From positions 1-64,000 of the forward strand of contig JAAUZU010000029.1 of NCBI GenBank assembly GCA_014804445.1: 64,000 nt of DNA, written 5' to 3'. Shown here piece after piece: positions 1-64,000 of the stretch (position 1 is its first letter; each line of letters begins with the position of its first letter). The notes under the pieces were generated by a model. That model was given only the letters and a program-made list of their open reading frames with translations, did no database searches and was not told the DNA's origin. This DNA comes from Lachnospiraceae bacterium. GTDB taxonomy: Bacteria; Bacillota; Clostridia; Lachnospirales; Lachnospiraceae. The translations under genes and the position numbers were made by a program.

Positions 1-1
1 A

Positions 2-196
2 TTATATAAGAATGCAACAAAAGGTATTGTGAGATGGGGATCTTCCGATGAAAGCTGGCTTGCAGCAGGAGATAGCCCTGAAATGCAAGCTGTAGAAAAG
101 AAATTAAAAGAAAGTTTAATAGAATTCGACGGATTGAATGCTAATCAAATTTGGGAGAATTTGAATTTATCTTATGAATGGAATAAATATAGGTGA
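2..196 (+). CDS. C-terminal fragment of an unrecognised protein (cut by window start)
   Basis: An open frame enters from the left edge and ends at TGA 194-196, giving 64 residues. It is hydrophilic, with a charged helix-like stretch (EKKLKESLIEFDG) and ends in YEWNKYR. I do not recognise the family. It reads like real coding sequence because the composition is protein-like and no other frame is open over this stretch, but the N-terminal part lies outside the window. It sits in an AT-rich, gene-fragment-rich patch, so it could itself be a remnant. Confidence 0.45.
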   Translation, partial: LYKNATKGIVRWGSSDESWLAAGDSPEMQAVEKKLKESLIEFDGLNANQIWENLNLSYEWNKYR

Positions 197-269
197 GAAC
201 ACGACCAAAGCTATAATTTGCCTATATTCCGTGCTTTTTACAGATTGTGTCGCAGAGGAGACCTTTTGA

Positions 270-896
270 CTTGCGGCAGAAATCCGGGAACTTTCAGGGA
301 ACCTGTTTATTTTAAAAGAAAAGATAGGATTTCCCGATTGGACGAATGACTCCATTGATGAAAAACAGGCTATAAAGTGTATAGTTGAAAAACTAATAGC
401 GTCGTTAGGAGTAACCGATCCGGTTCATGTTTCTCATTTATCCGGGTTTAAGACCTCTGATATTCTGCCCATTTTTGAAGAGTTGGAATCCGAAAAGAGG
501 ATATCTCGGCTTTCATATAGAATCGGTCGTAAAAATTACTATATCCATTCTTCCAAAATACAACTTCTAAATGAAAAAGCAGCTGAGGACTTATGTGAAG
601 TTCGACTTATATCACCAATGGATACAATTGTAAGAGACAAAACTTGGCTTAAAACATTTTTTGATTATTCATTTTCCTTTGAATATTTCAAGAAAAAAGG
701 AATGAAATGGCCTCTATCAATTCTTGTAGGAAATCAATTTGTCGGTTATTTAGATTGTAAGATGGACTGGAGAAGCAAAAAATTTATCGTTAAAGAAAAA
801 AATATATTTAATCCCGATTTTACCGATAACAAAGGTATAGATGTTGCGATTGAAGAATTAGCTGCCTTCCATGGGGCTAAAGAAATTCAAATTTGA
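270..896 (+). pseudogene. 5'-truncated YcaQ/AlkZ-like winged-helix protein
   Basis: The frame is open from just after a stop at 267 to 896, but the ORF track starts only at TTG 483, in mid-domain and without a ribosome binding site. The C-terminal part matches the YcaQ-type (HTH_42/AlkZ) pattern: LISPMDTIVRDKTWLKTFF, then a beta-strand block (LVGNQFVGYLDCKMDWRSKK) and a last helix (AIEELAAFHGAKEI). Family members run to about 350-400 residues and have N-terminal winged helices and the QxD/QxQ glycosylase motif. Those are absent here; only about 208 residues remain. In the family, AlkZ/YcaQ glycosylases unhook DNA crosslinks. I infer a decayed gene with no activity. The family call rests on motif recall, not on a search. 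Confidence 0.6.
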
Positions 897-928
897 AAAG
901 ATGTTATCTGCATAGGAGGTTATAAATT

Positions 929-1261
929 ATGAAAAAATGGTGTGTGGAGGATTGGGAGTTTGAATTAACTGTTATTGATGGAAAAGCAGCTCATTGCAGA
1001 CTCGGTTTAGAAACGGGAGACAAATTTGTTTTTTCATATGAATGTCCGGCGGGGATTTGCCCCAGAGCAATGATGGAAATGTTTACATGGTGTGAGGTTA
1101 TCCGGTGCGGCGGCGACTTTACATATAGAGGTGAATCGAAAAAATATGAAATGGTTAGACCATGTCCTTGCGGATGTATTACATTTCATCTGAAAGCTGT
1201 TCCTATCAATAGAGATGAAAACGGAAAGAAAAAGCCTAATAATCCAAGACCGGAAGACTGA
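929..1261 (+). CDS. TIGR04076 family protein
   Basis: The product has 110 residues, and an AGGAGGT sits about 8 bases before the ATG. The sequence has the layout of the TIGR04076 family: a short beta-rich domain with CPAGICPRAMMEMFTW in the middle and a conserved cysteine cluster (RPCPCGCITFHLKA) near the C-terminus. The paired cysteines suggest metal binding or a redox role, but the function of the family is not known. It is intact, unlike the fragments on either side, and probably has its own transcript since its neighbours are broken. Confidence 0.8.
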   Translation: MKKWCVEDWEFELTVIDGKAAHCRLGLETGDKFVFSYECPAGICPRAMMEMFTWCEVIRCGGDFTYRGESKKYEMVRPCPCGCITFHLKAVPINRDENGKKKPNNPRPED

Positions 1262-1374
1262 ATCGATATATTTTTTCCGTTTTCGTAATTGTGTCCCCGT
1301 TAAAAACAGCTTATAATTTCATTATGAATGTGATATGAAAGGCTCCCTGAATGCCGGTCTGGTACATAGGAGCG

Positions 1375-1464
1375 ATGGTTCAGCCTTATACAGAAGATAA
1401 AAATATTCTGACAGTGACAGACTGGAACGGATTAAGAAAGCGAATAGAGGAATCATTGAAATGA
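1375..1464 (+). pseudogene. 29-codon C-terminal gene remnant
   Basis: A short frame (MVQPYTEDKNILTVTDWNGL...) ends at TGA 1462-1464 and overlaps the ATG of the Nudix remnant as ATGA, the usual layout of two translationally coupled genes. Its parent gene is not recognised. With the next entry it suggests the tail and head of a former two-gene operon that was deleted around this point. Confidence 0.35.
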
Positions 1465-1526
1465 CAGAGATTAAATTGTATGAAAATATAGAGGATGAAC
1501 TGCTTAGATTTGCTGATAGCGAGTGA
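1461..1526 (+). pseudogene. N-terminal remnant of a Nudix hydrolase
   Basis: The 21 codons MTEIKLYENIEDELLRFA + DSE, then stop, look like the first beta-strand and turn of a common Firmicute Nudix family, whose N-termini read M-x-E-[IV]-K-[FL]-Y-[DE]-x-[IV]-[ED]-D-x-LL-[KR]-FAV. The frame breaks exactly after FA, and none of the Nudix box follows. The rest of 1262-1600 contains no other coding sequence that I can support. The identification is from memory of family N-termini and needs a search. Confidence 0.45.
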
Positions 1527-1610
1527 ATATGCATTGAACTACAAGTTTTAAACAGTGGGAGCACTTTTACGAAAAGGGAATTATGTTATAGTCATGGGGA
1601 GTTGATATCG

Positions 1611-2042
1611 TTGATAGAATTAAGGACAATTACGGAAGATAATTTTGAACAGTGTTTCAACTTAAAGGCAAGCGTTGAAAAAGAAAGTTTTGTAGATTCA
1701 GTCACTTATTCTTTAGCGGAGGCATGGGTCTTTTATAAGGATACCAGACCATTTGCAATTTATGATGACGATAAAATGATTGGATTTGTTTCCATGTATG
1801 TCGGAGAGGAAAACTATCAAATCATAAATTTTTTGATTGATGATGCTTTTCAGAACAAGGGATTGGGAACAAAAGCCGCAAAAGCCTGCATTCATTTTTT
1901 GCAAAATGAGTATGGTGCAAAAAGAGTTTCCGTTCCGGTAGAAATGAAAAATATAGCTGCGCAAAGGTTTTGGGAAAAGTTAGGGTTTGTTTTTTCAGAT
2001 AATGTCGAAGACGGCTATATTTTTATGAGACTGATATTATAA
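1611..2042 (+). CDS. GNAT-family N-acetyltransferase
   Basis: A 143-residue GCN5-related acetyltransferase. It transfers an acetyl group from acetyl-CoA to an amine; the substrate is unknown. The acetyl-CoA loop is visible as DDAFQNKGLGTKAAKACI (the Q/RxxGxG/A motif), followed by the usual last segment AAQRFWEKLGFVFSDNVEDGYIFM. I prefer TTG 1611 over the ORF-track TTG 1602, because a GGGGAG stretch lies about nine bases before 1611 and only touches 1602. The start therefore reads LIELRTITEDNF. The gene stands alone, followed by a palindromic repeat. Confidence 0.82.
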   Translation: MIELRTITEDNFEQCFNLKASVEKESFVDSVTYSLAEAWVFYKDTRPFAIYDDDKMIGFVSMYVGEENYQIINFLIDDAFQNKGLGTKAAKACIHFLQNEYGAKRVSVPVEMKNIAAQRFWEKLGFVFSDNVEDGYIFMRLIL

Positions 2043-2087
2043 TAGCTGATTGCGGAATTCTCTTTTGCAAGTGACGGAAAGTTTAGA

Positions 2088-2225
2088 ATTGTACATATTG
2101 TGTATTCCATAAGCAGACCCTTGCCGGCCGTCGGTACTTAGCTGCCGTATTTTGGCAGCTTACGTACCGCTACGGCTGGCTCGGAGCGAAAGCGAGTCTG
2201 CGTTGGAATACACAATATGTACAAT
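2088..2225. repeat. Nested palindromic repeat, copy A
   Basis: The outer arms attgtacatattgtgtattcca and tggaatacacaatatgtacaat are perfect reverse complements (22 bp). Inside is a middle stem (gccggccg/cggctggc, one G-T pair), then cggtac/gtaccg, then a central hairpin (agctgcc/ggcagct). Between the outer and middle stems on one side lies a segment rich in gcgaaagcgag. It belongs to a six-copy family in this window (copies B-F); read on the minus strand it aligns with copy F. It fills the gap between the acetyltransferase and the Nudix gene. Confidence 0.85.
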
Positions 2226-2290
2226 GACACTTGCTGCATAATGGGTTTGCAAACGCCTGCTAAATGAACAAAGAAAAAGAGGAGAACCAA

Positions 2291-2740
2291 ATGTCACGAA
2301 CAGAAAGGGTAGAGTTGACAGTCCTGTGCCTTGTGCGCAGTGGAGACGAATATTTATTGCAGGACAGGGTGAAAAAGGAGTGGCAGGGATTTACGCTGCC
2401 CGGAGGACATGTGGAGCAGGGCGAGTCGATTGTGGATGCGGTTGTTCGGGAGATGAAGGAGGAGACAGGTCTTACGGTTCTGAATCCGAAGCTGTGCGGC
2501 GTAAAGCAATTTCCGATAGAGCAGGGCAGGTATCTTGTGTTTTTGTTCTGTGCAGACCATTTTGAGGGCGAACTCACATCTTCGGAAGAGGGAGAAATGC
2601 ATTGGGTAAAAGCGTCAGAGTTGTCAAAAATAGCTACAGTGGATGATTTTACGGAATTGATGCAGGTTATGCTGGACGATAATTTCAATGAATTTCAGTA
2701 TGTGGTGGAAGGCGGCGAGTGGAAGATTGTGCTGAAATAG
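2291..2740 (+). CDS. Nudix hydrolase, MutT-like
   Basis: The product has 149 residues from ATG 2291, which has a GAGGAG about seven bases upstream; the ORF-track start at 2264 adds nine residues without a better site. The complete Nudix box is GGHVEQGESIVDAVVREMKEETGL (GX5EX7REUXEEXGU), roughly residues 38-60; its glutamates bind Mg2+. The family hydrolyses nucleoside diphosphates linked to another moiety, such as oxidised dNTPs, in the cytoplasm. The MutT/8-oxo-dGTPase role is a guess from size and domain simplicity. It lies downstream of repeat A. Confidence 0.85.
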   Translation: MSRTERVELTVLCLVRSGDEYLLQDRVKKEWQGFTLPGGHVEQGESIVDAVVREMKEETGLTVLNPKLCGVKQFPIEQGRYLVFLFCADHFEGELTSSEEGEMHWVKASELSKIATVDDFTELMQVMLDDNFNEFQYVVEGGEWKIVLK

Positions 2741-2776
2741 CCGTTTGAAATTATGGTAAAATATGGTATGATTGCC

Positions 2777-2805
2777 TTGATAAAACTTTTGTTTTCCTAC
2801 ATAAT
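2777..2805 (+). promoter_or_regulatory. Putative sigma-A promoter of the dehydrogenase gene
   Basis: TTGATA (2777-2782), a 17-base spacer, then CATAAT (2800-2805; TAATAT two bases on is an alternative). It lies about 80 bases before the ATG at 2888. Confidence 0.45.
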
Positions 2806-2887
2806 ATAAAAGAAAAATGCAAACGATTTTTGTAGTATGCTTGAATGGTTTCAGTGTAAAAAAGTAAATATAAAAAGGAGAAAAAAC

Positions 2888-3877
2888 ATGAATATATTAT
2901 TTTTCGGAACAAAGAGCTATGACAAGGAATTTTTTGAGATGCTTTTAAAGAGCGGCAGATATCATGATTTGGAGATTACCTTTATAGAGCCGAAGCTGGA
3001 GCCGGAAACCGCAAGGCTGGCGGACGGCTATGAGGCAGTCTGTGCGTTTGTCAATATGGACCTTTCGGAAAAAACGATACGCACCCTGGCTAAATGCGGC
3101 GTGAAGCTGGTGCTGATGCGCTGCGCGGGTTTTAATAATGTGGATTTGGATGTGGCGAAGGAGTGCGGCATAACCGTGATGCGTGTCCCGGGATATTCGC
3201 CTGAGGCCGTGGCGGAACACGCTATGGCATTGGTGCTGACGGCGGACAGGCATATGCACAAAGCATATATCAAATGTCGTGAAAACAATTTTAACCTTGC
3301 GGGTCTTATGGGCGTCAATCTCTATGGCAAGACGGCAGGCATTGTGGGAACCGGAAAAATCGGCGCGGCGATGGCAAAAATCTGCCATGGCTTCGGTATG
3401 CGGGTTATCGGCTATGACCTGTACCCCAATAAGAGCCTTAATTTTGTGGAATATGTAGATTTTGAGCATTTGCTTGCAGAGTCGGATTTGATTTCCCTGC
3501 ACTGCCCGCTGACAGAAGAAAATTACCACTTGATTAACGAGGATACCATAGGCAAAATGAAGGATGGCGTTATGCTGGTAAACACTTCAAGAGGCGCTCT
3601 GATCAAGACGGAAGATTTGATTCAGGGTATCAGGGACGGCAAGTTTTTTGCAGTGGGACTGGATGTGTATGAAGAGGAAACCGGAACGGTGTACGAGGAT
3701 ATGTCGGATACGATACTGGAACATTCCACTATGGCGAGACTGCTTTCCTTCCCCAACGTTATGGTGACTTCCCATCAGGGCTTCTTCACACAGGAAGCGT
3801 TGGAAGCAATCAGCCGGACGACGTTGGACAATGCGCTTGCCTTTGTGGAGGGCAAAAAGAACGGCAATGAACTGTAA
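2888..3877 (+). CDS. D-lactate dehydrogenase-type 2-hydroxyacid dehydrogenase
   Basis: A 329-residue member of the D-isomer-specific 2-hydroxyacid dehydrogenases, closest in pattern to fermentative D-lactate dehydrogenase (pyruvate + NADH to D-lactate). Visible are the NAD loop GIVGTGKIGAAMA (about residues 151-163), the catalytic Arg in VNTSRGALI, the Glu in the DVYEEE region and the catalytic His in VTSHQGFFT. The start was set at ATG 2888, just after AAAGGAG; the ORF-track start adds a lysine-rich leader that looks untranslated. It has its own likely promoter. The exact substrate cannot be told from sequence alone. Confidence 0.88.
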   Translation: MNILFFGTKSYDKEFFEMLLKSGRYHDLEITFIEPKLEPETARLADGYEAVCAFVNMDLSEKTIRTLAKCGVKLVLMRCAGFNNVDLDVAKECGITVMRVPGYSPEAVAEHAMALVLTADRHMHKAYIKCRENNFNLAGLMGVNLYGKTAGIVGTGKIGAAMAKICHGFGMRVIGYDLYPNKSLNFVEYVDFEHLLAESDLISLHCPLTEENYHLINEDTIGKMKDGVMLVNTSRGALIKTEDLIQGIRDGKFFAVGLDVYEEETGTVYEDMSDTILEHSTMARLLSFPNVMVTSHQGFFTQEALEAISRTTLDNALAFVEGKKNGNEL

Positions 3878-3982
3878 GGCTCGTGGCGGCAGAAAAAATA
3901 GGAATGGGCTGTGAGGCGTGACAGGAAAAAAGACGGCAATTATAAAACGCCGGAATCTGAGATAGGAAAAAGAGGATAGGTT

Positions 3983-5686
3983 ATGAAAAATGCAGAGGAT
4001 TTACGGGCGCTTTTGGATAAGATAGACAGGAGGGGCTATCCGGCGTACAAGGATACCAAGGGCACATATGCTTTTGGAAAATATGTGTTGGGAATTGACC
4101 ACGTGCAGGGAGATCCCTTTGCGGCGCCCTCTAAGGTCAGTATCCATGTATCGGGAAAGACAGCCGGCTTTCCCGCTGCGCTTTACAATGAAAGACACAG
4201 ACGGATTGCTCTGCAGGATTACCTGCTCAGGCAGTTTGGCAGGCGGATAGACGATTATTCCTTTAAGGCGAGGGGCTCGGGAAAAAGCGGTCTGATGGGC
4301 GTCAGCCGTCCGGGACAGGAGATTCTGGAGCGAAGCGCCTGCAGGATTGAAGAGAAGACGGGCGATATCTGCGTGCGCATGGAAGTTGGTTTTCCGGCAA
4401 ATGGAAGGACTGTGAATGCAGGAGAACTGAAAAAGATATTGTTTGGTTTTTTGCCGGAGTGTGTGGAGAAATCCCTGCTCTACGCGTCGCTTCCTGCGGG
4501 TAAGCTGAGAGAAAATGCGGATTTGGCAGATGACCAGCAGTATATCAGAGAAAGGCTGACAGAGCAGAATTTGGTGGTATTTGTGGCAAACGGCGCCGTG
4601 CTGCCGAGAGAGTCGGGCGTGTCGGACAGACCGATGAAGGGAGCGGTGGTATTTTCTTCCCCCAAAACACTGGAAGTTACCCTAAAACTGCCCCACAGGG
4701 GAGAACTCAAGGGCATGGGCATACGGAAGGGCATTACCATGATAGCCGGAGGGGGTTATCACGGCAAGTCAACCCTGCTGGAAGCCATAGAGAGAGGCGT
4801 CTACAACCATATTGCCGGAGATGGCAGGGAGTATGTCATTACACAGGATACCGCGATGAAAATCCGTGCGGAGGATGGCAGAAGCGTGAAGAATGTGGAT
4901 ATTTCCATGTTTATCAGGGATTTGCCGAATGGCAAGGACACGAAGTCGTTTTACTCTGCGGATGCCAGCGGAAGTACCTCGCAGGCAGCAGGCGTGGTCG
5001 AGGCAATGGAGGCGGGTGCAGGGCTTCTTCTGATTGACGAGGATACCAGTGCGACCAACTTTATGATACGGGACGAACTGATGCAGCGGGTCGTAAACCG
5101 CAGCAAGGAGCCGATTATTCCTTTCATCGACAGGGTGAGGGAGCTTTACGAAAAAGAAGGTGTGTCCACCGTGCTTGTGGCGGGCAGCTCGGGCTCTTAT
5201 TTTTTCAAGGCAGACTGCATCATACAGATGGACAATTACTGCCCTGTGGATATCACGGAATTTGCCAAAAAGGAAGCGGAAGCATTTCGGGTGGAAGCAG
5301 GCGAAGCGCCCTCTTATGAGCGTCCCGCTTTTGCAAGATGTCCGAAGAGCGACAAGGCTGTGTGGGACAATGACCGGCTGAAAATCAAGACGATGGGGCT
5401 GGACGGTATTCTCTTCAATAAGGAAACTATTGATATGCGCTATGTGGAACAGCTTGTGGATGCGGAGCAGCTTGGCGCTCTGGGATATCTGCTAAAATAT
5501 GCGGAACTGCACCTTTTTGACGGCAGAAGAACCGTCAGGGAGGTGGTTGCCATGCTTTCCAAATTGATTGCAGAAAAGGGGATTGAGGCCGTCTGTGGCG
5601 GTACATATCTGCCGATTCATCTGGCAGTGCCGCGGGAGCAGGAAATTTATGCATGCTTTAACCGGTACCGTGGTTTACAGTTGTAG
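3983..5686 (+). CDS. ABC-class ATPase (PF09818 type)
   Basis: A 567-residue predicted cytoplasmic ATPase of the ABC-ATPase family (PF09818), without membrane segments. The Walker A variant is GGGYHGKSTLLEAI (about residues 253-266) and Walker B is GLLLIDEDTSATNFM. A glycine- and arginine-rich stretch (SFKARGSGKSGL) lies near the N-terminus, as is usual in this family. The cellular role is not known; the RNA or nucleoprotein binding sometimes proposed is not shown here. The start ATG follows AGAGGATAGG. It stands alone between the dehydrogenase and the tRNA operon. Confidence 0.85.
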   Translation: MKNAEDLRALLDKIDRRGYPAYKDTKGTYAFGKYVLGIDHVQGDPFAAPSKVSIHVSGKTAGFPAALYNERHRRIALQDYLLRQFGRRIDDYSFKARGSGKSGLMGVSRPGQEILERSACRIEEKTGDICVRMEVGFPANGRTVNAGELKKILFGFLPECVEKSLLYASLPAGKLRENADLADDQQYIRERLTEQNLVVFVANGAVLPRESGVSDRPMKGAVVFSSPKTLEVTLKLPHRGELKGMGIRKGITMIAGGGYHGKSTLLEAIERGVYNHIAGDGREYVITQDTAMKIRAEDGRSVKNVDISMFIRDLPNGKDTKSFYSADASGSTSQAAGVVEAMEAGAGLLLIDEDTSATNFMIRDELMQRVVNRSKEPIIPFIDRVRELYEKEGVSTVLVAGSSGSYFFKADCIIQMDNYCPVDITEFAKKEAEAFRVEAGEAPSYERPAFARCPKSDKAVWDNDRLKIKTMGLDGILFNKETIDMRYVEQLVDAEQLGALGYLLKYAELHLFDGRRTVREVVAMLSKLIAEKGIEAVCGGTYLPIHLAVPREQEIYACFNRYRGLQL

Positions 5687-5707
5687 AAAAAGCGTAAAAC
5701 AGAACGC

Positions 5708-5732
5708 GAAAATCTTGATTTTCTGTATTTTT
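5708..5732 (+). terminator. Weak hairpin terminator after the ABC-class ATPase
   Basis: GAAAATC-TT-GATTTTC (5708-5723) is followed by tgtattttta. The stem is AT-rich, so termination strength is doubtful. Confidence 0.35.
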
Positions 5733-5746
5733 AGAGGAAAATAGTG

Positions 5747-5775
5747 TTGACAATCCTACCGTGATACGTTACAAT
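5747..5775 (+). promoter_or_regulatory. Strong promoter of the tRNA operon
   Basis: TTGACA (5747-5752), a 17-base spacer, then TACAAT (5770-5775): near-consensus sigma-A, 30 bases before the first tRNA. Confidence 0.8.
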
Positions 5776-5805
5776 ATCATTCGTCGGTGCAGTTTTGCAT
5801 CGTAT

Positions 5806-5879
<74 letters not shown>

Positions 5880-5903
5880 TTCGGAGTCCGGGATTCCGTA
5901 TAT

Positions 5904-5978
5904 GGTGGGTATAGCGCAGTTGGTTAGCGCGCCAGATTGTGGCTCTGGAGGTCAAGGGTTCGAATCCCTTTATCCACC
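5904..5978 (+). tRNA. tRNA-His (GUG)
   Basis: The acceptor stem GTGGGTA (5905-5911) pairs with TATCCAC, discriminator C. The preceding G at 5904 is the G-1 that histidyl-tRNA synthetase requires. The anticodon loop atTGTGGct gives GTG. Second gene of the operon. Confidence 0.95.
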
Positions 5979-6023
5979 TTTGTTATTTTCGGATGCGGGA
6001 AACCTAAGGTTGGCGTCATATGA

Positions 6024-6095
6024 TGGGCTATCGCCAAGCGGTAAGGCACAGGACTTTGACTCCTGCATTCGCTGGTTCGAATCCAGCTAGCCCAG
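6024..6095 (+). tRNA. tRNA-Gln (UUG)
   Basis: A 72-base cloverleaf starting TGGGCTATCGCCAAGCGG, the usual glutamine type with a U1-A72 pair. The anticodon loop cTTTGAc gives TTG; discriminator G. Third gene of the operon. Confidence 0.95.
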
Positions 6096-6104
6096 TTTAA
6101 TTGC

Positions 6105-6177
6105 GGAGCACTAGCTCAGTCGGTAGAGCACCTGACTTTTAATCAGGTTGTCGGGGGTTCGAATCCCCCGTGCTTCA
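6105..6177 (+). tRNA. tRNA-Lys (UUU)
   Basis: The acceptor stem GGAGCAC pairs with GTGCTTC (one G-T pair), discriminator A. The anticodon loop cTTTTAa gives TTT. Last gene of the operon; its 3' end is repeated twice downstream (see 6168-6254). Confidence 0.95.
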
Positions 6178-6254
6178 TTGAAGCGCAGTCGTTGAAACAA
6201 ATCGCCGTGCTTCATTGAGAAGCAGGGTCACTGATACAAATCGCCGTGCTTCAT
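6168..6254 (+). repeat. Tandem copies of the tRNA-Lys 3' end
   Basis: CCGTGCTTCATT, the 3' end of tRNA-Lys (from 6168), recurs at 6205 and, as CCGTGCTTCAT, at 6244. The spacing is 37 and 39 bases. The units between also resemble each other (...acaaatcg before each extra copy). Such repeats of a tRNA 3' end can be att scars left by tRNA-targeting integrases, or products of slippage. The last copy abuts the operon terminator. Confidence 0.75.
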
Positions 6255-6255
6255 C

Positions 6256-6275
6256 AGACCGAAAGGTCTTTTTTT
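6256..6275 (+). terminator. Terminator of the tRNA operon
   Basis: AGACC-GAAA-GGTCT hairpin followed by a run of T: a typical Rho-independent terminator with a GAAA tetraloop. Confidence 0.85.
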
Positions 6276-6367
6276 GTGCGGAAATTTGATGTGTTTGCAA
6301 TGTGTTAATGGTGAAAAACAGATAGGGATGCATGGCTAAAAAGCCGTGTAGAACATGGAGGATTGTA

Positions 6368-7756
6368 ATGGAAACAAAAGAAGCAGTTGCAGAAGTAAAA
6401 GAAAATAAGATGGGAATTATGCCTGTCAATAAGCTGTTAATCAGTATGTCCCTGCCGATGATGATTTCCATGCTGGTGCAGGCGCTTTATAATATTGTGG
6501 ACAGTATTTTTGTGGCGCAGGTGGACGAGTATGCGGTGCGTGCGGTATCTCTTTCCTTTCCTGTGCAGAGCTTGATGATAGCGGTCGCAGTAGGTACTTC
6601 CGTGGGTGTCAATGCGCTGCTGTCAAGGTCGCTTGGCGAGAAGAATTTTGAAAAAGTAAACCGTGTGGCCGGAAACGGTGTCTTTTCCGTCATCGTCTGT
6701 TATCTGGTATTTCTGTTAATAGGACTGACGCTGGTAAGGCCCTTTATGGCGAGCCAGACGGATGTGGAGCAGGTGAGAAGCTATGGCGTGTCCTATCTGT
6801 CGATTTGCTGTATCTGTTCCGCAGGCATATTTATACAGACTATTTTTGAAAAAATGCTGCAGTCAACGGGAAAGACCATTTATACGATGTTCACGCAGGG
6901 AATCGGCGCAATTACTAATATTATTCTGGATCCGATTCTGATTTTCGGTATACCCGGCGTGATTCCCCGCATGGAGGCGGCGGGCGCGGCGGTTGCGACC
7001 GTGACGGGACAGATTATAGCGGCAGCGGCAGCCGTGTTCTGTCATTTCCGTTTTAATCATGAGGTCAAAATGAAAATAAAGGGTTTTAAACCGGAGCCTG
7101 CAATTATCAAGCAGATTTATGCGGTGGGAGCGCCCTCGATTGTGATGCAGGCAATCGGTTCGGTTATGACCTATGGCATGAATCTGATTTTGGCGGCGTA
7201 CGGCGTGGCGCAGACCGTATTCGGGTTGTATTTTAAATTGCAAAGCTTTGTCTTTATGCCTGTGTTCGGACTGAACAACGGTATGGTGCCGATTATTGCG
7301 TATAATTACGGCGCAGGCAGGCGGGACAGGGTAATCAAAACCATGAGGCTCAGTATCACTTATGCGGTGTCGATTATGCTGGCAGGGCTTGTGGTTCTGC
7401 AACTATTCCCTGCGCAGCTTCTTATGTTGTTTAATGCGACGGATGAACTTTTGGCAGTAGGTGTTCCTGCTCTTCGCACGATTTGCTTAAGCTTTTTGTT
7501 TGCCGGTTTTTGTATTGTGGTCGGAAGTGTATTTCAGGCATTGGGCAATGGCGTCTACAGCATGATTGTGTCCGTGGCAAGACAGCTTTTTGTACTGCTT
7601 CCGGTGGCATACCTTCTGTCCCTGACAGGAAAGGTTTCCAATATATGGTGGGCATTTCCTATTGCAGAGTTGATGTCAGTGGTAATGAGTATCTATTTCC
7701 TGATGCGGATATACAAAAAGATTATCCGGCATATCGGGGAGGAATCATTATCGTAA
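6368..7756 (+). CDS. MATE family efflux transporter
   Basis: A 462-residue inner-membrane exporter of the multidrug and toxic compound extrusion family, which uses a Na+ or H+ gradient to expel cationic drugs or metabolites. It shows about 12 hydrophobic segments and two similar halves, each opening with the family signature: PMMISMLVQALYNIVDSIFV in the first half, APSIVMQAIGSVMTYGMNLI in the second. The start was placed at ATG 6368 after GGAGG (ORF-track 6332 would add a 12-residue leader). It follows the tRNA operon terminator. A second MATE gene at 20634 is related but separate; the substrate is unknown for both. Confidence 0.9.
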   Translation: METKEAVAEVKENKMGIMPVNKLLISMSLPMMISMLVQALYNIVDSIFVAQVDEYAVRAVSLSFPVQSLMIAVAVGTSVGVNALLSRSLGEKNFEKVNRVAGNGVFSVIVCYLVFLLIGLTLVRPFMASQTDVEQVRSYGVSYLSICCICSAGIFIQTIFEKMLQSTGKTIYTMFTQGIGAITNIILDPILIFGIPGVIPRMEAAGAAVATVTGQIIAAAAAVFCHFRFNHEVKMKIKGFKPEPAIIKQIYAVGAPSIVMQAIGSVMTYGMNLILAAYGVAQTVFGLYFKLQSFVFMPVFGLNNGMVPIIAYNYGAGRRDRVIKTMRLSITYAVSIMLAGLVVLQLFPAQLLMLFNATDELLAVGVPALRTICLSFLFAGFCIVVGSVFQALGNGVYSMIVSVARQLFVLLPVAYLLSLTGKVSNIWWAFPIAELMSVVMSIYFLMRIYKKIIRHIGEESLS

Positions 7757-7788
7757 AACAGTTTCAGATAGTCAGAAGGGAATTTATG

Positions 7789-7797
7789 TGTTATACT
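7789..7797 (+). promoter_or_regulatory. Putative extended -10 promoter of the chemoreceptor gene
   Basis: TGTTATACT: an extended -10 (TG-N-TATACT) 43 bases before the ATG. A -35 is weak (TAGTCA). No sigma-D type chemotaxis promoter was seen. Confidence 0.4.
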
Positions 7798-7839
7798 AAA
7801 TAAGAAAATAATACATGCGATAAAAAGGAGAAATCTGTT

Positions 7840-9354
7840 ATGGAAGGAACATCCGCGAAGAAAGGCTTTTTTGAGAGAAATGATGAGGACGTATGTAAAA
7901 CCATTTGCAAAATCATGTTGTGGGCAACGCTTACGTTTCCGGTGCTTTTTCTTTTTTCCGCAATCAATGTGTTTCGTGTGACATTTCCGGAATTGTATCC
8001 GATTACCGCAATCGGAATTGTCTGTACACTGTCTCCGACCATTCTTCTGAAATGCAAAGCGCCGATCAATTTTATCAAAAACTACAGTATTGTGGCGCTT
8101 GCTGTTTTTATTGCACTGATGGCGAGCAATGCACATCTCGGCATTTATATGACTTATGTGCTTGCGCTTGCGTTGAGCTGCATGTATTTTGACAAAAAAT
8201 TCACCATTCGGACGGCTGTGATAGGGTATCTGTGTCTTGTTGCCGGCGTATATTTTCGTTCCGGAAGCGCGACTCTGGCAGAAGGAGAGACGCGGATGAA
8301 GTGGTTTATAGCATACTGTATGGGTTACACGATTGAGTATATTGCAATGTCTGCAGTATTTATTGCGCTGGCAAAGCGTGCAAGGAAGCTGTTGGAAAAT
8401 CTGCACAGCACGGAAAAGATAGAGGAGCTTCTGGAAAACTGCGGAACGGCATCCGGAAAGTTGTCTGACCTGTTGGTAAATCTGAAGCTGGCAATCCATG
8501 AAACCGTGGATAATAATCAAAAGATAGGATATGAGGCGGATAAGACAAGAGAGGGCTGCGAGAGTAATCTAAACCAGGTACAGGAAACCAGAGACAGTAT
8601 CCTGAACATGGATGAGAATATGCAGGTGATTTACAGCCAGACGGAGGAAATGTCCCAAATTTCAGCAGATTCCTATGAAAAGACGATGAACTATATCGGC
8701 ATTATGAATCAGGCGGTAGATTCCATGCGTCGTATCGAGTCTTCCAGCGACAAAATCCGGGAGAAGATTTCCCAAGTCGGAAACTGCTCTACGGAAATCG
8801 CTTCCTTTGCAGATACCATAGTGGGGATTGCAAACCAGACTAACATTTTGGCAATTAATGCGTCTATCGAGGCGGCGCGTGCAGGTGAGCAGGGGAAGGG
8901 GTTTGCTGTCGTGGCTTCTCAGGTAGGGCTGTTGGCGGAGCGTTGTAAGGAAGCGACACAGAGCATTACCGCACAGATACAGAAGATGAATGAAAATGTG
9001 GGGGCAGCATATGATTCCGTGGATGAAAACGGAGAAATCGTGCTGAGCGGCATTAAGGAAATTACGACGGCAAAAGAAGAAGCAGAAAAACTGCTTGCAG
9101 TACAGAAAACTACCGGGCAGAAAGTGAAGGAAGTAGAAGAGAATCTGGCAGAAAGCCTCCGGTATCAGAAGCGGGTGGCAGAGATGGCAGAAGAAATGAG
9201 TGATACGACAAACCGCTCCAGAGAACAGGTGGAAAATATAGGAAAAGCGATGGAACAGCAGACGGAACTTGCGAAGGGCATGGAGAAGGCGTTTGAGGAA
9301 GTGCAGAACATATCTGATACGCTGCTTAAAATCAGTCTGCAGCAGAATTCTTGA
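7840..9354 (+). CDS. Methyl-accepting chemotaxis protein with a membrane-bound sensor part
   Basis: 504 residues. The first 190 or so hold five or six hydrophobic segments and no sizeable extracellular sensor domain, so the signal may be sensed within the membrane. The C-terminal half is a long coiled coil with the conserved signalling hairpin tip GIANQTNILAINASIEAARAGEQGKGFAVV (about residues 328-357), which binds CheA and CheW. Methylation regions are expected on either side. An AAGGAG precedes the ATG. No other chemotaxis gene is nearby, so it is an orphan receptor. It may also act in non-motility signalling. Confidence 0.9.
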   Translation: MEGTSAKKGFFERNDEDVCKTICKIMLWATLTFPVLFLFSAINVFRVTFPELYPITAIGIVCTLSPTILLKCKAPINFIKNYSIVALAVFIALMASNAHLGIYMTYVLALALSCMYFDKKFTIRTAVIGYLCLVAGVYFRSGSATLAEGETRMKWFIAYCMGYTIEYIAMSAVFIALAKRARKLLENLHSTEKIEELLENCGTASGKLSDLLVNLKLAIHETVDNNQKIGYEADKTREGCESNLNQVQETRDSILNMDENMQVIYSQTEEMSQISADSYEKTMNYIGIMNQAVDSMRRIESSSDKIREKISQVGNCSTEIASFADTIVGIANQTNILAINASIEAARAGEQGKGFAVVASQVGLLAERCKEATQSITAQIQKMNENVGAAYDSVDENGEIVLSGIKEITTAKEEAEKLLAVQKTTGQKVKEVEENLAESLRYQKRVAEMAEEMSDTTNRSREQVENIGKAMEQQTELAKGMEKAFEEVQNISDTLLKISLQQNS

Positions 9355-9380
9355 CAAACGCTTTGCAGAAAGGTTATACT
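9351..9380 (+). promoter_or_regulatory. Promoter of tRNA-Leu
   Basis: TTGACA (9351-9356), an 18-base spacer, then TATACT (9375-9380). The -35 box overlaps the stop codon of the chemoreceptor gene. Confidence 0.75.
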
Positions 9381-9409
9381 GTATGCGTGTGCTTTTGCGG
9401 CATGCAAAT

Positions 9410-9491
9410 GCGGTTGTGATGGAATTGGCAGACATGTAAGATTTAGGTTCTTATGCCGAGAGGCGTGTGGGTTCGAGTCCCACCAACCGCA
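9410..9491 (+). tRNA. tRNA-Leu (UAG)
   Basis: An 82-base class II tRNA. The acceptor stem GCGGTTG pairs with CAACCGC, discriminator A. The anticodon stem TAAGA/TCTTA encloses the loop TTTAGGT, anticodon TAG. A short variable arm (GCCGAGAGGC region) is present and CCA is not encoded. Reads CUA and related codons. Confidence 0.92.
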
Positions 9492-9497
9492 TCCGAT

Positions 9498-9540
9498 GGC
9501 GTGAAACGGAACAGATGTGTTCGGGTTTCGCGCCGTTTTT
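9498..9540 (+). terminator. Terminator of tRNA-Leu
   Basis: The inverted repeat GGCGTGAAACGGAAC / GTTCGGGTTTCGCGCC (with one bulge) is followed by TTTTTG. Confidence 0.8.
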
Positions 9541-9556
9541 GTCATAGGAGAAAGTA

Positions 9557-12067
9557 GTGCGTATGAAAGCTTTTGCAAAAAAATTGAAAAATATTTATCT
9601 GCTTTCATTCTGTATTCCGTTTTTTGGAATTTTGGGTATTTTTATCTTCAGGGGAATTTACCCTTTTGGCACGCGAAGCTTTATGTTTTCGGATATGTAC
9701 CATCAGTACGTCCCTTTCCTGACGGAGTTTGCACGCAAGCTGCGGGAAGGAGAGAGTCTTGCCTATTCCTGGTATGTAGGGCTTGGCTCGGATTTTACTT
9801 CCATATATGCCTATTATCTGGCAAGTCCTGTTTACTGGTTTGCCGCTTTTTGTCCGCAGTCGCTTCTGATTGAGTATATGACGTTTTTCTGCGTGATTAA
9901 AATCGGGCTTTGCGGCGCGGCGTTTGCCTTTTATTTAAGCAGGCGTTTTCAGACAAAGGATTTGCGTATTGTGTGGTTTTCCGTATTTTATGCCATGTCA
10001 GGCTTTATTGCCGCATATAATTGGAATCACATGTGGCTGGATTGTCTGTGGCTGGCGCCCCTTGTCATTCTGGGGCTTGAGGAACTGGTAAAAAACGGAA
10101 GATATAAGCTGTACTGTATTTCTCTCTGTGCTTCGATTTTTACAAATTATTATCTGTCGATTATGCTTTGCATCTTTTTGGTGCTGTATTTTCTGCTCCA
10201 GCTTTTTACAAACGGGCTGACTTTCAGAAAAAAGCTGCAGGCGGTGCTGCGCTTTGGCGTCTTTTCCCTGTTGGCGGGCGGGATGGCAGGCGTGCTGTTG
10301 TTTCCGGTTATGAGCGCCATGCATGTGACAGAGTTTCACGACATCAGTTTTCCAAAGAAGCTGAAGGTATATTTTAATTTGCTGGAAGTGCTTGCGCGGC
10401 ATGTGGCAATGCTTCCCACGGAGCGAGGGCTTGACCATTGGCCAAACATTTACTGCGGCGTGCTGGCATTTGTGCTGGTTCCGATCTATTTCTTCCACAA
10501 AAAAATTCCGCTGAAGCAAAAAATAGGGCGTTTTCTTCTTTTGGCGGTTATGCTCTTTGGTTTTTCAGTCAATATGGCGGATTTTGTCTGGCATGGATTG
10601 AACTATCCGGATTCGCTTCCTGCAAGACAATCCTTTCTTTATATATTTGTGATTTTGTCCATGTGCTTTGAGGCGGTATACCGCAATGCGGAAAACAGCA
10701 GCGGGCGCAGGATTGTCGGCGCTTTCTGTGGTTTCTTACTGCTTGCCGCCTGCGGGCTCTTTGTGACGACGGATGGATTGACCGTTGAGGTCATGACTTG
10801 TACATGGATTTTCCTTGTGGGGTATCTTGTGCTGCACATGGTTTTCAGCCGGCATTTTCGAAAGCGTCTTCGCGGAAAGGAAGCGCTGAAAAAACTGACG
10901 GTTTACGGAAAGTGGGCGATTCTGGTTTTGGTGGCGGCGGAAGCGATACTGAATATGGAGGACACGAGTATCCGGACGGTGCAGAGAGCGTACTATGTGA
11001 ACCGCGCGGCGGAATACAGAGAGCTGGCAGATAGTATTGCAGAGCAGGATGACGGAATATACCGGTTTGAAAGTGCGAACCAGATGACGAAGAATGATGG
11101 GACGCTTGCTCGTTACCCTTCCGCTTCTGTATTTTCTTCTACAATAAATGGCAGTGTGAAGGATTATTATAAAGCGTTTGGTATGGGAGGGAACAAGGTT
11201 TCGTATTATTATAGAGGAGCCACGCCTTTCGTCGGTGCGCTTTTGGGTGTCAAATATACTTTTGCCGGAGCGGAGTTGGCTGACACAGCCCTATATGAGT
11301 TTGTTGACAGGAGTGGTGACACGTATGTCTACCGTAATCGGTACGCCCTGACGCTTGGATTTGTCCTGACGAGGGAATTGACAGAGGATTTGGAAGCTGC
11401 CTTTGATCATGCGGGAAATGCAATGGTATTGCAAAATAATATGGCAAAGCAATTATGCGGAAAAGCTTTGTTTTCCGTTATCAGCGGGCGGGAAATGGAG
11501 ACGGACGGAAAGCTTATCAAGGTAAGCGTGGAAGAAGACGGGCATTTGTACGGGATTGTATTACAAAAGCCGGATAGTGATTTTGTGCTGACACGCGGGG
11601 AGGAAACCACAGAGCTGAAAGGTGGTGATGACTATCTTTTGGATTTGGGCTATTTTACCGCAGGGGAGCAGTTTTCACTTGCCGCCGGAGAAGAGGAGAG
11701 CATCAGTGTCAGGCTTTACAGACTGCATACGGACGCGCTTGCAGAGGCGCTTGCGGTGCTGGGTGAGCAGCCCTTTTTGGCTGACACACGTATCGAGAAT
11801 GAATTGACCGGTACAGTCGATACAAAAGAGGATGGCATATTGATTTTGTCCGTGCCGGCAGAACCGGGCTGGAGTGTGTATGTGGACGATGCAGAGACAG
11901 AATATGAGAAATTTTTGGATTGCCTGATAGCAGTACCGGTGACACAGGGACAGCACACAATAAAGCTTCAATATACGGTGCGCGGTTTATGGCAGGGGAT
12001 ACTCTGCAGCCTGATTTGTCTGCTGGTGTTTGTTGGAATTGTTGCAAGAGATAGAAAGTGGAAATAA
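9557..12067 (+). CDS. YfhO family membrane protein
   Basis: An 836-residue multi-pass membrane protein. The N-terminal 500 residues contain about 12-14 hydrophobic helices with family features such as RSFMFSDMYHQYVPFLTEF near residue 35 and AYNWNHMWLDCLWLAPLVI; the C-terminal 300 residues are a soluble, beta-rich domain, and one last helix (residues about 810-830) ends the protein. The fold is GT-C-like. In Bacillus, YfhO is implicated in decorating lipoteichoic acid with sugars, so a role in cell-envelope glycosylation is likely but not shown here. GTG 9557 sits six bases after AGGAG; ATG 9563 is an alternative. malQ follows 19 bases later. Confidence 0.85.
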   Translation: MRMKAFAKKLKNIYLLSFCIPFFGILGIFIFRGIYPFGTRSFMFSDMYHQYVPFLTEFARKLREGESLAYSWYVGLGSDFTSIYAYYLASPVYWFAAFCPQSLLIEYMTFFCVIKIGLCGAAFAFYLSRRFQTKDLRIVWFSVFYAMSGFIAAYNWNHMWLDCLWLAPLVILGLEELVKNGRYKLYCISLCASIFTNYYLSIMLCIFLVLYFLLQLFTNGLTFRKKLQAVLRFGVFSLLAGGMAGVLLFPVMSAMHVTEFHDISFPKKLKVYFNLLEVLARHVAMLPTERGLDHWPNIYCGVLAFVLVPIYFFHKKIPLKQKIGRFLLLAVMLFGFSVNMADFVWHGLNYPDSLPARQSFLYIFVILSMCFEAVYRNAENSSGRRIVGAFCGFLLLAACGLFVTTDGLTVEVMTCTWIFLVGYLVLHMVFSRHFRKRLRGKEALKKLTVYGKWAILVLVAAEAILNMEDTSIRTVQRAYYVNRAAEYRELADSIAEQDDGIYRFESANQMTKNDGTLARYPSASVFSSTINGSVKDYYKAFGMGGNKVSYYYRGATPFVGALLGVKYTFAGAELADTALYEFVDRSGDTYVYRNRYALTLGFVLTRELTEDLEAAFDHAGNAMVLQNNMAKQLCGKALFSVISGREMETDGKLIKVSVEEDGHLYGIVLQKPDSDFVLTRGEETTELKGGDDYLLDLGYFTAGEQFSLAAGEEESISVRLYRLHTDALAEALAVLGEQPFLADTRIENELTGTVDTKEDGILILSVPAEPGWSVYVDDAETEYEKFLDCLIAVPVTQGQHTIKLQYTVRGLWQGILCSLICLLVFVGIVARDRKWK

Positions 12068-12086
12068 AAGAGAGGAAGAGAAGAAT

Positions 12087-13571
12087 ATGAGAAAGAGTGG
12101 TATTTTGCTGCCGGTGTCGAGCCTGCCTTCCCGATACGGTATCGGTACATTTTCAAGGGAGGCATATGAATTTGTGGATTTTCTGCGGGACGCAGGGCAG
12201 AAACTCTGGCAGATTCTGCCTTTGGGGGCGACCGGCTACGGGGATTCGCCCTATCAGTCCTTTTCCACCTTTGCGGGCAACCCCTACTATATAGATTTGG
12301 AAAAGTTTATAGAACAAGGCTGGCTGACAGAGGCGGAATGTGACGCCTGCGATTTCGGGGGCAGCGAGGAATATGTGGATTATGAAAAAATGTATTTTTC
12401 CCGCTTCGTGCTGCTGCGCAGGGCCTTTGAGAAAGCTTTCGCAGGAGGCTTTGGAGAAAATCCCGATTATCTTCGATTTGTGGAGGAAAATAAAGACTGG
12501 CTGGAGGATTATGCGCTGTTCATGACAGTGAAAAGCAGCTTTGACGGCGTAGCTTTCAGCGAGTGGGACGAGGATATCAGACTGCGGAAGCCGGAGGCTT
12601 TGCAGGCGTACAGGGAAAAATACGAGAAGGATTTGGCATATTACCGCTTTGAACAGTATCAGTTTTTTACACAGTGGAAGGCGTTAAAGGCATATGCCAA
12701 TCAAAACGGAATCGAGATTGTGGGGGATATTCCCATTTATGTTGCGTTTGACAGCGCAGACACATGGGCAAATCCGGAGCTGTTTCAGTTAGATGACAAA
12801 GGTATGCCGTCTGCGGTTGCGGGCTGTCCGCCGGATGCGTTTTCGGCGACCGGTCAGTTGTGGGGCAATCCACTGTACGACTGGACATACCATGAGAGCA
12901 CGGGTTTTGCGTGGTGGATGAAGCGGATAGCCTGCTGCTATGAACTCTATGATATTGTGAGAATCGACCATTTCAGGGGTTTTGACGAATATTGGGCAGT
13001 TCCTTATGGGGATGCGACGGCAGAACGGGGCAAGTGGTGTAAGGGTCCCGGCTATGCCCTGTTTGAGACGATGAAGCGGCAGCTTGGCGAAAAGCGGGTG
13101 ATTGCAGAGGACTTGGGATTTCTGACGCAGAGCGTGCTGGATTTGGTGGAGAAAACGGGTTATCCCGGTATGAAGGTTTTACAGTTTGCTTTTGAGTCGG
13201 GGCCGCATAATGACTATCTGCCCCACAATTACAAGAAAAACTGCGTGGTTTACACCGGTACGCACGACAACGATACGACGCTTGGCTGGTATGAATCTCT
13301 TCCCGACTGGGCGAAGGATTTTGCCAGTGAATATCTGAACATAAAAAAAGAGGAAACGGAGACCGGATGGATGTTTATCCGGGCGGCAATTTCCTCTGTG
13401 GCAGATACAGCCATTATTCCCCTGCAGGATTATCTGTGTCTCGGCAAGGCGGCGCGCATCAACACGCCGTCCACATTAGGTGATAACTGGAAGTGGCGGA
13501 TGCGGAAAGGCGTATGTACCGGCGCGCTTGCTGAGCGAATCGGCAGGCTGTGCAGACTGTACGGCAGATAG
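12087..13571 (+). CDS. malQ: 4-alpha-glucanotransferase (amylomaltase, GH77)
   Basis: 494 residues, the usual length of bacterial GH77. The enzyme cuts an alpha-1,4-glucan and transfers the piece to another glucan or glucose, in the cytoplasm, during maltodextrin or glycogen use. The family opening is clear (GILLPVSSLPSRYGIGTFS), as are the catalytic regions: IVRIDHFRGFDEYW (nucleophile Asp), VIAEDLGF (acid/base Glu) and GTHDNDTTLGW (transition-state Asp). The start was moved from the ORF-track 12030 to ATG 12087, after AGAGGAAGAG, because the earlier start overlaps the end of yfhO. Probably co-transcribed with yfhO. Confidence 0.93.
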   Translation: MRKSGILLPVSSLPSRYGIGTFSREAYEFVDFLRDAGQKLWQILPLGATGYGDSPYQSFSTFAGNPYYIDLEKFIEQGWLTEAECDACDFGGSEEYVDYEKMYFSRFVLLRRAFEKAFAGGFGENPDYLRFVEENKDWLEDYALFMTVKSSFDGVAFSEWDEDIRLRKPEALQAYREKYEKDLAYYRFEQYQFFTQWKALKAYANQNGIEIVGDIPIYVAFDSADTWANPELFQLDDKGMPSAVAGCPPDAFSATGQLWGNPLYDWTYHESTGFAWWMKRIACCYELYDIVRIDHFRGFDEYWAVPYGDATAERGKWCKGPGYALFETMKRQLGEKRVIAEDLGFLTQSVLDLVEKTGYPGMKVLQFAFESGPHNDYLPHNYKKNCVVYTGTHDNDTTLGWYESLPDWAKDFASEYLNIKKEETETGWMFIRAAISSVADTAIIPLQDYLCLGKAARINTPSTLGDNWKWRMRKGVCTGALAERIGRLCRLYGR

Positions 13572-13619
13572 AACGCCGGTACAGGGTGCAGCCAAGTCGG
13601 ACGACTATATGGCGAATCA

Positions 13620-14111
13620 TTACAGTTTGCGCATACTTAAATACGAATTGTGATAGGAGGCGTTGTAGGTAACGTCCTCCTTGAACCAGTCGGGCGGCAG
13701 GAAAGTTTCTGCCGCATTTTTACTGCCAAATTCGACTTCGGCAAGAATCAGCGGCGCAAAGGGAGGTTCAAAAACATCCAGCTCAATGGTGAGGGAGTAA
13801 TCCTCGGGCGGTTTTGGTCCGCCTGCTGCAAACTGTGGGTGAAGCAGAGGAATCAAATACCTCTTTTTGGTGATGATATTGCCGTCTGCTTTGGTGAGAA
13901 GGTGGTAATAGGATTCCTTGTTGAGCGGAAGATTGTACTCCTCACGGGTCATCATGCCCTGTCCTTTGTAGGTCATATAAAACTCGTCGTCCTCTCTGCG
14001 GATACGGATGACGGGATCGGTATTCAGATAAGCCTGCTCGATGGTGTGAACAGGATAGAGATCAAGATTGTCAGGAAGCTGCTTTATTGTAAATTTGCGT
14101 TCGATTTCCAT
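13620..14111 (-). CDS. CYTH domain protein
   Basis: 163 residues. The N-terminal MEIERKF is the ExExK signature of the CYTH superfamily (class IV adenylate cyclase/thiamine triphosphatase), whose members bind Mg2+ and a triphosphate in an acidic tunnel. Further matching strands are IRIRREDDEFYMTYKGQG and LTIELDVF...LILAEVEFGS. Most bacterial members are inorganic triphosphatases or of unknown substrate. AAAGGAG lies upstream of the ATG and a good minus-strand promoter precedes it. It converges on malQ with a 48-base gap. Confidence 0.85.
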   Translation of the reverse strand: MEIERKFTIKQLPDNLDLYPVHTIEQAYLNTDPVIRIRREDDEFYMTYKGQGMMTREEYNLPLNKESYYHLLTKADGNIITKKRYLIPLLHPQFAAGGPKPPEDYSLTIELDVFEPPFAPLILAEVEFGSKNAAETFLPPDWFKEDVTYNASYHNSYLSMRKL

Positions 14112-14143
14112 GGTGGTTCTCCTTTGCCAGTGTTTCTAATGTT

Positions 14144-14171
14144 ATTATACAGCTTTTTTGCATGAAAACAA
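14144..14171 (-). promoter_or_regulatory. Promoter of the CYTH gene
   Basis: On the minus strand: TTGTTT, a 16-base spacer, then TATAAT (plus coordinates 14166-14171 and 14144-14149), 33 bases before the ATG. Confidence 0.6.
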
Positions 14172-14278
14172 GAGAACGCCTGAAAAATTCATTTCATTTT
14201 AAGAGAAGCAGATGGACAAAAATGCCGGAGGGCGGTAAAATAAAAGCATTAAAATTCAGTATGGAGGTAGGACGGGAT

Positions 14279-14842
14279 ATGAGCAGAATAGCAGTATTTT
14301 TGGCGACAGGATTTGAGGAAATCGAAGGGCTTACAGTGGTGGATTTATGCCGGAGAGCGGGAATCGAAGTGGACACTGTGGCTGTCACAAAAGAGGACGG
14401 TGAGGGCGCCTGTTATGTGACCGGTTCCCACGGCATTACGGTGCGGGCGGATATGGCTTTGGACGAAGTAGACTTTGACGGGCTGGATATGATAGTACTG
14501 CCCGGTGGTATGCCGGGAACCCGCAATCTGGAGGCTTGCACACCGCTTATGGAGAAGCTGGATACCTTTTATAAGGCAGGCAAATGTATCAGTGCCATCT
14601 GTGCCGCTCCCAGCATATTCGGACACAGGGGATATCTGGAGGGCAGGAATGCCTGCGCCTATCCCGGCTTTGAAAAAGAGCTTGCCGGCGCAAAGGTAAG
14701 CGCGAGTCCGGTGGAAATTTCCGACCATATCACCACATCGAGAGGACTGGGCACAGCAATTCCCTTTGCCCTTGCCATTGTGGAACGCTTCTGCGGCAGC
14801 GACAAGGCGGAGGAACTGGCTAAGAGTGTGGTTTACAGGTGA
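14279..14842 (+). CDS. DJ-1/PfpI family protein
   Basis: 187 residues from ATG 14279, the usual DJ-1 length; the ORF-track start at 14162 would add an atypical basic leader that overlaps the promoter region of the CYTH gene. A GGAGG lies 11 bases upstream. Motifs are MSRIAVFLATGFEEIEGLT, the acidic Glu in this segment, GGMPGTRNLE, and the nucleophile elbow ISAICAAPSIFG with the reactive cysteine. Close relatives are annotated as glyoxalase III, deglycase-like or oxidative stress proteins; which of these applies cannot be told from the sequence. Confidence 0.87.
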   Translation: MSRIAVFLATGFEEIEGLTVVDLCRRAGIEVDTVAVTKEDGEGACYVTGSHGITVRADMALDEVDFDGLDMIVLPGGMPGTRNLEACTPLMEKLDTFYKAGKCISAICAAPSIFGHRGYLEGRNACAYPGFEKELAGAKVSASPVEISDHITTSRGLGTAIPFALAIVERFCGSDKAEELAKSVVYR

Positions 14843-14871
14843 TTGCGAAGTTCAGGAACTATGAGGTTGTC

Positions 14872-15025
14872 ATTGTGCACATGGGATATGCCAATACAGA
14901 CACGCTCTCGCTCCGAGCTTACTGTAGCGGTACTAAGCTCGAAAATACCTCGCAAGTCATGCGGGGCATGACTTTGGTACCGACAGTAAGCAAGGGTCCG
15001 TATTGGCATATCCCATGTGCACAAT
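14872..15025. repeat. Nested palindromic repeat, copy B
   Basis: Perfect 26-bp outer arms (attgtgcacatgggatatgc... with its exact complement). The middle stem is gcttactgt/acagtaagc, then cggtac/gtaccg, then a central hairpin aagtcatgc/gcatgactt. The segment after the left outer arm reads agacacgctctcgctccgag, shared with copies C-E. Short flanks outside the arms (gaagttca..., ...aattcgaaaccgacaaa) are shared with copy F. It fills the gap between the DJ-1 gene and the lipoprotein gene. Confidence 0.87.
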
Positions 15026-15092
15026 TCGAAACCGACAAATGTGAAGTTCGCAATTATTTGGCAGGGTAGAGAAGGAAGGGAAGAAACCTAAA

Positions 15093-15476
15093 ATGGCTGG
15101 AAGATATAAGAAATTGGTGGTCTTGTTTTTGGGCGCAATTCTGCTTTTGACGGGGTGTGCAGGCAACGGTCAGAAGGACAGCTTTACCGACAAAACCTAT
15201 TTATACGAGAAAGACGGCATTGGCGGAGATTTCACAATCCAGATTAAAAGCGATGGCACATTCTCTTATTACGAAGGATACCTAAGCAGTCATATCGGAA
15301 TGGGAGAATGGAAACAGGATGGTAGTACACTGATTCTGCTAGACAATACCATGGAGGAACATCCACTTATCAACTATTTTGAAATAGACGGAAACACTCT
15401 GATTTTTCGGGCAGAAGGTTCTGATAATTTTATCTACATCAAAGTCTCAGACGGAAAAAAATTTTTCGCAGAATAA
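15093..15476 (+). CDS. Small lipoprotein of unknown function
   Basis: 127 residues. A lipoprotein signal is clear: MAGRYKK, a hydrophobic stretch, then the lipobox LLTG-C at residue 22. The mature part is a small beta-strand-rich domain (FTIQIKSDGTFSYYEGY, GEWKQDGSTLILLD, YFEIDGNTLIFRAEG), the strand pattern of small lipocalin-like or META-type folds seen in many Clostridia lipoproteins. The function is unknown. It lies between repeat copies B and C. Confidence 0.75.
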   Translation: MAGRYKKLVVLFLGAILLLTGCAGNGQKDSFTDKTYLYEKDGIGGDFTIQIKSDGTFSYYEGYLSSHIGMGEWKQDGSTLILLDNTMEEHPLINYFEIDGNTLIFRAEGSDNFIYIKVSDGKKFFAE

Positions 15477-15534
15477 TGCAGTTATTTCAGAAGCCGTCTC
15501 ATTGGCTGTTTAGGTATTTGCTACGTTCAGCCGA

Positions 15535-15662
15535 CAGTGGAGCCCTATGCCTGTGCAGACCGTATAAAAACGTTGGCGCTTGGCGAGGTATTTTACGAGC
15601 CTAGCGTCCATTACGTTTTTATCCGAGCGAGAGCGTGTCTGCACAGGCATAGGGCTCCACTG
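15535..15662. repeat. Nested palindromic repeat, copy C
   Basis: Perfect 26-bp outer arms (cagtggagccctatgcctgt... and its complement), middle stem ataaaaacgt/acgtttttat, and a core with ggcgaggt and gagcctag. Inverted relative to copy D: on the minus strand both read gcagac-(a/g)cgctctcgctcggataaaaacg. The rest of the 387-base gap 15477-15863 is AT-rich and holds only a promoter candidate. Confidence 0.87.
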
Positions 15663-15733
15663 CCGGTGTCACTCGCCGCAAAACAATCACTAATATAATT
15701 CCAGAGAACATCAGCTCCTCTTCCATAAAACAA

Positions 15734-15762
15734 TTGACAACCTTCTTCGATTACAATAAAAT
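15734..15762 (+). promoter_or_regulatory. Promoter of the Rpn gene
   Basis: TTGACA (15734-15739), a 17-base spacer, then TAAAAT (15757-15762), about 100 bases before the ATG. Confidence 0.55.
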
Positions 15763-15863
15763 AGCATCATCTAAATCAATCTAAACTTCAAAACACTTCG
15801 GCTGTGTCAGCCTAATTTCAGTATTGCAGTCATAATCAAAAAAAATTATAATGGAGGTAGTGA

Positions 15864-16748
15864 ATGGAAAACAAAAGAGGAAAAGTAAACAGGACGTACA
15901 AAGACCGCTTATTTAAGCTGATTTTTAAGGAAAAGAAAGACTTGATGCAGCTTTATAACGCAATTAACAATACATGTTATGACAATCCTGATGAGATTGA
16001 AGTAAATACCATGGAAGATGTCGTATATATGGGAATGAAGAATGACGTCTCGTTTTTGATTAAAGATGTGTTGAACCTTTATGAACATCAGAGCACATAC
16101 AGTCCGAATTTACCGTTAAGAGGATTATTTTATTTTGCTGATTTGTATCGAAAAATGACGGAAGGTGACCGTGATATTTACAGCAGCAGGCAGATACAGC
16201 TTCCTTTTCCGCAGTTTGTCGTATTTTATAATGGTATGAAGGAAGAGCCGGAGCGGCAGATATTATATCTGCATGAGGCATTTTCAAAAAAGAACGATTG
16301 GGGCAAGGCGGCTTTAGACTGTCGTGCCATTATTTTAAATATTAATCTCGGACACAATAAGAAAATCATGCAGAAGTGCCGCAAACTGGAAGAATACGCT
16401 ATATTTATCGGAAAAATCAGAGAATACACAAATCAGAAGGTGTCGATTGAAACAGCGGTAGACAGGGCTGTGGACGAGTGTATTGAAGCCGGTATCTTAG
16501 AAGATATACTGCGAAAAAACCGTGAGGAGGTATGTTCTATGTTATTGACGGAATATAACGAGCAGCACCATATTGAGAGTGAAAGAGAGATAGCGAAAGA
16601 AGAGGGGCTGAGAGAGGGACAGGAGCAGGAGCAGCGCCGCCTGCGTACTTTGATTGCCAAAATGACGGCGGCTGGGGAGACGGACAAGTTAATCTGTCTG
16701 GCAGAGCCGGATTTTTTGCAGGATATGTTCCGGAAATATCATTTATAG
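15864..16748 (+). CDS. Rpn family recombination-promoting nuclease/putative transposase
   Basis: 294 residues. The N-terminus has the Rpn/PD-(D/E)XK family layout: YKDRLFKLIF, then NDVSFLIKDVLNLYEHQSTY (Asp plus ExQ of the nuclease core), then LPFPQFVVFYNG. The C-terminal 60 residues are a charged helix with REQ/EGLREGQEQEQRR repeats, typical for the family. In Escherichia coli, RpnA-E are DNA endonucleases that increase recA-independent recombination. GGAGG is well placed before the ATG. Clostridia often have many copies. It lies next to palindrome copy C, which may or may not matter. Confidence 0.85.
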   Translation: MENKRGKVNRTYKDRLFKLIFKEKKDLMQLYNAINNTCYDNPDEIEVNTMEDVVYMGMKNDVSFLIKDVLNLYEHQSTYSPNLPLRGLFYFADLYRKMTEGDRDIYSSRQIQLPFPQFVVFYNGMKEEPERQILYLHEAFSKKNDWGKAALDCRAIILNINLGHNKKIMQKCRKLEEYAIFIGKIREYTNQKVSIETAVDRAVDECIEAGILEDILRKNREEVCSMLLTEYNEQHHIESEREIAKEEGLREGQEQEQRRLRTLIAKMTAAGETDKLICLAEPDFLQDMFRKYHL

Positions 16749-16805
16749 GCTTTTTGTGGCGGGCGGCGCTTTTTATAAAATCACGGAGAGGATTGCAGCG
16801 GATTT

Positions 16806-17582
16806 ATGACAGGTACAGTTTCTTTTGATTACAGGCGTATAGCGGAAGGTTATGCGAAGGACAGACCGTTTCTGCATGGACAGGTGATGGAGCGGCTGAC
16901 AAAAAAGATACAAAAGCGTTATAAAAACGGCCTTGACGTGGGGTGCGGTGCCGGTTTGTCTACAAAGGCACTGCGGCAGGTCTGTGACAGGGTGACGGGC
17001 GCGGATATATCGGCGGAGATGGTGCGGGCAGCGTCTGCCCTGTATACGGAACCGGAATATTCTTTTGTGCAGGCAGGCGCAGAGGAAATTATGGCTCCGC
17101 CTGATACTTACGATATTGTGACGGCGGCGGGCGTTATCAACTGGATTGATGAAAAAAGATTTCTTCCCCAAATGGCGAGTATCATGAAAGAGGGTGGAAT
17201 CCTGCTGATATATGATTTCTGGATATCGGGCAGGATGGAGGGGAAACCTGCTTTTACAGAGTGGTATGAAAAAGAATATTTAAAGGAATTTCCAAAACCG
17301 CCCCGAAAAGAGAGGGTATGGACAAAGGAGGACACAGAAGCCTTTCAGTTTGAACTGCTCTGTCAGGAAACGTATTCCATGGACTGTGAAATGTCGCTGG
17401 AGCAGTTTGTCCGTTTTATGCTGCTGCAGTCCAATGTGATAGCACAGGTAGAGGAGAAGGGAAAGGACATTGAGGCGGTGCGGCAGTATTTTGAAGAAAG
17501 CGCATGGCCGTATTTTGCGTCCGGTATAAAAGAAAAACTGATATTTGACGGATATAGCTGGTATCTGAGATTGCAAAACTAA
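16806..17582 (+). CDS. Class I SAM-dependent methyltransferase
   Basis: 258 residues. Motif I is LDVGCGAGLSTKALRQ (about residues 40-55), the SAM-binding loop; the acidic tip of strand 2 is GADIS, and strand 4 reads YDIVTAAGVINWID. No residues specific to one substrate type are recognised, so it could act on a small molecule, a lipid quinone or a protein. The upstream site is weak (GGAGAGG about 13 bases before the ATG). It lies between the Rpn gene and the GntR operon and ends in its own transcript region. Confidence 0.8.
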   Translation: MTGTVSFDYRRIAEGYAKDRPFLHGQVMERLTKKIQKRYKNGLDVGCGAGLSTKALRQVCDRVTGADISAEMVRAASALYTEPEYSFVQAGAEEIMAPPDTYDIVTAAGVINWIDEKRFLPQMASIMKEGGILLIYDFWISGRMEGKPAFTEWYEKEYLKEFPKPPRKERVWTKEDTEAFQFELLCQETYSMDCEMSLEQFVRFMLLQSNVIAQVEEKGKDIEAVRQYFEESAWPYFASGIKEKLIFDGYSWYLRLQN

Positions 17583-17598
17583 AACATAAAATTTTCGG

Positions 17599-17627
17599 TT
17601 GACAAGTGTAGCATTAGTGTATATACT
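17599..17627 (+). promoter_or_regulatory. Promoter of the GntR/ABC operon
   Basis: TTGACA (17599-17604), a 17-base spacer, then TATACT (17622-17627): near-consensus. The stretch gtatatactgagtatgtac around the -10 has partial dyad symmetry and may be the operator of the GntR protein. Confidence 0.78.
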
Positions 17628-17663
17628 GAGTATGTACAGTAGAGAAAGCGAGAGGAGTACGGA

Positions 17664-18032
17664 ATGAGAATTCAAATTTCCATGCAAAGTGAAATTCCTA
17701 CCTACGAGCAAATCAAAAGGCAGATTAAGGCGCAGATTCTTTCGGGAGAGTTATCTGCTGACGAGCCGCTTACCTCAATACGCCAGCTTGCACGTGATTT
17801 GCAGGTAAGCATCATTACGACGACCCGCGCATATGGGGACCTGGAAGCGGAAGGTTTGATTTATATGGTGCAGGGACGGGGATGCTTTGTCAAAGGCGAT
17901 GCGGAGATAGTGCGCCGGCAGTATCTGCATGCTATTGATGAAGCGCTGCAGACTGCAGCGGACAAGGGTAAGGCGGCAGGCCTGACTCTTGGTGAATTAC
18001 AAAACAAACTGGAGGAAAAGTTTCATGGGTAA
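17664..18032 (+). CDS. GntR family regulator, YtrA type
   Basis: 122 residues: an N-terminal winged helix-turn-helix (EIPTYEQIKRQIKAQILSGE, LTSIRQLARDLQVSIITTTR, then the wing LIYMVQGRGCFVKG) and only a short helical tail. That is the YtrA subfamily layout, which lacks a large effector domain. Such regulators usually repress the ABC transporter operon that they head. The stop overlaps the start of the ATPase gene by eight bases (ATGGGTAA), so the two are translationally coupled. It likely binds near the promoter at 17599. Confidence 0.88.
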   Translation: MRIQISMQSEIPTYEQIKRQIKAQILSGELSADEPLTSIRQLARDLQVSIITTTRAYGDLEAEGLIYMVQGRGCFVKGDAEIVRRQYLHAIDEALQTAADKGKAAGLTLGELQNKLEEKFHG

Positions 18033-18873
18033 TGCAATTGAAATTCATAACTTATGTAAGGAATATCGGGGATTTGCACTGAACAATATCAGTTTTAGCG
18101 TTCCGGAAGGCTTGTGCTGCGGCTTTGTGGGTCCGAACGGCGCAGGAAAGACCACGGTGCTGAAGGCAATGGTGGGCATGATATTGAGAAGCAGCGGTGA
18201 AATTTCTCTGCTCGGTAAACCCAATGATGACCTGAATGTGAAAGAAGATATTGGAATTATGTTTGACCAGCCGTATTTTCAAGAGAACTGGACGCCGCTC
18301 GATATTGAGAGGGGCATGAAACCCTTCTATCATAATTGGGATGGCGGTGAATACAGAAAATATTTATCACGATTTGAACTTGACACTAAGAAAAAATTTA
18401 AGGATTTTTCCAGAGGCATGAAGATGAAACTGGCAATGGCAGTCCATCTTTCTCATAATGCCAGGCTTCTTTTGCTCGATGAGCCGACCGGCGGGCTTGA
18501 TCCGGCATCCCGTGATGAATTCATTGATATTATGCGGGAATATCTGGTGCAAGAAGGAAGAACAATCCTGTTTTCCACCCACATTGTCAGCGATTTGGAG
18601 CATATAGCGGACTTGGTTGCCTACATCAGTCAGGGAAGTTTATTGTTTTGCGGTGAAAAAGAGGAACTGACTACATCGTACTGCATGGTGCGGGGAGGAA
18701 AATTGCCGGAAGAAAAAAGAAAATTTGCCATTGGGCTGCGTGAGTATGATAGTGGTTATGAATGTCTTATGGAACTTGCGCATATTGGCGGTCTGCCCTT
18801 GGACACCGTTACGGAACGTGCCACCATTGATGATGTGATAGTGCACATGGAAAGGAAGAAAAAATATGCTTAA
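18025..18873 (+). CDS. ABC transporter ATP-binding protein
   Basis: 282 residues from ATG 18025, after GGAGG; the ORF-track start 17989 lies inside the GntR gene. Walker A is GPNGAGKTTVLKAMVG, the signature is FSRGMKMKLAMAVHLSHNA (a degenerate LSGGQ), Walker B is LLLLDEPTGGLDP and the switch His is in FSTHIVS. It powers the ABC-2-type permease encoded next. With a YtrA-type regulator, such pairs are often induced by cell-wall-active peptides, but the substrate is unknown here. Confidence 0.9.
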   Translation: MGNAIEIHNLCKEYRGFALNNISFSVPEGLCCGFVGPNGAGKTTVLKAMVGMILRSSGEISLLGKPNDDLNVKEDIGIMFDQPYFQENWTPLDIERGMKPFYHNWDGGEYRKYLSRFELDTKKKFKDFSRGMKMKLAMAVHLSHNARLLLLDEPTGGLDPASRDEFIDIMREYLVQEGRTILFSTHIVSDLEHIADLVAYISQGSLLFCGEKEELTTSYCMVRGGKLPEEKRKFAIGLREYDSGYECLMELAHIGGLPLDTVTERATIDDVIVHMERKKKYA

Positions 18874-19528
18874 CATGATAAAAATGGATTGGTTTGCAAT
18901 CAAATATTATCAAAAGAGGGTTTTGGTAATCTGTATTCCTCTGTTTGCCATAGGGTATATTTCCCCGGTATTACTGATGCCTACGGCAGCGTTTTTGTTT
19001 TTCCTTTTTTCTCTCGATCCCTTTGCGGTGGAGGAAAAAGGCGATTTGAACAGACTCTATTTGACCCTGCCTGTAAAAAGAAATGATATTGTTGCCGGCA
19101 GATATGCGTTATCACTTATTATAGTGTTGTGCGGCATTTTGCTTGGGCTTGTATGCATGCCTCTTGCAAATCGTATTTCACTTTCAAAATGGTATCCCGA
19201 TTTAAAATGGATTTTGGCGCTCGCTGCGTTTAGCCTGCTTTTATATGCACTGATGAATCTCTTTATGTACCCGCTGCTTTTTAAGCTGGGTTATCAAAAA
19301 GGTAAGTTTTGGGGTATGTATGTGCCGCTTGGTGTATGTACCACGGCGTATGCCGTATTTTGGACATATACCCTGCTGCCGGGCAATGAAAAACTTGTTT
19401 TTAACATGCTTGTATATGCTTCGGAACATATGCTCTTGGTCAGCGGGGGAATGTTGGTTTTGGCAGCGGCACTTTTAATAGTTTCCTACCTGCTGTCTTT
19501 AAGAATATACTTAAAACGTGAATTTTGA
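18866..19528 (+). CDS. ABC-2 type permease
   Basis: 220 residues with six hydrophobic segments, starting MIKMDWFAIKYYQKR. It resembles the short ABC-2 permeases (PF13346 type) encoded after YtrA-like regulators. The start overlaps the ATPase stop by eight bases (ATGCTTAA). The loop SLDPFAVEEKGDLNRLYLTLPVKRNDIV after the second segment is typical of this subfamily. It forms the membrane half of the exporter; the substrate is unknown. Confidence 0.85.
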   Translation: MLNMIKMDWFAIKYYQKRVLVICIPLFAIGYISPVLLMPTAAFLFFLFSLDPFAVEEKGDLNRLYLTLPVKRNDIVAGRYALSLIIVLCGILLGLVCMPLANRISLSKWYPDLKWILALAAFSLLLYALMNLFMYPLLFKLGYQKGKFWGMYVPLGVCTTAYAVFWTYTLLPGNEKLVFNMLVYASEHMLLVSGGMLVLAAALLIVSYLLSLRIYLKREF

Positions 19529-19543
19529 AAAGCAAAATGCATG

Positions 19544-19567
19544 AGAGGCACCTTTTACAAAGTGCCT
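19544..19567. terminator. Hairpin between the permease and SASP genes
   Basis: GAGGCAC, a 10-base loop, then GTGCCTC, between two convergent genes. The T-tracts are poor on both sides, so its strength is uncertain. Confidence 0.45.
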
Positions 19568-19619
19568 CCCGATGCTTTTATTGATTATAGGATTTTCTAT
19601 CCTTCCGATTCAGGAATCC

Positions 19620-19820
19620 TTATTTCATGGATTCTTCCTGCTTCTTAATCATTCTACGAACCATCTCGCCACCGATAGAACCGGCTTCCTTAGAGGTCAG
19701 GTCACCATTGTAACCCTCCTTTAAGTTTACACCAAGCTCAGAAGCAACCTCGGTCTTAAAACGGTCAAGAGCTGCCTTAGCTTCAGGAACTTCTACTCTA
19801 TTAGTTTTGTTGCTTGCCAT
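19620..19820 (-). CDS. Alpha/beta-type small acid-soluble spore protein
   Basis: 66 residues with the family signature: EAKAALDRFKTEVASELG in the middle and YNGDLTSKEAGSIGGEMVRRMI toward the C-terminus; the GPR protease cuts within the TEVASELG region on germination. These proteins coat DNA in the dormant spore and protect it from UV and chemicals. The start is preceded by GGAGGTG. The gene shows that the host sporulates, or descends from sporulating ancestors. A sigma-G promoter is expected upstream but I could not assign one with confidence. Confidence 0.93.
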   Translation of the reverse strand: MASNKTNRVEVPEAKAALDRFKTEVASELGVNLKEGYNGDLTSKEAGSIGGEMVRRMIKKQEESMK

Positions 19821-20081
19821 TCTTTTTCACCTCCAAACACTTTTGATTTTTCACAAGAACTTTGCTTGCAATCTATCTTCAAGACAAGTGGATAATAACC
19901 ACTTATCCCGGAGATTGTTGCACAGCATTTTTCGTAAAAAAGATACTGTTTTCCGCATTAAGTGTGTTGTTATCACTTATCTTGATGTTAGTATTGGCAT
20001 AGAAATAAAAAATATTATGGTAAGTTTTTCAAGAATTTTTTGGGAGGCGGGCGTGAAGAGAAGCGAGAGAAGCGAGTGACG

Positions 20082-20215
20082 CCGGGAGAGGAGCTGTATG
20101 TCTGTGCAGACGCGCTCTCGCTCGGATAAAAACGCAGCGGTACTAGGCTCGAGAGAACCTCGCCAAGTGCCGGCGTTTTTAAACGGTCTGCACAGACATA
20201 CAGCTCCTCTCCCGG
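20082..20215. repeat. Nested palindromic repeat, copy D
   Basis: Perfect 30-bp outer arms (ccgggagaggagctgtatgt... and its complement), middle stem aaaaacgc/gcgttttt, and core agcggtactaggctcgagag...acctcgccaagtgcc. The outer flank gcgagtgacgccggg is shared with copy C (minus strand) and partly with E. Confidence 0.88.
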
Positions 20216-20361
20216 CTGCAAATCGCGAAATGCGCGCTTGCAAGCGGCAAAGGTATGATTCATGCCCGCAGGGATTTGGATGTAAGCGACAAAAGACCCG
20301 CTTACGCTATGCGGCGAGTTTACAACGCCGTCACGCCTGCGTTTTCAGTGGCGGTAATCAG

Positions 20362-20494
20362 CCCGTACAGCCATCTGTTCCCGAAGGAGCCCATTAAGAA
20401 ACGTCGGCACTTGGCGAGGTTTTTTCGAGCCTAGTACCGCTACGTTTCTTTCTGAGCGAGAGCGCGGCTCCTTGGGAACAGATGGCTGTACGGG
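20362..20494. repeat. Nested palindromic repeat, copy E
   Basis: Outer arms cccgtacagccatctgttccc / gggaacagatggctgtacggg are perfect, then (after one unpaired base) aaggagcc/ggctcctt. The middle stem is agaaacgt/acgtttct. The core has cacttggcgaggtttttt and cgagcctagtaccgc; in minus orientation it matches D almost base for base outside the stems. Confidence 0.87.
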
Positions 20495-20633
20495 CGTGGC
20501 TCACCGAACAAATATGACTTGCCGAATAGATGTAACCGCCGCTTCCCCAATACATTGATTTCTGCATGTCCCCGTGCTAAAATAGTATCCGTCACCACGC
20601 ACCTGCGTGTTGACAGAAAGGTCCGGATAGACA

Positions 20634-22019
20634 ATGGAAGATACGCAGAAAATACAATTATTTGAAAAAATACCCGTTCCGCAGGCTGTCATGAAGCTGG
20701 CGGTGCCGACGATTATCAGTTCGCTTGTTATGGTGATTTATAATCTTGCGGATACTTATTTTGTGGGAATCTTAAACGACTCCGTACAAAATGCGGCGGT
20801 AACGCTGGCGGCTCCGGTGCTTCTGGCGTTTAATGCGGTAAACAATCTGTTTGGAGTTGGTTCTTCCAGTATGATGAGCCGTGCGCTGGGAAGGAAGGAT
20901 TATGATACGGTGTATCGCAGCTCGGCGTTTGGGTTTTACTGTGCCCTTGTCAGCGGCATTTTATTTTCGCTTTTTTTCACGCTGTTTCAGGTGCCGCTTC
21001 TTAAGATGCTGGGGGCGGACAGCGGGACGGTGGCTGCTACGGGAGAATATCTGAAATGGACAGTCAGCTTCGGCGCGGCGCCGGCAATTTTAAATGTAGT
21101 GATGGCGTATATGGTGCGTGCGGAAGGTGCGTCGCTCCATGCCAGTCTCGGCACCATGAGCGGGTGCCTCTTAAATATTGTGCTTGATCCCATCTTTATT
21201 CTGCCGTGGGGGCTGAATATGGGCGCAGCGGGAGCGGGGCTTGCCACCTTTTTGTCTAACTGTGTGGCCTGCGTTTACTTTTTCGTATTGCTGTTTGTAA
21301 AGAAGGGACGTACCTATGTCTGCATAAATCCTTCTAAATTTTCTTTTCAAAAAGCAATTTTGCTTGGCGTCTGCGGCGTGGGGATTCCGGCGGCAATTCA
21401 GAATCTGCTGAATGTGACAGGCATGACCGTGCTGAATAATTTTACGGCGTCATACAGTGCGGATGCGGTGGCAGCAATGGGAATTGTACAAAAAGTAAAT
21501 ATGGTACCCATGAACATTGCCATGGGATTTTCACAGGGTATTATGCCGTTGGTCAGCTATAACTATGCAAGCGGCAACAGCAAGCGCATGAAACAGACGA
21601 TTTTCTTTGCCTTAAAGCTGATTATCGGATTTTTGACAGTTATGACGCTTACGTTTTATCTGGGAGCCGGCGGGCTTACCAGAATGTTTATGAAAAATGA
21701 AGTGATTGTGGCTTACGGCACAAAATTTTTGCGGGGATTGTGTCTGGCACTGCCGTTTTTGGCAATGGATTTCCTTGCCGTCGGCGTATTTCAGGCGTGC
21801 GGCATGGGAAAGAAGGCGCTTATTTTTGCCGTGCTCAGAAAAATTGTTCTGGAGATTCCGGCGATTTATCTGTTAAATTACTTTTTCCCGCTGTATGGAC
21901 TTGCCTATGCGCAGTTCTGTGCAGAGGTGGTGCTGGCGGCGGCAGCAGTGTTGGTGCTTTTGCGGCTGTTTCAGAAAATAAATGCCGCGGCGTCTGAGAA
22001 GGAAAATTGCGGCATGTAA
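20634..22019 (+). CDS. MATE family efflux transporter (second copy)
   Basis: 461 residues, about 12 membrane helices, and the MATE opening VPQAVMKLAVPTIISSLVMV followed by YNLADTYFVGIL. The second half begins GVGIPAAIQNLLNVTGMTVL. It uses an ion gradient to export cationic or hydrophobic compounds. It differs clearly from the copy at 6368, so it is not a recent duplicate. The upstream ribosome site is weak (AAAGG). The GH3 gene starts 27 bases after its stop, so the two may share a transcript, although no functional link is obvious. Confidence 0.9.
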   Translation: MEDTQKIQLFEKIPVPQAVMKLAVPTIISSLVMVIYNLADTYFVGILNDSVQNAAVTLAAPVLLAFNAVNNLFGVGSSSMMSRALGRKDYDTVYRSSAFGFYCALVSGILFSLFFTLFQVPLLKMLGADSGTVAATGEYLKWTVSFGAAPAILNVVMAYMVRAEGASLHASLGTMSGCLLNIVLDPIFILPWGLNMGAAGAGLATFLSNCVACVYFFVLLFVKKGRTYVCINPSKFSFQKAILLGVCGVGIPAAIQNLLNVTGMTVLNNFTASYSADAVAAMGIVQKVNMVPMNIAMGFSQGIMPLVSYNYASGNSKRMKQTIFFALKLIIGFLTVMTLTFYLGAGGLTRMFMKNEVIVAYGTKFLRGLCLALPFLAMDFLAVGVFQACGMGKKALIFAVLRKIVLEIPAIYLLNYFFPLYGLAYAQFCAEVVLAAAAVLVLLRLFQKINAAASEKENCGM

Positions 22020-22045
22020 GTGGAAAACACAGGAGGGTTCAGGTT

Positions 22046-24847
22046 ATGCAGGAAGAAAAAAGGAGAGGAGCGCTGCGGGAACTGGCGCCCTTTTGCAGAA
22101 AGGCAGCGGCGGAAGGCGCTGTGTTATTAAAAAATGAAGGCGGTATGCTGCCGATTACCAAAGAGGACAAGGTGGCTGTTTTCGGCAGAAGCCAGATAAA
22201 CTACTACAAGAGCGGAATCGGTTCCGGCGGTCTGGTAAATGTGGAATATACCACCAATTTGATTGATGGCTTCCGGCAGTATCCCTGGGTGCAGTTAAAT
22301 GAAAATCTGGCTGCAGTTTATGAAACATGGACGGCGGCGCATCCTGTCTGTATGGGAGGCGACTGGGCGACAGAGCCGTGGCATCAGGACGAGATGCCGC
22401 TTGACGAGGCATTGGTAAAAGAAGCGGCAGTTGTTTCTAATAAGGCAGTTATCGTGCTGGGAAGGACGGCAGGGGAGGAAAGGGACAATGCAGATGCAGC
22501 GGGAAGTTACAGGCTGGCGGAAGATGAAATTGCCATGATTTCCCTTGTGACAGAATATTTTACCAATGTGGCGGTCGTTTTTAATGTATCCAATATTATC
22601 GACATGTCATGGACAACGGCAGATTGGTGCCACGGGTCTGTCAAAGCGCTGCTCTATACGTGGCACGGCGGTATGGAGGGCGGCAATGCGGCGGCGGATG
22701 TGCTTGTGGGGGCAGTATCGCCGTCGGGACATCTGACGGACACGATTGCCCGCTCCATAGAGGATTATCCTGCCCATGCCAATTATGGAAGCGATATACG
22801 CAATTTTTATGAGGAAGATATCTATGTGGGCTACCGCTATTTTGAAACCTTTTGTCCTGAAAAAGTGCTGTATCCATTTGGATTCGGTTTATCCTACACA
22901 ACCTTTTCGTGGGAGCCGACGGAAGCAGTGGTGACGGGAAATGCGGCGGAAAGCTGCGCGGAGTTTCAGGTAAAGGTAGAAAACACGGGCGCATATGCGG
23001 GCAGAGAAGTGATTCAGGTATACGTGGAGGCACCGCAGGGGCTGCTGGGAAAAGCAAGCAGGGTGTTGGCGGCGTTTGCCAAGACGAAGCTGCTTGCCGC
23101 AGGAGAGTCACAGGTGCTGGATTTTCACATTCCGGTAAAAAGATTTGCGTCCTATGATGACGGCGGCGTGACGGGGAATAAGTCCTGCTTCGTGTTGGAG
23201 GCGGGGACTTACCGTTTTTTTGCGGGCGAGGACTGCCGCGGGACAAAAGAGGTTTTTGGAAAAGACGGCAAGGCGCCTTTCGCACCGGAGAAGCTGCTTA
23301 TTACGGAGCGTCTGCATGAAGCGGCAGCGCCGGTGAGAAGTTTTCGCAGGATGAAGCCTGCTCTGCAGAAAGACGGAACCTATGAAGTGACATATGAGGA
23401 TGTGCCTCTGCGTACCATTGATTTGGAAAAAAGAATACTGGAAAATCTGCCTGATGAACTGCCGGCTGCAGGAGAAAAAGAGATTTTGTTCGGCGATGTC
23501 CTTGCGGGCAGGGCTTCTCTAGAGGCGTTTACTGCACAGCTTTCGCTGGAGGAGCTTGCGGTTATCGTGCGGGGTGAGGGTATGTGCAATGCCAGAGTGA
23601 CGTCCGGGACGGCGGCAGCCTTCGGCGGGGTGAGCGACGAGTTGGCGGCAAGAGGAATCCCCGCGGGCTGTGCGGCAGACGGTCCTTCCGGCATCCGCAT
23701 GGATACGGGAGAAAAGGCAACGCAGCTCCCGGGCGGTACGCTGCTCGCATGCAGCTTTGACGAGGCGCTGGTAGAAGAATTGTTTTATCTGGAAGGTCAG
23801 GAGCTTTGCCTGAACGAGGTGGACACACTGCTTGGCCCCGGGATGAATATTCACAGACATCCTTTAAACGGCAGGAATTTTGAATATTTTTCAGAAGACC
23901 CCTATGTGACGGGCGCGATTGCGGCGGCATGTGAGCGCGGCATGGGAAGAGCCGGCGTGACGGGAACCATGAAGCATTTTGCCTGCAACAATCAGGAACA
24001 GTCCCGCCATGTTGTAGATGCCGCGGTATCGGAAAGGGCGCTTCGAGAGATTTATTTAAAGGGCTTTGAGATGGCAGTCAAGGAGGGCGGCGGCAGAGCG
24101 GTGATGACCACCTACAATCCCATGAACGGCTACCAGAATGCTACAAATTATGATTTAAATACCGTTATTTTAAGGGAAGAATGGGGCTATACAGGGCTGG
24201 TGATGACGGACTGGTGGGCAGGCTTAAACGACGTGGTAAACGGCGGCGAGGCAAACCTGCTGGATATGCGTTCCATGGTGCGCGCCCGGAATGACGTCTA
24301 TATGGTAGTGAACAATAACGGTGCGGCGATTAACGCAAGGGGCGACAACACGCTGCGCGCAGTGGAGGAAGGAAACCTGACAAAAGGAGAACTGCAGCGC
24401 TGTGCCATGAATATTTTGCGTTTTCTGCTTGCTTCTCCGGCGGCAAAACGGGAAGTCAGAGTAGAGCAGCCTGCAGAGATAAAACCGCTTGGGACAGCGG
24501 AAGCGGCAGAAAAAGCATCTGTGCGGAAGGTGGAGGCTGTGCCCGGACTGATAGACCTTACCGGAGAGCGGGCGGAAAAAGAAAAAGTATTGATAGAGGT
24601 GAAATATGACGGCTTGTACGGCATCAATGTGACAATTATGTCGGATAAAAGCGACAGGACGCAAATGCTCTGCAAGCTCTGCTTAAACGGCGGGAAAGCG
24701 GGCATGATACAGACAAACGGTACCAGAGGAAACCGATATATGCAACGGATATGCAAGGCAGTGCTGTCTAAGGGCTTGTATGAACTGTCGGTGGAACATA
24801 TCAAGCCCGGTATTAACCTGCTGTCCGTGCAGCTTGTGAAGTTATAA
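22046..24847 (+). CDS. GH3 beta-glucosidase with permuted domain order
   Basis: 933 residues from ATG 22046 (AGGAGGG upstream). It starts with the GH3 C-terminal (beta-sandwich) domain, FCRKAAAEGAVLLKNEGGMLPI at residues about 15-36, then a fibronectin III-like part (YPFGFGLSYTTF near residue 275), and only then the (beta/alpha)8 catalytic domain (about residues 480-830). The nucleophile Asp is in VMTDWWAG and the substrate loop is GPGMNIHRHPLNGRNFEYFSEDP. This reversed order is known from Ruminococcus beta-glucosidases. No signal peptide is visible, so it acts in the cytoplasm on imported beta-glucosides. A short beta-rich tail follows the catalytic part. Confidence 0.9.
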   Translation: MQEEKRRGALRELAPFCRKAAAEGAVLLKNEGGMLPITKEDKVAVFGRSQINYYKSGIGSGGLVNVEYTTNLIDGFRQYPWVQLNENLAAVYETWTAAHPVCMGGDWATEPWHQDEMPLDEALVKEAAVVSNKAVIVLGRTAGEERDNADAAGSYRLAEDEIAMISLVTEYFTNVAVVFNVSNIIDMSWTTADWCHGSVKALLYTWHGGMEGGNAAADVLVGAVSPSGHLTDTIARSIEDYPAHANYGSDIRNFYEEDIYVGYRYFETFCPEKVLYPFGFGLSYTTFSWEPTEAVVTGNAAESCAEFQVKVENTGAYAGREVIQVYVEAPQGLLGKASRVLAAFAKTKLLAAGESQVLDFHIPVKRFASYDDGGVTGNKSCFVLEAGTYRFFAGEDCRGTKEVFGKDGKAPFAPEKLLITERLHEAAAPVRSFRRMKPALQKDGTYEVTYEDVPLRTIDLEKRILENLPDELPAAGEKEILFGDVLAGRASLEAFTAQLSLEELAVIVRGEGMCNARVTSGTAAAFGGVSDELAARGIPAGCAADGPSGIRMDTGEKATQLPGGTLLACSFDEALVEELFYLEGQELCLNEVDTLLGPGMNIHRHPLNGRNFEYFSEDPYVTGAIAAACERGMGRAGVTGTMKHFACNNQEQSRHVVDAAVSERALREIYLKGFEMAVKEGGGRAVMTTYNPMNGYQNATNYDLNTVILREEWGYTGLVMTDWWAGLNDVVNGGEANLLDMRSMVRARNDVYMVVNNNGAAINARGDNTLRAVEEGNLTKGELQRCAMNILRFLLASPAAKREVRVEQPAEIKPLGTAEAAEKASVRKVEAVPGLIDLTGERAEKEKVLIEVKYDGLYGINVTIMSDKSDRTQMLCKLCLNGGKAGMIQTNGTRGNRYMQRICKAVLSKGLYELSVEHIKPGINLLSVQLVKL

Positions 24848-24852
24848 AATAT

Positions 24853-24888
24853 GGCAGGAAGACAGGCACAGAGGTGTGCCATGCCTGC
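24853..24888. terminator. Possible hairpin between convergent GH3 and symporter genes
   Basis: GGCACA-GAGG-TGTGCC inside a GGCAGG/GCCTGC outer pair. No T-run follows, so it is only a candidate. Confidence 0.35.
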
Positions 24889-24921
24889 AGGCTGGTGCAT
24901 TTCTGTGTAAAAGGACCGCGC

Positions 24922-26244
24922 TTACACCGCCTTTGGCTTTCCGATTTTTTTGAACAGTACCCAGAGGCAGAGGACATTCGGCAGGACCATAACGGCGTTG
25001 ATAAAGTCAGTAAAGCTCCATACAAGCTGCATGGGAATGATAGCGCCTATGTAAATCATGACGATATAAACGAGCTGATATGAGCGGATGCCTGATTCCC
25101 CGAACAGGTAGACCGCTCCTTTTTCGCCCAAATAGCACCATCCCACCAGAGTGGCAAGGGCAAAGGCAATCAGGGCGAGCGTTAAAAAGGTATTTCCCCC
25201 GAAAGGCAGGAAGGCGAAGGCGGCGCTTGTAAGTCCGGCATCGGTATAGCCCTTTGTGCTGCCGGGGTGCGCCAGTATGCTGCTGATGATGGTGAAGCCG
25301 GTCAGCGTGCACATCACAATGGTATCCCAGAATACGGCGGTCATGGAGACAAGCGCCTGTTTGGCAGGATTTTGCACATTGGAAGAGCCGGCTGCAATGG
25401 CGGCAGTTCCGATTCCCGCCTCGTTGGTGAACAGTCCCCTTGCGATGCCGAAACGCGCCGCCACCAAAAAGGTACTTCCTACAAAACCGCCGGCGGCAGC
25501 ACGTCCGGTGAAGGCGGCGGAAAGGACAAGGGAGAAGGAGGGCACAAGGAAAGCGCGGTTCTGCCACAGAAGATAAAGGCAGGCGCCCATATAGAGGAAG
25601 CTTAAGGGCGGCACCATACGGGTGCAGAAGCTGCCGATGCTGCCAACGCCGCCGAGTATGACCATTCCGGTCAACACAGCCGCTGCCATGCCGATGATAT
25701 GAGGGGAAAGATGCCAGGTAGAGTAGGCGGCATCTGCGATGGCGGAGGACTGGGTGGTGCAGCCTGCGCCGATGGCAGCGCACACGATGCAGAAGGCGTA
25801 AAATTTCCCAAGCAGTCTGCTTTTCAGTCCCTGCTCCAGCACATACATGGGACCGCCCGCTGCGGTTCCGTCAGATTGTCTTTTCCGGTAGAGACAGCTT
25901 AAATAACATTCTGCATAGGCGGTTGCCATGCCGAAAAGTCCGGTCAAAAAGCACCAGAAGAGAGCGCCGGGACCGCCCAAAGCAATGGCGGTGGAGATGC
26001 CGACGATATTGCCGGTGCCGAGCGTTGCCGCCAGCGTGGTCGCCAGTGTGGCAAAGCCGCTCATGCCTTTTTCCCCGGTTTTCTTTCCGGAAGAAACAGA
26101 AGCGCGTATGGCCCGGAAGGTCAGCCGCTGCGGAAACAGCCGGGCGGTAAAAAAAAGATGGGTTGCCGCAAGAAGCAGAATGATGGGACCATTCCACAGA
26201 AAAGCGTTTATTTTTTCTAAAAATGCAAAAAGGGAAGCAGCCAT
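24922..26244 (-). CDS. Sodium/alanine symporter family protein (AgcS)
   Basis: 440 residues, about 11 membrane helices. Family motifs are ATLAATLGTGNIVGISTAIALGGPGALFW (Na+/substrate region, about residues 67-95), GGPMYVLEQGL and FTNEAGIGTAAIAAGSS. It imports alanine or glycine together with Na+. The upstream site is GAGG, six bases before the ATG. It is transcribed away from clpB and converges on the GH3 gene. No glycine riboswitch or other leader structure was seen in front of it. Confidence 0.9.
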   Translation of the reverse strand: MAASLFAFLEKINAFLWNGPIILLLAATHLFFTARLFPQRLTFRAIRASVSSGKKTGEKGMSGFATLATTLAATLGTGNIVGISTAIALGGPGALFWCFLTGLFGMATAYAECYLSCLYRKRQSDGTAAGGPMYVLEQGLKSRLLGKFYAFCIVCAAIGAGCTTQSSAIADAAYSTWHLSPHIIGMAAAVLTGMVILGGVGSIGSFCTRMVPPLSFLYMGACLYLLWQNRAFLVPSFSLVLSAAFTGRAAAGGFVGSTFLVAARFGIARGLFTNEAGIGTAAIAAGSSNVQNPAKQALVSMTAVFWDTIVMCTLTGFTIISSILAHPGSTKGYTDAGLTSAAFAFLPFGGNTFLTLALIAFALATLVGWCYLGEKGAVYLFGESGIRSYQLVYIVMIYIGAIIPMQLVWSFTDFINAVMVLPNVLCLWVLFKKIGKPKAV

Positions 26245-26317
26245 GCATAACCTCGGTTTTTTGCGGATTACTATAATATATAGAGTAAAGTTTTAGAAAA
26301 TGTTTATAATTTTCTTA

Positions 26318-26345
26318 TTGCATTTGTTGTTCTCTGTGTTATAGT
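26318..26345 (+). promoter_or_regulatory. Promoter of clpB
   Basis: TTGCAT (26318-26323), a 16-base spacer, then TATAGT (26340-26345), 31 bases before the ATG. I found no CIRCE element and no clear CtsR operator. Confidence 0.55.
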
Positions 26346-26376
26346 ATCAATAGAACAAGGAAAGGAGGCTATTACA

Positions 26377-28959
26377 ATGAATATTTCAAAATTCACGCAG
26401 AAGTCCATGGAAGCCGTGGAGGGCTGCCAGAAGCTGGCTTATGAATATGGGAATCAGGAAATAGAACAGGAGCATTTGCTCTATAGCCTTTTAACCATAG
26501 AAGACAGTCTGATTTTAAAACTGATTGAAAAAATGGAGATTCATAAGGAGCACTTTCTCGGACGTGTCGAGGAAGCGCTGCAAAAGAGGGTCAAGGTGCA
26601 GGGCGGCGAGCTGCATGTGGGCGCTGATTTAAACAAGGCGCTTTTGTCCGCTGAGGATGAAGCGAAGCGGCTGGGGGACGAGTATGTCTCCGTAGAGCAT
26701 CTTTTCCTTTCCATGCTGCAGAATCCGAATAAAGCCATCAAGGAAATTTTCCGGGAGTACGGTATCACCAGAGAGCGTTTTCTGCAGGCTCTTTCCACAG
26801 TGAGGGGCAATCAGAGAGTCACCAGTGACAATCCCGAGGCGACCTACGACACGCTGGCAAAATACGGACAGGAGCTTGTGGAAAAGGCAAGGGAGCAGAA
26901 GCTTGACCCCGTGATTGGGCGCGACGGCGAAATCCGCAACATTATCCGCATCCTCTCCCGAAAGACCAAAAACAATCCGGTGCTCATCGGTGAACCGGGC
27001 GTCGGCAAAACGGCGGTGGTAGAGGGACTGGCGCAGCGTATTGTGCGGGGCGACGTGCCGCAGGGACTGAAGGACAAAAAGATTTTTGCGCTGGATATGG
27101 GCGCACTGGTTGCAGGCGCCAAGTATCGGGGTGAATTTGAAGAACGTTTAAAGGCGGTGCTGGAGGAGGTCAAAAAGAGTGACGGACAGATTATCCTCTT
27201 TATAGACGAGCTGCATACCATTGTGGGCGCGGGCAAGACCGACGGCGCACTGGATGCCGGCAATATGTTAAAGCCCATGCTGGCAAGGGGTGAGCTGCAC
27301 TGCATCGGTGCGACCACTCTGGACGAGTATCGGCAGTATATTGAAAAGGATGCGGCATTGGAGCGGCGTTTTCAGCCGGTTATGGTGGATGAGCCTACCG
27401 TGGAGGACACGGTTTCCATTCTGCGCGGTTTAAAGGAGCGGTACGAGGTATACCACGGCGTGAAAATCATGGACAATGCCCTTGTGAGCGCCGCCATTTT
27501 ATCCAACCGCTATATCACGGACCGTTTTCTGCCGGACAAAGCGATTGATTTGGTGGACGAGGCCTGCGCCTTGATTAAGACGGAGCTTGACTCCATGCCC
27601 ACCGAGCTGGATGAGCTGCAGAGGAAAATTATGCAGCTTGAGATAGAAGAAGCCGCGCTGAAAAAGGAAGATGACCGTCTCAGTCAAGATCGATTGGGCA
27701 GCCTGCAGAAGGAGCTTGCGGAGTTGAAGGAAGCGTTTGCAGGCAAAAAAGCACAGTGGGACAATGAAAAGGCTTCCGTAGACAGGCTTTCCAAGCTGCG
27801 TGAGGAGATAGAAGAAATAAACGGGCAGATTCAGATTGCACAGCGGGAGGGCAATCTGGAAAAGGCGGCAGAGCTTTCCTACGGAAAGATGCCGGCGTTG
27901 AAAAAGCAGTTGGAGACGGAAGAAGAGCAGATAAGAAGCACGGAGCTTTCTCTTGTACATGAGAGTGTATCGGAGGAGGAAATTGCCCGCATTGTATCCC
28001 GCTGGACAGGGATTCCCGTGACAAAGCTGACGGAGAGCGAGAGGAACAAGACGTTGCACCTGGACGCAGAGCTGCACAGAAGTGTCGTGGGACAGGACGA
28101 GGGCGTGACAAAGGTGTCAGAAGCGATTATACGTTCCAAGGCGGGGATTAAAGATCCGTCAAAACCGATTGGCTCCTTCCTGTTTTTAGGGCCTACCGGC
28201 GTGGGCAAGACAGAGCTTGCCAAGTCCCTTGCCAGAGCGCTCTTTGATGATGAAAACAATATGGTGCGTATCGATATGAGTGAATATATGGAGAAATACG
28301 CGGTATCCCGCCTGATTGGAGCGCCTCCCGGATATGTGGGCTATGAGGAGGGCGGACAATTGACTGAAGCAGTCAGAAGAAAGCCTTACTCAGTTGTACT
28401 GTTTGATGAGATTGAAAAGGCGCATCCCGATGTGTTTAACGTGCTCTTACAGGTATTGGACGACGGGCGTATCACGGACTCGCAGGGGCGCACTGTGGAT
28501 TTCAAGAATACAATCCTCATTATGACCTCCAATATCGGTGCACAGTATCTGCTGGACGGCATCAGCGGGGACGGCAGCATTCTGCCGCAGGCAGAGGAGC
28601 GGGTGATGGAGGACTTGCGCAGATCCTTCCGCCCTGAATTTTTAAACCGTCTCGATGAGACCATACTCTTTAAGCCGCTGACGAAGGACAATATCGGCAG
28701 CATCGTAAATCTGATTATGGCGGATTTAAACAGGCGGCTGTCCGACAGAGAACTGCATGTGGTTTTAAGCGACGATGCAAAGCAGTTTATTGTGGACAAT
28801 GCCTATGAACCGGTTTATGGCGCAAGACCGTTGAAGCGCTATATCCAGAAGTATGTAGAGACGCTCTCTGCCAAGCTGATTCTTGCCGGCGAGGTGGGCG
28901 AGGGCGATACGATACGGATAGAGCTTGCGGACGGCGTTCTCACTGCGCGAGCAGAATAG
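26377..28959 (+). CDS. clpB: ATP-dependent chaperone ClpB
   Basis: 860 residues, full length for ClpB. The order is an N-domain (about 1-145), NBD1 with Walker [15 protein letters not shown], an inserted M-domain coiled coil (about 405-520, rich in Glu, Lys and Leu), then NBD2 with Walker [15 protein letters not shown] and Walker [14 protein letters not shown]. It lacks the tripeptide loop that ClpA/ClpC-type unfoldases use to bind ClpP, and its long M-domain fits a DnaK-dependent disaggregase. It resolubilises aggregated proteins after stress in the cytoplasm. AAGGAGG precedes the ATG. Its last 20 bases overlap the convergent degV-type gene. Confidence 0.95.
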
Positions 28960-29809
28960 AAACGCCGATGCCACAAGCGCCTACGCCGACATGGCAGGCG
29001 ATGCTGCAGGAAAGAGGAGCATAATATACGGAGGCATGGGGAAATTCAGACTGAACCAGGCTGCGCCATGCCTCCGCTTCCTCTGCTGTTTCAAAGGTGC
29101 CGGCGGTTGCAAAGCGAAGCCTGTCTGCAGGTACATCCGCAAAGCGTGTTGCGATATCCTGCTTTAGCGCTTCTATCATTTTTCTCTCACTCTGTTTCAT
29201 GCCTCTTACTTTCGCAAACAAATCCAGTTTGTCGCCCTGAATTGTCAGTACAGGTTTAATATTCAAGATGCCTGCGATTGCGGCGGCTGAGGCGGTGATG
29301 CGTCCGCTTTTCTTTAGATATTCCAGAGAATTGACTGTAATATAAATACTTGCGTCATAGGAGGAAGCCTCTAGCCGCGCCTTGATTTCTTTGGCAGGGA
29401 TGCCGCTGTCTGCAAGTCTTTTGGCGTCATACACAGATTCCATCAATGTGACGGAAATCCGGTGATTGTCTACGACCAGTACTTTCCCGTTATAGTCTGT
29501 GGCAAGCTGCATGGCGTTTTCACAGGAGCCGCTCAGGCTGCTTGACATGGGAATATAGACAATTTCATCATATCCGTCCTGAAAAACGGTATCCCAAAGG
29601 CTGATGATGCTGCCGGGGGAGGGTTGAGAGGACGAAACCTCCCTGTGGTTATTCAGCGCTTCGTATAATTCGGCATTGGTGATATCCTCACCTTCCAGAT
29701 AACAATTATCTTCTACAATGACGGGCATCGGGAGCACATAAATCCCCTTTTTCTTGCCTTCTTCTACCGTGATTCCACTGTTGGTATCTGTTACAACTGC
29801 TGTTCTCAT
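28940..29809 (-). CDS. DegV family fatty-acid-binding protein
   Basis: 289 residues from the ATG at 29809 ([13 protein letters not shown]); the ORF-track start adds eight residues before the probable ribosome site AAAGGA. The DegV/FakB pattern is clear: [10 protein letters not shown], then LYEAL...[11 protein letters not shown] (the conserved SSQPS loop that contacts the fatty acid carboxyl), then [17 protein letters not shown]. FakB proteins present a fatty acid to the kinase FakA for phosphorylation; no FakA gene is nearby. The 3' end overlaps clpB tail-to-tail by 20 bases. Confidence 0.9.
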
Positions 29810-29877
29810 AAATGTATTGGTTCCTTTCGGCATCGATTACTTAGACAATTGAGAAATTCAAAAAGCATACGGTCGTC

Positions 29878-30033
29878 ATTGCGTACATTGTATATTCCAA
29901 CGCAAACGCACTTTCCCTCCAAGCCAGCCGTAGCGGTACATAAGCTGCCAGAATGCGGCGCAAGTCATGCGGGCATGACTTTGGTGCCGACGGCTGGCAA
30001 GGGTTTGCTTATGGAATATACAATGTACGCAAT
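29878..30033. repeat. Nested palindromic repeat, copy F
   Basis: Perfect 22-bp outer arms (attgcgtacattgtatattcca... and its complement), middle stem gccagccg/cggctggc, cggtac/gtgccg (one G-T pair), central hairpin aagtcatgc/gcatgactt as in copy B. The outer arms are similar to, but not the same as, those of copy A, with the changes matched on both sides. Confidence 0.87.
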
Positions 30034-30083
30034 TCGGAACCGACAAACGGGAATTTCATAAATGCCTAATCAATTACTTGGTA

Positions 30084-30276
30084 AAAAACAACGTGAAACA
30101 ACTGTATCACATCAGAAGAAAACTGGCAAGGGGCGTACATGATACAAAAAACCTTGTTTTGTATCATATTTAATAAGATTACATTTTTACTCTGCACAGA
30201 TAGTAACATGAATATTGTCAGGATTGACAAAGTTCCGGAAGCATGTTAAAAACAATGTGAAACAACTGTATCATAT
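30084..30276 (+). promoter_or_regulatory. Operator-like repeats upstream of the TetR gene
   Basis: A 29-base segment (aaaaacaacgtgaaacaact...) at 30084-30112 recurs with two differences at 30248-30276, ending in TGTATCA-C/T-AT. Between them, 30139-30167 is an 11-bp perfect inverted repeat, ATGATACAAAA / TTTTGTATCAT, built from the same TGTATCA half-site. The second direct repeat covers the -10 of the promoter at 30224. The arrangement suggests binding sites of the TetR protein downstream. Confidence 0.6.
30224..30252 (+). promoter_or_regulatory. Promoter of the TetR gene
   Basis: TTGACA (30224-30229), a 17-base spacer, then TAAAAA (30247-30252), about 90 bases before the ATG. The -10 is overlapped by a TGTATCA-containing repeat, which fits autoregulation. 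Confidence 0.5.
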
Positions 30277-30339
30277 GTGAATGCAGGAGTTGATTTATAA
30301 GCATTTCACAGTGTAAATATTGCAGAAAGGAAAGTAGAT

Positions 30340-30906
30340 ATGGATAAGCGGAAGGAAGAGAATATTCGGGTCAAAAAAAGTATCACGGAGGCTTTGTTTA
30401 AGTTGATGCATGAGAAAAGCTTTTCGGATATTTCCATTACGGAAATTATCCGTTCCGCAAAGGTGGCAAGAGCGTCTTTCTATCGAAATTATGACTCCAA
30501 AGAGAATGTGCTTTTGACGCTGATTGAAAATATACTGGAGCAGTTTCGTTCCGGCATTGACTGCAATGAGGACAATTATTATACCTATCAGAACGTCTAC
30601 AACAGCTTTGCCTACTTTAAAAAGTACGGGAATTTTCTGGTGGATTTGTATTTGTTCGGTTACGGCTCCATCCTGTTGGAAAAGCTGAACCAGTTCCACG
30701 AAGAGGTCGCGGGCACCATGCCAAATAGTTCGATTGAGCGGTACAAGCTTTATATGTACATGGGCGCCCTGTTTAACACGGCGATTATATGGATTCAGAA
30801 CGGCGCGAAGGAGAGTATTGAGGATATCACGGATATCTTCTGCAGGACATGCGGTATCCCTGCCATCAATACTCCTCACGCAGCAAAAAATCCGCCAGAT
30901 GCATGA
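30340..30906 (+). CDS. TetR/AcrR family transcriptional regulator
   Basis: 188 residues. The N-terminal helix-turn-helix is typical: SITEALFKLMHEKSFSDISITEIIRSAKVARASFYRNY (about residues 9-46). The C-terminal part is helical with an FKKYGNFLVDLYLFGYG segment and aromatic residues that could line a ligand pocket. It probably represses its own gene through the TGTATCA sites upstream. No efflux or enzyme gene follows it, so its other targets are unknown. GAAAGG lies upstream of the ATG. The last 41 bases overlap the convergent DUF4143 gene. Confidence 0.87.
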   Translation: MDKRKEENIRVKKSITEALFKLMHEKSFSDISITEIIRSAKVARASFYRNYDSKENVLLTLIENILEQFRSGIDCNEDNYYTYQNVYNSFAYFKKYGNFLVDLYLFGYGSILLEKLNQFHEEVAGTMPNSSIERYKLYMYMGALFNTAIIWIQNGAKESIEDITDIFCRTCGIPAINTPHAAKNPPDA

Positions 30907-32065
30907 TTTTGATGCCGTTAATGTTGCCTGCGGCAAGTTCGTCAAGCGTTACAATATACTTGGGGTAGTGGTCCTTGATTGCGAGCAGATTGGCGGCTTC
31001 ACGGTCGGATTCCTCCGGCAGATTGCGGCACACCTGCACATAAATACGCTCGTCACGCCGCACAGCCACAAAGTCAATTTCTTTCGTTTCATTTTTTCCG
31101 ATATAAACTTCATAGCCCTTTCTGCGAAGCTCAAAGTAGACAATGTTTTCGAGCATGGCGGCGACAGACTTCGGATTAAAGCCCATTATGCAGTATTTGA
31201 GGGATGCGTCTGCAAGATAAAACTTCTCCTGCGTTTTCAGCACGGATTTGCCCTGTAAATCGTATCGCTGGCAGCGGTAGATTACAAAGGCTTTTTCCAG
31301 CCATTCCAGATAGTTATAGACTGCTTCCACTGAGAGAGAACGCCCCTCGCTTTTCAGAAACTTTACAATGGCGTTAGCGGAAAAGGTCTTGCCCACATTT
31401 TCCACTATATATTTTACTACTCGGTTGAACAGGTCAAAGTTTGTGATATTGTGTCGCTTTGCAATATCGCTTGTGATAACAGAATGATAGATACCCTCAA
31501 CAATCTGATACGCTGCATCCTCATCAAAACTGCCAAGCGCAACAATAGGGAACCCGCCCATCCGAATGTATTCATTCAAAAGCTCCTTGGGCGTGCGGCC
31601 GTCCGTTTTTTTGAAATCCATATATTCGGCAAAGGACAGCGTAAACACAGGAATAGATAGATAGCGCCCTGTCAGATAGGTGGATATTTCACTTGACATC
31701 AGCTTGGAATTGGAGCCTGTCACATAAATATCCGTATTGGCGTTTTCAAGCAGACTGTTGACGGCTTTTTCCCAGCCGAAGATTTCCTGTACTTCGTCTA
31801 GCAAGAGATAATAACGCCCACCATCAGCCATTTTTTCTTTGATGCCGTTATACATGTCCTTATCGGTCATGCCATCGTCAAAATCTTCCGCGGTATAGCG
31901 CATATAGATAATGTGGTCTTCGGCAACGCCGCTCTTTACCAAATCATTGCGCAGCATTTCTAAAATCGTGGATTTACCGCATCGGCGGATACCTGCCAGT
32001 ATTTTTACCAACGGTACATCGCGATAGGTTTTCAAGGTATTCATATAGTGAGGTCTGATAATCAT
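30866..32065 (-). CDS. AAA ATPase with DUF4143 domain
   Basis: 399 residues from ATG 32065, which follows AAAGGAG; the ORF-track start at 32137 adds a 24-residue leader. Walker A is AGIRRCGKSTILEML (about residues 24-38), Walker B is YYLLLDEVQEI, sensor 1 lies in DIYVTGSNSKLM. The C-terminal DUF4143 part has FELRRKGYEVYIGKNETKEIDFV, the look of a PD-(D/E)XK nuclease core (E-x-D and a later VQV strand). This family is common in gut anaerobes, and its role is not known; links to DNA or to mobile elements have been suggested. It is a lone gene. Confidence 0.87.
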   Translation of the reverse strand: MIIRPHYMNTLKTYRDVPLVKILAGIRRCGKSTILEMLRNDLVKSGVAEDHIIYMRYTAEDFDDGMTDKDMYNGIKEKMADGGRYYLLLDEVQEIFGWEKAVNSLLENANTDIYVTGSNSKLMSSEISTYLTGRYLSIPVFTLSFAEYMDFKKTDGRTPKELLNEYIRMGGFPIVALGSFDEDAAYQIVEGIYHSVITSDIAKRHNITNFDLFNRVVKYIVENVGKTFSANAIVKFLKSEGRSLSVEAVYNYLEWLEKAFVIYRCQRYDLQGKSVLKTQEKFYLADASLKYCIMGFNPKSVAAMLENIVYFELRRKGYEVYIGKNETKEIDFVAVRRDERIYVQVCRNLPEESDREAANLLAIKDHYPKYIVTLDELAAGNINGIKIMHLADFLLREEY

Positions 32066-32310
32066 AATAAGGTCTCCTTTTACCATTAGTATATCCAAAA
32101 ACTTGAAAATAGTAAATAGTTTTTGCTTTAATACCATAAAAACTTTACATTTTTATATTGTTTTTTTGAAAAGCCGACATGATTTCATCAATGGTTCCAT
32201 AGAACCGGCAAAGAAGGAAAACGGCTGAAAAAGCCTTGAATCCATTACGCCTTAAGTCTATAATGATGATACAGTTCCACTTAAGGAGCGACTGGAAAGG
32301 AAAAAACATT

Positions 32311-32484
32311 ATGGTGCCAAAGGACCCGGTGATGCTGCTCAGCTTTGTGAATATGAAGCTGCGGGATTTTTATCAGGATGTGGACGAGCTGTGCAGCCAG
32401 CTTGATATTGACAGAAAAGAACTGGAAGAGAAACTGGCGGGGATAGATTATCATTATGACGGAGAAACCAACCAATTTGTTTAA
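32311..32484 (+). CDS. DUF4250 domain protein
   Basis: 57 residues from ATG 32311, after GGAAAGG; the ORF-track start 32236 lies in untranslated leader. The pattern MVPKDPVMLLSFVNMKLRDFY...LCSQLDIDRKELEEKLAGIDYHYD is the DUF4250 family, common in Lachnospiraceae. It looks like a small helical protein; the function is unknown. It overlaps the following ASKHA gene by 29 bases in another frame, which suggests coupled translation. Confidence 0.85.
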   Translation: MVPKDPVMLLSFVNMKLRDFYQDVDELCSQLDIDRKELEEKLAGIDYHYDGETNQFV

Positions 32485-33823
32485 AACGGGCAGCCGGTGC
32501 CGGATTTGTACAGGCTGTGGAAAATGCTTTGGAAAAAAGAAGATGGATGCGGTCAGCACTTTTCGCGGCGGATTGGCAGAGGAAACAGAAGACGCAAAAA
32601 ACGATACCATGGGTGAGTGTGCGCCGGTTCAAGAGTCCGGTGATGCCCCCAAAACGTGGGAAAGTGGCAATTATCTGGCAACGGTGGATATCGGGACGAC
32701 GACCGTGGCGATGCAGCTTAGAAGTCTGCAGGACGGGAGCATCCTGGATACCTTTACCTGTCTGAACCCGCAGGGAAAATATGGTGCAGACGTGCTCTCC
32801 CGTATCGAGGCGGCGGGAAATCCGCAGATAAAGGAAGCCATGTGCAGAGAAATCAGGGAAGTGCTGCAGGTGGGAATCACCCGGTTCGGGGAAACGCTTG
32901 CAAGAACATCGTCCAATCTTGATTTGAGGGACAAAAATGCTGAGATTTCAGGCATCGTCATCGCGGCGAATACCACGATGGTGCATCTTTTGATGGATTT
33001 GGATGTGAGCCTGCTCGGGCGGTATCCCTTTCAGCCGGAGACGCTCTCGGAGCTTCGGACAAATCTGTTTGGGATTCCTGCGGTGATTTTGCCGGGGATT
33101 TCTGCCTTTGTCGGTGCGGATATTTTTGCCGGAATCTATGCGCTGTCCATGCATAAGCGGCAGGAAATCACTCTGCTCTTGGATTTGGGAACCAACGGGG
33201 AGATGGTTTTGGGAAACAGAGAGCGGCTGATGGCAACGGCGACGGCGGCAGGACCGGCGTTTGAAGGCAGTGCCGACTGCTACGGAACGGATTTGATGGC
33301 GCTTGCCGCGAGACTTCTGGATGAGGGGCTTCTGGATGAAACCGGGCTTCTGGCAGACCCTTATTTTGAAGAGGGCATCGATATCGGCGGCGTGCGCCTG
33401 ACACAAAACTATGTCAGGCAGCTTCAGATGGCAAAAGCCGCCATCTGTACAGGCATCCGCATTTTGTGTGAAAAATACGGTTTACAGACACTTTCTCAGA
33501 TAGATAAGGTCTTTCTGGCAGGGGGAATGGGCTATTATCTAAGTCCCAAGGCGGCGGCACGTATCGGACTGCTTCCGGTCGAGCTTGCCCCAAAAATGGT
33601 GGCGGTGGGAAACGCTGCGCTGGAAGGTGCCTTTTTGTATGGAAAGAGGATTTCGTGGTCTGAGGTGGAGGGGGCTGGCGGTGTGCTGCCGCCTCAAAGT
33701 GAGACGAGTTCTGTCTCCGCCGTGGGTAAACTGCCGATACAAGTGGAGGTGTTTAATTTGGCGGAGGAGCCGCAGTTTTCGGAGCGTTATATTCAGGAGA
33801 TGAATTTTCCGGCGGAGGGGTAG
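32456..33823 (+). CDS. ASKHA-domain (DUF4445) RACo-like activator with an unusual Cys-rich N-terminus
   Basis: 455 residues. The main part (from about residue 73) is the ASKHA/DUF4445 ATPase fold found in reductive activators of corrinoid proteins: ATVDIGTTTVAMQL, VIAANTTMVHLLMD, ITLLLDLGTNGEMVLGN, AGPAFEGS and VFLAGGMGYYL. RACo proteins usually carry an N-terminal 2Fe-2S ferredoxin domain. Here that is replaced by about 35 residues with CRICTGCGKC (CxxCxxCxxC), which could hold an iron-sulfur cluster. No methyltransferase or corrinoid protein gene lies nearby, so the partner is unknown. The start ATG overlaps the DUF4250 gene. The family assignment is firm; the cluster is inferred. Confidence 0.82.
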   Translation: MTEKPTNLFKTGSRCRICTGCGKCFGKKKMDAVSTFRGGLAEETEDAKNDTMGECAPVQESGDAPKTWESGNYLATVDIGTTTVAMQLRSLQDGSILDTFTCLNPQGKYGADVLSRIEAAGNPQIKEAMCREIREVLQVGITRFGETLARTSSNLDLRDKNAEISGIVIAANTTMVHLLMDLDVSLLGRYPFQPETLSELRTNLFGIPAVILPGISAFVGADIFAGIYALSMHKRQEITLLLDLGTNGEMVLGNRERLMATATAAGPAFEGSADCYGTDLMALAARLLDEGLLDETGLLADPYFEEGIDIGGVRLTQNYVRQLQMAKAAICTGIRILCEKYGLQTLSQIDKVFLAGGMGYYLSPKAAARIGLLPVELAPKMVAVGNAALEGAFLYGKRISWSEVEGAGGVLPPQSETSSVSAVGKLPIQVEVFNLAEEPQFSERYIQEMNFPAEG

Positions 33824-33826
33824 AGA

Positions 33827-35191
33827 ATGAAAAAAATTACTTTAGCGCTTGCTGCTGTGCTGTTTCTTTTGGCGGCTTGCGGCAGTTCTTCCACGGAAAA
33901 CGAGGCGGGAGAATGGCAGACCAAGCAGCAGTCGGAGGAAAGTCTTGATGTGTATGCAGTGATACAAGATTTTGATTTCTCTGTACAGGAATATCCCATT
34001 GACACGGCATTGTATACGGCTGAAGTGGACAAAGAATTTAAAAACGCTTTTTGGGAAGCAATTTCCAATCAGGTTCCCATGGAATATGAAGCGGAGGGAG
34101 CGGTCTATTTCAGGGACTGGTTCAGAGGTGTTGCTTATGAAAGCGACGTGGAGCTTATAGAATCCCTGCAAAAGGCGAAGTATCGTTTTATAGACATGGA
34201 CGGGGATGGGCTGCCGGAGCTTGCCATGCAATGGGCATGGAACCTTTGTATACTTCGGTATGACATAGATGAAAAAAGAGTAAAAGGATATTTTGGACCG
34301 GCGGAGGGCTGGGTGCTGCTCGGCTCAGACCGGCTTGGCATTCACAATACGGGAAGTCCCCATCTGGAGCGAAACGAGTACCGTTTTCTGGGCGGGCGTG
34401 ACGGGATAAGACAGGTATTTGACTTTGAGAGGGATACTATGTATGAAACTCTGTGCACGGTTACTGCAAGCGGAGAGATTAACGTGGGTGCCGCGGTCAG
34501 TGAAGAGGAATGGGAGGAACTGGCAGCGGACTTTTTCTATGCAATGGAACATCCGGTTGCATTTGTTTCTTTCGAGGAGGCCTTTGGGGGAGTGCCTGAC
34601 AGGAAAATGGTGTCAGCAGAGGACGTGGAGGAAGCATATCGGGCATACGAGGAATTTCTTGCAGGCGAAAGAAGCGTGGGCAGCGAGGATATTTATGACC
34701 TGATAACGCCGACGGGAGAGCCTGATAAGAGATATAATGCGAGTTACTGTATATGGGATGTGGACGGAGACGGGGTTCCCGAACTGCATATTTTGTCGGG
34801 GCGTGAATATACGATTTATTCCTATGAAGATGGGGAAATGGTTTGGTTTCAGGCATTTTTTTCAAGACCCTGGGAGTATGTCCTTTTGGAAAGCGGTGCG
34901 TTTCTCAATTTGGATTACCAGGGATATGAAGACGGTGAAATCTGCTATTACTATTATTTTGAACTGGATGAAAATGGAAATGAAGTAAACGCGCTTCGAT
35001 TTGAGTGGAAGGACACAAACAGAAACAATGTCTGTGACGAAGAAGATGCGTTTCGATTTGCGGATTCTCCCTGTACACCGGAAGAATGGCTGGCAAAAAC
35101 GGATAAGTACCTCTATGTAACGGAAGAAGGCGGGGTAGAGGTCAAAAATCCGGTGGCGTGGACAGCTTATGTTGAACAGGAATGGAGATAG
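33827..35191 (+). CDS. Lipoprotein with two DxDGDGxPEL motifs
   Basis: 454 residues. Signal peptide MKKITLALAAVLFLLAA followed by the lipobox Cys (residue 18), so it is anchored outside the membrane. Two repeats each hold a calcium-binding-type loop: FIDMDGDGLPELAMQW (about residue 123) and IWDVDGDGVPELHILS (about residue 307), each followed by a strand ending in a tyrosine (the pattern of FG-GAP/VCBS-like or dockerin-like loops). The function is not known. GGAGGGG lies before the ATG, two bases after the previous stop region. It heads a run of related surface proteins. Confidence 0.75.
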   Translation: MKKITLALAAVLFLLAACGSSSTENEAGEWQTKQQSEESLDVYAVIQDFDFSVQEYPIDTALYTAEVDKEFKNAFWEAISNQVPMEYEAEGAVYFRDWFRGVAYESDVELIESLQKAKYRFIDMDGDGLPELAMQWAWNLCILRYDIDEKRVKGYFGPAEGWVLLGSDRLGIHNTGSPHLERNEYRFLGGRDGIRQVFDFERDTMYETLCTVTASGEINVGAAVSEEEWEELAADFFYAMEHPVAFVSFEEAFGGVPDRKMVSAEDVEEAYRAYEEFLAGERSVGSEDIYDLITPTGEPDKRYNASYCIWDVDGDGVPELHILSGREYTIYSYEDGEMVWFQAFFSRPWEYVLLESGAFLNLDYQGYEDGEICYYYYFELDENGNEVNALRFEWKDTNRNNVCDEEDAFRFADSPCTPEEWLAKTDKYLYVTEEGGVEVKNPVAWTAYVEQEWR

Positions 35192-35282
35192 ACCGCTAAA
35201 GTAACAATTCTCTTTTGAGGAAGGCTATAAAACAATACATTTTAATATTTTCCGGTACTTGAAGGAGTGACACAAAGGATTT

Positions 35283-36053
35283 ATGAAAAAAATATACCTA
35301 TTCATTCTTGCCATAACCATCTTATTGGCAGGACTATTTTTCACAACAAAAAAACGGCTGAATAGTAGTGGTTACCAAATAACGGAATCACAGTATACAC
35401 TTGAAAACGGATATTCCTTTGCTGCTATTCAGGTGCGCGGAATGAAAGATTCCGAATTAGAAGAAAGAATAAATGAGAGTTTATGCAGCTGCTTTTTTAT
35501 ATTAGAAAAGCCATGGTTTGTACAATCAAACATAGAAAGTGAAGATCCGGTGGTTCATTGCCGGACAGAACAATATCTGAGTATAGAGTATAGATTCCGG
35601 TATCTGCCGTCGGATACAGTGGAAGGAAATCTTTTCGTTTGTGTTACTGTAGATATGCAGACAGGACAAGTGGTTTTTTTGGATGATCTGATTGAAGTGG
35701 ATGAGGACTTTGCGTTACTTGTGAAAGAAGAAGCAATACTAAATTGTGAAGGAACAATACAGCAAGATTTTACAAAAGAAGAGGCAACAAAATATCTGAA
35801 TGATAATTGGAGTAAGAAAGAAACATCATATATATTACGGTATTTCAGAGGATTTACAAAAGATAAACTATATGGAAAATGGTATTGGGACAATAATTAT
35901 GACTATAAAGCTCTGAATACTGATATCTTTACCACATATTTTTATCTTGAAGAAGGGAGAATTTGCTTTTCCGGAGGAAGTTCGGATCCCGGTTGGATGA
36001 ACTGGATTATGATAGATGATATTGAAAATTATTTGAAAGTTCCTAAATGGTGA
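35283..36053 (+). CDS. Membrane-anchored protein of unknown function
   Basis: 256 residues. One N-terminal hydrophobic segment (YLFILAITILLAGLFFTT) acts as anchor or uncleaved signal; there is no lipobox. The rest is predicted extracellular, with VQSNIESEDPVVHCRTEQYLSIEYRF and MQTGQVVFLDDLIEVDEDF, which recall the beta-strand pattern of DUF3298/DUF4163-type domains (strands followed by a V-x-LxDLF-like motif). The assignment is weak. It is AT-richer than the chromosome around it, as are the next two genes. Confidence 0.6.
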   Translation: MKKIYLFILAITILLAGLFFTTKKRLNSSGYQITESQYTLENGYSFAAIQVRGMKDSELEERINESLCSCFFILEKPWFVQSNIESEDPVVHCRTEQYLSIEYRFRYLPSDTVEGNLFVCVTVDMQTGQVVFLDDLIEVDEDFALLVKEEAILNCEGTIQQDFTKEEATKYLNDNWSKKETSYILRYFRGFTKDKLYGKWYWDNNYDYKALNTDIFTTYFYLEEGRICFSGGSSDPGWMNWIMIDDIENYLKVPKW

Positions 36054-36100
36054 TTTCGCATTTTGGAAAATATTAGAGTAATTCGAGGGATGAAAAATCA

Positions 36101-36984
36101 ATGGGGAAAAATAAACGTATTATAGTAGTTGCATATGTGACATGCTGTGTTGCAATGACGGATGCAGTGGCAATAAGGATAACAACCTGAATGGGTTATG
36201 TAAGATTTCCAAAGAACAAACAGAGGAGCAAAATGCTGAAAATGAGCAAAATGAGGTGAATTCCGAAGAGAGTGAGGATAATGAAACGGCACCGGATGCT
36301 CCAGGAGACATGAATTATCATTATTATTGTTTAGAGGCGGATGATCCGGTTGTGCAGGAACTTATTGCCGATAGCGATTGGGGCTTTACGAGCCGTGTAT
36401 TTATTAAAGGTTTAATAGGTTATACACCCAATAGTGATATATCCGGAATGCTGGAAAGTTATTATAAGGATGATGAAATTATCATAAAAGAAAATCCGGA
36501 GCTATTTCCGTCAGAACGGCTTGCAGAGGTTAAGGAATTTTATTTAAATATCATGATGGATATCATTCGCAAGCGGGGAGAGAATGTTGATGATTATCAG
36601 AAGTATTTTGCAGAAGAGGCTATGTTGGAACAGATAAGAAATTATTTAAAAACGGAGCTGGAGGAAGACTGGTTGCTTCTTGAATCATTTTACCTTTCTG
36701 ATTACGCAGGAAATGCAGAAGAAATTGCATGGTACAGTAACAGTGAAACGATATGGGAGGATGAGGAAAATGGAGTAACCCATAGAAAGACGGAAACGGA
36801 CACTGCATATTGCTTTGAATTCCTGTTTTATGCCGATTATAAGACAATGAATTACGGAGAAAGGGACAAAGCGGCAGCACTTGCCATAAACTGTGAACTC
36901 TCTAAGGAGACCGGACTGATAGAAGAAATCGGAATCAGCAAGTGGTATATTGCCAGAGAAGATTTTGAAACAAGCCGCTGGTAG
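36101..36984 (+). pseudogene. Lipoprotein gene with a frameshift in the signal peptide
   Basis: The ORF track gives a 280-residue frame from ATG 36142 (MLCCNDGCSGNK...), which lacks a ribosome site and a signal. An ATG at 36101, after GAGGGA, starts a good signal peptide (MGKNKRIIVVAYVTCCVAMT) in another frame that stops at 36190. One extra G in acggatgc (36158-36165) would join the two as VAMT-GCSGNK, a normal lipobox. I infer a one-base deletion, or a sequencing error, in a lipoprotein gene. The mature part is acidic, with no family recognised; EEQNAENEQNE is a low-complexity linker. It lies between two other exported proteins. Confidence 0.65.
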
Positions 36985-37068
36985 CTTAGCGTGATTCAGC
37001 AGGTGGAATTTCTTGCATAGAATACGAATTGGTAAGAGTGATTACATATTTGAAAGAGGAAAGTGAAT

Positions 37069-37986
37069 TTGAGAATTAATCAAAAAAAGGAAAATAGAAA
37101 ATATATATTAATTACAATAATCATTGCTTATACGTTCGTATGCGCATCGTGCGGAAATAAGAAATTTATTTTAGAGACGGATAAGAAAAAAAGTTATATT
37201 TCGGGTAATTGCTCATATGAATCTTGGCTGGATTTTTCAGAAAAATACGATTTGCCATATGCCGGTGAAGAGATTTTTGAAGCAATCAAAACGGCTTACA
37301 AAGAGGTGGATTTTTTAGGGGAGTTTAGAGAAGGAGATTTAGAGACCTATGAAGAATATAAGAGGATATTTTTTGAGTTACTTCAGGGTACCATTCCGGT
37401 AGTTAATAGGCAGACAAATGAAGAAAAATATATGGGAGAATATGAGATTTTTTGGGGTGAATATAATCCCAATCATAATAGCTATTATTTCTTTGATGCA
37501 GACGGAGATGGGTTTCCGGAATTAGGAGTAGAATATAACACACGGAGGTACATTTTTAAGTACGACTTCAAAGAAGAAGAAATTATTTTGTGGTACCCAA
37601 ATGAGAGGGACATCTGGATTGGCACTGGAAAAGTGCAATGGCATGGAAATGATCAATATTTTGGATTTTATCAGTTGAATGAAGATGGAGAGAAAGTGTG
37701 CAGTACATTTCTCTTTAGTTCATGGTACAATGCAGAAACTAGTTTATATATGGTGATGCTGCCAAAGTATGCAGATGCAAATAAAGAAGTAGATATAACG
37801 GAAGAAATGAAAATGACCGGAGTATATGCGCAAATGAGTGAGCAATGGTTCTTCCGAATAACAGAGGAACAATATGAAGAATTAATGGCTCCTTACTGGG
37901 AAGCATATTTCCAAGCCCAAGAAGAAATAAAAAAAGTAACCTATACCTATGAAGAACTGTTCGATGCACTGACAACATCGCAGTAA
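37069..37986 (+). CDS. Lipoprotein with one DxDGDGxPEL motif
   Basis: 305 residues from TTG 37069 (spaced eight bases from AGAGGA; GTG 37063 is an alternative). The signal peptide is RKYILITIIIAYTFVCAS followed by the lipobox Cys. The mature protein contains YFFDADGDGFPELGVEY followed by RRYIFKYD, the same loop-plus-strand unit as in the lipoprotein at 33827, so the two probably share a fold and a role. The function is unknown. It is AT-rich and ends just before gene fragments that mark the edge of the conjugative element. Confidence 0.72.
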   Translation: MRINQKKENRKYILITIIIAYTFVCASCGNKKFILETDKKKSYISGNCSYESWLDFSEKYDLPYAGEEIFEAIKTAYKEVDFLGEFREGDLETYEEYKRIFFELLQGTIPVVNRQTNEEKYMGEYEIFWGEYNPNHNSYYFFDADGDGFPELGVEYNTRRYIFKYDFKEEEIILWYPNERDIWIGTGKVQWHGNDQYFGFYQLNEDGEKVCSTFLFSSWYNAETSLYMVMLPKYADANKEVDITEEMKMTGVYAQMSEQWFFRITEEQYEELMAPYWEAYFQAQEEIKKVTYTYEELFDALTTSQ

Positions 37987-38030
37987 TAAGGAGGACGCAC
38001 TATATTTCCGCCTGCCGTTTTTAAATCAAT

Positions 38031-38213
38031 ATGGGAAACCGCTTTATTCATATGGAGGAACCGGATGCCCGAATTACCTTGTTTATGCAGAATGCAGGAT
38101 ATCGTATAGCGCTTTGCAAAGATGGGACTGTATGGAGTTGGGGCAATAACGATGGAGGGAAATTAGGTATTGCTGCGAGTGTTGTTCAGAATCCCCCGCG
38201 GCGGTTGATATGA
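38031..38213 (+). pseudogene. Fragment of an RCC1-repeat protein
   Basis: 60 codons. The stretch YRIALCKDGTVWSWGNNDGGKLG is one RCC1 propeller repeat (x-ALxxDGxVWxWGxNxxGxLG) followed by the usual Pro about 12 residues later. A functional propeller needs about seven repeats. There is no signal peptide and no clear ribosome site. It is a remnant, cut at both ends. Confidence 0.6.
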
Positions 38214-38327
38214 GGAAAAATATTCCGGTAGCAGGCATGAGAAAAGCCGCTGCGCCATATGATTTATCAAGAAACATAGGCGTGGCTTGTAACAATGCTT
38301 TGCCTGCCATGCCGAAAGAGAGATGTC

Positions 38328-38546
38328 ATGCGTATAAAGCATAAAAAAAGATGGTTGGGAGGAGTCAGCATTTGTCTGCTTCTCCTTTTTTTGTGGGAAA
38401 GCGGACAGGTATTTTGGCAGCAAAGAGCGGTTTCTTCAGCGGAAGCGGAAGCAGAGGTGGAGGTAAAAAAAATCGCGCTGACCTTTGATGATGAGGATAT
38501 AATAGGAAGTAGTCAGAGAGATGCTGTAAAAAAGCGGTTTCTGTGA
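38328..38546 (+). pseudogene. Truncated polysaccharide deacetylase
   Basis: 72 codons from ATG 38328. The N-terminus is a membrane anchor (KRWLGGVSICLLLLFLW), then a linker AEAEAEVEVKK, then IALTFDD, the exact start of the NodB homology domain (normally TFDDGP, with the first metal-binding Asp). The homology stops after TFDD at about 38494 and the remaining frame (EDIIGSSQRDAVKKRFL) is unrelated. The break may be the insertion point of the conjugative element or an older deletion. Confidence 0.6.
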
Positions 38547-38901
38547 TTTAGTCCTAGTATATCACTCTTTGTTGGAGTAGTAAATAGGGCAGCGCTGTGA
38601 AATTGAAAATCTGATAAAAAGTGAATAATCGGAATCTGTCAATAAAGGGTTATTGGCATATTCTGTTGTACCCAAAACAGGGCTGAATCGGAACTTTATG
38701 CAAGTAAGGTAACGGACAGCCCTGTTTTAATATGACACGAGAGGAGGCAAGTGTATAACCCTGTTTTTTATCCGACCGCTGAAGCTTGGCGGTAAATGGG
38801 CAGCCGTCAGGACAGGACAAGCCTGTCCGGGCATTGCCCGTATGAAAGCCAGATGAAACCATATAACAACAGATTCAACACAGAGAAAGGAAAATGAGAG
38901 C
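38547..38901. other. Left-end region of the ICE with three inverted repeats
   Basis: No gene is seen. AAAACAGGGCT (38674-38684) pairs with AGCCCTGTTTT (38718-38728). GGACAGG-ACAAG-CCTGTCC is at 38810-38828 and CGGGCATTGCCCG directly after it at 38828-38840, about 60 bases before parA. The latter two could be a leader structure or centromere-like ParB sites. A promoter was not assigned. Confidence 0.5.
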
Positions 38902-39726
38902 ATGGGAAAAGTGTGGGGCATTGTGAACAGGAAAGGCGGCGTGGGTAAGACCACAACCGCAACGACGCTTTCCTACCTGCTGTCAAAGGAAGGCTACAGG
39001 GTGGCATTGATTGACTTTGACGGGCAGCGCCATTCAACAGTTTTAAGCGGTGTGGGGTCACCGGAACAGCTTCCGGTGACAATCTATGATATACTGAAAG
39101 CCATTGCGATGGAGGAGACGATACCGCCGAAAGAGGAATATATCATTGCTTTGGAGAGCGGTGTAGAACTGATACCTGCTAACAACAGGCTGGACAACTT
39201 TGAAAAAATGATGGCTGATGCAGATTTTGCGGAGTATAAGCTAAAAGAGTTTGTGGATACCATCAAGAATAGTTACGACTATATTTTGATCGACTGCATG
39301 CCGAAGATGGGCATGCCTATGATAAATGTAATGATATGCTGCGACGGGCTGATTGTGCCGGTGCAGTCGGAACCGCTGGCAGTGGAGGGCATGGGACAGT
39401 TTTTTGGTGCATTCCACAAGATTAAGAAGAGCGCCAACAGGGACTTGGAGATTATCGGCATATTGATTACCATGGATAGCAGACGTACCAGAATATCCAA
39501 AAAGGTCAAGGCTCGTCTGCAAGAGACGCTGGGGGAGAAAGTGCGCATATTCACAAGTTGCATTCCCAGAAGCACTCGTGTGCCGGATGCTGAGGATGAA
39601 TGCATGACAATCTGCGAGTTTGAGCCGGACAACCCGGCGGCAGCCGCATACCAGAATTTTGCAAAGGAGTTGATGGAGAATGGCAGCGAGGACGCCAAAG
39701 ATACCGGCAAGGAATTCATTGCTTAG
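38902..39726 (+). CDS. parA: ParA family partition ATPase
   Basis: 274 residues. It has the deviant Walker A of ParA/Soj, RKGGVGKTTTATTLSYLL (residues 11-28, with the signature Lys), Walker A' VALIDFDGQRHSTVLSGV and Walker B YDYILIDCMPKMGM. Together with ParB it would stabilise the excised circular element, or assist its replication and segregation. AGAAAGG precedes the ATG at some distance. The parB start lies within its last 47 bases. First gene of the element. Confidence 0.92.
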   Translation: MGKVWGIVNRKGGVGKTTTATTLSYLLSKEGYRVALIDFDGQRHSTVLSGVGSPEQLPVTIYDILKAIAMEETIPPKEEYIIALESGVELIPANNRLDNFEKMMADADFAEYKLKEFVDTIKNSYDYILIDCMPKMGMPMINVMICCDGLIVPVQSEPLAVEGMGQFFGAFHKIKKSANRDLEIIGILITMDSRRTRISKKVKARLQETLGEKVRIFTSCIPRSTRVPDAEDECMTICEFEPDNPAAAAYQNFAKELMENGSEDAKDTGKEFIA

Positions 39727-40750
39727 TGCCAGTTTAAATGATTCGGACGATATTTTCTGCTTCAGAGAAAAAGAAGCACCCGGACAGGCGGTGGGGAACG
39801 AGGGGCTGCCGGAACATACAAGGCGGCAGGCTGTCATGAAGTTTGATAACATGGAAAGCTTTCCCGAACACAAATTCAAGCCCTATTCCGGAAAGAGACT
39901 GCAGGACATGGTGGAGAGCATTAGGGAGTTTGGCATTCTGGAGCCAATCATTCTCTGGAAAAAGGGCGGAAAGCATATTATACTGAGCGGACATAACCGC
40001 AAATATGCGGGGATGCTTGCGGGGCTTTTGGAAGCACCGGTGGTTATTAGGGAGGATCTTTCCTATGAGGAGGCAGTGCTGATTGTGACGGAGACAAACC
40101 TCCGGCAGAGATCCTTTGGAGATCTGAGCCATTCTGAGCGGGCTTACTGCTTGAAGCAGCACTATGAGGCAATGAAGAGCCAGGGCAGGAGAAATGATCT
40201 GTTAAAGGAGCTTGAAGAGCTCTTAAACCCGCATGAAATCAGGGAAAACCAGACTTTGTCTGAAAACCCGACGAGGTTGCGGACAGACGAAAAACTGGGG
40301 GAGGAATACAACTTAGGGAAAGACAAGGTGGCGAAATACATCCGTATTGCGGACATGGTATTGCCGCTCTTAAAGTGTCTGGACGACAGAAAACTTTCTT
40401 TCGAGGCCGCCTACGACCTATCCTTTATCAGAGAAGAATCCATGCAGCTTGCAATAGCGGACATAATAGAGAAAGATGGATGCCGGATTGACACAAAGAT
40501 GTCAGGAATTATCCATGGCTATGCCAAAAACGGGAAAATTACCATGGATCTGGTGCGGCAGATTGTGGCGGGCGAAAAGCGGCGGAAACCGAAAGACGGG
40601 TCGTCAAAGCCGGTCAGAGTGAGGGAGGCGGTAATCAATAGGTATTTCACAGGCGGGCAGAGCAGGAAGGAAATCGAGGATACGATAGAGAAAGCGCTGG
40701 AATTGTACTTTTTACAGAATGGTACGGAAAAGGAGCCGTCAGTTGGGTAA
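39680..40750 (+). CDS. parB: ParB/RepB/Spo0J family partition protein
   Basis: 356 residues. The N-terminal ParB/Srx CTPase fold is visible in FPEHKFKPYSGKRLQDMVESI, IIL[WS]-x3-GKHIILSGHNRKYAG and VIREDLSYEEAVLIVTETNLRQR. The central DNA-binding helices follow (TDEKLGEEYNLGKDKVAKYIRIADMV...SFEAAYDLSFI), then a short C-terminal dimerisation segment. The ATG has AAGGAG upstream within parA; the long overlap with parA (47 bases) implies coupled translation. It probably binds a site in the element, perhaps among the inverted repeats upstream of parA. Confidence 0.9.
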   Translation: MAARTPKIPARNSLLSASLNDSDDIFCFREKEAPGQAVGNEGLPEHTRRQAVMKFDNMESFPEHKFKPYSGKRLQDMVESIREFGILEPIILWKKGGKHIILSGHNRKYAGMLAGLLEAPVVIREDLSYEEAVLIVTETNLRQRSFGDLSHSERAYCLKQHYEAMKSQGRRNDLLKELEELLNPHEIRENQTLSENPTRLRTDEKLGEEYNLGKDKVAKYIRIADMVLPLLKCLDDRKLSFEAAYDLSFIREESMQLAIADIIEKDGCRIDTKMSGIIHGYAKNGKITMDLVRQIVAGEKRRKPKDGSSKPVRVREAVINRYFTGGQSRKEIEDTIEKALELYFLQNGTEKEPSVG

Positions 40751-43700
40751 AGCAGCCAGCCTTGCGGATTTGTACCGCAGGTCAGTACATATGCTCACAA
40801 AGAGCAGAGCGGAGTGGATGGGGCTTTTATCCAGTGCCTCAAAATACTATAAACTGTCTTTTGATAAAAATGTGTTAATCTATGTGCAGAGACCGGATGC
40901 AGGGCTTCTCGCAACAAAGACCGGCTGGGAAAGGCAGACGGGCAGAAGCCTGAAAGCCGGTTCCAAAGGAATTGGTGTCGTGGATATGGACAGCCCTAAT
41001 GCTACACTAGCGTTTTATTTTGACTTTGCGGACACTCGTGGGGACGATGCATCTTTCCGAAAGGCTATGGGCTTTGTGTGGGAATTAGAAAAACAGTACC
41101 AGCCGGAAATACGCAGGCGTTTCCATGAGCGGTTTGGAACGGATGCAGAGAGCATGGAAAATTGTCTGTGCCAGCTTGCAAAAATGCATGTTGCCGCCCT
41201 GATTGCGGGGCATCCTGCAGACGTGGGAACGGCGGATGAGGGAAGTGTGCTGCACGGACTGCCGGAAGAGGCGGTAAAGGAAGAATTTATTCAACTTGCT
41301 GCTGATAGTGCAGCCTATATCATCTTTAAGAAATGTGGTATGCCTACGGATATTTTTGAAGAGGAGCAGGCATTTGAAAACATCAGGCATTTCGGTAGCC
41401 TTAAGCTGTTCATGGAACTGGGGTGTTATGCGATGGCGGCGGCAAAGCCTGTTTTAACAGAGATTCGCCGCCAGATTGAGGAAATAAAGGAAGAGAGGAG
41501 TATTGCATATGGACATGAAGCCGTTAGCGAAGCTGGAATACAAGTCAGGGGAGGACGGGATGTTGTATCCGGATCTTCAGATATCAGCGGACCAAGAATA
41601 CGATGGGAGACAGCCCCGGATATTCGGCAGGAGATGGAAGGATTATATGAAAGAGCATCATCCACAGAGGCTGTCCCTGCTGGTGGCAGAGGGGAGGATC
41701 AACGAGATGATCTGCAGGGTAGACGAGGAGGCAGAGGAAAAGAAAGAAAAAGTGATTCAGAGGCTCCTTCAGGTTCAGCCAATGCCGGAGGCAGAGGATT
41801 TACTGGAGAGGGCAGCTCACATGGAGATGATAACCCGGCAGGCGGAGGAAATCATACTGCACGAGGTGGTGTATCAGCTTCGGTAGCGCCGGAGAGCGGA
41901 AAAGAGTATAGCGAGGAGAAGAAAGGGGAGCCCCCGGCAGAAAATACTGCAGGGGGTTCCCCTTTTATTATCCGTGAGTCGGCGACGAAGGAGAATGTCG
42001 GGGAACACCCAGACTGGAATTCGATACGGAGCCTTTTGACGGATACGGAAGTATATCCGGCAGAATTGTATGGCACTATCAGCGAGGTGTTTCGTGACAG
42101 TGCAACCATACAGGAAAGGCAGGAATTTGTCCGTGACATTTACCGGAATTATGGCTTCAGAAAGAGCAGTAATGGGAAGCGGGGCATTGTGCCGGGAAAA
42201 GATGTGGCAGATTTCTTTTTCCCAGAGGATGGATTTGTGCGCCTGTCGTGGGAGGTGATTGTCCATGTAATAGGCACGTTGATAAAAGCTGGCGAGTATG
42301 TATCCTCTGTCATTGCGCCGGAAGAAGCAGCAGAGGAACCGATTCCGCTGAATGATCCGGAAATGGCAGGGCATGGTGATGGGCAGATCAGTCTGTTTGA
42401 AGTATTTCAAAATCCGTTTGCGGAAGGCAGTGGGCAGGAAGATAACATAATCGCTGAAACGGAAGAGGCGGATACGAATACTGGTACACAGCTTTTTCTG
42501 GCAAATTATTGTTTTTCCCCGGAGCATCACCTATATGACGGAGGTCCCAAGGCAAAATTCCGCAATAATGTGGAAGCAATCCGGCTATTAAAGCAGCTGC
42601 AGAAAAAACAGCGTCAGGCATCCATGGAAGAGCAGGTCACCCTTGCAAAATTTGTGGGATGGGGAGGGCTTGCCGATGCGCTGACACCGGGAAAGGCAGG
42701 CTGGGAAAAGGAATACGAAGAAATCAAAGAGCTTCTGACGGAGGAGGAAATGCAGGCGGCAGCCATGTCCACGCTTACATCATACTATACCGATCAGGGT
42801 ATTGTCAGTTATATCTATCGGGCACTGGAGCAGTTCGGTTTCCGGTCCGGCAATATTCTTGATCCTGCCATGGGAACGGGGAATTTCTACTCCGTGCTGC
42901 CGGAATGCATGAAAAATTCCAGCCTGTATGGGGTAGAAATTGACCCGATTGCAGGAGGCATATCTCAAAAGCTGTATCCTAATGCACACATTATGGTAAA
43001 AGACTTTGAGAAGGCAGAATTTCCTGACAGTTTTTTCGATGTAGTGTTGGGAAATGTGCCTTTTGGGAAAATCAGCATGAATGACAAGCGGTATGCCAGA
43101 TACGATTTCAGAATTCATGACTATTTTATAGCCAAGAGCTTGGACAAGCTGCGTTCCGGCGGCATACTTGCAGTGATAACCAGCAAGTTTACCATGGATA
43201 AGGAAAATCCTTCCATACGGAAATATATTGCGCAGCGGGCAGAATTGATAGGCGCTATCCGACTGCCTGAAAATGCCTTTAAAGAAGTGGCAGGAACGGA
43301 TGCCACAGCGGATATTCTCTTTCTGAAAAAGCGGTGGCAGGAAATTATTCCCAACGTGGATAACAGCCCCTGGTTATCTGTGGAAAGAAATGAGGCGGGC
43401 ATTCCGTATAACAGTTATTTTATCGACCATCCGGAAATGGTTCTGGGGATTATGGCACAGGAGCCCGGCATGTATGGGGACAAAGAATTTGTTACCTGTA
43501 AGCCTTTTACGGACAGGGAACTGCCGGAACTGCTGAAGGAAGCGGTGGGCAGGCTGCATGCCTCCTATGAAGAACCGGCAGGCATATGGGAGGGTGAAAA
43601 CGAGACAGAGGACAGGGAGTGGATTCCTGCCATGCCGGACGTAAAAAATTTCAGCTACACACTGGCACATGGGCAGCTTTATTATCGGGAAAATTCCATA

Positions 43701-46700
43701 ATGTATCGGCAGGACTTAGGTTGGAAGAAAGCTGGCAGAATCAAGGGGATGTTGGAGGTACGGGACGCTCTCAGGGGGCTGATTGCTTATCAGATGCAGG
43801 AGGAACTGCCAGCAGGCATATCCTATGAGGATGGGCTGGGAGAGCATCTGCGGCTGCTGAATGAAGCTTATGACAAGTTTGTAGAAGAAAACGGGTACCT
43901 CAACACGGTCTCCAATGTCACGGCATTCTCCAAAGACAGCGATGCGCCCCTGCTTAGATCCATTGAAAGTGAGGCAAGGGATGAAAACGGGAAGAAGATA
44001 AAGGGCGAATATGTGAAGGCTACAGTATTCTTTAAGGCAACGGTCAAGCCAAAGACAATTCCAAAGCAGGCGGACAGCGCAGAGGAAGCCTTAAAGATTT
44101 CCCTGAACATGAAAGGCAAAATTGACTTGGATTATATGCAGGAGCTTTGCAGCTGGGAAGGACAGACAGCAAACAAGGAAGCCCTCATAAAAGAACTGGG
44201 CGGCCGGATATACCAGAACCCGGATGGTTGGTGGGCTGCTGCGCCGGACAGCGGCTGGGAGCTGGCGGAAACCTACCTAAGCGGACATGTGAAAGACAAG
44301 TTGGCGCAGGCGGTTTTGGCGGCAGAGCGGTATCCGGAACGCTTTACGAGGAACGTGGAGGCACTCAGGCAGGTACAGCCCGAACCGCTGAAACCGGAGG
44401 ATATCAGTTTTGTACTTGGTACTACATGGATACCGGTGCAGTGCTACCAGCAGTTTATGTATGAGAAATTCGCTACAAATGACTATTTAAAGAAGGGCAT
44501 AATCCATCTGGAGTTTGCAGAATGTACGGGAACATACTATGTTTCCAACAAGAACGGTGAACCGCAGTCTGTTATGGTCAACAGCGTCTATGGAACAAGC
44601 CGCATGAACGCTTATGAGATTTTTGAGGCATCGCTGAATCTGCGATCCGTGGAAGTGCGGGATCGGGATGAATATAAGGACCCGGTGACAGGCGAAAAGA
44701 AAGTGCGGTATGTGCTTAATAGGAAGGAAACGCTGCTGGCAAGGGAGAAACAGGCGCAGATAAAGCTGGAATTTGAAAGCTGGCTGTTTGCAGAGCCGGA
44801 AAGGGGCGCAGCCCTGACAGAGCTTTACAATGACCGTTTCAATAATATCCGTCCATGTGAGTTTAACGGGGATGACCTGATGCTGCCGGGTATAAACCAT
44901 TCCATTACTTTGCGGAAACACCAGCGTGATGTAGTGGCAAAGGGCATTTACGGGGACGGAAACCTGCTGATAGCTCATGAGGTGGGCGCCGGAAAGACTA
45001 TAAGCGCCTGTGTCATCGCTTATGAACGGAAACGGCTGGGAATCTGCAGCAAACCACTGATTGCCGTGCCGAACCATACGCTGGATCAGTGGGCAAGTGA
45101 ATTTATGAGGTTATACCCTACTGCTAATATTCTGGTAGCTACCCAGAAGGATTTGGAGAAAAAGAAGCGCAGGCAGTTTGTAAGCCGTGTTGCCACCGGC
45201 GATTATGACTGTATAATCATGCCACACAGTTCTTTTGAATTGATTGCTCTGTCCCGTGAAAGGCAGCTGTCGGCCATGGAAGCGGAGATCACAGAAATCA
45301 CAAACCGCATCAGTGCCATGAAAGCATCGTCTGGAAAAGGATGGACGCTGAAGCAGATGCAACTGTTCAAAAAGAATCTTCAGACACGTTATGACCGCCT
45401 TTATAATGCAGAGAAAAAGGATGATACCATCTCCTTTGAGGAAATGGGCGTGGATAATCTTATTGTGGATGAGGCGCATGCCTATAAGAACAATTACAGT
45501 TATACTAAAATGCAGCGGGTAGCAGGGGTAGGCGGGCAGAGCAGCCAGCGTGCCATGGATATGCATATGAAATGCCAGTATATCAATGAGATTACCAATG
45601 AGCACGGAGTAGTGTATTTGACAGGCACACCTGTAGCCAATTCCATGTCAGAACTGTATGTCATGCAGAAAACCCTGCAGCCGAAAGAAATGGCAAGGAG
45701 AGGGCTGTTAATGTTTGACGCATGGGCAAGTACATTCGGCAGAGTGGAATCTGCGTTGGAGATCAAACCGGAAGGTTCAGGATACCAGATGAAGACACGG
45801 TTTGCCAAGTTTCACAATCTGCCGGAACTGATGAATATGTTTTCCATGGTGGCAGACGTAAAGACTGCCGACATGCTTTCTCTGCCCACTCCTGCCCTAA
45901 AGACAGGGGCAGTGCAGGTGGTAAAGACGCCTATTACGCCGGATCAGAAGGACATGATGGAGGAACTGGCAGAACGTGCAGAGGCGATCAGGGACAGAAA
46001 AGTAAACAGCACGGAGGATAATTTTCTAAAGCTGACAAATGAGGCGAGACTGCTGGCGGTGGACCCAAGAATTCTTGACGGTAGCCTGTCAAGTGATCCG
46101 GATACCAAGCTCAATGCCTGCGCCAGAAATGCGGCACAGATTTATCATGATACTGCGGCTGCACAATCCACGCAGCTTATTTTCTGCGATAAGGGGACAC
46201 CAAAGAACAACGGACAGTTTGACTTTTATCATGCTATGCAGGAAGAACTGGAGAGAAACGGAGTGAAACCGGAGGAGATTGCTTTTATCCACGATGCGGA
46301 TACGGATGCCAGACGTGCAATGCTGCTGGAGCAGGTTCGTGAGGGAAAAGTAAGGCTGTTGATGGGCAGCACCGACAAGATGGGAACGGGGTTGAACGTG
46401 CAGGACAAGCTGATTGCCCTTCATCATCTGGATGCGCCGTGGAGACCGGCTGACCTGACCCAGCGCAATGGCAGGATTTTGAGGCAGGGCAATGGGAATA
46501 GTGAGGTATCCATTTATAATTATATCACGGAGCAGACCTTTGACGCTTACTTATGGCAGATTCTGGAGCAGAAGCAGCGGTATATCAGTCAGATTATGAC
46601 GAGGCGGTCGGCGGCGAGAAGCTGCGAAGATATAGACGAGGTAGTACTGCAGTATGCGGAATTTAAGGCGCTTGCGGTATCTGACCCTCAGATAAAGCGG

Positions 46701-47750
46701 AAGATGGAGGTGGACAATGAGATATACCGACTGCAGACCCTAAAATCTGCATGGAAAACAGAGCATGCCACGCTGCAGCAGAACATAATGGTGCATTATC
46801 CTGACAAGATACAAAAGCTGTCTGCCATGCTGGAACGGCAGGAGAAAGATACGCAGACATATGAGAGCAGGAAATCGGCAGAATTTAGTATTACGTTGAA
46901 CAACCGCCCGTTTGAAGAGCGTTCAAAGGCAGGTGAGTACTTAAAACTGTTGCTACAGACATTGGGCAGGGAAGAGGGCAGTATTCTGAAGCTTGGGGAT
47001 TACGCCGGATTTTCTGTGTCGGCAAAAAGGGAATACGGACAGGGAGTCAGCCTGTATCTGGAAGGCCGCAGCAGATATTCAATAGATGCAGGAGATTCTG
47101 CTATTGGGAATATCACAAGGCTGGAAAATCTGGCGGGAAAGATAGAATCCTACAAAGACAACACCAGAAAGGAGCTGGAAGAGGTTAAAACACAATTAGA
47201 GGCAGCAAGAGAGCAGGCGGGGAAACCTTTTGCAGAGGAGGAAAGTCTGGCGGAACTGCTACAGGAACAGGTGGCGCTCAATCTTGAACTGGAATTTAGC
47301 AGCACAGGAAAGAAAAGAGCGGCAAAGGGCGCAGGCATTTATCGAAAATTGCGCAGATTGGTGCCGGAATTGTTAGCGGGAAGATACACTTATATGAAAT
47401 TCAGGACGGAATGTTTTGATGATCTGGTAATGGAACGAATCGGGGATGGGGAATACAGTATGGCACACTATTACATGCAGGAAGGGGACTGTATGCGTGA
47501 CCCGGAGATTACGTTTAAGGTGGACTTGGACAGCCGGGAGGCTATTCCTCTATCCTATCAGCAGGATAACATGGGGATATATTACAGAACCTGTGACCGC
47601 AGCGAGGAAGAGAATAATGATCTGATGGATTTCTGGAACCAGTGGCTGACAAACATCAGAGAGCAGGGCTTTGATTTGTATGCTGCACATGGTGAGAAAG
47701 AAGAATTCCATCAAAAGGAAAGCATAATGGAAGAGGCGGCTGAAAGATAG
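40743..47750 (+). CDS. Giant ArdC-like/DNA methylase/SNF2-type helicase protein
   Basis: 2335 residues from TTG 40743, which follows AAAGGAG and overlaps the parB stop (TTGGGTAA); the ORF-track start 40719 lacks a site. The order is: an ArdC-like N-terminus (SFDKNVLIYVQRPDAGLLATK, residues about 30-50); a low-complexity Gly/Arg/Ser linker (about 255-385) that overlaps the tnpV-like gene; an N6-adenine methylase-like fold (ILDPAMGTGNFYSVLP near 705, NVPFGKI near 770 in place of NPPF/Y); SNF2-like helicase lobes (AHEVGAGKT near 1410, VDEAHAYKN near 1574, GTGLNVQDKL and QRNGRILRQGN near 1880-1915); and a coiled-coil tail. This protein type is a hallmark of the Tn1549/CTn group and probably protects or processes transferred DNA. 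Activity of the methylase with NVPF is uncertain. Confidence 0.88.
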   Translation: MGKAASLADLYRRSVHMLTKSRAEWMGLLSSASKYYKLSFDKNVLIYVQRPDAGLLATKTGWERQTGRSLKAGSKGIGVVDMDSPNATLAFYFDFADTRGDDASFRKAMGFVWELEKQYQPEIRRRFHERFGTDAESMENCLCQLAKMHVAALIAGHPADVGTADEGSVLHGLPEEAVKEEFIQLAADSAAYIIFKKCGMPTDIFEEEQAFENIRHFGSLKLFMELGCYAMAAAKPVLTEIRRQIEEIKEERSIAYGHEAVSEAGIQVRGGRDVVSGSSDISGPRIRWETAPDIRQEMEGLYERASSTEAVPAGGRGEDQRDDLQGRRGGRGKERKSDSEAPSGSANAGGRGFTGEGSSHGDDNPAGGGNHTARGGVSASVAPESGKEYSEEKKGEPPAENTAGGSPFIIRESATKENVGEHPDWNSIRSLLTDTEVYPAELYGTISEVFRDSATIQERQEFVRDIYRNYGFRKSSNGKRGIVPGKDVADFFFPEDGFVRLSWEVIVHVIGTLIKAGEYVSSVIAPEEAAEEPIPLNDPEMAGHGDGQISLFEVFQNPFAEGSGQEDNIIAETEEADTNTGTQLFLANYCFSPEHHLYDGGPKAKFRNNVEAIRLLKQLQKKQRQASMEEQVTLAKFVGWGGLADALTPGKAGWEKEYEEIKELLTEEEMQAAAMSTLTSYYTDQGIVSYIYRALEQFGFRSGNILDPAMGTGNFYSVLPECMKNSSLYGVEIDPIAGGISQKLYPNAHIMVKDFEKAEFPDSFFDVVLGNVPFGKISMNDKRYARYDFRIHDYFIAKSLDKLRSGGILAVITSKFTMDKENPSIRKYIAQRAELIGAIRLPENAFKEVAGTDATADILFLKKRWQEIIPNVDNSPWLSVERNEAGIPYNSYFIDHPEMVLGIMAQEPGMYGDKEFVTCKPFTDRELPELLKEAVGRLHASYEEPAGIWEGENETEDREWIPAMPDVKNFSYTLAHGQLYYRENSIMYRQDLGWKKAGRIKGMLEVRDALRGLIAYQMQEELPAGISYEDGLGEHLRLLNEAYDKFVEENGYLNTVSNVTAFSKDSDAPLLRSIESEARDENGKKIKGEYVKATVFFKATVKPKTIPKQADSAEEALKISLNMKGKIDLDYMQELCSWEGQTANKEALIKELGGRIYQNPDGWWAAAPDSGWELAETYLSGHVKDKLAQAVLAAERYPERFTRNVEALRQVQPEPLKPEDISFVLGTTWIPVQCYQQFMYEKFATNDYLKKGIIHLEFAECTGTYYVSNKNGEPQSVMVNSVYGTSRMNAYEIFEASLNLRSVEVRDRDEYKDPVTGEKKVRYVLNRKETLLAREKQAQIKLEFESWLFAEPERGAALTELYNDRFNNIRPCEFNGDDLMLPGINHSITLRKHQRDVVAKGIYGDGNLLIAHEVGAGKTISACVIAYERKRLGICSKPLIAVPNHTLDQWASEFMRLYPTANILVATQKDLEKKKRRQFVSRVATGDYDCIIMPHSSFELIALSRERQLSAMEAEITEITNRISAMKASSGKGWTLKQMQLFKKNLQTRYDRLYNAEKKDDTISFEEMGVDNLIVDEAHAYKNNYSYTKMQRVAGVGGQSSQRAMDMHMKCQYINEITNEHGVVYLTGTPVANSMSELYVMQKTLQPKEMARRGLLMFDAWASTFGRVESALEIKPEGSGYQMKTRFAKFHNLPELMNMFSMVADVKTADMLSLPTPALKTGAVQVVKTPITPDQKDMMEELAERAEAIRDRKVNSTEDNFLKLTNEARLLAVDPRILDGSLSSDPDTKLNACARNAAQIYHDTAAAQSTQLIFCDKGTPKNNGQFDFYHAMQEELERNGVKPEEIAFIHDADTDARRAMLLEQVREGKVRLLMGSTDKMGTGLNVQDKLIALHHLDAPWRPADLTQRNGRILRQGNGNSEVSIYNYITEQTFDAYLWQILEQKQRYISQIMTRRSAARSCEDIDEVVLQYAEFKALAVSDPQIKRKMEVDNEIYRLQTLKSAWKTEHATLQQNIMVHYPDKIQKLSAMLERQEKDTQTYESRKSAEFSITLNNRPFEERSKAGEYLKLLLQTLGREEGSILKLGDYAGFSVSAKREYGQGVSLYLEGRSRYSIDAGDSAIGNITRLENLAGKIESYKDNTRKELEEVKTQLEAAREQAGKPFAEEESLAELLQEQVALNLELEFSSTGKKRAAKGAGIYRKLRRLVPELLAGRYTYMKFRTECFDDLVMERIGDGEYSMAHYYMQEGDCMRDPEITFKVDLDSREAIPLSYQQDNMGIYYRTCDRSEEENNDLMDFWNQWLTNIREQGFDLYAAHGEKEEFHQKESIMEEAAER
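41509..41886 (+). CDS. TnpV-like protein nested in another frame of the helicase gene
   Basis: 125 residues in the +1 frame relative to the giant gene, from ATG 41509 with GAGGAG eight bases upstream. The sequence fits transposon-encoded TnpV proteins: GRRWKDYMKEHHPQRLSLLVAEGRINEMICRVDEEA, then MEMITRQAEEIILHEVVYQL at the end (TnpV: KYG-x-x-R-x-x-YLKEH...L-x-x-G-x-L-x-x-H...RAEEIVLNELVY). Over the same bases the large protein reads a Gly/Arg/Ser-rich linker that looks like a shadow translation. Both frames remain open for more than 370 bases. The role of TnpV in transposons is unknown. I judge it a true overlapping gene. Confidence 0.65.
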   Translation: MDMKPLAKLEYKSGEDGMLYPDLQISADQEYDGRQPRIFGRRWKDYMKEHHPQRLSLLVAEGRINEMICRVDEEAEEKKEKVIQRLLQVQPMPEAEDLLERAAHMEMITRQAEEIILHEVVYQLR

Positions 47751-47761
47751 GAGGTGGTTTT

Positions 47762-48781
47762 ATGCCGCAGCAGGCAGGGAGGCGCATCATGCCATTTACA
47801 GAGGAGCAGATGCGCCAGATCTATAATACTAACATAATAGATTTTGCCATAGCGCAGGGATTTGAGGTGGAGAAAGGCGACAGGGCCACGGTACATGTAA
47901 AAAACAGCGGAGGATTATATCTGTTTAAGCATGGCCGTGGCTTTTACTGTTTTGCGGAGGAAAAAGGCGGCGACATAGTGGATTTTGCCATGCGCTATCT
48001 GGGACTGGAGAAAATAGGCGCTATGGAAGCGGTGCTGGGAAGCAGGGCCTATGAACTGACTGCTCATGCAGTACCTATACAGGAAAAATCCCCCAGAGGG
48101 GATCTGGTTCTGCCACCCAGAGACAGGGACGACAGGAGAGTGTTTGCCTATCTGACAAAGACAAGGCGGATTGATCCTGAGATTGTAGGGGAGATGATGA
48201 GACAGGGAAGGGTGTATCAGTCCCGGCAGGAAATAAATGGGAAAATCCGGTGCAACTGTGCGTTTGTAGGGTATGACGGGGATGGAAAACCAAGATACTG
48301 CGCACTGCGGGGACCCGGCGCAGGCAGTAAGTTCAGACAGGATGTGGAACATTCCGACAAGACCTATGGCTTTACCATGGAGGGCAGAAGCCGACGGGTA
48401 TATGAATTCGAGGCGCCCATAGATGCCATGAGCCATGCTACCCTTTGCAAGATGCAGGGGATTGACTGGCGAAAAGATTACCGTGTGTCGGAGGGATGTC
48501 TCTCCAGCAGGGCGCTGAAACATTTTTTGGAAACACATCCGGAAGTAAGGGAGATTGTGTTTTGCTACGACAATGACACAGACGGAAAACTTGCGGACGG
48601 CACACCCCACAATCATGGGCAGGAGCGGGCAAAGCAGGAAAAGGCATATTTTGATTCTCTTGGCTTTGTTACGTACATACAGACGCCGACGGAAAAGGAT
48701 TTTAACAAAATGCTGACAAGTCTGTATGAGCAGCCGGAACTGAAAAAGGAGGCATGTGAAGATGCAGGGCAGGAACTGTGA
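47762..48781 (+). CDS. DUF3991/toprim domain protein
   Basis: 339 residues, with AGGAGGT before the ATG. The N-terminal part (IIDFAIAQGFEV...GLYLFKHGRGFYCFAEEKGGDIVDFAMRYL) resembles a degenerate DnaG-type zinc-binding region in which the cysteines are mostly lost; the middle is DUF3991 (FAYLTKTRRIDPEIVGEMMRQGRVYQS...CAFVGYDGDGKPRYCALRG); the C-terminal part is toprim-like (EIVFCYDNDTDG, with the acidic DxDxD-type motif). Proteins of this kind in ICEs are thought to act as primases or nucleases in DNA transfer. It follows the giant gene by 11 bases. Confidence 0.85.
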   Translation: MPQQAGRRIMPFTEEQMRQIYNTNIIDFAIAQGFEVEKGDRATVHVKNSGGLYLFKHGRGFYCFAEEKGGDIVDFAMRYLGLEKIGAMEAVLGSRAYELTAHAVPIQEKSPRGDLVLPPRDRDDRRVFAYLTKTRRIDPEIVGEMMRQGRVYQSRQEINGKIRCNCAFVGYDGDGKPRYCALRGPGAGSKFRQDVEHSDKTYGFTMEGRSRRVYEFEAPIDAMSHATLCKMQGIDWRKDYRVSEGCLSSRALKHFLETHPEVREIVFCYDNDTDGKLADGTPHNHGQERAKQEKAYFDSLGFVTYIQTPTEKDFNKMLTSLYEQPELKKEACEDAGQEL

Positions 48782-49121
48782 GGAAGCCGGACGCAGGGGA
48801 CCGGTATTTATCTGCCAGCTGCCGGATTCCATGCAGGAAGAAATCCGTGGCATACTGGAGCGGATTCTGCTGTATTACTGTGGGGACAGAGTAAAGGCGG
48901 AGACATATTTTGGCATGGGACTGGAGGAGGCAGTGCAGAACGGGATGGATTCCAAAGTGCCGGACTTGAGCTGCGTCACGGAACCTCTTTTAAGGGGCGG
49001 GGAACTGGATGAGGACATTCCGGCAGAAGTGAGAGAAGATGCCCAGCGCCTATGGGCAGTGTTAGGCGAAGCGGGCAGTATGGAGGCAGAGAGCAGTATG
49101 GAGGAGGGGCTGGAGAGATGA
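48762..49121 (+). CDS. Small ICE protein of unknown function
   Basis: 119 residues from ATG 48762 (nine bases after AAGGAGG; GTG 48756 is too close). It overlaps the toprim gene by 20 bases, so it is coupled to it. Acidic, with a helical centre (LPDSMQEEIRGILERILLYYCGDRVKAETYF) and no recognised domain. Only its position in the mobilisation operon hints at a role in transfer. Confidence 0.65.
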   Translation: MQGRNCEEAGRRGPVFICQLPDSMQEEIRGILERILLYYCGDRVKAETYFGMGLEEAVQNGMDSKVPDLSCVTEPLLRGGELDEDIPAEVREDAQRLWAVLGEAGSMEAESSMEEGLER

Positions 49122-49194
49122 TTCTCGTCTCGCTTTTATGCGTCCAGAGGACGCTGGAGAAAGGGCGCTCTGCGGCCGGGCGTACCGTGGGACG

Positions 49195-49323
49195 CCTGCC
49201 TTAACGCAGGAACTCCCTGCGGTTAAGGCAGGAATAGGCGGGTTCCACCCAACCGCAGAACAGCTTACAGGCAAAGCCTGTAACGGGGTTCCCATAGGGG
49301 AGCAAGGGTTCTGTGGGGAACCC
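49195..49323. other. Candidate origin of transfer (oriT)
   Basis: This gap before the RHH and relaxase genes is dense in inverted repeats: CCTGCCTTAACGCAGG / CCTGCGGTTAAGGCAGG (49195-49232, imperfect); CTGCGGTT / AACCGCAG (49217-49258), which competes with the first; TTACAGGC-AAA-GCCTGTAA (49265-49283); and GGGTTCCC / GGGAACCC (49286-49323). Position and structure fit an oriT bound by a ribbon-helix-helix accessory protein and nicked by the relaxase. The nick site cannot be located by eye. Confidence 0.55.
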
Positions 49324-49390
49324 ATGGCATTAAAAGCTGCAGGAGCGCAAAGCGTAAAGAGGTGACAGGAACCGTGAAAGGAGGGAGACA

Positions 49391-49858
49391 TTTACGGGAA
49401 CACAGAAACGCTCTATTAATTTTCCGGAAGAGATGCTGGAAACGCTGGATAAACTGGCCGTAAAGCAGCATACAACCACAGCGGGGCTGGTGCGTGGGTA
49501 TGTGGAAAAGGGGTTGTGTGTGGAGGGATGCAAGGAGGATGTTGATTTTATTGCGCAGATTATCCGTCAGGAACTTACAGCCGTCTATCATGTGGACGAA
49601 ATCAAGGCAATCGTTGACCACGATGCGGATAGGCTGGCGAAAATGCTGATGAAAGTCGGTAAAGTGAGCGGCGCTATGTTTTTTCTGCTGCTCAAGGTCC
49701 TGATGAGTTTGGCCGCCGAGGGCAGCGAGGACAATTTTGACTGCATGCTGACGGAGGCAGTCAAGCTGGGAGTGGATTATATGCAGAAAAAAGATTTCCA
49801 GATTAACAGTTTTTTGGAGGATACGGGGAATTTGAGGAAGCTGGCTGACAGACTTTAG
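49391..49858 (+). CDS. Ribbon-helix-helix mobilisation accessory protein (MobC-like); no standard start codon
   Basis: The frame carries an RHH DNA-binding fold: ribbon TQKRSINFP, helix EEMLETLDKLAVKQH, then TTAGLVRGYVEKGL. This domain begins upstream of ATG 49433 (the ORF-track start), which would cut off the ribbon. The frame is open back to 49391, where TTT-ACG-GGA follows a strong AAAGGAGGG; a TTG at that TTT would give a normal LTGTQKRS start. The total would be about 155 residues, with a C-terminal helical part ending in GNLRKLADRL. Position next to the candidate oriT and upstream of the relaxase suggests a relaxosome role. Either an unusual start codon is used or the start has mutated. 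Confidence 0.68.
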   Translation, partial: FTGTQKRSINFPEEMLETLDKLAVKQHTTTAGLVRGYVEKGLCVEGCKEDVDFIAQIIRQELTAVYHVDEIKAIVDHDADRLAKMLMKVGKVSGAMFFLLLKVLMSLAAEGSEDNFDCMLTEAVKLGVDYMQKKDFQINSFLEDTGNLRKLADRL

Positions 49859-49901
49859 GAAAACATGTTGAGCCGCTAAAGCGGCAGAAAGAGAGGATAC
49901 A

Positions 49902-50957
49902 TTGACATTTGAAAAATTTGTGGAACAGGTAAAGGAACAGATACGAGCCTTTATGCCGGAGAAATATGCGGATGCACTGGTGGATGTCCAGGAGGTGGAA
50001 AAACCGAATGACAGGAAGCTGCATGCGCTTCAGATCAGATGCAGTGCGGAGCGCATTTCCCCCAGCATCTATTTGGAAGGGTATTATCGGATGCACAAAC
50101 AGGGTGATAGCATGGGGAAAATCCTATCAACGCTGGCAGATGAATACACAAAGGCGATAGAACAAATTGACGGTTTGGACATACAGGATTTCAACAATTT
50201 TGAGAACATTAAAGACAGACTTTGTGTAGCGGTGATGAATAAGCACAGGCATACAGAATATCTGAAAGAAGCCATATGTAAGGACATGCAGGGGACGGAT
50301 CTTGTATCTGTGGTACGGATTCAGGCTGATACCGGACAGGGAAAAATGAGCCTGCTTGTAAAGGAAGGGATGTTAAAGCAGTGGGGGCTTACTGCGGAGA
50401 AGGTGTATGAAATGGCATTTGAAAATACTGTCAGGCTTTTTTTGCCAAGCCTGACTCCCATGGAGGAAATGTTATATTCCCTTGCTTTTAAGGAGGAAGC
50501 AACGGCCATGGACAGGGAGTCTCTGGCAGAGCTGTTTGGGACAGACAAAGAGAGGAAGGACCCCATGCAGGAAATGTTTATTCTGACTAACCTTGCCAAC
50601 TATAATGGTGCTGTTACCCTATTTTACCCGGGGCTTCTGGAAAAAATCGGGGAGGCCCTTCGGAGTAATTTAATTATTCTGCCCAGCAGTGTGCATGAAA
50701 CAATTCTTGTGAAAGAAAGAGAGGGAAACAGTATAGAGGAGTTACAGAGCATAGTAATGGAAATTAACCGGCAGCATGTAGCGCCGGATGAAGTGCTGTC
50801 AGACGAGGTATACCGTTATGACTATAAAGAGCGGAAATTGGTGATGGCGACAGATCCTAAGAGAACGGCAGAGATAGCCGCAGACATGAAGGATTTAACC
50901 TATAATTATGACGACTGGGGCCGCCCGCTGGAGGAACAGGAGGAAGAGGAAAGGTAA
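49902..50957 (+). CDS. DUF5688 family protein
   Basis: 351 residues from TTG 49902 with GAGAGGA upstream. The pattern TFEKFVEQVKEQIRAFMP..., SPSIYLEGYYRMHKQGDSMGKILSTLADEY, NEVLV-like METILVKEREGNSIEELQSIV and ...DEVLSDEVYRYDYKERKLVMA matches the DUF5688 family, often encoded in ICEs and phages of Clostridia. Function unknown. It lies between the RHH gene and the relaxase with a one-base gap to the latter, so it may take part in relaxosome function or in its control. Confidence 0.8.
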   Translation: MTFEKFVEQVKEQIRAFMPEKYADALVDVQEVEKPNDRKLHALQIRCSAERISPSIYLEGYYRMHKQGDSMGKILSTLADEYTKAIEQIDGLDIQDFNNFENIKDRLCVAVMNKHRHTEYLKEAICKDMQGTDLVSVVRIQADTGQGKMSLLVKEGMLKQWGLTAEKVYEMAFENTVRLFLPSLTPMEEMLYSLAFKEEATAMDRESLAELFGTDKERKDPMQEMFILTNLANYNGAVTLFYPGLLEKIGEALRSNLIILPSSVHETILVKEREGNSIEELQSIVMEINRQHVAPDEVLSDEVYRYDYKERKLVMATDPKRTAEIAADMKDLTYNYDDWGRPLEEQEEEER

Positions 50958-50958
50958 C

Positions 50959-52170
50959 ATGTCTGTTCTGATCTACAAGCAGCGCCACCGCCATCCCAAC
51001 AGGAAAGACACGCCGGGGGCAAACTATGCCCATGTGCGATATATTGCCACCAGACCGGGCGTGATGAAGAACAACTGCATGGAGCATGGTCTGTTCGGAA
51101 AAATGCAGCCAGGCGGGCTGGAATGTTTTTCAGATTGGCGGGATGTTGCAAAGAAAGCCTATGCCGCAGCAAAGCAGGGTCATATCATGTACCGGAGTGT
51201 GGTGTCCTTTGCCCGGCAGACGGCGAAGGAACTCCTGCTTGAGGATCAGAAAAGCTGGCAGAAGTATATAGAGAACCATATCCTAACCATTGCCGGAAAA
51301 AACAATATTCGTAGAGAGGACTTAAAATGGGCTGCCGCAGTGCATGATGAGAAAGCCCATCCACATATCCATGTGGTATTTTGGGACAGTTCTAGCAGGG
51401 TGCGCAGCCCTTTTACGCCGCCTCAGATACCGGATGCCATAAGGAAACAGATGATAAAGGATACTTTTTCGGAAAAAATACTGGCATTTGCACAGGAAAA
51501 GGGTGCGGCAGTCAGGGAACTTCGTCAAATCACGGACGAATTTGTGGCGCAGTTTGAAAATGTGCTGCGGTGTAGGATTTTGGGAAAATACAGGAATACA
51601 GGGCGTGAACTGGGTGAGGAGCTGGAGACCGATGTAGCTTTTTCGGAGGAAATGCTGCAGGAATTTGCCCGGCGCATGGAATCGTTTAGACGGGGGCTGC
51701 CGGAGCATGGACGGCTATCCTACCAGCTTCTGGCACCGCAGGATAAGGCAAGGACGGATGAACTGGCAGAATTCCTGCTGGCAGAGGTGCCGGAGCTGAG
51801 ATATTACTTTGACCGGTATGTGGAGGCGAAGTGTAAAATGGCATCCTTATATGCTTCCGACGGGGCGGCTCACGAGAAACAGGGGGAGAGGTTTATGCAG
51901 GAAGCTAAAAAGATTCTGGGCAATCGTGTGCTTGCCGGGGTGAAAATGCTAAACCGCTTGGAGCAGGAAGCGAAAACGGCAGAATACAGGGAGAGCCGCA
52001 GGGAATATTATGCTTCCATAATCCTGATGGAAGCGCTGGATATGCTGGCACAGGCAGCCCGTAGGGAAGAGGATGGTTATTCTGCATGTGTGGACAATAA
52101 AGGGGAATTATCAAGGGATGCCAGAAAAGAACTGTTTTTGAAAAATCAGGATAAAGGGTATGAACATTAA
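50959..52170 (+). CDS. HUH relaxase of the MobP type
   Basis: 403 residues from ATG 50959, after GAGGAAAGG; the ORF-track start lies inside the preceding gene. The metal-binding histidine motif is HDEKAHPHIHVVFWD (about residues 130-144), the hallmark of HUH relaxases, and the N-terminal HVRYIATRPGV is the usual start of the nuclease fold in this group. The enzyme nicks one strand at oriT, becomes bound to its 5' end, and is carried to the recipient by the VirD4 protein. The catalytic Tyr is expected in the N-terminal 40 residues. The C-terminal half is helical. The exact MOBP subfamily is not certain. Confidence 0.87.
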   Translation: MSVLIYKQRHRHPNRKDTPGANYAHVRYIATRPGVMKNNCMEHGLFGKMQPGGLECFSDWRDVAKKAYAAAKQGHIMYRSVVSFARQTAKELLLEDQKSWQKYIENHILTIAGKNNIRREDLKWAAAVHDEKAHPHIHVVFWDSSSRVRSPFTPPQIPDAIRKQMIKDTFSEKILAFAQEKGAAVRELRQITDEFVAQFENVLRCRILGKYRNTGRELGEELETDVAFSEEMLQEFARRMESFRRGLPEHGRLSYQLLAPQDKARTDELAEFLLAEVPELRYYFDRYVEAKCKMASLYASDGAAHEKQGERFMQEAKKILGNRVLAGVKMLNRLEQEAKTAEYRESRREYYASIILMEALDMLAQAARREEDGYSACVDNKGELSRDARKELFLKNQDKGYEH

Positions 52171-52207
52171 AACTTTCCACGATTTGAACAGACAGGAAGG
52201 AGAGTGT

Positions 52208-52333
52208 ATGAAGCTTGAAGCATATTTTGGCAGTGATATTGCGACAATTAATCTGGAAGAAGCCATCAGTGAGTATAACCGGAACCGGCGTCCCATAGCG
52301 AGGCTGGATAACGAGTACGAAGAGGAGCGATAG
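52208..52333 (+). CDS. Very small ICE protein (41 residues)
   Basis: This is too short for the ORF track. ATG 52208 has AAGGAGAG in front; the frame reads MKLEAYFGSDIATINLEEAI, then a basic-acidic tail to EYEEER. The next gene starts three bases after its stop, so it is in the operon. It resembles a small helical protein; no family is recognised. Confidence 0.55.
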   Translation: MKLEAYFGSDIATINLEEAISEYNRNRRPIARLDNEYEEER

Positions 52334-52336
52334 AGA

Positions 52337-53026
52337 ATGAAATCAAAGGTAGAATTTTATGGTGCATTTTTTGAGGAGCTGGAGAAGAAAGGGTTTGGAG
52401 TGGCACCACCTTCTTCCCCTGATTATGTGGCGGACATTCTGTTCAAAGGAAAGCCCGTTGCATTTTATACCAAGAATGACATGATTGAGAAGAATCCCTT
52501 TGTGGAGACACAGGAAAAACAGATGGAGCGGCTTTGGGATATTGCAAAAGCAACGGCCAGCCTGTGCGGTATATGCAGTGACCAGCCTTATGATGAACAA
52601 AAAGCCATCAAGATGGCAAATGGTGTGGTAAAGATTAATGAGCATGACGGGACAGTCCTTGCCTGCAAGCATCATCCGTTGTTAGGCTATGTGTTATCCA
52701 CTTACAGACAGGAAATGCCGGATGGAAAACCCGTCCAGAGACAGTTTTTTTATAACAAGGATGAGGCTTTTGAGAGTTTTGCAACCAGAAGCGGGCTGGT
52801 TGACGCAAGAAAGCTGTTCAGTGAAACACAGATGCGGTTTATTCATGCGGGACTTGTAAAACTGCGCACACAGGACGAGGAGTTTTCTGAGGAGGATTTA
52901 AAAGAGATCGGGAAACTTGTGGACAGAGTGGAGGAACTTATGCCGGAGTTGCACAAGGGAGAAAAGATATTTGATTTCAAGCGTATTCTGGATATCTTTT
53001 CCATGGGCAGCGGCATGGAACGTTAG
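52337..53026 (+). CDS. ICE protein of unknown function
   Basis: 229 residues, hydrophilic, with no signal or membrane segment. Features are GVAPPSSPDYVADILFKGKPVAFYTKNDMI near the N-terminus and a C-terminal helical region (EDLKEIGKLVDRVEELMPELHKG). Such proteins are often found with LPD-type (large polyvalent protein) domains in ICEs and may act early in the recipient, but I cannot name a domain with confidence. A GAGGAG precedes the ATG. Part of the relaxase operon. Confidence 0.65.
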   Translation: MKSKVEFYGAFFEELEKKGFGVAPPSSPDYVADILFKGKPVAFYTKNDMIEKNPFVETQEKQMERLWDIAKATASLCGICSDQPYDEQKAIKMANGVVKINEHDGTVLACKHHPLLGYVLSTYRQEMPDGKPVQRQFFYNKDEAFESFATRSGLVDARKLFSETQMRFIHAGLVKLRTQDEEFSEEDLKEIGKLVDRVEELMPELHKGEKIFDFKRILDIFSMGSGMER

Positions 53027-53064
53027 CTGTGATACAGTAAAAGAAAAGGAACAGGGAGGAAAAA

Positions 53065-53877
53065 ATGCGGCCACAGGGCGAATCTATCTGGGGTAATATC
53101 AACTTATGTATTGAGATTGCCTTTAACATTTATTATATCTGTGCAGATAAAGGGGCGGGAGTAGTAATTCCCAAGGATTATGCTTCAGAATTTTTTTCAG
53201 AAAAAACGATGGCGGCCGGAAAGGAATCAGATGGTTACCTATACTATGGGGAAAAGGAAAGCATGGATTTGCCTATGTATGAAATCATGCAAAAGCGGGC
53301 GTCCAGAGCAAGAAAAGTACAGGCTGAGGCAGCCAGACAGATGCAGATTATCAGCGAGGGAGGGCAGTTGCAGGAGACGGATTATCTGGCAGACATTGCG
53401 GCACCGGATCATGGACAAATGATCCAGAACGGCATTTATCTGGTAGAAGGGGAACCGGTGGGGATTGCCGTTCAGGAGCAGGTGGCAGAGTATTTTATGA
53501 CAGTTTATGCCTGCGAGTTTGGCAGGCATGAGGGAGGATACCTTTATTATGATTCAGCTTCCAGTGCTATTCCTCTGTATGAATTGCAGCAGGTATTTCC
53601 GGAAGTGAAAAAAATGATAGTGTCGGAAGAAAGCCTGTATGCTACCCTGTGCCAGCAATATCCGGTATATCGGGAATGGTATAACCAGTTAGTGGAAGAA
53701 GGGGATCAAATTCCACATACAGACACTCCTGTTTGCCTGTTTTTAAAAGAACAGCTTGAGGTGGAAAAGAAGCGGCAGGAACAGGCAGTAGGAGAAGGGC
53801 AGGCGTTCTGCTTGGATTTTGGGGAAAATGAGGAGGATGCCTATGGAGAGCAGGTGGAGTATGGCTTAGAGGCGTGA
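53065..53877 (+). CDS. ICE protein with an internal duplication
   Basis: 270 residues. Two similar units are visible: GVVIPKDYASEFFSEKTMAA...DGYLYYGEKESMDLPMYEIM (about residues 32-76) and PVGIAVQEQVAEYFMTVYACE...GGYLYYDSASSAIPLYELQ (about residues 131-176). Each ends in GYLYY-x6-[LI]P-[ML]YE. Composition is acidic and there is no signal peptide. The family is not recognised; it may belong to the DUF3849-type proteins common in such elements. GGGAGG precedes the ATG. Confidence 0.62.
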   Translation: MRPQGESIWGNINLCIEIAFNIYYICADKGAGVVIPKDYASEFFSEKTMAAGKESDGYLYYGEKESMDLPMYEIMQKRASRARKVQAEAARQMQIISEGGQLQETDYLADIAAPDHGQMIQNGIYLVEGEPVGIAVQEQVAEYFMTVYACEFGRHEGGYLYYDSASSAIPLYELQQVFPEVKKMIVSEESLYATLCQQYPVYREWYNQLVEEGDQIPHTDTPVCLFLKEQLEVEKKRQEQAVGEGQAFCLDFGENEEDAYGEQVEYGLEA

Positions 53878-53906
53878 AAAATCTTGGAAGGGAAAGGAGA
53901 ATACCC

Positions 53907-54590
53907 ATGAAGCTGGTATATATTGCAAGCCCTCTCAGGGGTGATTATGAAAAAAATATCAAAAATGCAGCAGAATACTGTCAAAGAGCCTGTGAGATGG
54001 GTGTGCTTGCCTTTGCGCCGCATCTGTATTTTACCCAGTTTTATAATGACACCATACCGGAGCAGCGGGAAAAAGGGCTGGAGATGGGGCTTGCCATGCT
54101 GGAAAAATGTGATGAACTGTGGGTCATGGGAACACATATCAGCGTAGGGATGCGTGGGGAAATTGCCCATGCCAGGGAACTGGATAAACCCATCTACATA
54201 GTGGAACATCCGAAAGAGGAAGCGTATTATCCGGTCAGTACGGACGGAAAGCAGCTTCTGTCAGGGAATTCCTGCCTTGACGGGAGCACGGGCATGGACT
54301 ACACGGGACAGGTGCTTGTGATGAAATATGACGTGCTAAAGCCAGAATACCGGAACCGTCCAAACCAACTGTGGCAGGCAGAGGGGGGATTTGGCTGCAG
54401 CCCGTCTGCCAGAGGACGCAGGGTATATGCCACGAGCCTGTACGATGGGGAACGCACCAGCTTTTACCGTCAGGACTTTGCGGGAATTGTCAAGCCTGAA
54501 GTGCTGGAAGAAGTACAGTCTCAATATGGTCTTTTCATGCAAGAGCAGGAAATAGGAATTCACAAGGAAACGGAGGGAGTGGAGCCATAA
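53907..54590 (+). CDS. DUF4406-like nucleoside deoxyribosyltransferase-fold protein
   Basis: 227 residues from ATG 53907, after AAAGGAG; the ORF-track start overlaps the end of the previous gene. The N-terminal 110 residues resemble DUF4406/DUF7768: VYIASPLRGDYEKNIKNA, CDELWVMGTHISVGMRGEI and DKPIYIVE, a Rossmann-like fold related to nucleoside 2-deoxyribosyltransferases. The second half (YTGQVLVMKYDVLKPEYRN...GCSPSARGRRVYATSLYDGE) is a separate small domain found in several ICE proteins; its role is unknown. Enzymatic action on nucleotides is possible but not shown. Confidence 0.75.
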   Translation: MKLVYIASPLRGDYEKNIKNAAEYCQRACEMGVLAFAPHLYFTQFYNDTIPEQREKGLEMGLAMLEKCDELWVMGTHISVGMRGEIAHARELDKPIYIVEHPKEEAYYPVSTDGKQLLSGNSCLDGSTGMDYTGQVLVMKYDVLKPEYRNRPNQLWQAEGGFGCSPSARGRRVYATSLYDGERTSFYRQDFAGIVKPEVLEEVQSQYGLFMQEQEIGIHKETEGVEP

Positions 54591-54610
54591 AGCGGAGAGA
54601 AAAACTGATA

Positions 54611-56890
54611 TTGGGTATCATAATGGCAGGGATAGGAACTCTGCTTAATCTGTTTTTTACTGCCGCCCTGCATCAGATGCTGTCGGGGGAGGCGCAGGAT
54701 TTTATTCTGATTTCAATATCTCAATGTATTAGGAGTCTGTTCGGAAACCAGAGGCATAGGCTGTTGTTTCTTTCCTTTGAAGGATTTATAGTCGTCCTCT
54801 GTGTACTGTTTTTTACCCAAAACAGTAGAAGCTATCAATCAAAGCTGATGAGGGTTACGGAGGATATTGAGACACCTGTACCTGTGGGACAGTATCAGCA
54901 TGGTTCCTCACGCTGGATGGGAGAGCAGGAAAAGGACAGGGTGTTTTCTTACTGTATAATAAGTCCTTCACAGCCGGTTATTCGGAAACTTCTGGATAGC
55001 GGTTATGAAGGACTTGATTTTCTTACTGTCAGGGACAATGGGGATACCGGGCGAGAAGGGATGCCAGAGAACAGCAGGGTGCCTGAATTGACCGATCCAA
55101 TAAAAATCGAGGAGGCAGAAGAGGAGACGGACAGAAAGGAGGATAAAAGGGAGACAGGGGAAAAAGAAGGTTTTGAAAATGTGGATTATGAGTTTAGCGA
55201 GGAGAATACTGGTGAAAGGAAAGAACCGGCTAAAACAGCTGGATCGGAAGCGGAAAAGCAGGGGGAGGTAAACTCTGACAGACAATCGGTTTTCGTCAAA
55301 GAGCAGTCAAGGAGGGATCGCTTTAAACTATTAGAGGAGGGCGGTGTAGCCATTGGTATGCACCGATGTGGAAACAAGGAGAAAATTCATTACATAGCTG
55401 ACGATACCCACACCCTGACGATTGGTGCCACTCGTTCCGGTAAAACCAGAACACTGGTGCTGCAGTCCATATGCCTTATGGCACTTGCGGCAGAAAGCCT
55501 TGTCATCAGTGATCCAAAAGCAGAACTGTACCAGTATACGGCTTGTTTTCTGGAAAAATTGGGCTACGGTGTTATCTGCCTTGATTTCAAAAACCCGGAA
55601 AAGAGTAGCAGGTACAATCTGCTGCAGCCCATTATTGATGCGGTAAACAATGGGGAGACGGACAAGGCGGAGATGTATGCGTGGGATATCACCAACATTT
55701 TGGTGGGTGATAACACCAGCAACGAAAAAATCTGGGAAAACGGAGAGAAATCAATTATAGCAGCAGCGATTCTCTGCGTTGTGGTTGATAATGTGAGGCG
55801 GCCGGAGTATCAGAACCTCACCAATGTATATTGGTTCGTGGCAGAGATGTGTAAAGCGGTGGGGAACAAGACGCCTATGCAGGAATATGTCAGAAAGCTG
55901 AAGCCGGGGCATCCGGCGAGAGCGCTGCTCTCCATATCGGATGTGGCACCCAGCAGAACAAAAGGAAGCTTTTACACTTCTGCCCTGACGACCTTGCGGC
56001 TGTTTACATCCAGAGCGGTTCACTCCATTACCCACAAAAGCGATTATGACATTGCGGATATTGGACGTAGGAAGCTGGCACTGTTCTTTATCCTGCCAGA
56101 CGAAAAAACCACCTATTACCCCATAGCAAGTCTGATGGTGTCGCAGCTTTACGAGCTTTTAGTACGCCAGTCGGACGAGCGGGGCGGCAGGCTGGAAAGG
56201 CGTGTGAACTTTGTGTTGGAGGAATTCGGTAATTTTACCAAGATTAATGACCTAACTAATAAGCTGACTGTGGCAGGAGGCAGGGGCATGCGTTTCCATT
56301 TCTTTTTACAGAGCTTTGAGCAGCTTTCGGAAAAATATAGCAAGGAGACGGCATCCATTGTGAAATCCAACTGCCAGAGCTGGATTTACCTTCAGGCAGA
56401 CGATAGGGAAACTCTGACAGAGATATGTGAAAAGCTGGGGAAATACACCTGTTCCGCTTACCAGCTTTCCAGCCAGCATGGGAAGTATGTTAATCCCTCG
56501 TCAAGCAGTTCTGTCAGCCTTGTGGCAAGGGAGCTTCTGACAACAGACGAGATACGGCGTGTGTCAAGACCCTACCAGATCGTGGTGTCACGTTCCCATC
56601 CGGCCATGATGGTATCCCCAGATTTATCAAAGTGGTATTTCAACCGTATGCTGGGGCTGGGGGACAAGGAACATAACCGCAGACTGAGGGAGGAGCGGGA
56701 GCGGAAGCGCCCGGTTCTCACGGACAGCAGCGGGAAAATCCCTCTCTGGAATATTTGGGTCTACTACATCAAAGACCTTCAGATGAAAGAGGAGAGGCAG
56801 AGCCAGCCGGGGATGCCGATGCATGCGGCTTCCCTGTTTTCAGAAAAATTCATGCGGAGAGGAGTGGAAAAAAGCAATGAAGATGATTAA
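54611..56890 (+). CDS. VirD4-like type IV coupling protein
   Basis: 759 residues (TTG 54611; the frame is open further up, through ATA 54587, so the N-terminus is uncertain). Two membrane helices lie at the N-terminus, then an acidic linker of about 130 residues (EEAEEETDRKEDKRE...), longer than usual. The ATPase part has Walker A GATRSGKTRTLVLQS and Walker B RRKLALFFILPDE, and the family motif FVLEEFGNF. It couples the relaxosome to the secretion channel and powers DNA transfer. It follows the DUF4406-like gene with a 20-base gap and overlaps the next gene. Confidence 0.92.
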   Translation: MGIIMAGIGTLLNLFFTAALHQMLSGEAQDFILISISQCIRSLFGNQRHRLLFLSFEGFIVVLCVLFFTQNSRSYQSKLMRVTEDIETPVPVGQYQHGSSRWMGEQEKDRVFSYCIISPSQPVIRKLLDSGYEGLDFLTVRDNGDTGREGMPENSRVPELTDPIKIEEAEEETDRKEDKRETGEKEGFENVDYEFSEENTGERKEPAKTAGSEAEKQGEVNSDRQSVFVKEQSRRDRFKLLEEGGVAIGMHRCGNKEKIHYIADDTHTLTIGATRSGKTRTLVLQSICLMALAAESLVISDPKAELYQYTACFLEKLGYGVICLDFKNPEKSSRYNLLQPIIDAVNNGETDKAEMYAWDITNILVGDNTSNEKIWENGEKSIIAAAILCVVVDNVRRPEYQNLTNVYWFVAEMCKAVGNKTPMQEYVRKLKPGHPARALLSISDVAPSRTKGSFYTSALTTLRLFTSRAVHSITHKSDYDIADIGRRKLALFFILPDEKTTYYPIASLMVSQLYELLVRQSDERGGRLERRVNFVLEEFGNFTKINDLTNKLTVAGGRGMRFHFFLQSFEQLSEKYSKETASIVKSNCQSWIYLQADDRETLTEICEKLGKYTCSAYQLSSQHGKYVNPSSSSSVSLVARELLTTDEIRRVSRPYQIVVSRSHPAMMVSPDLSKWYFNRMLGLGDKEHNRRLREERERKRPVLTDSSGKIPLWNIWVYYIKDLQMKEERQSQPGMPMHAASLFSEKFMRRGVEKSNEDD

Positions 56891-57239
56891 GGAAAAGAGA
56901 GGGCAGTGGAAAAAAAGGGTGAAAGCGGCAGTGCAGACAGTGCTTGCCGCTTTCACTTTCTTTATGCTGCAGGCGAACACCGTTTATGCAACCGGCATAA
57001 AGGACAGCAATCTGGCGAAAGGCACGGAGAATCTGGTAAAAGACGCCACCACATGGCTTATGATACTTGCGCCGGTGGTAGCAGGCCTGCTTATTATTTA
57101 CTTTTGTATTCGCAGAAGTGCAGCTGACGAGATGGATCAGAAGAAGTGGAACAACCGTATTGTGGTGGCAATCGTATCCTGCATTGGTGCAGTAATCGGC
57201 AGCGCCACGCTGAACATCATCATCGGCTACTACAAGTAA
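56877..57239 (+). CDS. VirB2/TrbC-like conjugation pilin or membrane protein
   Basis: 120 residues from ATG 56877 (AGGAG upstream). A basic N-terminus and a hydrophobic segment ending in VYATG look like a cleaved signal peptide; two membrane helices follow (WLMILAPVVAGLLIIYFCI and IVVAIVSCIGAVIGSATLNIII) with a short polar loop between. This is the layout of VirB2/TrbC-type proteins, which form the pilus or the channel base in conjugation. It overlaps the VirD4 gene by 14 bases. Confidence 0.72.
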   Translation: MKMIKEKRGQWKKRVKAAVQTVLAAFTFFMLQANTVYATGIKDSNLAKGTENLVKDATTWLMILAPVVAGLLIIYFCIRRSAADEMDQKKWNNRIVVAIVSCIGAVIGSATLNIIIGYYK

Positions 57240-57295
57240 ACCGATAAGTGCAAACGCATTTATCATAAAAATTCAATTAATGGAGGGAAACATCT

Positions 57296-57547
57296 ATGAG
57301 AAAAATCAACGACACTGTAAACCGTTTGTTTGTATCTGCCCGTGTAAAAGGAGAAAGGGCAATGCGCCGCATTGGAGGTATACTCCGGAGAAACGAGGGC
57401 GAGGGCTTTGTGGATACTGCTCTGAAGATCCTGATTTCCGTGGTGGTGGGTGCTCTGTTGCTGGCAGGGCTTTATGCGCTGTTTAAGGATACAATTCTGC
57501 CTACGTTGACGCAGAAGGTTACGAATTTGTTTAATTATCAAGGGTAA
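57296..57547 (+). CDS. DUF6133 small membrane protein (possible Flp-type pilin)
   Basis: 83 residues, GGAGGG before the ATG. A basic N-terminus of about 36 residues ends in RRNEGEG, followed at once by a single hydrophobic helix (FVDTALKILISVVVGALLLAGLYAL) and a short tail. It is a DUF6133 member. The shape (basic leader, Gly, then a hydrophobic helix) is that of type IV/Flp prepilins, and an A24 prepilin peptidase is encoded at 63064. The processing site is a guess; the conserved Glu at +5 of standard pilins is not present. Confidence 0.7.
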   Translation: MRKINDTVNRLFVSARVKGERAMRRIGGILRRNEGEGFVDTALKILISVVVGALLLAGLYALFKDTILPTLTQKVTNLFNYQG

Positions 57548-57580
57548 GGAGCCTCTTTTTTCATAATTAGGTGTCTTTTC

Positions 57581-57623
57581 TGCCCAAGTGACCTCGAACA
57601 AAAATTTTGGTGTCACTTGGGCA
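57581..57623. other. 12-bp inverted repeat upstream of the cargo genes
   Basis: TGCCCAAGTGAC (57581-57592) and GTCACTTGGGCA (57612-57623) pair perfectly around a 19-base loop. No T-run follows. It lies exactly where the base composition drops, so it may mark the junction of the inserted cargo or be a terminator for the DUF6133 transcript. Confidence 0.5.
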
Positions 57624-57717
57624 AATTGCAAGATGCAAATTGATATAAATATAAGACATAAAAACACATAAAAATAATTGTTCATAAAAAATTTACAAAA
57701 AATTTACAATTTGTTCG

Positions 57718-57746
57718 TACATGTTCGAGTATGCTTTATGTATAAT
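57718..57746 (+). promoter_or_regulatory. Candidate promoter of the cargo genes
   Basis: A perfect -10, TATAAT (57741-57746), with a weak -35, TACATG (57718-57723), at 17 bases. It lies 39 bases before the first cargo gene. Direct repeats aaatttacaa lie upstream at about 57690-57710. Confidence 0.45.
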
Positions 57747-57784
57747 AACGCATATGGATTAAACATTTAGGAGACAATGGTGTT

Positions 57785-58243
57785 GTGGGGAATAGGAAAA
57801 GTACTTCAGATAATTATAACATGATTTCCAATATTATTCAAATCATTCTAAATTACTTTTTAGTTTATGTTTTGAAACTTGCTGTATTTATATTTATAAA
57901 TTTTACAATTTTTATTAAATGGGAAGGAACGGAAGAAATTCCACAATCTGTATTTATAAGTTGTTTAGCTTTTGTTACTACTGTACTTATTGATGTTTTT
58001 GTTTTATCTAAAAGCGTAAAAGTTAAGGGCATGATTAATGCTATACTTTTAGCGTATGTATTTTTGCTGTTGCTTGGTGATGGTTTTATCTTGTTAATTA
58101 TAGCTAGATTATCACCTGTATCGTTGCTCTCCGTTTGCTTATGCGATTTTATAAATATTTTCTGTTGTGTCAGTCCTGTTTTGGAGTTGATATATGGAGT
58201 TATATCGCATATGCAAGTTGAAAGAACGAGAGAGTATGTCTAA
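57785..58243 (+). CDS. Cargo gene 1: membrane protein of unknown function
   Basis: 152 residues from GTG 57785 (AGGAGA upstream). Four hydrophobic segments, for example FLVYVLKLAVFIFINFTIFI and MINAILLAYVFLLLLGDGFIL; the rest is short loops. No family is recognised. The codon use is far more AT-rich than in the conjugation genes on either side, so it was acquired separately. It opens a three-gene unit with its own promoter and terminator. Confidence 0.65.
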   Translation: MGNRKSTSDNYNMISNIIQIILNYFLVYVLKLAVFIFINFTIFIKWEGTEEIPQSVFISCLAFVTTVLIDVFVLSKSVKVKGMINAILLAYVFLLLLGDGFILLIIARLSPVSLLSVCLCDFINIFCCVSPVLELIYGVISHMQVERTREYV

Positions 58244-58265
58244 AATATTTAAGCGTGAGGTGATA

Positions 58266-58481
58266 ATGATGATAAAATTAATAATATTTTTGGGTATTGT
58301 ATTTGCAGGAATTGTATCTCTCTTATTGTATTTTGCTATTAGAGAAATGTTTTGTAAGTATCGGAATCCTGATCCTTTATTTTGTAATGGGGATAAAAGG
58401 TTCAAAGAAATTATAGAAAATAAAGATAAAGATTATAAAACTCGTTCTTTTTTAAAGGATATATACTATGACCAAAAGTGA
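58266..58481 (+). CDS. Cargo gene 2: small membrane-anchored protein
   Basis: 71 residues from ATG 58266 (GAGGTG upstream; ATG 58269 possible). One N-terminal membrane helix (IKLIIFLGIVFAGIVSLLLYF) then a charged tail (NGDKRFKEIIENKDKDYK). It overlaps cargo gene 3 by 14 bases. No family is recognised. The ORF-track start at 58194 lies inside cargo gene 1. Confidence 0.6.
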   Translation: MMIKLIIFLGIVFAGIVSLLLYFAIREMFCKYRNPDPLFCNGDKRFKEIIENKDKDYKTRSFLKDIYYDQK

Positions 58482-59025
58482 TTTTGATTTTTTCGTGAAT
58501 AATGTCATTAAAGAGTTTTATGGCGAGATAAAGAAAATAGATGAAGAAAAGTATAGTGGTAAAGTATTAGACTTTAGAGAAAGCAAGCTATATTGTATTT
58601 TCAATTACTACGAGTCATTTAGGAAAGATATGCGAAGATTGTATATGGCAGAAGAGTCTAAACCGATGGATAGGCATAAAATTGCTGCTAATATGATGAT
58701 TGCTATATTAAAGGCTCGCCCAATTAAAATCAATTTAATGATTCCTAATCTTCCTTTGGAGTTATTGTTAGCTAATGAATATCTAAGTTTTTGTTGTGCG
58801 CTTGATATTGTAGAAATATATAGGAGAGATGCAGGGAACGAGAAATTTTCATTAATTTTACCAGGAACCTATATTGAAGAGGAAGATGATAGAACGTCGT
58901 ATATACAAAACATATGTAAAGCTTTGTATTATATTCATAAACCATCATTGAGTGATACATTGGCGTATGCAAATATTTTGTTCATGATTGAAAAATATAC
59001 AGATACAATATATGCAAATGAATAA
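58468..59025 (+). CDS. Cargo gene 3: soluble protein of unknown function
   Basis: 185 residues, mostly helical and charged, with no signal. Recognisable stretches are DFFVNNVIKEFYGEIKKIDEEKY, MDRHKIAANMMIAILKARPI in the middle and FSLILPGTYIEEEDDRTSYI toward the end. No family is recognised. Its start overlaps the membrane protein gene before it, so the two are likely translated in step and may interact. A good terminator follows. Possible roles are entry exclusion, phage defence or toxin immunity; none is shown by sequence. Confidence 0.65.
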   Translation: MTKSDFDFFVNNVIKEFYGEIKKIDEEKYSGKVLDFRESKLYCIFNYYESFRKDMRRLYMAEESKPMDRHKIAANMMIAILKARPIKINLMIPNLPLELLLANEYLSFCCALDIVEIYRRDAGNEKFSLILPGTYIEEEDDRTSYIQNICKALYYIHKPSLSDTLAYANILFMIEKYTDTIYANE

Positions 59026-59066
59026 AAGTTTTGCAAGAAGAAAGAGAATGAAAAAAGTCAATAAAA

Positions 59067-59095
59067 GCCCGAGGCAATTGTCTCGGACTTTTTTA
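59067..59095 (+). terminator. Terminator of the cargo unit
   Basis: CCGAG-gcaattgt-CTCGG stem extended by AG/CT, followed by TTTTTTT: a good Rho-independent terminator. Confidence 0.8.
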
Positions 59096-59210
59096 TTGCA
59101 GGGCAATCTTTAATAAACCATCTGCTATGCAGGTGGGATAACAGCACTTTACCTTACAGTAAAAAACCTCTGTGATTTTCCAAGAGGGTAGTGGTAACAT
59201 GAATTATTTA

Positions 59211-59240
59211 TTGTATCAACTTGATTTTTGGCATTATATA
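59211..59240 (+). promoter_or_regulatory. Candidate promoter of spoVG and the genes after it
   Basis: TTGTAT (59211-59216), an 18-base spacer, then TATATA (59235-59240), 39 bases before the TTG start. It would restart transcription after the cargo terminator. Confidence 0.4.
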
Positions 59241-59279
59241 AAGGAAAATATTGACAATCTGATGAAGGAGGTGATTTGA

Positions 59280-59558
59280 TTGAAAGTAACAGCAAAAATC
59301 ACAAAGCACTTCACCGAAGCGGGTAAGCTGAGAGCATTTGCCACTATATGTCTGGCAGATGCTTTTTTAATTACCGGGGTACGTGTGGTGGAGTGCGAGA
59401 AGGGGATGACCGTGTTCATGCCCAGCATGAAAGACAAGGAAGATGAGTACAGGGATGTATGTTTTCCTATCAAGCCGGAGCTTCGCAGCCAGATTAACAC
59501 GGCTGTACTGAACGCTTATGACGCTGGTATGAAAGAAAACGAATCAGAAGAGGGGTAG
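59280..59558 (+). CDS. SpoVG family protein encoded by the ICE
   Basis: 92 residues from TTG 59280, preceded by AAGGAGGTGA. It follows the SpoVG pattern: KVTAKITKHFTEAGKLRAFATICLADAFLITGVRVVE, then GMTVFMPSMKDKEDEYRDVCFPI and LRSQINTAVLNAYD. SpoVG is an RNA/DNA-binding regulator in Firmicutes, linked to septation, virulence and envelope genes. ICE-borne copies are common in this element group and may regulate transfer or host genes. Position before the VirB6-like gene suggests control of the transfer operon. Confidence 0.88.
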   Translation: MKVTAKITKHFTEAGKLRAFATICLADAFLITGVRVVECEKGMTVFMPSMKDKEDEYRDVCFPIKPELRSQINTAVLNAYDAGMKENESEEG

Positions 59559-59593
59559 GCCATGCCTGCCTCTGTGGTTGGAGGTGAGGAATA

Positions 59594-60436
59594 TTGGAAG
59601 TGATATTGGTGCTGCTGATCTTGGCACTATTGAACGGGGCAATCGCTTTCATTGACGAGATGCTTCAGGAACTGGTTTCCATGACGCTGTACGCAGACCG
59701 CTACATGCTTTCAGCCGGAGGGAACAGCATGGTGGGTACCTTGTTTGACATCATGTTAGGATTTGGGGTATCTCTGATAATCCTAAAGTTTCTAAAGAAA
59801 GGTTTTGCATGCTATGTCATGTGGACGGAAGGCGATCCGGACACGGAACCATCAGGGCTGGTGCTGCGCTTTGTCGAGGCAGTAGTGGTGGCGGTATGTT
59901 TCCCCACCCTGTACCGATGGCTGGCAGAAGTGACAGAGGAGATTATTGACCAACTCATGGCTGCTATAGGGGTATCTACAAACTATGACTGGCAGGCATG
60001 GGTTAATGGCATTTCCTCGCTGGGACTGGTAACTGCCATATTCGGTCTGGTGTTTATCATCTGTTATTTCATGTTGTATTTCCAGTTTCTGATGAGGGGG
60101 TTGGAGATTACCATTTTGCGGATCGGGCTGCCCATGGCATGTGTAGGGCTTCTGGATAATGACAAGGGAGTATTCAAGGCGTATATGAACAAGTTTTTTC
60201 AGAGCACCTTTGCGGTTGTGATACAGATATGCCTGTGCAAGCTGGGAGTAGGAATGATGCTGAATATAGGGTTCAACATGAACATGTTCTGGGGAGTTGC
60301 CTGTATAGTGCTTGCGATCAAGACGCCAGCGTTTTTGAGGGACTTTTTGGTTCCCACGGGAGGCGGTGGCGGAGCCATCAACAACATCTACCATTCTGTG
60401 CGTTTAGTTGGAATGGCTAAAAGTATGGCGAAATAA
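59594..60436 (+). CDS. VirB6/TrbL-like conjugal transfer membrane protein
   Basis: 280 residues from TTG 59594 (GGAGGTGAGG upstream). It has about six membrane helices, with a hydrophobic start (MEVILVLLILALLNGAIAFID) and later segments such as GLVTAIFGLVFIICYFMLYFQFL. The ending PTGGGGGAINNIYHSVR is typical of the CD0411-like VirB6/TrbL proteins in Tn1549-type elements. It would form part of the inner-membrane channel. It is followed closely by a small membrane protein and PrgI. Confidence 0.85.
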   Translation: MEVILVLLILALLNGAIAFIDEMLQELVSMTLYADRYMLSAGGNSMVGTLFDIMLGFGVSLIILKFLKKGFACYVMWTEGDPDTEPSGLVLRFVEAVVVAVCFPTLYRWLAEVTEEIIDQLMAAIGVSTNYDWQAWVNGISSLGLVTAIFGLVFIICYFMLYFQFLMRGLEITILRIGLPMACVGLLDNDKGVFKAYMNKFFQSTFAVVIQICLCKLGVGMMLNIGFNMNMFWGVACIVLAIKTPAFLRDFLVPTGGGGGAINNIYHSVRLVGMAKSMAK

Positions 60437-60446
60437 AGGGGGCAGC

Positions 60447-60656
60447 ATGAAGATTGACGACATATCCATAGCCATCATCAGTCTGATACGACTGGGGGTG
60501 GCATTTCGTTTTGTCTATTGCATGGTGCGTCTGCAGGGGGCGGAAGAGGAAGCAGCACAGTTTCGTAAGAGGGTGAAAAATACCGTGATGTTTTATATCA
60601 TTGCAGAGAGCATTTGGCAGATCAAGGACATTGTGATGTATTACTATGGGGGATGA
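60447..60656 (+). CDS. Small conjugation membrane protein
   Basis: 69 residues from ATG 60447 after AAGGGGG. Two hydrophobic segments (ISIAIISLIRLGVAFRFVYCMV and VMFYIIAESIWQIKDIVMYY) enclose a charged loop. It lies between the VirB6-like gene and PrgI, the position of small TrbC/VirB2-like or unnamed membrane proteins in related elements. The role is inferred from context only. Confidence 0.65.
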   Translation: MKIDDISIAIISLIRLGVAFRFVYCMVRLQGAEEEAAQFRKRVKNTVMFYIIAESIWQIKDIVMYYYGG

Positions 60657-60701
60657 CCCGGTCTAAAGGGCGGAAAGGAGGAAAATACGGAGGAAAAAGG
60701 C

Positions 60702-61010
60702 ATGGCGCTTTATATCCCCAGCGGGATAAAAGCGGAAAATGAATTATTTAATGGTTTTGGAAAAAGAGAGCTGATGCAAAGTGCAGTAGGTTCTCTGATT
60801 GGAGGTGCCGTTGCTGCCGTGATCTGGCTGTGTTCAGGGAATGTGGCGTTCACGGTGGTTGCAGTGCTTGCCAGCATTTTTGGTTCAGTGATGATGTGTA
60901 CAAAAGATCAGAACAACCAAAGTGTGGTGGATCAGATAAGCAGCATGGTGAGGTTCGCCAGAAGCCAGCAGATATACCCCTACCGGGCGATGAGCGAGTG
61001 GGGAGAGTAG
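60702..61010 (+). CDS. PrgI family (VirB3-like) conjugation protein
   Basis: 102 residues, GGAGG before the ATG. It opens MALYIPSGIKAENELFNGFGKREL, then has two membrane helices (VGSLIGGAVAAVIWLCSG, FTVVAVLASIFGSVMM) and ends in a short helix (YPYRAMSEWGE). This is the PrgI/TcpE-like layout (VirB3 counterpart) that normally sits directly before the VirB4 ATPase gene. Here the VirB4 gene does not follow; methyltransferase and pilus genes come first. Confidence 0.88.
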   Translation: MALYIPSGIKAENELFNGFGKRELMQSAVGSLIGGAVAAVIWLCSGNVAFTVVAVLASIFGSVMMCTKDQNNQSVVDQISSMVRFARSQQIYPYRAMSEWGE

Positions 61011-61102
61011 GATGCAGTCATAAATACGTGGATTTTGGAAGCAAGTCTAAGGCCAGGCGAAAGGATTTCGTAATTACCTCTCATATCAAACCGGAGGATG
61101 GT

Positions 61103-62506
61103 TTGGAATTTTTAGATTTATTTTCAGGAATAGGCGGCTTCAGGAGGGGACTGGAACGGAGTGGCCATAAGTGCATCGGGCATGTGGAAATTGATAAATA
61201 TGCAAATATCAGCTACATGGCGATGTACGGTCTCTCATACTGTCAAAATGGTAAAGATGCCGGGGATGGCAATAGCTGCAGAATATACAGGACAAAGGAG
61301 GGAGAATATTATGGCGGAGCAAAAGAGAAGGGCGAGATATCAAGCGAATGGTTCGCAAAAGACATTAAACTGCTTACAGCAGGAGAAATACCAAAAGCTG
61401 AAATCTGGACTTTCGGATTTCCTTGTCAGGACATCTCCCTCTCAGGAAAACGGGTTGGACTTACCGGAAAACGAAGTGGATTATTTTTTACGGTTATTGG
61501 CCTGCTCAAAGGCACAGCACCCGAAAATAAACCCCGAATCCTTATCATTGAGAACGTTAAGCATCTTTTGTCAAGCGGCAGCGGAAGGGATTTTACCACC
61601 GTTCTCCTTAACTTATGGGAAGCTGGGTATGATGCAGAATGGCAGTGTGTCAATTCAAAAAATTTCGGAGTGCCGCAGAACAGGGAACGAGTGTACATTG
61701 TTGGATATCTTGGAGGAAGACGTGGACGAAAAGTATTTCCTCTCGGCGGAGCAAACGGAGCGGATGTTGAAGAAATTATAGGGGGAAATCAGGGGGAAAG
61801 GGTTTATTCTTCCCATGGGCTGTCTGTCACGCTGACGGCACAGGGAGGTGGCGCTGGGGGAAAGACCGGCCTGTATTTATGTGACACGAAAGACACTGAG
61901 AAATGGATGAACTGCCTGAAAGAGCAGGAAGCAGAAGGATGTGGTGCAAGACCGTATGGGGATAGTTCCGGTGTACTGACTTGCAGGGCTTGTGGCAGGG
62001 AGTGTGTGCAGGCACAGGCAGCGCTGACTCCAGAGAGGGAGAATAAGCGGCAGGGCGGAAGAAGGTTTAAGGAGCCGGGGGAACCGAGCTTTACCCTGAC
62101 TGCCATGGATCGTCATGGAGTAATGTTGACACAATGTCCCTGCCATTTGGGGCTGCCCGTAAGGGATGCGTCAAAGCAGGGCTATGTGCTGGCAAGACAT
62201 GGGGACTGCATCAACCTGATTTACCCAAACAGCACAGTCCGTAAAGGGCGGGTAGGCAGACAGTGTTCCCATACCCTGCTTACGGACGGATGCATGGGTG
62301 TGATGGTTTATTGCCGGATCAGGCGGCTTACGCCCAGAGAATGTTTCCGTCTGCAGGCATTTGAGGATTTCCTGTTTGACAGGGCAAGAGCGGCAGGCGT
62401 CAGCGATGCCCAGCTTTACCGACAGGCGGGGAACTCCGTGACGGTGAATATTGTGTATGAGATTGGGAAAAGGCTTGCGGAAATGGAGGAAAAAGGTGCG
62501 ATTTAA
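61103..62506 (+). CDS. DNA (cytosine-5) methyltransferase
   Basis: 467 residues from TTG 61103, five bases after GGAGG; the long ORF-track leader from 60830 overlaps PrgI. All main motifs are present: I, LEFLDLFSGIGGFRRGLE; IV with the catalytic Cys, TFGFPCQDISLSGKR; VI, ILIIENVKHLL; VIII, GVPQNRERVYIVGYLGG; IX/X at the end, GNSVTVNIVYEIGKRL. The region 310-400 (target recognition) is Cys- and Gly-rich. It methylates cytosine at an unknown site. No restriction enzyme is visible, so it probably protects the element during transfer. It overlaps the next gene by 11 bases. Confidence 0.92.
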   Translation: MEFLDLFSGIGGFRRGLERSGHKCIGHVEIDKYANISYMAMYGLSYCQNGKDAGDGNSCRIYRTKEGEYYGGAKEKGEISSEWFAKDIKLLTAGEIPKAEIWTFGFPCQDISLSGKRVGLTGKRSGLFFTVIGLLKGTAPENKPRILIIENVKHLLSSGSGRDFTTVLLNLWEAGYDAEWQCVNSKNFGVPQNRERVYIVGYLGGRRGRKVFPLGGANGADVEEIIGGNQGERVYSSHGLSVTLTAQGGGAGGKTGLYLCDTKDTEKWMNCLKEQEAEGCGARPYGDSSGVLTCRACGRECVQAQAALTPERENKRQGGRRFKEPGEPSFTLTAMDRHGVMLTQCPCHLGLPVRDASKQGYVLARHGDCINLIYPNSTVRKGRVGRQCSHTLLTDGCMGVMVYCRIRRLTPRECFRLQAFEDFLFDRARAAGVSDAQLYRQAGNSVTVNIVYEIGKRLAEMEEKGAI

Positions 62507-63089
62507 CATTCTTTATGTGGACCCGCCTTGGCAGTATGAGCAGAACCGCCTTTCGGGGGTAGCGGAGAAACATTATAGGACATTGACAGATGAGGAAATA
62601 TATAGGCTGCCGGTGGGGGATATTGCGGCGGATAACTGTATCCTGTTCTTGTGGGTTACCGGTCCGAAGCTGCCGGAGGCACTTACGGCGATCAAAAGCT
62701 GGGGATTTGATTACAGGACAGTGGGATTTGTCTGGGCAAAACAGAACAGGAAGTCCCCCACATGGTTTTTCGGATTGGGATTCTGGACAAGGGGCAGTAC
62801 GGAGGCATGTCTGCTTGCGGTAAAAGGAAAGCCGAGACGGATATCGGCAAGCGTCAGCCAGCTGGTGGTCAGTCCACTGGAGGAGCACAGCAAGAAACCC
62901 GACATTGTGCGGGACAGGATTGTGGAGTTGATAGGGGATCTGCCGAGGGCAGAGCTGTTTGCCCGAAGGAAATATCAGGGATGGATTTGCGTTGGTGACG
63001 AGGTGGATGGCATGGATATCCGGGACAGCATTGCCAGACTGAAAGAGATGCAGGAGGAAGAAGATGGCAGGGAACCTTGCACTTCTTAA
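62496..63089 (+). CDS. MT-A70 family adenine methyltransferase
   Basis: 197 residues from GTG 62496 (GGAGG within the end of the cytosine methylase gene). The catalytic motif is YVDPPWQYEQN (DPPW) at residues about 6-16; further family parts are YRTLTDEEI, ILFLWVTGPKLPEAL and GFVWAKQ, then ELFARRKYQGWICVGDE. These phage- and ICE-borne enzymes methylate N6 of adenine in DNA, usually as a defence against restriction. Its end overlaps the prepilin peptidase gene by 26 bases. Confidence 0.9.
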   Translation: MRFNILYVDPPWQYEQNRLSGVAEKHYRTLTDEEIYRLPVGDIAADNCILFLWVTGPKLPEALTAIKSWGFDYRTVGFVWAKQNRKSPTWFFGLGFWTRGSTEACLLAVKGKPRRISASVSQLVVSPLEEHSKKPDIVRDRIVELIGDLPRAELFARRKYQGWICVGDEVDGMDIRDSIARLKEMQEEEDGREPCTS

Positions 63090-63636
63090 GGCAGCATTGT
63101 GTCTGGCGGCGGCATTAATCTGGGGATTGCTGATGGGGAAGCTGTTAAGGAAGGCGGCAGGTGTGAAAAATGGCTATACAGTGCTTTTGTCCATGGCAGT
63201 GACCGGGCTGTGCATTATGGTTTATGGAATAGGGTGGGAGGCGCTTCCCCGGTTTTTTTACGGGCAGGCGCTTCTTTTTGCGGCAGAACATGATTACGTC
63301 ACCCATACAGTGCCGGATTATGTGCCTGTGTGTATCCTTGCCATCGGGCTGGCAGATTTGCAGCCAGTCCCGGCATTGCTGGGGATGGCACTGGTTCCCC
63401 TGCCTCTTTTGGTGGCGGCTCTGGCAAAAGAGGGCTGCATCGGAGGGGCGGACATCAAGATTATGGGAGCATGCGGATTTGTGCTGGGGACTGCCAAGGG
63501 ATGTCTGGCATTAATGGTAGGACTGCTTTTAGCGGTACTGATTGAAGGGCGGGCAGGACATGGGAAGAATGAGCCGTTTGCTCTGATACCATATCTTGCA
63601 GCAGGCTGTCTGATTGCGGGCATGCCGCTAGGTTAA
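63064..63636 (+). CDS. A24 family prepilin peptidase
   Basis: 190 residues, about six membrane helices. The two catalytic aspartates lie in EHDYVTHTVPDYV (about residue 77) and GGADIKIMGACG (the GxGDxK-type motif, about residue 129). It lacks the N-terminal methylase domain, as short TadV/CpaA-type enzymes do. It cleaves the leader of type IV or Flp prepilins at the inner membrane. GAGGAAG precedes the ATG, within the MT-A70 gene. With the CpaB-like gene that follows it points to a Tad-like pilus encoded by the element. Confidence 0.85.
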   Translation: MAGNLALLKAALCLAAALIWGLLMGKLLRKAAGVKNGYTVLLSMAVTGLCIMVYGIGWEALPRFFYGQALLFAAEHDYVTHTVPDYVPVCILAIGLADLQPVPALLGMALVPLPLLVAALAKEGCIGGADIKIMGACGFVLGTAKGCLALMVGLLLAVLIEGRAGHGKNEPFALIPYLAAGCLIAGMPLG

Positions 63637-63749
63637 GTAGGGGCAACTTCATATGTGTTCAACAAAAGAGGAACAGAAAAAAGGAAGAGCTTTGTGCGGC
63701 AGGCGGCACAGAATATGTTATGAAAGAAGCCTGCAGAAAAGAGGAAAAT

Positions 63750-64000
63750 ATGAAAAATATGATGAAGAACCGGATTGTGATAGGGTTGGCATGTATTGTC
63801 CTGTCATTAGTGATCTGCTTCGGGCTTACCCCGATGTTTAACAATGCTTTGAAGTCAAAAGTCACGATTGTGCGTGTAAACGTGGATATTGGCAAGGGAG
63901 AGCAGATCACGGAAAAAATGCTTGCCGTTGTGGAAGTGGGAGGCTATAACCTGCCAACTGGCGTAGTAAGCCGTATGGAAGATGTGGTGGGCAGATATGC
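63750..64000 (+). CDS. CpaB-like SAF domain protein (cut by window end)
   Basis: 83 residues are visible from ATG 63750, after GAGGAAA. One membrane helix (IVIGLACIVLSLVICFGLT) is followed by TIVRVNVDIGKGEQITEKML and YNLPTGVVSRMEDVVGRYA, which is the SAF/CpaB pattern (V-x-V-x-x-x-I-x-x-G-x-x-I-x-x-x-M-L; G-R-x-A). CpaB (RcpC) is part of Flp/Tad pilus assembly. The gene continues beyond the window. The ORF-track frame at 63653-63841 is a shadow of this region. Confidence 0.8.
   Translation, partial: MKNMMKNRIVIGLACIVLSLVICFGLTPMFNNALKSKVTIVRVNVDIGKGEQITEKMLAVVEVGGYNLPTGVVSRMEDVVGRY

Follow-up and report, generated by a model that had tools for sequence, protein, structure and literature searches.

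Palindromic units D and E are probably two subtypes of a dispersed hairpin-forming repeat with concertedly changing arms and exchangeable tips

The palindromic units D and E, which lie in opposite orientation between a spore protein gene and a MATE transporter gene, probably represent two variants of a single hairpin-forming repeat that is dispersed and non-autonomous, seen here in its usual inward-facing pair, and that would have spread as DNA mobilised in trans and been remodelled by the copying of arms and tips. The family is best read as a new REP/MITE-like family of palindromes with modular tips in gut Lachnospiraceae, and the unit is most likely a non-autonomous mobile element without host function. 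Coordinates given without a locus name refer to the window, which is the whole 64,000-nt stretch of Lachnospiraceae DNA that was analysed. The features of the D-E gap and its flanks are as follows.

19620-19820, minus strand: flanking gene for an alpha/beta small acid-soluble spore protein (PF00269, 7.9e-29)
20047-20056, no strand: outer flank arm, which can pair with spacer positions 20331-20340 as an extra outer helix in the full fold
20081-20111, plus strand: 5' arm of unit D (outer stem, 31 nt), 100% complementary to 20186-20216, with two two-sided changes relative to the orthologue in sister species G041
20112-20123, plus strand: one-sided motif GCGCTCTCGCTC of unit D, near-invariant in alignments A1-A3
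20136-20171, plus strand: apical module (tip) of unit D, type I here and type III in sister species G041 and G043
20186-20216, plus strand: 3' arm of unit D, assigned by complementarity to the 5' arm
20217-20360, no strand: spacer of the D-E pair, 144 nt, its sequence not conserved from pair to pair
20361-20382, minus strand: 3' arm of unit E, whose core is on the minus strand, 100% complementary to 20474-20495
20406-20441, minus strand: apical module of unit E, type I, in the GGACACT form in G043
20454-20465, minus strand: one-sided motif GCGCTCTCGCTC of unit E, assigned by alignment
20474-20495, minus strand: 5' arm of unit E, assigned by complementarity to the 3' arm
20634-22019, plus strand: flanking gene for a MATE transporter (PF01554, 2.7e-39)

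Both palindromes that the first-pass annotation had placed in this gap are real. The arms of D (20081-20216; 31 bp, 74 nt between them) and of the inverted E (20361-20495; 22 bp, 91 nt between them) are each 100% complementary, the stem of E continues for eight more pairs beyond its arms after a 1-nt bulge, and folding of either strand gives z-scores between -12.6 and -14.1, none of 200 shuffles folding equally well. The spacing between the inverted units is 144 nt and not 146, as had been stated. The cores, described as nearly identical, are inverted 82-nt copies (D, 20108-20189; E, 20388-20469) that are 85% identical and share AGCGGTACTAGGCTCGA...CCTCGCCAAGTGCC, whereas the arms, previously given as 21-30 bp, are indeed unrelated in sequence. 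Because GCGCTCTCGCTC is restricted to the 5' side of the unit, the hairpin has polarity. The spore protein and MATE genes are divergent, and the pair thus sits between two 5' ends.

Outer-helix pairings like that of D were seen by eye, uncounted, at many other copies. The D-E spacer contains a hairpin of the GCGGCG..GTAAAC..CGCCGC type, as in several E units, and in spacers adjoining E units (window 20310-20335, L009, L018, L019, L024, and L036) a small conserved hairpin, GCGGCG-NNGTAAACNC-GCCGC, was seen close inside several of these units.

In the source genome (a 3.58-Mb draft), the D-E stretch gave 130 BLAST matches, mainly in two-unit clusters, and a degenerate tip pattern had 79 exact matches, compared with none for the reversed control. 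The genome carries at least 80-90 units; our catalogue, a lower bound, holds 63 units from the window and 34 regions of this genome. Units are 130-170 nt long and consist, from 5' to 3', of a conserved TTGCRGC(A/G)AGTCACGCC, a variable arm, GCGCTCTCGCTC, an inner stem, the tip, the complementary arm, and GGCTGAAAGCNGCAAA; what is conserved is the tip with the flanking motifs. Three subfamilies were distinguished, namely D-like, E-like, and a third with arms such as ATTGTGTACATGGTATATTCCA. All 23 of the close pairs catalogued face inward, most of them consisting of a D unit and an E unit. Two inverted palindromic units thus recur as one entity, as in a REP doublet, and many single units occur as well. 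The other copies in the window are the following.

2088-2225, minus strand: copy A, third subfamily
14872-15025, plus strand: copy B, third subfamily
15531-15666, minus strand: copy C, D subfamily
29878-30033, plus strand: copy F, third subfamily

The copies show no preference among gaps between tandem, divergent, or convergent genes, and a terminator role was rejected because convergent gaps are not preferred.

At some copies, a nested palindrome, AAGTCATGC..GCATGACTTTGG, substitutes part of the tip (window ~14950-14985 in copy B, L015:3292-3446, L029:3313-3470, and L021 near 5180); the source genome has it at L015 and L029, where the G041 orthologue lacks it. Tandem partial copies of the unit's 5' half, in which the sequence breaks off in the apical loop and resumes directly at the 5' end of the following copy, were seen at L030:3183-3411, L034 near 386, and L069, and look like polymerase jumps.

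The gap was compared in two sister species, G041 (JAIDHX01, flanks ~95% identical) and G043 (MATE region 96% identical). The first-pass annotation had argued that sister strains all carrying both copies with identical arms would speak against independent insertion or rewriting; both copies are present in G041 and G043, and their arms are not identical, having been rewritten concertedly. In the D arms of G041, two pairs differ, one being AT in place of GC and the other GC in place of TA; each change is two-sided, and the stem stays perfect. The D tip reads TAGGCTCG..CCTCGCC in the source genome, whereas both sisters have GTAAGGCGCC..GCGCC or something close to it, so that the tip type differs while the arms are nearly unchanged. 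Unit D of G043 has the T-A pair of the source genome, the tip of G041, and two arm mismatches, a combination indicating that the tip did not change on the same branch as the arms. For unit E, the arms are kept in the sisters, with a single one-sided change in G041, and the tip helix is altered in G043.

Among 38 orthologous units, the tip type differs between the source genome and a sister at nine, one of which (L024) is partly deleted in the source genome; the arms are mostly 90-98% identical, and at a further locus, L036, the tip alone differs and the arms are identical. These comparisons show that the tip of the hairpin is exchanged independently of its stem. The earlier proposal of separate histories for arms and core is thereby strongly borne out, orthologous loci having changed tip type with unchanged arms.

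Another earlier proposal, that the two units inserted independently of each other and split a former gene, has next to no probability. An open frame does run into E, as had been reported (ORFs 20098-20397 and 20255-20434), but both units are present in all three species, inward-facing pairs recur, and the frames are broken in the sister species, by indels in G041 and in a spacer with a 65-nt insertion and a 21-nt deletion in G043. No protein family was matched above the cut-off, and the spacer ORF was rejected as a gene or gene fragment on the basis of these sub-cut-off Pfam matches and the frame-breaking changes in the sisters.

The arm changes are concerted, both arms of a stem changing together. 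In 26 D-type units, 96.8% of the pair cells are canonical, compared with 83.0% after shuffling and ~38% after sliding, and two-sided changes occur at 23 of the 31 outer arm pairs; the corresponding values for 14 E-type units are 96.6% and 20 of 30 arm pairs. The observed covariation scores were reached by none of 500 shuffles. The 38 orthologous units comprise 1150 arm pairs, of which 94% are Watson-Crick in each species. They contain 21 two-sided Watson-Crick replacements, whereas moving the 3' changes randomly within units gave 4.3 on average and never more than 11 over 5000 permutations. One-sided changes set a Watson-Crick pair against G.T in 30 cases, against A.C in 29, and against another mismatch in 18. 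The near equality of G.T and A.C, without strand bias, argues for DNA-level copying over selection on one RNA strand. Transversions account for 11 of the 21 two-sided changes, compared with 22% in the flanks (p=0.002), and the one-sided changes have the same transition/transversion ratio as the flanks (p=0.78); stepwise compensation via wobble predicts the opposite of both patterns. The arms diverge slightly faster than the flanks (6.0% versus 4.5%), and the two-sided changes lean toward units with swapped tips (5/9 versus 6/29, p=0.09).

The same data bear on the reading that the units are structured RNAs, or mRNA-processing or terminator elements, which are selected on one transcribed strand and whose covariation is classical compensatory evolution. 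We regard this reading as unlikely, although it would account for the strong covariation and for conserved unpaired motifs in fixed positions. In addition, at one apical pair, many copies across several species have G.T and almost none have A.C, as scored at the second pair alone, past which the table is out of register for type II tips, and this suggests some constraint on one tip strand. However, the one-sided changes in the outer arms are unbiased, mismatch-making transversions are not depleted, and the copies lie in gaps of every orientation, D and E themselves between two 5' ends. The units of a pair oppose each other, so one transcript carries one of them in antisense, and Rfam covariance models across 14700-20700 gave no plausible match at E<=5. 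It is far less probable still that the units serve, like attC, as recombination sites in folded single-stranded form, at which an integrase exchanges tips or cassettes; the variable stems, conserved unpaired motifs, and built-in strand asymmetry would fit such sites, but neither cassette exchange nor spacer inversion was seen at the orthologous pairs.

The preferred reading, DNA spread with copying of arms and tips, would work as follows. Each unit is a nested palindrome composed of variable arms, the one-sided GCGCTCTCGCTC, an inner stem, and a conserved tip, and a transposase supplied in trans would have dispersed the family in DNA form, like the MITE form in the congener G012. The single-stranded DNA would fold at replication, allowing one arm to be copied into the other by template switching, and the tip would be overwritten from another copy by conversion. 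Under these two processes, the arms would stay complementary while drifting and the tip would follow the family. L018, L029, and L034, with clustered two-sided changes and replaced or diverged tips, fit conversion, and L023, L026, and L027, with isolated two-sided changes and unchanged or nearly unchanged tips, fit template switching.

In G012, the unit lies within a 170-210 bp element with 14-bp terminal inverted repeats (TIRs; ends GTAACAGTTCAGCC/GGCTGAACTGTTAC), and the copies ending in GTAACAGTTCAGCC are flanked by 8-bp target duplications (TSDs; e.g., CGAAGATG, TCATGAGC, CGCATTTC, and AACAAGCC). IS66-like ends have 5'-GTAA and an 8-bp TSD, and the IS66-like character of the G012 ends is only a lead. 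The IS66 transposase (PF03050) was not detected in G012 (73% complete) and was rejected as the partner of these ends; no autonomous element with the same ends was found in this assembly, PF03050 being the family scanned. In the source genome, no TIRs of the G012 type are visible and unit pairs are the rule, and the Y1/RAYT transposase was rejected as the mobiliser because PF01797 had no match in this assembly (87% complete). The sole insertion/empty site shown in the source genome is L012, which has an empty counterpart in G041 and direct repeats of ~10 bp, and which may instead reflect a deletion between direct repeats in the sister. L011 was uninformative as an empty site, as L294 (G041:C26:21500-28800) has 4.8 kb of ordinary genes where the source genome has only the L011 pair.

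At L041:2830-3260, compared with L230, the source genome has lost the leading unit of a pair but retains stubs of both arms, as expected for palindrome excision during replication; the locus was therefore rejected as an insertion.

Related cores were found in several congeners, and the tip motif occurs in many Lachnospiraceae, including Butyrivibrio, Dorea, Enterocloster, Eisenbergiella, Mediterraneibacter, and others. At 135 sampled places in other Lachnospiraceae, the motif was within a large unit at 73 and alone as a mini-hairpin at 62, at least two of which (L139 and L177) look like chance. Stand-alone mini-hairpins were seen at L093, L096, L110, L102, L196, and others, some of them in tandem arrays that alternate two tip types. 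Plasmid and phage collections gave no match to the family, and viral contigs gave two (L207 and L208). Literature searches for REP or MITE elements in Lachnospiraceae, and for the letters of the motif, found nothing relevant, and the family, spread through Lachnospiraceae, appears to be undescribed so far.

The stand-alone motifs and the several interchangeable tip types would also be explained if the tip were a separately mobile mini-hairpin that enters or replaces the apex of larger hairpins, as nested mobile palindromes. We consider this improbable, since the copies fetched from the source genome included no tip standing alone, and conversion between copies accounts for the swaps without a second mover. 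A broader version, somewhat less doubtful and still tentative, is a two-level system in which a Lachnospiraceae-wide mini-hairpin (CTAGGCTCG-N5-ACCTCGCCAAG, with variants that can stand in for it) enters the apex of larger hairpin transposons as a module, by movement or by conversion, while template switching rewrites the arms of these transposons. If true, stems, tips, and transposon ends would be three layers that evolve separately.

Perfect covariation in a hairpin is normally taken as proof of a selected RNA structure. The present family, with about 80-90 copies in a genome, combines strong covariation with one-sided changes that look neutral and strand-unbiased and two-sided changes that are rich in transversions. 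It thus offers a natural way to test whether copying at the DNA level is enough to produce textbook covariation, and it is a hazard for assembly and RNA-motif discovery.

REPINs, or REP doublets, are short, dispersed, intergenic palindromes in inverted, hairpin-forming pairs with a less conserved spacer, and compensatory changes have been reported in them (Bertels & Rainey 2011, PMC3116915). The present family shares the dispersed, intergenic, inverted hairpin-forming pairs and the less conserved spacer. In contrast to the invariant REPIN ends of ~16 nt, however, each member of a pair here is a nested hairpin of 130-170 nt in which the tip is conserved and the arms vary, without short, highly conserved palindromic ends (~16-25 nt); the source genome has no Y1/RAYT match, and tips are exchanged between types. 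The G012 form resembles MITEs in its TIRs (GTAACAGTTCAGCC) and TSDs; in the source genome, TIRs of this kind are not evident and paired units are the rule. Template switching is known to maintain hairpins through multi-base two-sided stem changes without a G.U intermediate and through arm homogenisation (Monttinen & Loytynoja 2022, PMC8794818; PMC8604942). Both features are found in the units described here. The published cases concern rRNA, microRNA, and yeast coding sequence, whereas this is a multi-copy bacterial repeat, in which a sister copy is an alternative source for copying. In the attC sites of integrons, the stem sequence varies freely, unpaired features are conserved, and the strands are asymmetric. 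The units share these three properties, but their conserved part is apical and no cassette array was found. As a dispersed palindromic repeat, the family is ordinary. What makes it unusual is how large the units are, that their tips can be exchanged, and how clearly the concerted evolution of the arms can be told apart from strand-specific selection.
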